Shown: positions 1 to 26,329 of the stretch, piece after piece
Layout: each line of letters begins with the position of its first letter
Numbering within the stretch: position 1 is the first letter of the stretch
Source: a virus
IMG/VR virus record: IMGVR_UViG_3300033156_000310
Location: 1 to 26,329 of that record
Length of the DNA stretch: 26,329 nt
Direction: 5' to 3' (one strand)
The notes under the pieces: model-generated
Told to the model about the DNA's origin: nothing
Database searches by the model: none
What the model saw: the letters and a program-made list of their open reading frames with translations, nothing else
Program-made: the position numbers and the translations under genes

Positions 1-480
1 GATGACTGCTGTGCCGTAAGATGAATTGCCATAATCCCGATACGCTACTATGAAGTGAGTGGCGTCTAGAGCAGAGACGGAAGGGTAACGAGTGTCTCCT
101 GAATTGAAGACATATTCTGAACCGTAAGATATTGTAGAACCTGAGACTGTTCCTATGACTGCTGTGCCATAATCTGAATTGCCATAATCCCGATACGCTA
201 CTATGAAGTGAGTGCTGTCTAGAGCAGAGACGGAGGTGTCATAAGTGTCTGCTGAATTGAAAACTGCTTCACTTCCATAAGATATAGCACCTATTATCAT
301 CAACATTCCCAGTAAAGGATTGTGAAAAAAAGTTGCTAACGCTATTATAAACAACGAAAGAAACAACATCTTCTTTTTCGTTTTCTTTGCTGCGTTTTCA
401 CGAGTGTTGAAATAAATAGCATTTTGTTCAACACTTTTGGAGAAATCCCACTTCTTTTTTATTTTGTTAAATATATTCAT
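1..480 (-). CDS. Repeat protein, 51-residue repeats, N-terminal part only
   Basis: Open from an ATG at 480 to the left edge, so the C-terminus is missing. Residues 1-35 are basic and precede a hydrophobic segment (about residues 38-66) that could be a membrane anchor or signal segment. From about residue 65 the protein enters 51-residue repeats with the core VSALDxTHFIVAYRDYGNS, then YGTAVIGTVSG and TISYGSExVFNS. The short beta-strand and YRD pattern is what one expects of beta-propeller blades. The repeats continue past the edge. Function is unknown; a surface or virion-attached binding protein is an inference from its position beside phage structural and sugar genes. Confidence 0.75.
   Translation of the reverse strand, partial: MNIFNKIKKKWDFSKSVEQNAIYFNTRENAAKKTKKKMLFLSLFIIALATFFHNPLLGMLMIIGAISYGSEAVFNSADTYDTSVSALDSTHFIVAYRDYGNSDYGTAVIGTVSGSTISYGSEYVFNSGDTRYPSVSALDATHFIVAYRDYGNSSYGTAVI
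2..300 (-). repeat. 153-bp tandem coding repeat
   Basis: Two near-identical direct copies start at 2 and 155 with a period of 153 bp, i.e. 51 codons. Identity is strongest over the first 80 bases of each unit. The second copy fades near 300, where the N-terminal segment of the gene begins. High DNA-level identity suggests recent unit duplication or homogenisation. Confidence 0.85.
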
Positions 481-490
481 TGTTTTTCAA

Positions 491-518
491 ATTATACGCT
501 CAACAACAACGCTGTCCT
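491..518 (-). promoter_or_regulatory. Possible sigma70 promoter for the repeat protein
   Basis: On the minus strand a perfect TATAAT (491-496) is preceded, after 16 bp, by AGGACA (513-518), a 4/6 match to TTGACA. The expected start lies only a few bases before the ATG at 480, giving a very short leader. AT-rich background makes this tentative. Confidence 0.35.
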
Positions 519-567
519 TTCTGGCGGTTTTTATTTTGTTTTGGATGTCTAACATTGTATATTTTAA

Positions 568-591
568 AACAGACATATAAAAATGTCTGTT
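568..591 (-). terminator. Possible terminator after the glycosyltransferase pair
   Basis: A perfect 9-bp stem AACAGACAT/ATGTCTGTT with a 6-base loop. On the minus strand it ends in a short run of T. It sits between the stop at 662 and the next gene at 480. The T-run is short, so efficiency is doubtful. The rest of the 481-661 gap shows nothing else beyond the promoter candidate. Confidence 0.45.
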
Positions 592-661
592 AGAGATCCG
601 AGAATGATTGTAAATCAAATTCAGAAAATCTAACAGATATTCCTAATTATACAACCATTTA

Positions 662-1243
662 TTATAGCGCACTCAAATCAATTTCTTTATAATGTTTTGA
701 GATATAATCACCGTGGGTGTAAATTTTGAAACCCACTTCTCGTACCTTCTGGGAAAAAAATAAATCTAAACCAAGTGTTTCAATTCCATCTTCATTATAT
801 TGCCTTTCAAATGGACATTTAATAGTTTCAAGGACTTTTCTGGAGCATAAAATACAACCTGTGCCTGTAGCATCTATTTCTGTTAGCCCTTTAATTTCTT
901 TCAATGGAATTAGTGATCTATCTTCGTCTGATTTGAAAACATTTAAAAAAGTAGTTGAGTGAGAATAGATTGGAGTTGGACAACTAATTATGTCTTTTTT
1001 ATACTCTATTAATGATAATGGATTTTTTGCTGGAAGAGTGTCTCCATCTAATTGTAACAGATGAGAGCAATTTGAATTTAAGAACCTACTAGTTATCTTA
1101 TTTCTGTTATTCTCAATAGGTCGATCTTTGCTGGACTCAAAATACACTTGATAAGGACAATCTCGTAGCCATCTCGGGAGAGCAATTGTAATATTATCAT
1201 TTATGCAGCCCTGATTTAAAATTGAAAAATATATCTTAGGCAT
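662..1243 (-). CDS. Glycosyltransferase-like protein, GT-A fold
   Basis: 193 residues. A LDGDTLP segment near residue 70 fits the DxD metal/nucleotide-sugar motif of GT-A enzymes, preceded by the RNKITSRFL helix typical of small phage/archaeal GT2-like proteins. A GTGCILCSRKVLE segment follows, as in the paralogues at 1236-1922 and 12710-13348. The start is set by the sequence AAAAGGAG seven bases upstream and by an 8-nt overlap with the preceding gene (ATGCCTAA), so the pair is translationally coupled. It probably transfers a sugar from an activated donor; acceptor unknown. Shorter than most GT2 enzymes, so catalysis is inferred rather than certain. Confidence 0.72.
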   Translation of the reverse strand: MPKIYFSILNQGCINDNITIALPRWLRDCPYQVYFESSKDRPIENNRNKITSRFLNSNCSHLLQLDGDTLPAKNPLSLIEYKKDIISCPTPIYSHSTTFLNVFKSDEDRSLIPLKEIKGLTEIDATGTGCILCSRKVLETIKCPFERQYNEDGIETLGLDLFFSQKVREVGFKIYTHGDYISKHYKEIDLSAL

Positions 1244-1922
1244 AATTCTCCTTTTCTTCTAAGAACTTTTTCATATTATCATTCCATTCTTCTTTCGATT
1301 GTTGAGATAATCCTGCTAAATAATAATCTTCTGTCACTTCTATTTCCGCGCCGAGATGTCCAATTTTTAATGTTCTATCAACAAATATTTCATAACCCAA
1401 TTTTTTTGCATTCATCGACCAAGTCAGGTCCGAAGAAAATGTATTTGCGTGATAGTAGTAATACGGTTTCTTCATCTTCTTAAATACTTCCATATTTATC
1501 AAAGTACAAGCAGATCCTGCTGCATCGACACTAATTAGATCATTATCTCCTTTTGTATAATCAATTGTTTCGTAGCATTTAGTTTCTTCTATCCATTTGA
1601 AAATACATGGGTAATGGGGAGAAATTCGACGGAATGATAATGCATGACAAATATCTACATGACGATTATACAATCGTGCTAGAGAGTCTGGTGGAAATGT
1701 CATATCTGCATCTACGTAAAATAGAAAAGTCGATCCATTTTTAAGAGCATTTTCTACAATACGGTTTCGAGAAAATGGTAATTGAAATCCCTCAACAATA
1801 TTGTAGTCTATTTCAACGTTAGGAGGGAATTGCAATGACATCAACGATTGCATAAATTTTCTATGAACATATGCAGATGACATCGGAATTCCGATAGTGA
1901 TCTTTATTTTTTTTATAGACAT
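1236..1922 (-). CDS. Glycosyltransferase-like protein, GT-A fold
   Basis: 228 residues. Features in order: beta-strand start ITIGIPMSSAYV, the SRNRIVENAL helix, the acidic motif YVDADMTFPPDSL (DxD), a DICHALSFRR strand, a VDAAGSACTLINMEVF segment, and SSDLTWSMNAKKLGYEIFVD near the C-terminus. The layout is the same as in the neighbouring 193-residue protein and the 212-residue protein at 12710-13348, so these are paralogues or repeated acquisitions of one family. The last codons overlap the next gene by 8 nt. Likely a retaining or inverting sugar transferase using a nucleotide sugar; substrate cannot be read from sequence. Confidence 0.78.
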   Translation of the reverse strand: MSIKKIKITIGIPMSSAYVHRKFMQSLMSLQFPPNVEIDYNIVEGFQLPFSRNRIVENALKNGSTFLFYVDADMTFPPDSLARLYNRHVDICHALSFRRISPHYPCIFKWIEETKCYETIDYTKGDNDLISVDAAGSACTLINMEVFKKMKKPYYYYHANTFSSDLTWSMNAKKLGYEIFVDRTLKIGHLGAEIEVTEDYYLAGLSQQSKEEWNDNMKKFLEEKENYA

Positions 1923-1963
1923 ATTATTAACATTTTAAACCTGTTTATAAAATATGTATTAAA

Positions 1964-1985
1964 TAATATATAGTACTATATATTA
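1964..1985. repeat. 22-bp perfect palindrome
   Basis: A perfect palindrome with half-site TAATATATAGT lies immediately after the virion-gene stop at 1986 and before the glycosyltransferase start at 1922. On the minus strand it is followed by TTT. It could be a weak terminator, an RNA processing hairpin or a protein-binding site. The remaining 40 bp up to the next start are AT-rich with no clear signal. Confidence 0.7.
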
Positions 1986-2474
1986 CTATCCACACGTCAC
2001 AGTCCAAACAATCGAAAGCGTATCCGACGCGCCCTTATTTACAACACTGAATGTTGAAGCAGCAAGCATAGTTCCCGCATCAGCGACAGACGAGTTGAAA
2101 ATACCTGCTTCAGTAATCGCCCCAGTACCGTCTCCCGCCGCCCAACTCGTTTTGTAGACAACATCATTATCATTAGCACCCGTGCCTTGCTCTGGATAAC
2201 TGCCAGATAGTGCATTTCTATCAATTTCTGAATTTAGAGTAGTACTACCAACTGCAAACGGTGTGCTTCCTGTACCAATTGACATCCAACCCATTGCTGC
2301 TTCGCCTGGAGTCACTGAAAGTTGATCAGCGACATGCGCATCTCCTACATCTGTAAACGTATTTGACTTATCTACAACAGTTTTAGTGTTTCCATCTTTG
2401 TCTGTCAATTCAATCTTGATGTGTCCAGTAAATACTTTTTTTTCTTTCTTTTCTTGTACTTTAATATCAGTCAT
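1986..2474 (-). CDS. Virion-type structural protein, hypothetical
   Basis: 162 residues from the ATG at 2474, chosen because AAAGGA lies eight bases upstream and because it overlaps the preceding stop by 8 nt (ATGACTGA). A longer reading from 2507 adds eleven residues with no signal for translation. Begins with a charged lysine-rich tail, then FTGHIKIELTDKDGN, a conserved style of phage tail-associated or capsid-associated protein. The rest is rich in Gly, Ser, Thr and Ala with predicted beta strands and a GTGSTPF loop. No enzyme motifs. It is one of the few non-sugar genes within the sugar cluster and may be an exposed virion protein. Confidence 0.6.
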   Translation of the reverse strand: MTDIKVQEKKEKKVFTGHIKIELTDKDGNTKTVVDKSNTFTDVGDAHVADQLSVTPGEAAMGWMSIGTGSTPFAVGSTTLNSEIDRNALSGSYPEQGTGANDNDVVYKTSWAAGDGTGAITEAGIFNSSVADAGTMLAASTFSVVNKGASDTLSIVWTVTCG

Positions 2475-2670
2475 CTTTTTGTCCTTTCTCAACAAGAGTG
2501 TCAACATCGATTTCTTTCTTTACTGTTTTAATGTCATAGTCAGGAATTTCTACATTGCCTTTCCGCGCAAGAAGAATAGCTGAAGTTGCATCTATTTCGA
2601 GTTCATCACCAGGTTCTCTTATTTGCCCATTTTTCATCATTCTCGTAATGAATCGTACTTTAATTCGCAT
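2467..2670 (-). CDS. Small phage protein, hypothetical
   Basis: 67 residues. A short beta-rich pattern, MRIKVRFITRMMKNG then REPGDELEID and ATSAILLARKGNVEI, resembles the small phage head/tail-region proteins that start MRVKV...PGDVVEL and carry an A-x-x-L-x-x-x-G helix. The C-terminal third is charged. It overlaps the following virion gene by 8 nt, so both are made together. No catalytic residues are evident. A role in virion assembly is inferred from context only. Confidence 0.6.
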   Translation of the reverse strand: MRIKVRFITRMMKNGQIREPGDELEIDATSAILLARKGNVEIPDYDIKTVKKEIDVDTLVEKGQKDD

Positions 2671-2691
2671 ATTCTTGTTATTATTGATTGA

Positions 2692-2724
2692 TAAAAATCA
2701 TATGTCGACCGTTTATCATATGAT
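2692..2724 (-). terminator. Hairpin with T-run, possible terminator
   Basis: Inverted repeat ATCATATG/CATATGAT (2697-2704 and 2717-2724) followed on the minus strand by five T. It is placed after the glycosyltransferase stop at 2765 and before the small gene starting at 2670. The stem is AT-rich, so strength is uncertain. Confidence 0.45.
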
Positions 2725-2764
2725 ATATTTTAATTGTAACAATAGTATCATTCTTTGTACATTT

Positions 2765-3826
2765 TTAAAATCCTTTATGTTGATTGTATTCGTCGATTGT
2801 TACTTCTAATGATTCTACACATAAATGTGGATTGTTTTGTGCAAATTTTGGCACTGTTTTGAAATATTGATATGTACCGTGTTGAATATATTTAGTAGGC
2901 GGATAATTATCTGGCGATAATACTCTAAATACTTGAATTTTTGAGTTAGAATGTATCTCTTCATCATTTATTTCAATATTACATAATTTAGCAGAATGTT
3001 GGTGTTTTGTAAAAGTTCTACATTTTTTGATAAATTGCCTAAATGACGTCGTTTCTTGAATTAACTTTTTATACACTACATGCTTAATATGCTTTGGATA
3101 TAACAGTTTTGATGCTAATAAAAAAGAAGTCTCATTTGTATCTATGTTTGCCCAACGTTTTCGAGTTAAAAAATAGTTACTATTAAGACGTCTTTGTCCG
3201 TATGTGTTATCGATATGATATACACTGACATCCTCGACATTTATAAAAATACCATCTTTTTGTGCATGTTCATATATTTCAGCATCAATACCCCATTCAT
3301 CATTACTTTCACGCACAGTGTTAATGTAATTGACAAATGCTTTTTTTGTTAACATTAAACAACAACCAAATAATACTGGTGAATTTACTTTAATTGCATG
3401 CCCATTATAAAAATCAATAATACCATTATGTCGATCTGCATTTAACACTCCTTCTATCCGAGGAGTTACGCCAACAACGTTTTTAAAATCAAACACTTCA
3501 AGTAGATTTACCAATATATTATCACTTAATATTTCAATATCACTATCAAGTTTTACATAATAATCAAAATCTCGAGGTATTTTAGATAAATATTGATGAA
3601 AATTTTGATAAATATTTACTCTTTTTGAAGAAGTAAAAAGTTTAAATTTATATTTCTTCTGCAACGTTTTCAATTCTTTTAACGTCTTAGCATCAGAATG
3701 ATCATCGAAAACATAATGCGTAAATTGACATCCTGCTCGAGCATAAAGACTATCGAACGATCTTTTGCAATACGCTGGACGATTGTAAGTGAGAGAGATC
3801 ACGCATATTTTCTTTTTCTCCGTCAT
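2765..3826 (-). CDS. Glycosyltransferase family 2, with C-terminal extension
   Basis: 353 residues. N-terminal GT2 domain: strand ICVISLTYNRPAYCKRSFDSL at 7-27, FDDHSD near 40, and YYVKLDSDIEI near 90 with the DxD motif. A GxD acidic acceptor-side motif (NDEWGIDAEIYEHAQKDG) lies near residue 175. After about residue 250 there is a basic, lysine-rich segment and then a roughly 70-residue tail with no recognised family. The start lies 77 nt inside the end of the epimerase gene, an unusually long overlap; the reading IxVISLTYNR shows that the start is close to correct. Likely adds a sugar made or supplied by the epimerase pathway. Confidence 0.8.
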   Translation of the reverse strand: MTEKKKICVISLTYNRPAYCKRSFDSLYARAGCQFTHYVFDDHSDAKTLKELKTLQKKYKFKLFTSSKRVNIYQNFHQYLSKIPRDFDYYVKLDSDIEILSDNILVNLLEVFDFKNVVGVTPRIEGVLNADRHNGIIDFYNGHAIKVNSPVLFGCCLMLTKKAFVNYINTVRESNDEWGIDAEIYEHAQKDGIFINVEDVSVYHIDNTYGQRRLNSNYFLTRKRWANIDTNETSFLLASKLLYPKHIKHVVYKKLIQETTSFRQFIKKCRTFTKHQHSAKLCNIEINDEEIHSNSKIQVFRVLSPDNYPPTKYIQHGTYQYFKTVPKFAQNNPHLCVESLEVTIDEYNQHKGF

Positions 3827-4862
3827 ACTCGTTTATTATTTTTATAATTTTTTTTGTCACTTTACTACCAAAAAGAGAAGGCACTACAGGTGTCGTTTTC
3901 TTAGAAAATTCTCGAATGATTTTTAGAATATGTTCTTTTTCCATTTTGTCTATAAGAACACCATATCCTTGCTTAATAATTTCAGGACGTTCTGTCGTTT
4001 TTCTTAACACTATTATTTTTTTATGAAAAGAAGGAATTTCTTCTTGAATTCCACCAGAATCACTAACAACATACTCACAATATTTAAGATGCCATAAAAA
4101 ATTCGTGTAAGTCATTGGCTTGACAACATCTAAACCAACTTCTTCAATTATTCTTTGTACGTTAGGATTTGGATGTGCTGAAAGAATAACTTTAATTTCT
4201 TTTGAAAGTTCTTTTAATGCAGAAAATATTTCATACATGTCATTACCCAAACTTTCACGCCTATGGACAGTTGCTAACACATACTTTTCAGCAATTGGCC
4301 TATGTTTTGGTAATTTTCTTTTTGTTATTTTTATCGAGTCCTGTATTGTGTTACCGACTAAATGAATGTCACCCAATACATTTTCTTTTTTTAAATTTCT
4401 TCGTGCCTGTTGCGTTGGGGCAAACATTATATCAGCCATACTATCTATAAGAGTTCTATATATTTCTTCGGGATATGGATTTTGTCTATCGTGCGTTCTT
4501 AATCCTGCTTCAGTATGAACTAATTGTATTTGATTCGTGACAGCAACTAATGCACCCGCTAACGCAGAAGTAGTGTCACCATGCACCCAAATTCTTTTAA
4601 AATTATGTTGTTTGACAATTTTGTCTATTCTTGAAATGCTTCTTGACAAAAATAATGTCATTGAAGAACAATTAGACATTAATAATAAATTAACATCTGG
4701 CACAATATCAAATCCTTTCAACATTGATGATGCTAATGTTGAATGTTGTCCAGTATGAATCACAAAAGGATTCATTTTTTGTATCAATGGAGCAAGCTTA
4801 ATAGTGTCAGGCCGAGTTCCAAGAATAAATGCATCAGTCTTTTTATATGAATGTTCTAACAT
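3750..4862 (-). CDS. wecB: UDP-N-acetylglucosamine 2-epimerase (non-hydrolysing)
   Basis: 370 residues, the usual length. The family interconverts UDP-GlcNAc and UDP-ManNAc for cell-surface glycans. Motifs in order: GTRPDTIKLAPLI at 15-27, HTGQHS at 36-41, HGDTTSALAGAL near 95, HTEAGLRT near 117, NPYPEEIYR near 129, TVHRRES in mid-protein, and SDSGGIQEE near 265, the UDP-binding loop of GT-B-fold enzymes. All hallmark residues appear present. The last 25 residues run into the following glycosyltransferase in another frame, so the natural C-terminus may have been extended. It would supply ManNAc-type donor to the neighbouring transferases. Very secure as a family call; the exact product is inferred. 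Confidence 0.92.
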   Translation of the reverse strand: MLEHSYKKTDAFILGTRPDTIKLAPLIQKMNPFVIHTGQHSTLASSMLKGFDIVPDVNLLLMSNCSSMTLFLSRSISRIDKIVKQHNFKRIWVHGDTTSALAGALVAVTNQIQLVHTEAGLRTHDRQNPYPEEIYRTLIDSMADIMFAPTQQARRNLKKENVLGDIHLVGNTIQDSIKITKRKLPKHRPIAEKYVLATVHRRESLGNDMYEIFSALKELSKEIKVILSAHPNPNVQRIIEEVGLDVVKPMTYTNFLWHLKYCEYVVSDSGGIQEEIPSFHKKIIVLRKTTERPEIIKQGYGVLIDKMEKEHILKIIREFSKKTTPVVPSLFGSKVTKKIIKIINEYDGEKENMRDLSHLQSSSVLQKIVR

Positions 4863-4883
4863 AATTAAAAATATTTAAATACA

Positions 4884-5585
4884 TTAATATACAATTAAAT
4901 CTTTTTCTACAGGAAAATATATTTTTGTACTTTCCATTTGCTTTCTTTTTTTGCCCGATATAAATAATTCTGTTACATCATTGTTTGATGAAACTGCATC
5001 ATGTTCATTTTTACGAATAAGAAATTTTTTAAATAATTTTTCACGCACATATGATAACGACCATAAATCATTCATGCTTAAATCTACTTCACCTAAATTA
5101 TAATTAGACAATATTGTTAAAATTTCTGGTATTTGCGAAATAGAAAATTGTCTTTGTGAACCAAATATATCAAGTACTAATACTAATTCACCACCTTCTT
5201 TTAAGCAATTATCCATATTCTGTAACGATTCTCTCCAATCTTTGATATGCTCTAAAACACTTAAACAAAGAACAATATCATATTTTTTGTCAGTGCTTTT
5301 TTTAGAAATATCCTGGCATATAAAATTATTATGTTTTGTTGCTCTGCAACTATCGACATTTTTATCTAAAATATCAAAAGTTTTAAAAGGTTCATCAAGA
5401 TAATCAGCAAATAAACATGCACCACCTCCAATATCTAAAACATCTTTATCTTTAAAATTTATTTTTTGTTTTACAAAAGGATACATCCAATATCTTGACC
5501 AATGCGGTCCAAATTTTAAATATCTTTCTGCTTCGTTTTCCAACTCTTGATTTTCAAAATGAGTATATTTTGAAAAAGTAATCAT
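4884..5585 (-). CDS. Class I SAM-dependent methyltransferase
   Basis: 233 residues. The Rossmann motif I is VLDIGGGACLFADYL (about 50-64), followed by FDILDKN (motif II region), DIVLCLSVLEHIKDW (motif IV/post-I), and GGELVLVLDIFG (motif V-VI). This is the Methyltransf_11/23 pattern. Its place between glycosyltransferases suggests a sugar or glycan methyl-capping enzyme. Start overlaps the preceding glycosyltransferase stop by 4 nt (ATGA), indicating one operon. Substrate cannot be told from sequence. Confidence 0.85.
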   Translation of the reverse strand: MITFSKYTHFENQELENEAERYLKFGPHWSRYWMYPFVKQKINFKDKDVLDIGGGACLFADYLDEPFKTFDILDKNVDSCRATKHNNFICQDISKKSTDKKYDIVLCLSVLEHIKDWRESLQNMDNCLKEGGELVLVLDIFGSQRQFSISQIPEILTILSNYNLGEVDLSMNDLWSLSYVREKLFKKFLIRKNEHDAVSSNNDVTELFISGKKRKQMESTKIYFPVEKDLIVY

Positions 5586-6289
5586 TTTTTATGTTTATTA
5601 AATAATTGAATAGCTAAATTAATTCCCTCTTTGTTTGAATTGATTCCCCATTTTTCTTTCAGATATAATATGTCTTTATTTTTGGTACTGTCATCTATAT
5701 ATGGCATACATTGATGACGATGCCAATGTTGCACTTCTGATATTACTGCTGAAGATAATCCAGCTTGACACATTCTAATAAAAAAATCCAATCCTTCTGA
5801 ATAACAAAATATATTTTCATCAAGCAATCCAATTTTATTAAATACGTCTCGTTTTATCAGCCAGAAACAATCTCGATAAAGAGGACACGATGTATATTTT
5901 TTTAATGACGCATCACTTAAATATTTATTGTAATCATTACACTCATACAAACTTAACGCATCATACTTTTGATTTAAAATATCTAATGTTTTTTCTTGCC
6001 AATCTGATTTGATATCAATATCGTTGTCAACGAATGCTATCACTTCACCACTTGATAATTTAAAACCCTGATTAAATGCTTTTGTGATTCCTATGTTTTC
6101 TTTATTTCTAATATATATGTCTACGTCTTTTTCACAATCTAATCTAAAAGATGAACCATTGTCAACATAGATAAATTCAAAATTGTTTGAATATTTAATT
6201 AAATGATTAACAGCTCGTTCAGCAAGAACTACTCTTTTTTCGTCTGCTATAAGACTAACCATTATAATTGATAATTTCATTTTTGACAT
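5582..6289 (-). CDS. Glycosyltransferase family 2
   Basis: 235 residues. LSIIMVSLIADEKRV at the N-terminus, FIYVDNGSS near 39, NIGITKAFNQGFKLSSGEVIAF near 66-87 and VDNDIDI with the DxD motif near 88 are classic GT2 features. A WLIKRDVFNKIGLLDENIF acceptor-side segment follows, with SEGLDFFIRMCQAG carrying the ED-like acidic residue. Overlaps genes on both sides by a few bases. Most like rhamnosyl- or hexosyl-transferases of O-antigen/capsule clusters, but the sugar is not predictable. Confidence 0.88.
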   Translation of the reverse strand: MSKMKLSIIMVSLIADEKRVVLAERAVNHLIKYSNNFEFIYVDNGSSFRLDCEKDVDIYIRNKENIGITKAFNQGFKLSSGEVIAFVDNDIDIKSDWQEKTLDILNQKYDALSLYECNDYNKYLSDASLKKYTSCPLYRDCFWLIKRDVFNKIGLLDENIFCYSEGLDFFIRMCQAGLSSAVISEVQHWHRHQCMPYIDDSTKNKDILYLKEKWGINSNKEGINLAIQLFNKHKK

Positions 6290-7068
6290 ATTTTTTTATC
6301 ATATTTTATTTTCTTCTTTATTTTGCTTGATGATTGTAATTTATAATATGGTGATTGAATGACTTTACCACCATATTTCTCAACATATTCGTTAGCAGGT
6401 TGTTCATCGTGATCTGAACTTTCCATTAAAATATCTGGTTTATATTTTTTAACATTTTCTAATGGTGAATAAGTATATTGAGGAATCGCTTTATCAACAA
6501 AACTCAGACTATTAATTAATTCTAAACGTTCATCTATAGACATAACAGGTTGTGATTTCTTTTCCATGACAGCATTGTCAGTTAATACTCCTACTATTAA
6601 ATAATCACCTTGTTGTTTTGATCGTTTAAGATGTTTTAAATGTCCAAGATGTAATATATCAGCAACTACATATGCATACACCACTTTGCCTTTTTTAGAC
6701 CACATCCAATCATAGAAATAATATAACAATAATTTAGATAACGTATACGTAATAGTTATTATCGTCATTTGCTTTATATCACCTGTAATTGTGTATGTAA
6801 TTAAGCCAAGTATTACATTTCCTAAAATAATTTCATATGTAAATGCTTTTATTGCATATCTAATTTTTGGTTTTATTTTACTATTCAACCAAGCTCTTTC
6901 ATGAAGATAAAATAATATTAAAAAAATACCATGATGAATAAAAGTTATTATAGTAGTCTGGAACCAATTATGTGTAAATATCCAAACAATACCCGCGAGC
7001 CATAATATACCAATTATTCTCCAGACTATGCTTTTTAACATTGATTTTTTATGTGAATCTTTTATCAT
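6277..7068 (-). CDS. DUF2061 membrane domain fused to a cytidylyltransferase
   Basis: 263 residues from the ATG at 7068 (an upstream in-frame ATG at 7095 would overlap the previous gene by more). Residues about 10-125 have the SIVWRIIG start and three to four hydrophobic helices of DUF2061-type membrane proteins. From about 130 there is a nucleotidyltransferase domain: VVADILHLGHLKHL with the HxGH motif, QQGDYLIVGVLTD, SIDERLELINSL, and SSSKIKKKI, equivalent to the ISSTxIR motif. This is the TagD/RfaE-C-like family that makes CDP- or ADP-linked precursors. The fusion would hold the enzyme at the membrane, presumably to feed a glycan or polyol-phosphate pathway. Family call firm; product not. 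Confidence 0.82.
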   Translation of the reverse strand: MIKDSHKKSMLKSIVWRIIGILWLAGIVWIFTHNWFQTTIITFIHHGIFLILFYLHERAWLNSKIKPKIRYAIKAFTYEIILGNVILGLITYTITGDIKQMTIITITYTLSKLLLYYFYDWMWSKKGKVVYAYVVADILHLGHLKHLKRSKQQGDYLIVGVLTDNAVMEKKSQPVMSIDERLELINSLSFVDKAIPQYTYSPLENVKKYKPDILMESSDHDEQPANEYVEKYGGKVIQSPYYKLQSSSKIKKKIKYDKKICQK

Positions 7069-7762
7069 TATAATTTTTAATCCAATTGACTTCAATATTC
7101 AATTCATTACATCCATCTATTATTGTTTGTGCTCCTTTTTTCATCAATTCGACTGTTTTTTCTGAAAGATAATGAGTATTGTTTCTCATTTTTTTATCTA
7201 TTTCATTAGCAACTTCAAAATGTTCTTTATCATCTATTCTTTCAAGATTACAACCAATTATATTTATTGGATTTGCACCCATCATGATCACTGAGTAAAG
7301 ACAAGCATGCAAACATGTAGCATATCCACCAAAAATTGTTCTTTCAGCATTTCGCGCTTCTTTGACTCTTTCTTTCATACATTTAAGAGCAACATCATTA
7401 TTTTCCATCCATTCTTTTACGTTACCTGTCGGCGGGTATGGTTTAAGAAGCAAATAGTAACTTTTGAGAGCTTCTTTAACTAAAATTTTAGAAGCATTTT
7501 CATTACTACCAAATAATGGCCAGCCATAAATATTACTCTTTTCTAAAATTGAAGAATCTTTATCACTTAAATATTTGAGTCTATCGTATTCGTTAAAATA
7601 TCTATATGTTGCATCCGGATATTTAAGATATGCTAGATGAAGAGTTATTCCAATTTTATCATCTAAAAAATTATCAGGATAATCATCAAGAGAAGGATCT
7701 GAGCCTACTATCCATACTTCTTGATTTTTGTGTTTGTTATGCAATTCTGTTATTGATTTCAT
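7049..7762 (-). CDS. DUF115-like protein, possible sialyltransferase-type fold
   Basis: 237 residues. N-terminal VWIVGSDPSLDDYPDNF resembles the VxGxGPSL nucleotide-binding loop of DUF115/MptE-like and bacterial sialyltransferase-like proteins. DDKIGITLHLAYLKYPDATYRYFNEYDRL follows, and NPINIIGCNLERID near 170 matches the I(Y/F)xxGxD region of that group. These proteins often sit in flagellin- or surface-glycosylation clusters. The gene is 5 nt after the preceding stop and overlaps the cytidylyltransferase by about 20 nt. Moderate confidence in the family, low in the reaction. Confidence 0.5.
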   Translation of the reverse strand: MKSITELHNKHKNQEVWIVGSDPSLDDYPDNFLDDKIGITLHLAYLKYPDATYRYFNEYDRLKYLSDKDSSILEKSNIYGWPLFGSNENASKILVKEALKSYYLLLKPYPPTGNVKEWMENNDVALKCMKERVKEARNAERTIFGGYATCLHACLYSVIMMGANPINIIGCNLERIDDKEHFEVANEIDKKMRNNTHYLSEKTVELMKKGAQTIIDGCNELNIEVNWIKNYNDKRFT

Positions 7763-7766
7763 ATAT

Positions 7767-8984
7767 TTAATTAATTTTTCTTAAAACAAAAAACCCTTCG
7801 CCCCCAATAATTCCTATTTTTTCATAATCAGTTTGATATTTTTTATAAAAATCATTTGCTGCTGCATGAACACTATTAAGATGTGAAGGATTGAAATAAT
7901 CATGTCCAATAATGTAGGAATTCTTTTTAAGATGTTTATGTAATATTTCTAATTCTGCCATAAGAATAACATAAGTATGACCATTATCTAAGAAAGCTAA
8001 ATCAATTTCATTTTCTGACACAATCTTTTTTAAAACATCCGGTGAATTACCAATAATCGTTTTTATCAATTTTTCACTGAACTCTTGTTCTTCAAATATT
8101 TTCTTAGCACCATAATCTTTATGATCAACTGTCCATACAACACCAGAACCATTATCTTTTAAAGCTTGTGCAATATGAATAGTACTAAAGCCTTCAAATG
8201 TGCCTGTTTCTACTACATTTTTAGGTTTCGTTATTCTAATTAAACTATATAAAAATTCACCCGATTCGATATCAATTGCTAAGATTGCAAAACGATTTCT
8301 TAATACTGGATATTTCAAAACTTTGCTTTTTACTTTTTTTATTTCTGTATTTTTATGAGACCATTTCTTAAAATATTCTTCTCTTACTTCATGTATTTCT
8401 TTTGTGCAGTGTAAAGCATTTGTGTCATTACTTTCTGGCAGAAGTTCCCAATTCTTAGTAGGTACTACATAACATTTTTTACCAGTTTCTCTTTCCCACC
8501 ACCAATCTTCTATATAATACCAATTTGGACATTTTTGTATGTCTACGAGAGAATTTTTTCGGTCAGTTAACATTATTATTCCACATAAATAATCAACTTG
8601 ACTTGGAACTGTTACATTATTAGCAGAATCCATTTGTGAAGAATAATAAGTAGAACCGATTAAACGTCTTCCTAACACACCTACTATTTTATTTTCACCC
8701 GAATATTTTAATAAGTCTTTGATAAAATTTGATTTAGGTAATATGTCGTCATCAGCAAAAAGAATCCAATCATTTTTAACAAATTGAGATGCAACAAATC
8801 TTGCAATTGGTCCATAATTTTTACTGACATTAATAACAATGACAGGAAGATCTGTTTTATATGAACCCGAATTATCAAATAAAATAACTTCATCTACTTC
8901 TTCTTGGTCTAACCAAGATTGTAATACTTTTTCAAGATTTTTAAATCTTTGAAAACACGTAATAACAACTGTTACTTTTTTCAT
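7767..8984 (-). CDS. Bifunctional protein: GT2 glycosyltransferase plus methyltransferase
   Basis: 405 residues from the ATG at 8984, where the GT2 strand KKVTVVITCFQRFKNLEKVL begins (an ATG six codons earlier adds nothing recognisable). GT2 part, about 1-210: FDNSGS near 36, NYGPIARF near 56, and FADDDILPK with the DxD motif near 78. C-terminal part, about 235-405: VVETGTFEGFSTIHIA (SAM motif I, near 258-272), TVDHK, and LAFLDNGHTYVILMAEL, as in Methyltransf_24 O-methyltransferases. IIGHDYF follows. The fusion suggests one protein adds a sugar and methylates it, or caps chain growth. Confidence 0.83.
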   Translation of the reverse strand: MKKVTVVITCFQRFKNLEKVLQSWLDQEEVDEVILFDNSGSYKTDLPVIVINVSKNYGPIARFVASQFVKNDWILFADDDILPKSNFIKDLLKYSGENKIVGVLGRRLIGSTYYSSQMDSANNVTVPSQVDYLCGIIMLTDRKNSLVDIQKCPNWYYIEDWWWERETGKKCYVVPTKNWELLPESNDTNALHCTKEIHEVREEYFKKWSHKNTEIKKVKSKVLKYPVLRNRFAILAIDIESGEFLYSLIRITKPKNVVETGTFEGFSTIHIAQALKDNGSGVVWTVDHKDYGAKKIFEEQEFSEKLIKTIIGNSPDVLKKIVSENEIDLAFLDNGHTYVILMAELEILHKHLKKNSYIIGHDYFNPSHLNSVHAAANDFYKKYQTDYEKIGIIGGEGFFVLRKIN

Positions 8985-9002
8985 TGTTTTATATGTTAAC
9001 AA

Positions 9003-9695
9003 TTAAATTTCACCCCAACTATTCGAATTTCGAATGATTGAAATATTAGGATGATTGTTAAGTCTCAAGTATTTTCGATTTTTCAACATTGTAGATTTAT
9101 CAGATGCATTTTCAGAATGCCATTGATGTCTAATCCACACTTTTTTACTTAGCCAAATAGGATTAAATCCTGCATGATTAGCTCTAATATACATATCATC
9201 ATCTTCTCCTCCCCACAAAGTGTATTTTTCATCAAACCCATGCACAGATTTTAACCATTCTGTAAAAATTCCTATACAAGGACCATACGCTATACCATGC
9301 AAACGTATTTCAGAACCATCTTCTGCTAAATCAATTTTCCGACATAAAACTATTGCTTTTTTATTAGATCGTAAATTGAATATAGCTTCTTTTATGAAAT
9401 CTGGACTAAAAATTGAATCAATATCTGATGATAAAACAAAAGGAGTGTTAGTTGCTTTAATTGCAATATTAAGTGCTCTACTTTTATTAAATATTTCAGT
9501 ATTTCTTTTTACTTCAATAAATTTGAATTTAGAAAAAAGTTCTCTTTCCCATTTTAAATTTTCTTCAGTGCTACCATAATCAATTATAATAACATTACAT
9601 AAACACGATTGAGACAAAATACTATTAACACATTTAGTAGTTGGTTCTTTTAATCTATTTTTAATTACAAGAATTAGAGTTATTTCGTTGTTCAT
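9003..9695 (-). CDS. Glycosyltransferase family 2 (galactosyltransferase-like)
   Basis: 230 residues from the ATG at 9695, which overlaps a TGA as ATGA. ITLILVIKNR at the start, IIIDYGS near 38, the SRALNIAIKATNTPFVLSS segment near 75, and DIDSIFSPDFI with DxD. The downstream GFDEKYTLWGGEDDDMYIRA motif is typical of the beta-1,4-galactosyltransferase-like/chondroitin-polymerising GT2 subgroup (W-G-x-E-D-D), which binds the acceptor. RHQWHSEN supplies a late His typical of metal binding. Strong family call; sugar specificity not determinable. Confidence 0.88.
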   Translation of the reverse strand: MNNEITLILVIKNRLKEPTTKCVNSILSQSCLCNVIIIDYGSTEENLKWERELFSKFKFIEVKRNTEIFNKSRALNIAIKATNTPFVLSSDIDSIFSPDFIKEAIFNLRSNKKAIVLCRKIDLAEDGSEIRLHGIAYGPCIGIFTEWLKSVHGFDEKYTLWGGEDDDMYIRANHAGFNPIWLSKKVWIRHQWHSENASDKSTMLKNRKYLRLNNHPNISIIRNSNSWGEI

Positions 9696-9787
9696 GTATT
9701 TTGTTCTAAAATTAATTTCCAACCTCTTTTTACATATTCTTCAAATAAATCATATCTTTGTTGATTGTGCTGTAAAATAATACAATA
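9692..9787 (-). pseudogene. Remnant 31-codon reading frame after the HNH gene
   Basis: Directly after the HNH stop (TAA at 9788-9790) the same frame stays open for 31 codons, starting with CIILQHNQQRYDLFEEYVKR, and ends in a TGA that overlaps the next start as ATGA. It has no start codon or ribosome site of its own. The tight ATGA coupling looks like the native 3' end of a gene once contiguous upstream. The simplest reading is the severed end of the glycosyltransferase gene interrupted by the HNH insertion. Confidence 0.45.
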
Positions 9788-10351
9788 TTATGTATTTTTT
9801 AATCTATCATATTTTTGATGACAAGATGGACATAACTGATAAAAACAATTTATATTTTTTACATATGACATTTCTCTTTTATTAGCCCATTCATATTTAT
9901 TTGATTTATTTGTACAATCAAAATCAAAAATATGATATTCTCTATTTTCACAATGATTAGCCTTTCCGTGTGTTTTATATAACCATGTATGTATATCAAA
10001 ATACTCTTTTTTTGATTTTGCTTTCGTTACTCGATTTGTCCAAGTTTTACTTATGTTTTCACAATGTTCGGGTGTTCTAATTTTACCTGTCATCGTTTTA
10101 CTAATTTGATCTTTTTCACATTGTGGTCTTTTTCTTCCAATATTCGATAAACTCATTCTTTTGCCAGATTCAATAAATATTAATGGATTGTTTTTTCTTC
10201 GAGTATTAACAGATTTTCTTTTTTGTTCGTCTGTCTGTTTTCTACCAAAATTTGGTTGTTGTTCTTTAGGCAATCCTTTGTTCCAAGCAACTTGTACGCC
10301 TTTTTTACCTTTATTCCATACAGGATGTTTAATAAAATCTCGATTATACAT
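9788..10351 (-). CDS. Free-standing HNH-type homing endonuclease with NUMOD3 motifs
   Basis: 187 residues, strongly basic. The N-terminal half carries repeated WNKGK/WNKGL and NFGRKQTDEQKRK, NIGRKRPQCEKDQISKT segments, the NUMOD3 DNA-binding motif. The C-terminal half has HTWLYKTHGKANHCENREYH, a W-N-K-like central segment and YQLCPSCHQKYDRLKN, the zinc-bound end of the phage HNH family in which CxxCH and a preceding Cys ligand hold the fold. The start overlaps the preceding glycosyltransferase stop by 8 nt. No intron signature is next to it, so it is a free-standing mobile endonuclease. Confidence 0.8.
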   Translation of the reverse strand: MYNRDFIKHPVWNKGKKGVQVAWNKGLPKEQQPNFGRKQTDEQKRKSVNTRRKNNPLIFIESGKRMSLSNIGRKRPQCEKDQISKTMTGKIRTPEHCENISKTWTNRVTKAKSKKEYFDIHTWLYKTHGKANHCENREYHIFDFDCTNKSNKYEWANKREMSYVKNINCFYQLCPSCHQKYDRLKNT

Positions 10352-11066
10352 TTCTTTTATTTAATGGTATATATCCTCGTTCAATATATTTATCAATAGT
10401 ATCCCATCTATCTCCAAAATGTGATGGATTTACAATCCAAGAAGCCACCGAATCCGAGCCAAGTTCATTACCTTTCAAACTACTCCAAACAGATTTATCT
10501 GATAACGGATGAGGCATTGTAAATGTTTTTATACCTGCGAATCTAAAACAATTAAACGATATTTGCATATCCTCACAATTATCATATCTAATTGGATCTT
10601 CTGCCCACATATATTTCAACCATTCTGTTTTAAGACCAATGACGTGCCCACCAAAGTCGCATTCGATTGAATCATCACATGGATTTCCCCATCCAGGACA
10701 ATCCCATTTTTTTTCTTCTGGATGAATAATTCTACCATTCCCTACTACAATGCAATTATTTTTTTTAATAAATTCTACTGCTTTTTCAACAAAACGTTCT
10801 CCACACATAGTATCATCATCAAAGAAAAAAATATATTCGGTCTGTGCAAGAAGCCCTATTGCAAATCGCAAATGATAACGCATATTAACAGACGAATGAA
10901 TTACATGTGCATCTTTTGGATAATCAAATTTAACTCCTCCTTCGTTCTGGACAATTATAAGTTTATCAGATTTTACTGTTTGATTTTCAATAGACAACAA
11001 CTGTTCCTTCAAATAATTGGGTCTTTTATATGTCTGTAAAATAGTTGTAATTGTTGGTTTGTTCAT
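10344..11066 (-). CDS. Glycosyltransferase family 2-like
   Basis: 240 residues. ITTILQTYKRPNYLKEQLLSIENQ at the N-terminus (GT2 start), KLIIVQNEGG near 36, SSVNMRYHLRFAIGLL near 60 and YIFFFDDDTMCGERFVEKA near 80, with the DxD motif. Later IRYDNCEDMQISFNCFRFAG gives the acidic ED motif. The C-terminus ends IDKYIERGYIPLNKRNV, and the last six residues are encoded by sequence overlapping the HNH gene, so its natural end may have been replaced (see the remnant at 9692-9787). Confidence 0.8.
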   Translation of the reverse strand: MNKPTITTILQTYKRPNYLKEQLLSIENQTVKSDKLIIVQNEGGVKFDYPKDAHVIHSSVNMRYHLRFAIGLLAQTEYIFFFDDDTMCGERFVEKAVEFIKKNNCIVVGNGRIIHPEEKKWDCPGWGNPCDDSIECDFGGHVIGLKTEWLKYMWAEDPIRYDNCEDMQISFNCFRFAGIKTFTMPHPLSDKSVWSSLKGNELGSDSVASWIVNPSHFGDRWDTIDKYIERGYIPLNKRNV

Positions 11067-11086
11067 AATTATGTTATTTTGTATAG

Positions 11087-11182
11087 CCAGGAGAGCTTCT
11101 TAAAAAATGTGAGGGTGGTTTACTATAGCTTTGAGGTATAAAACCCTAAACCAATGATCCTAGAACCTCTGGTCCTGGTTCT
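11087..11182 (-). other. Intergenic region with competing hairpins
   Basis: The 128-base gap 11067-11194 contains several self-complementary pairs: CCAGGA 11087-11092 with TCCTGG 11173-11178; GGTTTA 11117-11122 with TAAACC 11147-11152; AGGGT 11112-11116 with ACCCT 11143-11147; AGAACC 11162-11167 with GGTTCT 11177-11182. Some cross each other, so they are alternatives or a pseudoknot. It lies in the leader of the glycosyltransferase gene starting at 11066. No known riboswitch is recognised. Confidence 0.3.
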
Positions 11183-11194
11183 AAAGTAGTTTTA

Positions 11195-11410
11195 TTACCA
11201 CTTTTCAAGAGTAATTGAGTCATAAAACGGACAAGTACTTTTTGAACAGTGAATTCCCCTAAATGATATACCGTTTTCAGAAAATTCATCTCTGTAGATT
11301 CCTATCCATTCGTTACAAATAGGGCAACGGAAAAAACCCAATTGAAGTCGTTTCTCAACTTTGTCGATCTTATAATTCTTAACCCATTTTTTCTTTTTAA
11401 TGTATCGCAT
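11195..11410 (-). CDS. Small zinc-ribbon protein
   Basis: 71 residues. A basic N-terminus precedes CPICNEWIG and, some 25 residues later, HCSKSTCPF, i.e. a CxxC...CxxxxC arrangement fit for one zinc. No DNA-binding helix follows. It is 5 nt after the preceding gene's stop and in the same direction. Function unknown; small zinc ribbons of this kind are common in phages, and transcription or nucleic-acid binding would be only a guess. Confidence 0.65.
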   Translation of the reverse strand: MRYIKKKKWVKNYKIDKVEKRLQLGFFRCPICNEWIGIYRDEFSENGISFRGIHCSKSTCPFYDSITLEKW

Positions 11411-11415
11411 AGTTG

Positions 11416-12402
11416 TTAATTAGTAAATACATCATCCCACGAATATTTAGATTTGCCTGTTCTAATTACATGTAAAATATTATTAACAAGAGGATAACAA
11501 TCAAAATGTTTGAGTACATGCATTTGACCTTGTTTTGCAATTTTTTCTCGAATCTCATCATGCTTCAAATAATAATCTATTTTAGTTTTAAATTCAGTAA
11601 GATCATGAAACCAATCTAAATGTACTCCTCTTTTAAAAACTTCTTCAATTCCTTTAAAATAATGAGCAAGATAAAATGTTCCGCATGACATATAATTACC
11701 AAGCCGATCAGAACTATACTTATCTCGGTTGAAACTATTTACTCCAATTCCAATCTTCGCGCCATTGATATATCGAACATAGTCAGGATCTCCAAGCCAA
11801 TTATTATCTAAACCAAATAATTTAATATGATAAAAATCAGACATTTCTTTATATTTAAGAAGTTGGTCAATAATTTCATTTCTTACAGGATTATCACCAA
11901 ACCCCCGCCTTCCCGTCCATAATACATTTGTTTCATATCCTTTATCTACTGAAATATCTCGATAATAAGAAGAATCTGTAAATGTGATTATTGAACACAC
12001 TGCTTTCATATTCTTCGTCAAATGTTTTCGTAAATATTCTCCTCCGTAAGTAGCAAAGAAAAAATCGATATAATTATTATGACCTAAATCATGTTCAGTA
12101 GGATTATTACGAACATCAGCACCAAATTTACAAAAAATAGCTTTTGGAAACGATTCTCGCAATTGTTTAATTGTCTCTGGTAAAATCAATTCACATTTCC
12201 CAAACCAAAACACGTTGGGTTTAATTTTATTAGCATACTTAAGTAAATTTTCATTTGGATTAAGTTCTGCACGATAATCAAATAAAAAGGCATCATAGCC
12301 ATTTGCTAGGAAACCTTTGTAAAAAACACGATCGCCACACATTGGAGATGCTTGATGTATTAATCGTGAATCGAACACACCGATATGTAGAGAACGCAAC
12401 AT
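11416..12402 (-). CDS. CgeB-like glycosyltransferase (GT-B fold)
   Basis: 328 residues. The N-terminal half has SLHIGVFDSRLIH and FLFDYRAELN with a weakly conserved Rossmann fold. The C-terminal half carries GIGVNSFNRDKYSSDRLGNYMSCGTFYLAHYFKGIEEVF and ends YLKHDEIREKIAKQGQMHVLKHF, the signature of the CgeB/YkvP glycosyl transferase group 1 family. It differs in fold from the other transferases in this cluster. It probably uses a nucleotide sugar and adds it to a surface polymer or protein. Starts 30 nt after the preceding virion gene, in a gap holding the palindrome TGTTTTAAAACA. Confidence 0.82.
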   Translation of the reverse strand: MLRSLHIGVFDSRLIHQASPMCGDRVFYKGFLANGYDAFLFDYRAELNPNENLLKYANKIKPNVFWFGKCELILPETIKQLRESFPKAIFCKFGADVRNNPTEHDLGHNNYIDFFFATYGGEYLRKHLTKNMKAVCSIITFTDSSYYRDISVDKGYETNVLWTGRRGFGDNPVRNEIIDQLLKYKEMSDFYHIKLFGLDNNWLGDPDYVRYINGAKIGIGVNSFNRDKYSSDRLGNYMSCGTFYLAHYFKGIEEVFKRGVHLDWFHDLTEFKTKIDYYLKHDEIREKIAKQGQMHVLKHFDCYPLVNNILHVIRTGKSKYSWDDVFTN

Positions 12403-12431
12403 ATAGTTGTTTTAAAACATTTTAAATATGT

Positions 12432-12713
12432 CTACTTATACGTAATTGACAATACCTTGCTACCCGCTGCAGAAATTGCATTAACTGAACCTGTGTATAA
12501 ATTGTCTGAATTGATTTCAAAATAACCACCGACGGCTAATCGAATGCCTTGATTCATTACAGCATCTTCACCTAATGCTAAATAAATAACAGCATCACTA
12601 TCGTTTGTTATTCTCGCAAAAACTCTAGTATCATCTGCTTCTAATACTTCTGTAGTTGTTGCAGCAACAGTTACTTTTGAATTTGTTGCTGAAGTAAAAA
12701 ATACTACACTCAT
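12432..12713 (-). CDS. Small virion protein
   Basis: 93 residues, beta-rich. TVAATTTEVLEADDTRVFARITNDSDAVIYLALGEDAVMNQGIRLAVGG is the pattern of a widespread small phage structural protein (VLAANxxRxxAxIxNDSDxxIYLxLG...GIRLxxxGG), usually found next to head or tail genes. No catalytic residues. Start overlaps the preceding glycosyltransferase stop by 4 nt. Its presence among sugar genes hints that virion surface proteins and glycosylation genes are made together. Exact virion role unknown. Confidence 0.7.
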   Translation of the reverse strand: MSVVFFTSATNSKVTVAATTTEVLEADDTRVFARITNDSDAVIYLALGEDAVMNQGIRLAVGGYFEINSDNLYTGSVNAISAAGSKVLSITYK

Positions 12714-13348
12714 ATTTTATTTTTTAATTTATTAAATGCTTCTTTATTATGTTTGAAAAATGTTTCTTTTGAAACGATTTCGGGATCGCCGATATGCTTA
12801 ATCTCAGCTTGAGGATCTACAAATATTTTAAATCCTGCTTTCTTTGATTTCATACAAAAGTCGAAGTCGACAGAATAATGTCGTGGGGGATTATCTTTTG
12901 TGTAGAAAGTTTCGAAATACGGAAATGTTAGCTTCTTCAGAACTTCCATTTTTATTAAAATTGCTCCGCTACCAACGACATCTACTTCTTGAAATACTTC
13001 TGGCAAAATTGGATAATGTAATCCATCTTCTTTCTTTCTATAAACACAAGGCGTATATTCGGGTCTTCGTTTAAATGCTAAAGCACCAACTATATCTACA
13101 TCGTGAGCAAGTAATTTTAATGCTAAGTCTGGCTCAAACTGATGATCGTCGTCAATCATCAACATGTGCGTGAAGTCAGAAGTTTTCAATGCCTCTTTCA
13201 CAAGATTATTTCTTGCAGTGTCGATCATTGAACGTACTTGCCAAATAACACGCGTCGTAGGCGTAAGTTGCAATCCCATTAAACTACTTGCAAATCGATA
13301 ATCGACATTCCCATTCGTGGGCAGACCAATTATAAGTTTATTTTCCAT
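12710..13348 (-). CDS. Glycosyltransferase-like protein, GT-A fold
   Basis: 212 residues. LIIGLPTNGNVDYRF, then the DTARNNLVKEALK helix, HMLMIDDDHQFEPDLALKLL with DDD motif near 75, DIVGALAFKRR, VDVVGSGAILIKMEVLKKL, and SVDFDFCMKSKKAGFKIFVD near the end. Paralogous in layout to the genes at 662-1243 and 1236-1922. It is the first sugar gene downstream of the head module in transcription order. Catalysis is likely but acceptor and donor are unknown. Confidence 0.8.
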   Translation of the reverse strand: MENKLIIGLPTNGNVDYRFASSLMGLQLTPTTRVIWQVRSMIDTARNNLVKEALKTSDFTHMLMIDDDHQFEPDLALKLLAHDVDIVGALAFKRRPEYTPCVYRKKEDGLHYPILPEVFQEVDVVGSGAILIKMEVLKKLTFPYFETFYTKDNPPRHYSVDFDFCMKSKKAGFKIFVDPQAEIKHIGDPEIVSKETFFKHNKEAFNKLKNKI

Positions 13349-13369
13349 GTTTTAAAAACATTTAGAAAT

Positions 13370-13630
13370 TTATTTGAAAATGAATATAACAACTGTCCAA
13401 ATAAGACTTACTAAAATCGTAACAACTGTTATTGTTGTTTTAGTTTTTAATTTATAATTTTCAAGCTCTTTTATTCTGTTGCAGTGATCATGTACATTTC
13501 CGTTGATTTTACCCAAATGTATGTTGATATGTTTTAATTCTTCTTCCATTCTTACTTGTGTCTTAGAAACATTAGCGAGTTCCTTAGAGACATTGAGAAT
13601 TTCTTCGTAGATTTTACTTTCACTTTTCAT
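13370..13630 (-). CDS. Coiled-coil protein with C-terminal membrane helix (XhlA-like)
   Basis: 86 residues. Residues 1-60 form a charged, heptad-like helix (EEILNVSKELANVSK, RMEEELKHINIHLGKI), then HCNRIKELENYKLKTKTT, and a single membrane helix TITVVTILVSLIWTVVIFIFK closes the protein. This matches phage XhlA/holin-associated proteins, which help lysis at the cytoplasmic membrane. No endolysin is seen next to it, so a lysis role is tentative; a tail-linked role is possible. Confidence 0.6.
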   Translation of the reverse strand: MKSESKIYEEILNVSKELANVSKTQVRMEEELKHINIHLGKINGNVHDHCNRIKELENYKLKTKTTITVVTILVSLIWTVVIFIFK

Positions 13631-13639
13631 TTGATTTAC

Positions 13640-13740
13640 AAAATTAAAAAATAAATTGTAATTCCTGCTTCAACATTTCGCTAATGCGACAACTCCACAG
13701 GCTCGACCCGCTTCAACAGCGGTGATAATGCAAACTTTTT
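13640..13740 (-). ncRNA. Predicted omega/reRNA 3' end of the TnpB element
   Basis: In TnpB elements the guide RNA covers the 3' end of the gene, the right transposon end, and about 16-20 flanking bases that act as guide. Here hairpins CCGCT/AGCGG (at the end of tnpB) and TCGC/GCGA are followed by TTGAAGCAGGAATTAC at about 13659-13674, the usual style of right end. The flanking guide would then be the AT-rich bases about 13640-13658. Boundaries are inferred. Confidence 0.45.
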
Positions 13741-14811
13741 GATATTATTTGCTGCTAATATATCTCTATCGTGTGTAGTTTTACATTCTGGACACGTCCA
13801 AGTTCTTTGAGAAAGTTTCAATTCTTTGTTTATCCAGCCACAACTACACATTTTACTGGATGGTTCAAATCTACCAATTGTAAGTAAATTTTTTCCATAC
13901 CATTCACATTTATAAGTTAATTGTCTTACGAATTTAGACCAACTTACATCTGCTATAGCTTTTGCTAAATAATGATTTTTCAACATTTCTTTAACGTTTA
14001 AATTTTCAATAGCATACGTATTCACTTGGTTATCGTGAGTAAGTTGATAAGTTAAATTATGTAAAAAGTTCGACCTTTGATTTGTTATTCTATTATGTAA
14101 TTTTGCTACTTTGAATTTTGCCTTTTTTCTATTCTGACTACCTTTTTTCTTTTTACTTAATCTTCTTTGCAAAATAGATAATCTTTGTTCATTTTCTTTC
14201 GAATATTTAGGATTTTTTATTTTCTTTCCATTTGATAATATAGCAAAATCTTTAATTCCTAAATCAATTCCTATTGTTGTTTTTTCTTTTACTGCTTTCA
14301 ATTTTGGCAATATAATATCTTCTTCGACATTGTAAGAAACAAAATATTGATTGATATTATTTTTTGAAATAGTTGCTTTAATTATTCTACCTTTGAATTT
14401 TCTATCTACTCTTATTTTTATTTCGCCTATTTTAACAAAACTCGCTTTTCTATTTTTCCAATCTATTTTATTTCCTTGTGGCATACTAAATGATCGTTTT
14501 CCTTTTTTACTTTTAAATCTTGGAAATCTATTATGCTTCTTAAAGAAATTAGCATATGCTTTATCTAAATTTCTTAAAGCCATTTGAAGAGATTGAGCAT
14601 TTATTTCTTGTAGCCATTCATTTTTCTTTTTTAATTCAGGAAGTTCTTTTGATATTTCAAAACACGATAGTTGTTTTTTATCATTTTGATATGCTTTGAT
14701 TTTTTGTTCTAAACCATAATTAAATATCCACCGCATTGCTCCAAAATGTTTTTCTAATAATGTCTGTTGTTCTTTGTTCGGATAGATCCGATATTTATAT
14801 CCTTTATTCAT
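13681..14811 (-). CDS. tnpB: RNA-guided endonuclease TnpB, IS605 family
   Basis: 376 residues from the ATG at 14811; an upstream ATG at 14829 would include the -10 box and is rejected. MNKGYKYRIYPN and QQTLLEKHFGAMRWIFNYGL form the N-terminal domain. RuvC motifs: IGIDLGIKDFAILSNG (Asp), YAIENLNVKEML (Glu), and HDRDILAANNIKKFAL (Asp), all present. The zinc ribbon is SSKMCSCGWINKEL and WTCPECKTTHDRD. So the nuclease appears intact. TnpB cuts DNA next to a short target-adjacent motif using a guide RNA from its own 3' end, keeping the element in place. Preceded by a near-consensus promoter with a start at or next to the ATG. Confidence 0.93.
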   Translation of the reverse strand: MNKGYKYRIYPNKEQQTLLEKHFGAMRWIFNYGLEQKIKAYQNDKKQLSCFEISKELPELKKKNEWLQEINAQSLQMALRNLDKAYANFFKKHNRFPRFKSKKGKRSFSMPQGNKIDWKNRKASFVKIGEIKIRVDRKFKGRIIKATISKNNINQYFVSYNVEEDIILPKLKAVKEKTTIGIDLGIKDFAILSNGKKIKNPKYSKENEQRLSILQRRLSKKKKGSQNRKKAKFKVAKLHNRITNQRSNFLHNLTYQLTHDNQVNTYAIENLNVKEMLKNHYLAKAIADVSWSKFVRQLTYKCEWYGKNLLTIGRFEPSSKMCSCGWINKELKLSQRTWTCPECKTTHDRDILAANNIKKFALSPLLKRVEPVELSH

Positions 14812-15269
14812 ATAGATATTATAACACATCTGTACAGTTTGTCAAGTTTCATTTTGTAATTCAAAATAGATAATAATTTTCTACCTAGACATTGCTCTGC
14901 TACGTGTCTACTTTGACGTATTCTTTTGCTATCTACATAAATTACCCATCTATTCTTATGAAGATATTTTCCACCTTTCCAATTCCAACTTTTTTCAAGT
15001 GCATATCGTCCCGTTCTAGATGCACTCATTAGATCTTTTGTAGATTGTTTGTGTTTCTTCCCATACATTCCATTTTTTGTACCCGCTATTAGATATCCTC
15101 GTCCCGTCATTGCATTATTTTTACCAGAATAATCATGATGTTTGTAAAAACATTGTAATGTACAAAATTTTCTTTTTTCAGCAGCCGTTGGTGTAAGATA
15201 TATTGTAATTCCACATCCTTGACATATAAATGGTACTGTGCCTCGACTCCATTGATAAATATTTGACAT
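14808..15269 (-). pseudogene. HNH homing endonuclease cut off before its catalytic motif
   Basis: The frame gives 153 residues. NAMTGRGYLIAGTKNG and GMYGKKHKQSTKDLMSASRTG are NUMOD3 motifs, and NWKGGKYLHKNRWVIYVDSK, RHVAEQCLGRKL fit the HNH_3 family up to the conserved LGRxL. The family then continues with VVHHINGxxxDNRIENL, which is missing; instead the frame runs into the TnpB element's left end and stops at 14808. An AAAGGG lies seven bases before the ATG. Without the HH-N-N residues it cannot cut. The first Cys cluster (CQGCG, CTLQC) suggests a zinc-ribbon at the N-terminus. Confidence 0.8.
14818..14845 (-). promoter_or_regulatory. Sigma70 promoter of tnpB
   Basis: Perfect TTGACA (14840-14845), 16-bp spacer, perfect TATAAT (14818-14823). 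The expected start of transcription is at or within a base or two of the tnpB ATG at 14811, so the message would be leaderless. This is the best promoter match in the window. Confidence 0.8.
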
Positions 15270-15296
15270 AAAAATGCCCTTTCTGTAAACAGAAGA

Positions 15297-15353
15297 CTGT
15301 TGTGCATAATCACGTTAAGACGACTATGAACAACAGACTACTATTTCTTAACG
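15297..15353 (-). ncRNA. Candidate pseudoknot in the HNH leader
   Basis: Stem CGTTAAGA (15346-15353) with TCTTAACG (15313-15320), and from its loop CTGTTGT (15330-15336) with ACAACAG (15297-15303). All three loops are 9 nt, so both stems can form together as an H-type pseudoknot. It ends 27 nt before the HNH start. A short hairpin TTCTG/CAGAA follows. No known RNA family recognised. Confidence 0.45.
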
Positions 15354-15376
15354 ATTTGAAAAAATAACTACATCGT

Positions 15377-15446
15377 ATCCTTTAACTTCTCTTACCAATT
15401 TGGACAGTAAGGGTAAGAGTATACCGTCCAAATAAACTTAAAGGAT
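15377..15446 (-). ncRNA. Structured RNA with competing stems between MCP and HNH genes
   Basis: Outer stem ATCCTTTAA/TTAAAGGAT (15438-15446 with 15377-15385) encloses two stems: ATTTGGACGGT (15423-15433) with ACTGTCCAAAT (15398-15408), and CTCTTACC (15412-15419) with GGTAAGAG (15389-15396). The inner two cross and share a one-base connector, so they should be mutually exclusive. The rest of the gap (15447-15507) holds a weak 6-bp hairpin and nothing else. Confidence 0.5.
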
Positions 15447-15507
15447 TATTGATTTGTTCTGTTCACACGTAAATCAAACGCGGATTCTTAGTCAATTTTT
15501 TTTGAAG

Positions 15508-17019
15508 TTAAACAATCGAGCTCCATCCCTTGCGCCAGTCCCCCCACAAAATTTCCGTTTTTGTTATATGTGAAAAATTTCACAAAGTTAAGTCATTTCT
15601 GCTTAACTCTGAACGTTAGTGCTTCATTTTTTTAAGGTATATAGCACACTTACCTTATTGAACAAAAATTTGTCAATATTATTTTTCCGTTCAGTCCAGA
15701 CTATACCTTGTACTTTTTTAAAAAGTACCTCTCCGTCTAGTCGTTACACTTTCAAAAGCAAATTGCTTAAGCTTAGCTCGGGATTGTCCTCATTATAAAT
15801 AAATTTTTCAATTTATTTAATAAGGAGTTTCCCCGAATTTGAAGAGTAAGGGCAAAAAAATTACCCCTCCAATCGATCGATTTTGTTACTACTTTATTTA
15901 CATAAAGCGGATAAGTCATTTCTGCTTATCTCCACACGTCGCCGCGTGGACCAGACTATCCCATCATCCATTTCTGGATGTTCGAATTATAGTCGTTGAA
16001 CCTTCCTGAATTTTTCAGGCTTGGCTGCAGATTGTCTGCAATCTTCCGTTGTTACCATTTAGGTAGGAAGATATACTCAGAGTTTCCCGCAATTTATCGA
16101 ATTTTATCATTATGAATTGCTTCATAATGCGGCAAATTTGTCTACCGTAGTATAGCTTCTTGCGCATAAACGCAGATTCTGTGTTTGAGGTTAATGAAGA
16201 GAAGACAGGTTTCTTTCGCATCTGTAGAATCAATGGTTTGATTACTCCACGAGTGTCAAACAGGTACCAGTTATTAGCATCTGTAAGATACTCAGAAATC
16301 AAGAGATCTAACGAACCTTTCAGAACGTTGGTTGCCATCTTATTCGTGGTAGTACCTTCCTCTGGATAGAACTGTGAGTTCAATAACTCTTTAGCAGTCC
16401 ATTCAAGATCAGGCGGTACAGTCAACAAATTTGGCTTTGTGCCAGCAGGTTTGCCTTTGTCATTCTTGAATTTTCGCATTGCCGTAATAGCAGCACGAAG
16501 TCCAGAAACGCCTAAAGCATCAGTGCCTTCATTTGCTTGTGTACCCGATTCTCCTTCTGTATGATCTGTTGCAAAGTACGCTTTGCCATCATAACACGAA
16601 AGAGTCACACCATCATAAATAGTGCCCGCTGTTCCCGATGTGCTAGTCCCTTGAGCAATCAATGTGAAAGCCATTTCACCAAAAAATCGCACAGCTTCAG
16701 TAGCAAGTTCTTTTACACGAATTTCAATTTGTCCATATTGGTCGTCATCGATCGCATTTTTGTCAACAGCAATTGAAGATTCAAAATCTCTATTAGCAAT
16801 AGAGAAATTGTGCTCCAACATACCTTGAGGAATACGTTCATCTTTCCATTCGTGCATTTTTGGAACTCCACCAAGCCATGGATATGTTTCAGAACTCTTT
16901 GATGATCCAATTTGCGATGCTAGTTTTGCGTATTCTTTATCAGCTGTTTCGTACGCTTTCATGAACTCTGTTCGCATTCCAGCAAGTAATAACTTCGGAA
17001 TATCACCTTTATTAAGCAT
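15508..17019 (-). CDS. Major capsid protein, Mu gpT-like, split by two group I introns
   Basis: Proposed exons (minus strand): 17019-16144, 15877-15863, and 15555-15508, giving 312 residues, close to Mu gpT. Mu gpT hallmarks: SSKSSETYPWLGGVPKMHEW near 40-59, IANRDFESSIAVDKNAIDDDQYG near 75-97 and SCYDGKAYFATDHTEGESG in mid-protein. Unspliced reading departs from the family after KKLYYG and runs 45 residues into intron sequence. Spliced, the tail becomes IDWRG then EILWGDWRKGWSSIV. Both exon joins are in phase 0. It forms the icosahedral shell. Preceded by the DUF2190-type gene with 3 nt between them. Family call is firm; splice sites are read from conserved features and not tested. Confidence 0.85.
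15556..15862 (-). ncRNA. Group I intron 2 of the capsid gene (307 nt)
   Basis: P1: exon AGGGGU pairs with the guide GCCCUU, leaving the U-G pair at the 5' splice site. The core has TTCGGGGAAACTCC and ACAATCCCGAGCTAAGC (P4-P6), AACGACTA with TATAGTC (P7), a GTACTTTTTAAAAAAGTAC hairpin (P8), then several P9 hairpins including TAAGCAGAAATGACTTA (15589-15605) and TGTGAAA/TTTCACA. Ends AACAAAAACG with terminal G. No reading frame inside. Confidence 0.85.
15878..16143 (-). ncRNA. Group I intron 1 of the capsid gene (266 nt)
   Basis: P1: exon end CGGU plus AGA pairs with TTTGCCG around a CAAA loop. P2 is a perfect 9-bp hairpin CATTATGAA/TTCATAATG (16108-16129). The core has AATTGCGGGAAACTC and CAATCTGCAGCC, then GACTAT (15989-15994) with ATAGTC (15954-15959) as P7 and ATCCA/TGGAT as P8. 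P9 elements include TCCACGC/CGTGTGGA, TAAGCAGAAATGACTTA (15912-15928) and CTTTAT/ATAAAG. Ends AACAAAATCG. No reading frame inside. Confidence 0.88.
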
Positions 17020-17022
17020 ATT

Positions 17023-17433
17023 TTATTTAGCAGCTAAGTCGATTCTCAACTTAATGTTTGAAGAATCAACAATGTCTACACAATAACCAGCTAAAATTGA
17101 ATTTGTCGAACTAGTATCTACAGCGTTGTCGTCTCGAATATACATTGCTACACCAAGATCTGTTTGAACAGCTGTTGGCTTAGGTATTTGATACACTCCT
17201 GTTTTGTACACTCGTACAGAAATATCTCCATCAGAACCACTTGAGTTGTCAGCTTTCTCGACAGCGATGCCAAGAAAAGTATAACTACCTGCGTTTGATC
17301 CTGGTGAGGCATAACCTGTGCCTTTATCAACTACTATTGCACCTTTGTATATCGTTGCAGACTCTTTGACTTTAACATCAATGATCTCACCATCTTGTCG
17401 TTTTGCTTCAAAATTATCAGATAATGCAGTCAT
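17023..17433 (-). CDS. DUF2190-family capsid accessory/decoration protein
   Basis: 136 residues. EIIDVKVKESATIYKGAIVVDKGTGYASPG, then FLGIAVEKADNSSGSDGDISVRVYKTGVYQI and a beta-rich C-terminus match the DUF2190 family, small proteins that trimerise on capsids in several phages. Gly/Ser rich loop in mid-protein. It is placed directly between the protease and the major capsid gene, the usual site for capsid decoration or head-stabilising proteins. Secure as a family, role inferred. Confidence 0.83.
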   Translation of the reverse strand: MTALSDNFEAKRQDGEIIDVKVKESATIYKGAIVVDKGTGYASPGSNAGSYTFLGIAVEKADNSSGSDGDISVRVYKTGVYQIPKPTAVQTDLGVAMYIRDDNAVDTSSTNSILAGYCVDIVDSSNIKLRIDLAAK

Positions 17434-17481
17434 TTAATTTTTAATGTGCTAGTTAATTTGAATTGAATATTCAAATTTCGG

Positions 17482-20193
17482 TTAAAAAATTGTTTCTTTC
17501 ATTTCATCTTCTTCTTTTTTCAATTCCTGTGCATGTGTCCAAGATTCCTTTGCGTCCTCGTCAGATAAACCTAATTTATCTTTAAAGAAGCTTTTTGCAT
17601 CCTTTGGCATTTCACCAGAAGTCTTGTTGACAGGAGCTGAATCATTTACATCAGTTCCTTTTTCTTCGAAATCAACTATTTTCGGTTGTGCATCTAAGAA
17701 GTTTTTCATGACTTCGTGAAGATCGACCTTTTTGTCATCACTAAAATCAAGCGCTTTCTTAGAAGCAAACAATTTAATGAAGGCTTCCTTTTGAGCAGGA
17801 ATAATTTTGCCCTGCTTCAGGTACTCTTCATACGTATTCTGTGCCTCTGCTAAGTCAACCTTAGCATCGGACTGAACATCTTCATCTTCTTTAGACTTTT
17901 TAACCTCTAAAGAAGAATCAGATAATTGTTTTGCCATTTCTGCTTTGCATGTTTTTACTGCTTCAGCAAATTTTTTGCCAGCTTTCAGTTGTTTCTTCAT
18001 GCAATCAGCATATTTTGATTTGTCGATATTTTTTTCATATTCAGATTTTACAATGTCTTCGTCTTTTCCATCATCGACCATTTTCTTGATGCATTCGTTT
18101 AAAGAAGCATCAAGAGATTTGTTAATTTCTTCATCCGAAACTTCTTCTGGTGTTTCAGTATCTACTTTTTCATCCTCTTTAATGTCTTCTTTCTTTTCTT
18201 CTGTCTCGTCTTCTTTCTTTTCAGTGTCATCTACGATAGGATCTTCTTTTTTCTCTTCAGTAGAAATTTCGTCTTCTTTATTAATTTCCATAGATAATTC
18301 AATTAATTTATTTTTAATATTTGTAATTTCTTCTTTAAGTGATAATGCAGTATCCTCAAACTGAAGAACGGGTCGACCTACAAAGTCTTCAGATAAAGGG
18401 ATAAACCCTTGCATTCCCTTAATATATGGTTCCTGCACAAGTGCTGCATGCAACATAGTAGGTCCCACAAATTTATTAGACGTTTTCACTAAATAATTTG
18501 GATCGATACTAGCAGAAACGCATTTAATTAATCCGTCTTTTATTTTTTTCGCGATTGTCTTATCTTTGACTTCAATTATAGCATCTAATCCTTTATCAGT
18601 CTGGATCAAGTCAACAACATTGCCTGTATTTTTCGAAGGGTCATTCGTATGTGTCAATGGAACTGACACATTTTCGATAACTTTTTCTTTGAAGTTGTCT
18701 ACTATTTTTCCTACTAAATCTTTTGTGATTTCCAGCACTCCTTTTTCTGCATCCCAATGATACCATTTACCAAACTTTAAAACTTGTTTCCGAAATGTGT
18801 CACCATCCTTTAATTCAATATTCGTTGTAGAGTTAAGTTGATATATTGGTCTGTTTTCAGAAACGTCATCAAAGTTATATGTATGAATTTCATCTGACAA
18901 AGTTTCTTCTTTTGTGGTCTGCATAAATTTTATTGCATTTTCAATTATTTCTTTTTCTTCATCAGATAACTTTCCTGCTAACACTTGAAGATTTCCAATA
19001 ATTGCATCATCTTCATCTTCTAATAATTCATATGATACTTTTTTTTCAGGAACTTTCTTGTCAAATTGTTTATAATGTTGAGCAAGATGATTATATGTCG
19101 CATCAATTTCTTCAGCTGGTATGTTTGTTTTGCCTTTAATGCCAAGCAATTCCGTCATTGCTTTTGCGACGCCTTGCCAAACAACTACTAAATTACCGTC
19201 TTTCACAGTGTGATGCTGCAATTTATAACCATCTATGCTTTTCGTGTTGTTCGGGTCACACCACGCAAAAGCTTCTTGATATTTACTCCAATCAATTGTG
19301 TCATTATTGCCAGAACCATCTGAACTAGCATAAATAGCAATTTCATTTTTTTCAGAAGCAGACCATTCTTCTAAAACATCTGCAATAGGAGATTTTTCAA
19401 TAGTTTCCTCTTCTAATGAATCGACAAGATTTTGAATACCTTCTTTAATTTCTCTTGCTGTTCGTGTTCCTGCAATGTCTTTTAATTTTTCTAATATGTT
19501 CATATTTTGATTTTTTGAAGTGTACGCATCAACTGCAACAGCTTCATTATTTGCTGGCACAGAAACTAATGATACTTCAACGAATTTAATTTTATTAATT
19601 TGATAAACACCATTTGAAATTTGTTCTTCTTCAATTACACGTCCACTAATTGACCATTTGCTAATAATTCCTTCGGTGACCTTAGTCCAAATATCCTTTT
19701 CTGTTTTTGATAAAATTACTTTGATCAATAAACCTTTGTCATCAACTTCTGTATCGATCACCTTGCCAATAGGTCTATTTGAATCATGATTGAAAAGAAC
19801 AGTAGAATATTTCACGAAATCGTTTTTTGCTCCGAGCAGAGCGTCTTTAGTGATTTGATCATTTCCCGTATCAACATCAAATGTTGAAGCATATCCCCAA
19901 ACAATCCAATCTCCTTTATTCTCTTCTGTTTTCGTTACTGAATTCTGGAAAGTTCTTTTTTTATATTCACTCAACTCCTTCTTTTTTATCTTCACCCATT
20001 TGTTTCCAACTTTTTTGTAAAGTTTCTTCCATTGAGTCCATGCTATTGCTATTGCGTTTTTAATGCCTGGCTTATTTTTAACAGCATCGTAAATTTCTGC
20101 AAGTTTATTTATTTGAGCAAGTGTCATAGGAGCTCCTTCTGCATGAGTTGGAAATCCATTGTCTTTCGCTGAATTGATTGATACGTATGGCAT
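17482..20193 (-). CDS. Prohead protease polyprotein: HK97-type and Mu gpI-type protease domains plus scaffold
   Basis: 903 residues. About 1-60: ChaB-like SINSAKDNGFPT and AIAWTQWKKLYKK module. About 85-225: HK97/XkdF-type prohead protease (U35) with His136 in VLFNHD and Ser181/183 in SISGRV. About 275-385: a phage domain with WSKYQEAFAW, YKLQHHTV, VVVWQGVAKAMTELLG and YNHLAQHYKQF. About 435-600: Mu gpI-type protease with PLTHTNDPSKNTG (His515) and CVSASIDPNY (Ser560/562). From about 636: a very acidic Glu/Lys/Asp stretch, then charged helices with SYxDC-like Cys pairs, as in scaffold tails. It should cut itself and the capsid assembly. Two complete protease-like domains in one chain is unusual; one may be inactive. 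Confidence 0.85.
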   Translation of the reverse strand: MPYVSINSAKDNGFPTHAEGAPMTLAQINKLAEIYDAVKNKPGIKNAIAIAWTQWKKLYKKVGNKWVKIKKKELSEYKKRTFQNSVTKTEENKGDWIVWGYASTFDVDTGNDQITKDALLGAKNDFVKYSTVLFNHDSNRPIGKVIDTEVDDKGLLIKVILSKTEKDIWTKVTEGIISKWSISGRVIEEEQISNGVYQINKIKFVEVSLVSVPANNEAVAVDAYTSKNQNMNILEKLKDIAGTRTAREIKEGIQNLVDSLEEETIEKSPIADVLEEWSASEKNEIAIYASSDGSGNNDTIDWSKYQEAFAWCDPNNTKSIDGYKLQHHTVKDGNLVVVWQGVAKAMTELLGIKGKTNIPAEEIDATYNHLAQHYKQFDKKVPEKKVSYELLEDEDDAIIGNLQVLAGKLSDEEKEIIENAIKFMQTTKEETLSDEIHTYNFDDVSENRPIYQLNSTTNIELKDGDTFRKQVLKFGKWYHWDAEKGVLEITKDLVGKIVDNFKEKVIENVSVPLTHTNDPSKNTGNVVDLIQTDKGLDAIIEVKDKTIAKKIKDGLIKCVSASIDPNYLVKTSNKFVGPTMLHAALVQEPYIKGMQGFIPLSEDFVGRPVLQFEDTALSLKEEITNIKNKLIELSMEINKEDEISTEEKKEDPIVDDTEKKEDETEEKKEDIKEDEKVDTETPEEVSDEEINKSLDASLNECIKKMVDDGKDEDIVKSEYEKNIDKSKYADCMKKQLKAGKKFAEAVKTCKAEMAKQLSDSSLEVKKSKEDEDVQSDAKVDLAEAQNTYEEYLKQGKIIPAQKEAFIKLFASKKALDFSDDKKVDLHEVMKNFLDAQPKIVDFEEKGTDVNDSAPVNKTSGEMPKDAKSFFKDKLGLSDEDAKESWTHAQELKKEEDEMKETIF

Positions 20194-20219
20194 ACGATAA
20201 TTATTATGTATTATGTACT

Positions 20220-20249
20220 ATTGTAATATATTTTTTTGACCTTGTACAA
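20220..20249 (-). promoter_or_regulatory. Possible promoter of the head operon
   Basis: TTGTAC (20244-20249), 18-bp spacer, TACAAT (20220-20225) on the minus strand, ahead of the protease start at 20193. Moderate match to sigma70. Between this and 20356 the gap (20250-20355) holds an A/T-rich stretch with a weak CTGG/CCAG hairpin and no other signal. Confidence 0.35.
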
Positions 20250-20355
20250 ATATGTCATTTGATGATCGCGAGATATATTCTTTAGAATTCTGGCAGAAAA
20301 AAAATAAAAAGTTATCGTTTTTCCAGAGGTTTTAAGAAAATTTTTGCTATATATA

Positions 20356-20397
20356 TTAGTCTTGTTAATTTAGTCTTGTTAATTTAGTCTTGTTACT
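20356..20397. repeat. Three 14-bp iteron-like direct repeats
   Basis: TTAGTCTTGTTAAT occurs in tandem at 20356, 20370 and 20384, the last copy ending in a variant. They lie between the winged-helix gene and the head operon promoter region. Tandem repeats next to a winged-helix protein resemble a replication origin or an operator array. Confidence 0.8.
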
Positions 20398-20433
20398 GGA
20401 CTATTATAGTCCTACCCCGGACTATTATAGTCC
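20398..20433. promoter_or_regulatory. Twin 15-bp palindromes, operator-like
   Basis: GGACTATTATAGTCC at 20398-20412 and again at 20419-20433, 21 bp apart, that is two turns of DNA. Each is a perfect palindrome apart from its central base. They lie adjacent to the iterons. Identical palindromes spaced by full turns suit dimeric repressors. In RNA each could form a hairpin. Confidence 0.7.
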
Positions 20434-20441
20434 TACCTAAT

Positions 20442-20862
20442 TTACATATTTTGTTTAAGATTACACCAAGTATCCTTAGGTACTTTTTTCCAGTGTTTTT
20501 TGTGCAATAATCGATATATGTTATGAGAACCATCTGTTCGTTCAACTGATATAATATTCAATTGTTCTAATATTTTTATACCTCTTTTAACTTTGTCTAA
20601 AGATATTCCCATTTCTAATGCAATATGTTTTCGACCTGGGAAAGCTTTTTTCGTTTTGCTATTAGCATGACGTTTTAATGCTATATACAACAAATTTAGC
20701 ATATTTGTCTATAAAATCATTATCAATCATAAAGTAATGACCAATACTTTCATCAATTACAATTGATGGGTTATTGTAATTAATTACTTTTCTTTTTACT
20801 TTTTTTGTTTTGTTTGTTTTTTCAAAATTGTCCATAAATTGATCTATATTATCTATATTCAT
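20442..20862 (-). pseudogene. Winged-helix replication-initiator-like protein, frameshifted
   Basis: Two overlapping frames make one protein. The first (20662-20862) has a charged N-terminus and ends IVIDESIGHYFMIDNDFIDKYAK, then shifts out of frame. The second (20442-20702) continues LLYIALKRHANSKTKKAFPG, RKHIALEMGISLDKVKRGIKI (recognition helix) and VERTDGSHNIYRLLHKKHWKK. This is the layout of HTH_36-type replication or regulatory proteins. A one-base shift near 20690-20700 would join them. It may be a mutation, a sequencing error or programmed shifting; no classical slippery heptamer is evident. Alternatively the second frame starts from its own ATG at 20702. Confidence 0.6.
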
Positions 20863-20899
20863 ATATTTTTTGTTATATTAATTAAATTTGAACGATGAC

Positions 20900-21181
20900 C
20901 TATTTATTTGTAGTTATTTTGTATGTCAATGTAATAATTTGACATTTGCCTTTTTGCTTTTCAATAGTAATATGTTCATTTGCTTTTAAACAATTTAACC
21001 ATTTTTTGATATTTACTTTAGTAGTATTACATTTTTTTGCAAAAATGCTTTCAGATTGAAAACACTGTCCATTCATGTTAACTATATCAATAATAATTGC
21101 AAATAATTTTTTTGTACCTATTGATATATTTTTATACTTTTGTATTTCTGTTTTTAAAAACTCTTTTTCTCTTGTTGTCAT
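20900..21181 (-). CDS. Winged-helix DNA-binding protein
   Basis: 93 residues. A charged N-terminal helix, then SIGTKKLFAIIIDIVNMNGQ, SIFAKKCNTTKVNIKKWLNCLK (helix-turn-helix) and ITIEKQKGKCQIITLTYKI (wing). It shares its plan with the broken gene at 20442-20862 and may regulate the same region or initiate replication. Lies behind a good promoter and a long hairpin leader. Function in phage control is inferred. Confidence 0.7.
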   Translation of the reverse strand: MTTREKEFLKTEIQKYKNISIGTKKLFAIIIDIVNMNGQCFQSESIFAKKCNTTKVNIKKWLNCLKANEHITIEKQKGKCQIITLTYKITTNK

Positions 21182-21199
21182 ATTAGATTTTTTTAAAAA

Positions 21200-21283
21200 A
21201 ACTCTTTTAGCAAAGATCCTAGATCCTTAGCCATGAAATATAACGACGAATTTCGTTGGATCAGGATCTTTTCTAAAAAAGTT
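21200..21283 (-). other. Long imperfect hairpin in the winged-helix gene leader
   Basis: Segments pair outward to inward: AACT/AGTT, TTTTAG/CTAAAA, AAAGATCCT (21212-21220)/AGGATCTTT (21263-21271), and GATCC (21222-21226)/GGATC (21258-21262), about 24 pairs with one-base bulges. The 31-base loop has an inner ACGAA/TTCGT hairpin. It could be a leader structure, an attenuator, or a DNA cruciform. Outside it the 21182-21386 gap holds the promoter below. Confidence 0.65.
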
Positions 21284-21329
21284 CTTTGACGTTATTTATA
21301 AATGTGGCTAAACATTATTTGTATTTTGT

Positions 21330-21358
21330 ATTATACTAACAATAATCTACTATGTAAA
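21330..21358 (-). promoter_or_regulatory. Sigma70 promoter of the winged-helix gene
   Basis: TTTACA (21353-21358), 17-bp spacer, TATAAT (21330-21335) on the minus strand; 5/6 and 6/6 matches at optimal spacing. Transcription would begin about 140 nt before the gene at 21181 and include the long hairpin. Confidence 0.65.
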
Positions 21359-21359
21359 C

Positions 21360-21376
21360 TTATAGTAAGAGTCAAG
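21360..21376. repeat. 17-bp inverted repeat flanking the 109-residue gene, copy 1
   Basis: TTATAGTAAGAGTCAAG here; its exact reverse complement lies at 21736-21752 on the other side of the gene at 21387-21716. In the transcript the two could pair 5' to 3' end. They could also be terminal repeats of a tiny mobile unit. Confidence 0.75.
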
Positions 21377-21386
21377 AGTTAATTAT

Positions 21387-21716
21387 TTATTTCTCAAAAT
21401 TCCAGGTGGGTAATTCATCTGTTCCAGGGTTATTTGGAGTAGCTCCTTCTATATATTTTTTTCTATCTTCTGGTAGTGTTTCGGGACAATACTTTGTACA
21501 ATAATCAAAAATAATATATCTCATTGCACCACTTGGTCTTCCGAGATAAAATTTATCTTTAATTAAATCTTTAACTCCTTTTCTTTGTTCTTTATCGCTG
21601 ATAGATGCATCAACGATTGTTAATATTTGTCCGAGAAATCTTTTACTTATTTCCTCATAATTCTCTTGCAAATATCCATTTAACTGATAAATTGGTTTTA
21701 ACTTTGCTTGACTCAT
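21387..21716 (-). CDS. Hypothetical phage protein
   Basis: 109 residues, not recognised. A mixed helix pattern with ILTIVDASISDKEQRKGVKDLIKDKFY in the middle and FDYCTKYCPETLPEDRKKYIEGA near the C-terminus, which ends in PTWNFEK. No metal-binding or enzyme motifs other than two Cys four residues apart. It has a good ribosome site (AAAGGA eight bases before the ATG) and is bracketed by the 17-bp inverted repeats. May be a small regulatory or assembly protein; no stronger claim is justified. Confidence 0.65.
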   Translation of the reverse strand: MSQAKLKPIYQLNGYLQENYEEISKRFLGQILTIVDASISDKEQRKGVKDLIKDKFYLGRPSGAMRYIIFDYCTKYCPETLPEDRKKYIEGATPNNPGTDELPTWNFEK

Positions 21717-21735
21717 TTGATTTTTCCTTTCTTGA

Positions 21736-21752
21736 CTTGACTCTTACTATAA
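21736..21752. repeat. 17-bp inverted repeat flanking the 109-residue gene, copy 2
   Basis: CTTGACTCTTACTATAA, exact reverse complement of 21360-21376. It sits in the leader of the 109-residue gene, upstream of its ribosome site. Confidence 0.75.
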
Positions 21753-21759
21753 ATTTGCA

Positions 21760-21843
21760 TTATGTGTCAAGAGGCCACCAACATTTTTTACAATGTTTAT
21801 TACAATCTGGGTTAAGTGTCCCACAACGTTTGCATGTTTTCAT
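21760..21843 (-). CDS. Tiny zinc-ribbon protein (27 residues)
   Basis: ATG at 21843 gives a 27-residue frame with KTCKRCG, then CNKHCKKCWW: five Cys in a CxxC...CxxxCxxC pattern. It is too short to be convincing by length alone, but the Cys spacing is that of short phage zinc-ribbon proteins. No good ribosome site. It fills most of the gap between the genes at 21716 and 21860. Confidence 0.5.
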   Translation of the reverse strand: MKTCKRCGTLNPDCNKHCKKCWWPLDT

Positions 21844-21859
21844 ATTTTTTACTTTAATA

Positions 21860-22627
21860 TTAAATTGCTGTATGTTCATGAAAGTCATATCCAATAGCTA
21901 TATCTATAACTCCTCCAGAAGTATTCGTAACTTTTACTGTATAATTCTTATTATGGTCAAACCACCAGTATGCTCCCGTGGTTTCTCCTCCAACAGCTGA
22001 AAACTTTCCTGCTGCTCCGAGTAAAGCACATTCCAATTCAGTTCCATCAGCACCAATAGTCGGGTCTCTAAAAAAAGTTGCATCTGGACTTGCATCAGTT
22101 TCACGATTTAAACAACGAGGAATTACAGTAGTTCCATCACCCGTTATAGTTGGAGTTTCATAAAGGAAAAGATTTGCTTTCCCTGAAGTCATTATTCCAA
22201 TATTCCCATGAGGAGTTTTATCTCCTGCTTTTATAAGAAAATAAACAGAATTAGTATCAGCAATAGCTGACCAACAATAATTAGCATAAAACTCTTTAGA
22301 TTCTTTGATTCTATGATGAACGGCTCTTGCAACCACTAAAGCATCACAACAAACAGATGCACCAACAATATCTATCTGACCATGTCTATCGTCATCTACT
22401 AACATTCTTCTTCCATTCCCTGCTGCATCTCTAAATCCTCTGGTATGCAATCTTCCAGCTGAATCAACAATAACATAACGAACTGTTCCGCTTCCATCTA
22501 TATCAGAATTTCCTTTTAATACAATTTCACTTTCACCATCGTCATTAACTTTTATTACAATATATTTGCCATCAGATGTCCGTCCAACGATTATTTGTTT
22601 ATTAGTATTTTCAATTTCTTCTGCCAT
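21860..22627 (-). CDS. Virion-type structural protein
   Basis: 255 residues. N-terminal half: IIVGRTSDGKYIVIKVNDDGESEIVLKG and VRYVIVDSAGRLHTRGF; middle: VARAVHHRIKESKEFYANYCW, then ANLFLYETPTITGDGTTVIP, CLNRETDASPDATFFRDPTI, and YTVKVTNTSGGVIDIAIGYDFHEH at the end. This is the plan of a widespread phage virion protein with an HHxIHExxxY-type segment and a closing strand near YxWxxH. Beta-rich, no catalytic motif. Its head-module location suggests a capsid fibre or adaptor. The precise role is not known. Confidence 0.72.
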   Translation of the reverse strand: MAEEIENTNKQIIVGRTSDGKYIVIKVNDDGESEIVLKGNSDIDGSGTVRYVIVDSAGRLHTRGFRDAAGNGRRMLVDDDRHGQIDIVGASVCCDALVVARAVHHRIKESKEFYANYCWSAIADTNSVYFLIKAGDKTPHGNIGIMTSGKANLFLYETPTITGDGTTVIPRCLNRETDASPDATFFRDPTIGADGTELECALLGAAGKFSAVGGETTGAYWWFDHNKNYTVKVTNTSGGVIDIAIGYDFHEHTAI

Positions 22628-22841
22628 TGTTATTCATTAGCCAATTAAACACTTCTAGCTTAATTTCTAACTTTATTACTTCGTCTTTGTGTCCTTTTCT
22701 TTCATTCTCTAAAAAAAGAGCATGAATTCGTTTTTGTTCATGTCGTATTTCTTTCACAGATCTTAATTCTCTTTTGATTTTCCGATTAGTTCTATATCTG
22801 CTTAAAATAGTTCTTGGAAGTTGTATTAATCTTTTTATCAT
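22611..22841 (-). CDS. Small basic coiled-coil protein
   Basis: 76 residues, strongly basic at the N-terminus (MIKRLIQLPRTILSRYRTNR) followed by a heptad-like helix (RELRSVKEIRHEQKRIHALFL). No recognised family. Overlaps the preceding gene by 4 nt (ATGA) and the following one by 17 nt, so it is co-translated. Could bind nucleic acid or bridge virion proteins; not determinable. Confidence 0.6.
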   Translation of the reverse strand: MIKRLIQLPRTILSRYRTNRKIKRELRSVKEIRHEQKRIHALFLENERKGHKDEVIKLEIKLEVFNWLMNNNGRRN

Positions 22842-23134
22842 TCTTTTATCATTAATTTAATATTAAAATCTTCATCAACTGTTGAATTACTAATTGCAAG
22901 TGTGCAAATTCCAAGTACAGGTAATTCTAACAACTCGTTTAACTTGCCAATCACATTAGTTCGAGTTAATATTACGTCATCGTCACTATCCGTAATTGTA
23001 AAATCAAACACTGTCGATGAAGAAGATGATTTAATAAAGATATGTTTAATATAACCGCCTGGAATATACAAAGTGTTTCCACACCATTCACCAGAGTCAA
23101 TTTCAATTGTTTCGCGATATGTATAGAATAACAT
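22838..23134 (-). CDS. Small virion-type protein
   Basis: 98 residues, beta-rich. YRETIEIDSGEWCGN, GGYIKHIFIKSSSSSTVFDF, ITDSDDDVILTR, then LPVLGICTLAISNSTVDEDF. The pattern of a short phage structural protein (a GGLLxQIxIxP...T.YDFxIxDxDxxxI) seen in head/tail modules. No enzyme residues. Coupled to the neighbouring basic protein by ATGA. Confidence is moderate in structural nature, low in exact function. Confidence 0.6.
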   Translation of the reverse strand: MLFYTYRETIEIDSGEWCGNTLYIPGGYIKHIFIKSSSSSTVFDFTITDSDDDVILTRTNVIGKLNELLELPVLGICTLAISNSTVDEDFNIKLMIKE

Positions 23135-23135
23135 A

Positions 23136-23429
23136 TTAGTAGATAGTTAATGGAAAAAACACATCGTCATGATTTGAATAATTTTTATATCCTATCTTTT
23201 TCATTTGTTCAATATGCTCTGGATAAACTGCAATATAGCCTTCTACTTTATTATGACCACAACAACACTCAAGAGTTTTAATTTTCATCTTCCATAATTT
23301 TTTAATTTCATCTAATATGCAATTATCAATATTGCATAACTTATATTTACCTGTAGAATATTTCCAGAACGTTTTAAGCACTGTGCTATTTGAATAACTT
23401 CCCATTTCTACATTTTGACATTTACACAT
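23136..23429 (-). CDS. Cys-rich conserved phage protein
   Basis: 97 residues. MCKCQNVEMGSYSNST at the start, then CNIDNCILDEIKKLWKMKIKTLECCCGHNKVEGYIAVYPEHIEQMKKIGYKNY. The CCCGHNK motif with the preceding CxC pattern is a recurrent small phage protein (I recognise the layout, not the role). Likely binds a metal by the Cys and His residues. Sits one base before the exonuclease gene's stop in transcription order. Confidence 0.6.
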   Translation of the reverse strand: MCKCQNVEMGSYSNSTVLKTFWKYSTGKYKLCNIDNCILDEIKKLWKMKIKTLECCCGHNKVEGYIAVYPEHIEQMKKIGYKNYSNHDDVFFPLTIY

Positions 23430-23430
23430 G

Positions 23431-23961
23431 TTATATGTTAATTAATTCTTCGTAACATTTCTTTGTTGCGCGAGCATCACCCAACGCAGAATGAGCATCC
23501 TCAAATTCAATCCCAAAGAAATGTCGATATAGTTCTGTTAATTTAGGCCATTTCCCAAATATTTTCCTGCTTTTCTGCATAGTGCAAAATCTTTTGTCTT
23601 TATGCAACGCATTAACAATCTCTTCTTTATCAATTCCAAATCTTAATAGATTTGCTTTTATGATCGAAATGTCAAAGTAAATATTATGGCCAACTAACTT
23701 CTCTGCTTTCTTTGCAGCTTCTAAAAACTCAGTTAAAATTTCTTTCCCATCTCTACCCTCTTTCATTGCTCTTTCTTGATTAATGCTGTGAATGTCAGCT
23801 ACTTTTTCAGGTATCATCCAACCATCTGGTTTAATAATATAACAATGTTCTTTGTCATTAATCCAAGCAATCTGGACAATATAAGGAAATCTATCATAGT
23901 CTGTTTCCCAATTTGCTCCATTTGGAATTAATCCTGTCGTCTCGACATCAAAAGTCAACAT
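23431..23961 (-). CDS. DnaQ-like 3'-5' exonuclease (DEDDh)
   Basis: 176 residues. ExoI motif FDVETTGL (Asp5, Glu7), ExoII HNIYFDISII with Asp, and ExoIII HSALGDARAT with His and Asp: all four catalytic acids and the His of the DEDDh group. Such enzymes trim DNA or RNA 3' ends. The start at 23961 is fixed by a perfect AAGGAGG at 23972-23978, ten bases upstream and within the previous gene. The best ribosome site in the window. A role in phage replication or host nucleic-acid decay is inferred. Confidence 0.92.
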   Translation of the reverse strand: MLTFDVETTGLIPNGANWETDYDRFPYIVQIAWINDKEHCYIIKPDGWMIPEKVADIHSINQERAMKEGRDGKEILTEFLEAAKKAEKLVGHNIYFDISIIKANLLRFGIDKEEIVNALHKDKRFCTMQKSRKIFGKWPKLTELYRHFFGIEFEDAHSALGDARATKKCYEELINI

Positions 23962-24182
23962 ACTTTATGTCCCTCCTTATCCCACGAGATCCGTAGATTC
24001 TCCTTCCCCCATTTATCATATCCTATGCCGAAATGTTCTGCAATCCATTCGAATAATGCAGACATTGTTTCTTTGTCAGTATCCCTGTCTTCAATAACTT
24101 CTTTTTGTGTTTCAAAAACTCCCTCCTTAACTTCCTCGTCCCATGAGAGAATGTAACCATTAGTTATTCTGTCAATTTTCAT
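23955..24182 (-). CDS. Small hypothetical phage protein
   Basis: 75 residues, acidic. MKIDRITNGYILSWDEE, then VIEDRDTDKETMSALFEWIAEHFGI and YDKWGKENLRISWDKEGH. Resembles small phage proteins of the form MKIxKIxNGYIVxxxx with an acidic helix and a Y-W-K-x-N-L end. Overlaps the next gene by 7 nt and contains its ribosome site. No known function. Confidence 0.6.
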   Translation of the reverse strand: MKIDRITNGYILSWDEEVKEGVFETQKEVIEDRDTDKETMSALFEWIAEHFGIGYDKWGKENLRISWDKEGHKVC

Positions 24183-24337
24183 AATATCTCATCAATAATA
24201 AAATCTGCCATGTCGTCATTCGTCCATTCTTCCAACATATCTATCTCTTCACTATTCTTATCAGGTTGCTTACAATTCCGTATATATTTCTCAAATCCCC
24301 ATTCATCTAATAATTTTTTTATTTCAGATTTAGTCAT
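24179..24337 (-). CDS. Small hypothetical protein
   Basis: 52 residues from the ATG at 24337; a longer frame starting at 24361 would read through the tRNA and is rejected. Acidic: MTKSEIKKLLDEWGFEKYI, CKQPDKNSEEIDMLEEWTNDDMADFIIDEIL. No family recognised. Begins two bases after the tRNA 3' end and overlaps the next start by 4 nt. No ribosome site is evident. Confidence 0.5.
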   Translation of the reverse strand: MTKSEIKKLLDEWGFEKYIRNCKQPDKNSEEIDMLEEWTNDDMADFIIDEIL

Positions 24338-24338
24338 A

Positions 24339-24411
24339 CAGGAAGGAGGTGAATCGAACACCTGACTCTGGTTTTGGAGACCAGTGTTTTACCTTGCTAA
24401 ACTACCGACCT
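24339..24411 (-). tRNA. tRNA-Trp (anticodon CCA)
   Basis: Cloverleaf on the minus strand: acceptor AGGTCGG/CCTTCCT, D-arm GTTT/AAAC with loop AGCAAGGTA, anticodon arm CTGGT-CTCCAAA-ACCAG (anticodon CCA, Trp), 4-base variable loop, T-arm AGGTG-TTCGATT-CACCT. Positions 4 and 5 of the acceptor face U, giving two mismatches. No CCA is encoded. The first ten bases overlap the end and stop codon of the portal gene. Not all phage tRNAs are this compact. Confidence 0.85.
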
Positions 24412-25859
24412 AAACTTTTTTCTGCAAAAGCACGACCATATGCTTCAAACTTTTCTGTAAAATACGGATCGTCTTTTAGTTTGATTGCTTTTTTAATTAA
24501 TTCTGTTTTTAACTCCTTTGACACTTTAACAGCAGGTTTTTTTAATTTGTCAAATGTTTCTTTCTTACCCGACTCAAAAGCTTTCAAAGCCATTTCTGCA
24601 GGATCCATTCGAGTTTCTAATCCTAAATACTCTGCAACAGAATTAGCTAAAGTTGATACATATTCAGAAGACAATAAACTAGGATCTTTTGTTACTAAGT
24701 TTTTAAATATTTCAAGTAGGTAGTTCTTTTGAGCACTGTGCAACGGTTGAAGCTTAATCTTCGGATAACTACCATTTTTGAAATTCCAATCTATCAATGG
24801 AGCAACAGCCCATTCATTCAAAGTATCCTCCATTGTTCTCATTACAGTCTGGAGCATCATAACAATAAATTCATTTTGCTGGCTAACACCGCTTCCATAA
24901 GTGTATGCATATTTAGATTTTGTCCCCGTTTGAATCGCTTGCGCGAGTGTTGATAATACAATTTGAGTATCATGATGTTCAATTAAACTTAATACATCAT
25001 AACCACTGCTTGCACGATCAATTTCTAAATCAAATCCAGTCGGCAAAGTTACTCTCGTATTTGCTCCAATATTATCTACAGCAGATTCAGCAGCAACTAC
25101 TTCACCGCTGCTCATTGGCTTATTTAGCTTAAGCATTTTTACTCCAATAGCATCAACTTCTGCTTTTTTATGAGCCAGATAATAAAGTTTATGTTTCTTA
25201 TCATAGTGATACCAAGCCGTTTTTAAAATTGACTCTCCATAAAAAGGATGTCTCTCTTTCTGGAAAGTATAAAGAACTATTTTTTCTGGTGGAATATCAA
25301 TATCAACTGTCCTAGTTCCGAATGTAGCTGTTTGATGAACACCTTTAAATCCTCCGTGCTCATCAGCTCTAATCGAAATAGTAGAAGCATCTCGTTGAGC
25401 TAATTTTTTCCATCCAATTTTTCCTTTGTATTTTCCTTCTTTAATTATATGGGGAACTTTTTCATACACACGAAATCCTTCGAAAATAGCTCTGGTCATA
25501 TCAGCAATAATAAAAGAAAGAGGAGTAGACATTCCCCCTTCCTTTTGTGTTTTTAAAAAAACAGTTTCGATAAAATCTCTTTCTCCTTTATCATTTTTGC
25601 CAGGAAGAATTTTAATCGGAGTAGATTGAATTGGCATAGCAAACAGTCTGGTAATTGCACGGATCGTACCATCATTTTCCTGCATTGAAATATAAGAACC
25701 AATAGAACGAGAATCAGGATTTTCTTCCTCATTATAAGTACCAATGACAGTATCAGATCTTAAACCCAATTCATTCATTAATTGAGGCACTGTCAATTTT
25801 GGGGAGTCGTTAGAAATTTTTTTCTTTTTGAATCCCGTTAAAAAAGAATAGAAAGACAT
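24402..25859 (-). CDS. Portal protein, Mu gp29-like (DUF935 group)
   Basis: 485 residues. After a short basic N-terminus: SIGSYISMQENDGTIRAITRLFAMPI, IFEGFRVYEKVPHI, KIGWKKLAQRDASTI, the YGESILKTAWYHYDKKHKLYYLAHKKAE segment and a long C-terminal part with ALAQAIQTGTKSKYAYTYGSG and NEFIVMMLQTVMRTMEDTLNEW. This is the phage Mu gp29-type portal that forms the DNA channel at the capsid vertex. The stop codon overlaps the tRNA gene. The terminase is not in the window and is expected beyond the right edge. Confidence 0.87.
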   Translation of the reverse strand: MSFYSFLTGFKKKKISNDSPKLTVPQLMNELGLRSDTVIGTYNEEENPDSRSIGSYISMQENDGTIRAITRLFAMPIQSTPIKILPGKNDKGERDFIETVFLKTQKEGGMSTPLSFIIADMTRAIFEGFRVYEKVPHIIKEGKYKGKIGWKKLAQRDASTISIRADEHGGFKGVHQTATFGTRTVDIDIPPEKIVLYTFQKERHPFYGESILKTAWYHYDKKHKLYYLAHKKAEVDAIGVKMLKLNKPMSSGEVVAAESAVDNIGANTRVTLPTGFDLEIDRASSGYDVLSLIEHHDTQIVLSTLAQAIQTGTKSKYAYTYGSGVSQQNEFIVMMLQTVMRTMEDTLNEWAVAPLIDWNFKNGSYPKIKLQPLHSAQKNYLLEIFKNLVTKDPSLLSSEYVSTLANSVAEYLGLETRMDPAEMALKAFESGKKETFDKLKKPAVKVSKELKTELIKKAIKLKDDPYFTEKFEAYGRAFAEKSLGR

Positions 25860-25880
25860 AGAGTAAGATTAATTATTTTT

Positions 25881-25909
25881 ATTATAACACTAAAAGTAAA
25901 CTTCGTAAA
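25881..25909 (-). promoter_or_regulatory. Sigma70-like promoter of the portal gene
   Basis: TTTACG (25904-25909), 17-bp spacer, TATAAT (25881-25886) on the minus strand, 22 bp before the portal ATG. Optimal spacing and a perfect -10 make it credible despite the AT-rich setting. Confidence 0.55.
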
Positions 25910-26076
25910 ATATTACTATATTTTTAATTTTTTTTAAAAAGTTTTTAAATGTAGTTTGAATGTAGATTTGATTTATTTTTATGTTTTTTATTTTACATAT
26001 TTTGCTATATTGTTTGTATGATATTTTTAATATTTATTTTATATTACTGAAAAAAATTTTTAATACATTCTTTACC

Positions 26077-26311
26077 TTACTTATTTACCTTACATATATT
26101 ACTATATTACTTTATTAAAAATTATTTTACATATAATACTATATTACTTATTTGAAAAATATTTTTAATAAATCTTTTACCTATTTACTTTATCTTACCT
26201 TACATATATTACTATATTACCTTTATTATATTTATTTTTAATAATTTTTTTACCTTATTTTCTTTACTTATTTACCTTACATATATTACTATATTACTTT
26301 ATTAAAAATTA
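26077..26311. repeat. AT-rich direct repeats in a gene-free stretch
   Basis: From 25910 to 26329 I see no gene. A 24-bp unit (starting ACCTTACATATA, ending ACTATATTAC) occurs exactly at 26087-26110, 26197-26220 and 26274-26297, with a degenerate copy around 26127-26147. The first and last copies extend to a 48-bp perfect match (26077-26124 and 26264-26311). The region is composed almost only of A and T with GTAA/TTAC words. A replication origin, packaging region or transcription-control zone are all possible. Confidence 0.75.
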
Positions 26312-26329
26312 CTTTTGATATATTTGAGA

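Follow-up and report, generated by a model that had tools for sequence, protein, structure and literature searches.

Two group I introns on either side of a 15-nt exon in the gpT major capsid gene of an IMG/VR virus

The question raised by this locus is where the major capsid gene ends. In the window, that is, the whole 26,329-base IMG/VR virus record analysed, the gene starting at position 17019 on the minus strand encodes a Mu-like gpT major capsid protein, as indicated by its matches to Pfam Mu-like_gpT (PF10124; 1.9e-56, 192 bits against a curated cut-off of 20.1) and to PHROG 371 (major head protein; 2.7e-61), and upstream of it lie decoration protein and prohead protease genes. The ORF called here, 16015-17019, has 334 aa; its final 42 residues are a reading of intron 1 that ends RQICRIMKQF, where the spliced reading contains IDWRGEILWGDW. 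We are highly confident that two independently acquired group I introns interrupt the 3' end of this gene and are both spliced out of the capsid transcript. The features of this arrangement are as follows:

16144-17019, minus strand: exon 1 of the gpT capsid gene, 292 codons, ending KKLYYG (Pfam, PHROG 371)
15878-16143, minus strand: group I intron 1, 266 nt, without an ORF of its own (RF00028, 86.4 bits; boundaries from intronless relatives)
16130-16136, minus strand: IGS and P1 3' strand of intron 1, UUUGCCG, partner of exon 1 CGGU plus intron AGA
15989-15994, minus strand: P7 5' strand of intron 1, GACTAT (3' strand ATAGTC at 15959-15954; RF00028 alignment)
15910-15930, minus strand: conserved 3' hairpin of intron 1, GATAAGCAGAAATGACTTATC
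15863-15877, minus strand: exon 2, 15 nt, ATCGATTGGAGGGGT, coding for IDWRG (contiguous in the intronless relatives L003, L004 and L137-L145)
15556-15862, minus strand: group I intron 2, 307 nt, with an enlarged P9 and without an ORF of its own (RF00028, 44.8-45.9 bits; intronless relatives)
15848-15856, minus strand: IGS and P1 3' strand of intron 2, UUUGCCCUU, partner of exon 2 AGGGGU
15738-15742, minus strand: P7 5' strand of intron 2, GACTA (3' strand TAGTC at 15703-15699; RF00028 alignment)
15586-15608, minus strand: conserved 3' hairpin of intron 2, AGTTAAGCAGAAATGACTTAACT
15508-15555, minus strand: exon 3, EILWGDWRKGWSSIV plus stop (alignment to the C-termini of intronless relatives)

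Both junctions are fixed to the base by relatives in which the capsid gene is uninterrupted, and the splice points, the 15-nt exon and its phase 0 reading proposed in the initial annotation are borne out. The capsid relatives L003 and L004, 89% and 78% identical, are free of inserts, their C-termini being KKLYYGIDWRGEILWGDWRTGYASVVG and KKLYFGVDWRGEILWGDWRTGYASIVT, respectively, each before a stop; both read through as KKLYYGIDWRGEILWGDWRTGYAS, in agreement with the predicted spliced protein, and align with it without internal gap, over both junctions included. This predicted capsid has 312 residues (KKLYYG + IDWRG + EILWGDWRKGWSSIV), contains IDWRGEILWGDWR in the peptide across the junctions and matches the intronless relatives end to end. 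Presence, boundaries and frame of the introns were computed directly, as was the family-level fold described below. The C-terminus was contiguous over both sites in all 48 other loci inspected, some of which are near duplicates, and the introns were found only in the window and in IMGVR_UViG_3300033143_006098, a second assembly that is 99.99% identical to it (10,879 bases with 1 mismatch); the two introns are therefore real insertions, gained recently on this lineage. A search of IMG/VR with exact junction patterns returned no contig with spliced junctions or intermediates, as expected for records that are DNA.

It could be argued that the introns have decayed and that the capsid simply ends inside intron 1, as in the 334-residue reading, and indeed the open frame continues for about 130 nt into this intron. 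This is, nevertheless, extremely improbable, as no damage is seen in P1, P7, the conserved core or either 3' splice site, and as the intron reading would displace the most conserved C-terminal motif of the relatives, YG.D.RG...GDWR. It follows from the spliced reading that standard gene calling truncates capsids of such make-up, and that the ORF called at 16015-17019 has the wrong C-terminus.

The assignment of both inserts to the group I family was examined by covariance search, by hand and by folding. RF00028 matched intron 1 with 86.4 bits, above the gathering score of 50, and intron 2 with 44.8-45.9 bits (E 2e-10 to 2e-12), 4-5 bits under this score, with all core helices present. In the covariance alignments P1, P3, P4, P5, P6, P7, P8 and P9 were placed as expected, and the helices described at first from the letters alone (P1 with its U-G pair, P4-P6, P7 and P9 in both cores) were recovered by the alignments and the hand check, and most of them by the folding as well. 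In both introns the final U of the 5' exon pairs with a G of the IGS and the last intron base is G; the P1 helices join CGGU of exon 1 with GCCG, and AGGGGU of exon 2 with GCCCUU. The sequences of the helices differ between the introns, yet pairing holds in both: P3 UUCGA/UCGAA, P4 UUGCGG/CUGCAG and P8 CAUCC/GGAUG in intron 1, P3 CUCUUC/GGAGAG, P4 UUCGGG/CCCGAG and P8 GUACUUUUU/AAAAAGUAC in intron 2. The 3' ends are AACAAAATCG and AACAAAAACG, respectively. J7/3 measures only 2-3 nt in both introns, leaving no space for P7.1/P7.2, which are typical of subgroup IA introns. Free folding of 605 nt gave -180.1 kcal/mol, compared with a shuffled mean of -118.7 (z -11.0; 0 of 20 shuffles), and P1, P2, P4-P6, P8, P9 and the 3' hairpins appeared in this constraint-free fold. 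Rfam scans (cmscan) of the whole window and of 3 kb picked up neither intron. Since RF00028 itself detects both in short slices and in a whole-genome search, the miss is probably an effect of filters, and failure to find an intron in a wide scan does not show that there is none.

Splicing itself, like its order, we infer. Two ORF-less introns inside a conserved C-terminal motif of the capsid gene would each fold as a separate P1-P9 ribozyme; the guide GCCG of intron 1 would hold the end of exon 1, CGGU, the guide GCCCUU of intron 2 would hold AGGGGU, the last bases of the 15-nt exon 2, and guanosine-initiated splicing of both would yield the normal 312-residue capsid. The calculated P1 energies, -4.7 kcal/mol for exon 1 and -7.9 kcal/mol for exon 2 with the cognate guides, and -2.3 and -4.9 kcal/mol, respectively, with the guides crossed, suggest that each exon prefers its own guide, the crossed pairing being the weaker for each. 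As judged by pairing energy, the end of exon 2 is about as good a partner for the IGS of intron 1 as the cognate site, so that the mis-pairing of an IGS with the neighbouring splice site, already suspected from the letters, would be possible in energy terms.

A different outcome would arise if the two ribozymes cooperated and some of the transcripts left out the 15-nt exon, so that another form of the capsid, devoid of IDWRG, was made as well. The loss of 15 nt preserves the frame, the introns have their 3' hairpin and 3' end in common, and in a P10-like pairing with the L1 strand of intron 1 exon 3 does better than exon 2 (-2.2 and -0.8 kcal/mol); with the frame left intact and the pairing slightly in favour of exon 3, skipping is possible. 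Precedents are the skipping of a 23-nt exon between two similar introns in Twort orf142 (PMC10136302) and exon skipping in a SIOphi gene, which the source paper (PMC11878797) calls the terminase in its Results and the polymerase in its Discussion. On the other hand, these pairing energies are small, coding explains the sequence of exon 3, as L004 also has GAAATTTTGTGG, and IDWRG is so strongly conserved that a product lacking it would probably be defective. We regard such cooperation as unlikely, and as a little less likely still the more specific proposal that the 15-nt exon serves as a cassette for alternative splicing, with intron 1 using the 3' splice site of intron 2 by means of the shared 3' ends.

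With both introns taken as separately spliced, their origin can be considered. The 3' hairpin is identical in 20 of 21 bases between them, the 3' end AACAAAANCG is the same and a GGT codon precedes both, all of which would fit a tandem duplication, or the repeated homing of one intron into two adjacent sites, as the initial annotation proposed from the shared hairpin. When the hairpin and all sequence 3' of it were removed, the comparison of the introns scored 247, within the range of shuffled sequences (mean 213-223, largest 257-281; ranks 21st and 23rd of 39), whereas each intron scored about 350-394 with introns of the Bacillus phages Goe20 and BpSp, and intron 1 scored 387 with an intron of Escherichia phage RudolfGeigy. 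Consistently, a 48-base stretch of intron 1 recurs with 94% identity in the terminase gene of RudolfGeigy, a spliced gene whose annotation joins three pieces, and a 106-base stretch recurs with 77% identity in BpSp; blastn of intron 2 against phages gave borderline matches only. In addition, intron 2 is devoid of P2 and has a P9 far larger than that of intron 1.

The hairpin, too, is widespread. A 15-mer probe from it, AAGCAGAAATGACTT, has an exact copy in at least 119 IMG/VR stretches, and at least 47 of at least 107 distinct contexts have a P7-like strand upstream and TAACA downstream, compared with 0.3% of random positions. It belongs to phage group I introns in general, being common to dozens of unrelated ones. 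The sharing of the hairpin stands, while its reading as a mark of duplication or repeated homing does not: we hold that reading to be very unlikely, and a recent duplication of one intron, which was considered as a candidate, is largely refuted by the comparison outside the hairpin together with its wide spread. The pair is better explained by two members of one large intron family having arrived independently of each other.

As to the route of arrival, we infer homing in trans, which is plausible and the most likely route because neither intron has a long ORF of its own that could encode an endonuclease. Elsewhere in the window, a 187-aa ORF at 9788-10351 (minus strand) has NUMOD3-like repeats and the ending CPSCHQKYDR, and by eye resembles an intact HNH-type endonuclease; neither Pfam nor PHROGs supports this identity. 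Its product could act in trans on the introns. Downstream of the capsid gene, the region 13370-15269 (minus strand) is an insert of about 2 kb relative to L003, where no more than about 115 bases separate the capsid gene from the next one. It comprises an endonuclease-like ORF (weak NUMOD3), the one candidate endonuclease gene near the introns, an IS605-type tnpB at 13681-14829 overlapping the end of this ORF, and an 86-aa ORF. The frame of the weak-NUMOD3 ORF runs into the start of tnpB, so that it looks like a broken homing endonuclease gene; no intact relatives of this truncated ORF were found in phage records, and only weak fragments in IMG/VR. A sub-threshold match to RAGATH-18 lies at the tnpB 3' end (13662-13701), and the last 10 or so bases of the portal ORF are shared with a tRNA-Trp gene (anticodon CCA) at 24338-24412 (minus strand).

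The capsid gene is followed directly, at 15446-15377 (minus strand), by an RNA element in which an outer stem encloses an H-type pseudoknot; it is present at the same place in L003, L004, L137-L141 and L145. In 8 sequences every one of the 14 chosen pairs was kept (100%), and in 11 pairs both partners had changed, a result reached by 0 of 500 shuffles, counts that lean towards structure as the stems were hand-picked for pairing. Rfam at E <= 1 gave no relevant match in nine relatives, and in the window nothing beyond a sub-threshold match to a plant-virus pseudoknot family that is unrelated. The element was considered as Mu-gpT-DE (RF03012), a candidate rejected since no match was found in the window or near relatives, and it may be an undescribed element of the capsid 3'-UTR or of the leader of the next gene. 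The idea that a third intron follows the capsid stop, at 15508-15270, was also rejected, as RF00028 had no match there and the structure in this region is the pseudoknot. A possible second pseudoknot, formed by CGTTAAGA/TCTTAACG and CTGTTGT/ACAACAG, lies at 15353-15297 (minus strand), just upstream of the broken endonuclease-like ORF.

The initial annotation called tandem introns separated by so few codons rare, a fair description, although the arrangement is not unprecedented. The closest case is Twort orf142, a virion gene of a Staphylococcus phage in which introns 2 and 3 are group I introns in tandem around a very short exon; there the introns are highly similar, the exon has 23 nt and its skipping was observed, whereas here they are dissimilar and flank 15 nt in a capsid gene. 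In Coxiella burnetii 23S rRNA two group I introns also flank a short exon, of 34 nt, with exon skipping (PMC10136302), but this is an rRNA gene of a bacterial host and the exon is longer. In RudolfGeigy, too, a single head-morphogenesis gene contains two group I introns, though this is the terminase large subunit and its two intron matches are about 360 bases apart. In Bacillus phage vB_BpuM-BpSp, the region of the RNA polymerase beta-subunit gene contains several group I introns in tandem that belong to the same sequence family, but the gene is different, the exons are longer and other ORFs separate some of the introns. Single introns are known in capsid genes (PMC3706429): mycobacteriophage LittleE (Cluster J; probably group I) and Tuc2009 each have one within the major capsid gene, in contrast to the two found here, and that of LittleE carries an endonuclease ORF.

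Among 58 records searched with RF00028, the closest pair of full-length introns was the present one, with 17 bases between the models, followed by BpSp with 52 bases (exon of about 44 nt by eye). In this survey, which is small and leaves organelle genes outside, 15 nt is the shortest internal exon met; tandem phage introns with tiny exons are already known, and the extreme exon length is what this case adds. In the record of the BpSp beta-subunit region (KT895374.1, 188500-194500), split by several group I introns, these introns are unannotated, and two further IMG/VR loci, L037 and L130, have tandem group-I-like intron pairs with 3' hairpins 372 bases apart.

At this locus nature would provide two dissimilar group I ribozymes that must both act on one 15-nt exon, whose first bases would touch one ribozyme while its last six pair with the other. 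Since the exon is shared, the order of splicing, interference and skipping can all be tested directly, in a gene that has to supply hundreds of copies of its product. If the cassette reading were true, a regulated share of the capsid subunits would lack IDWRG, and head assembly would be changed.
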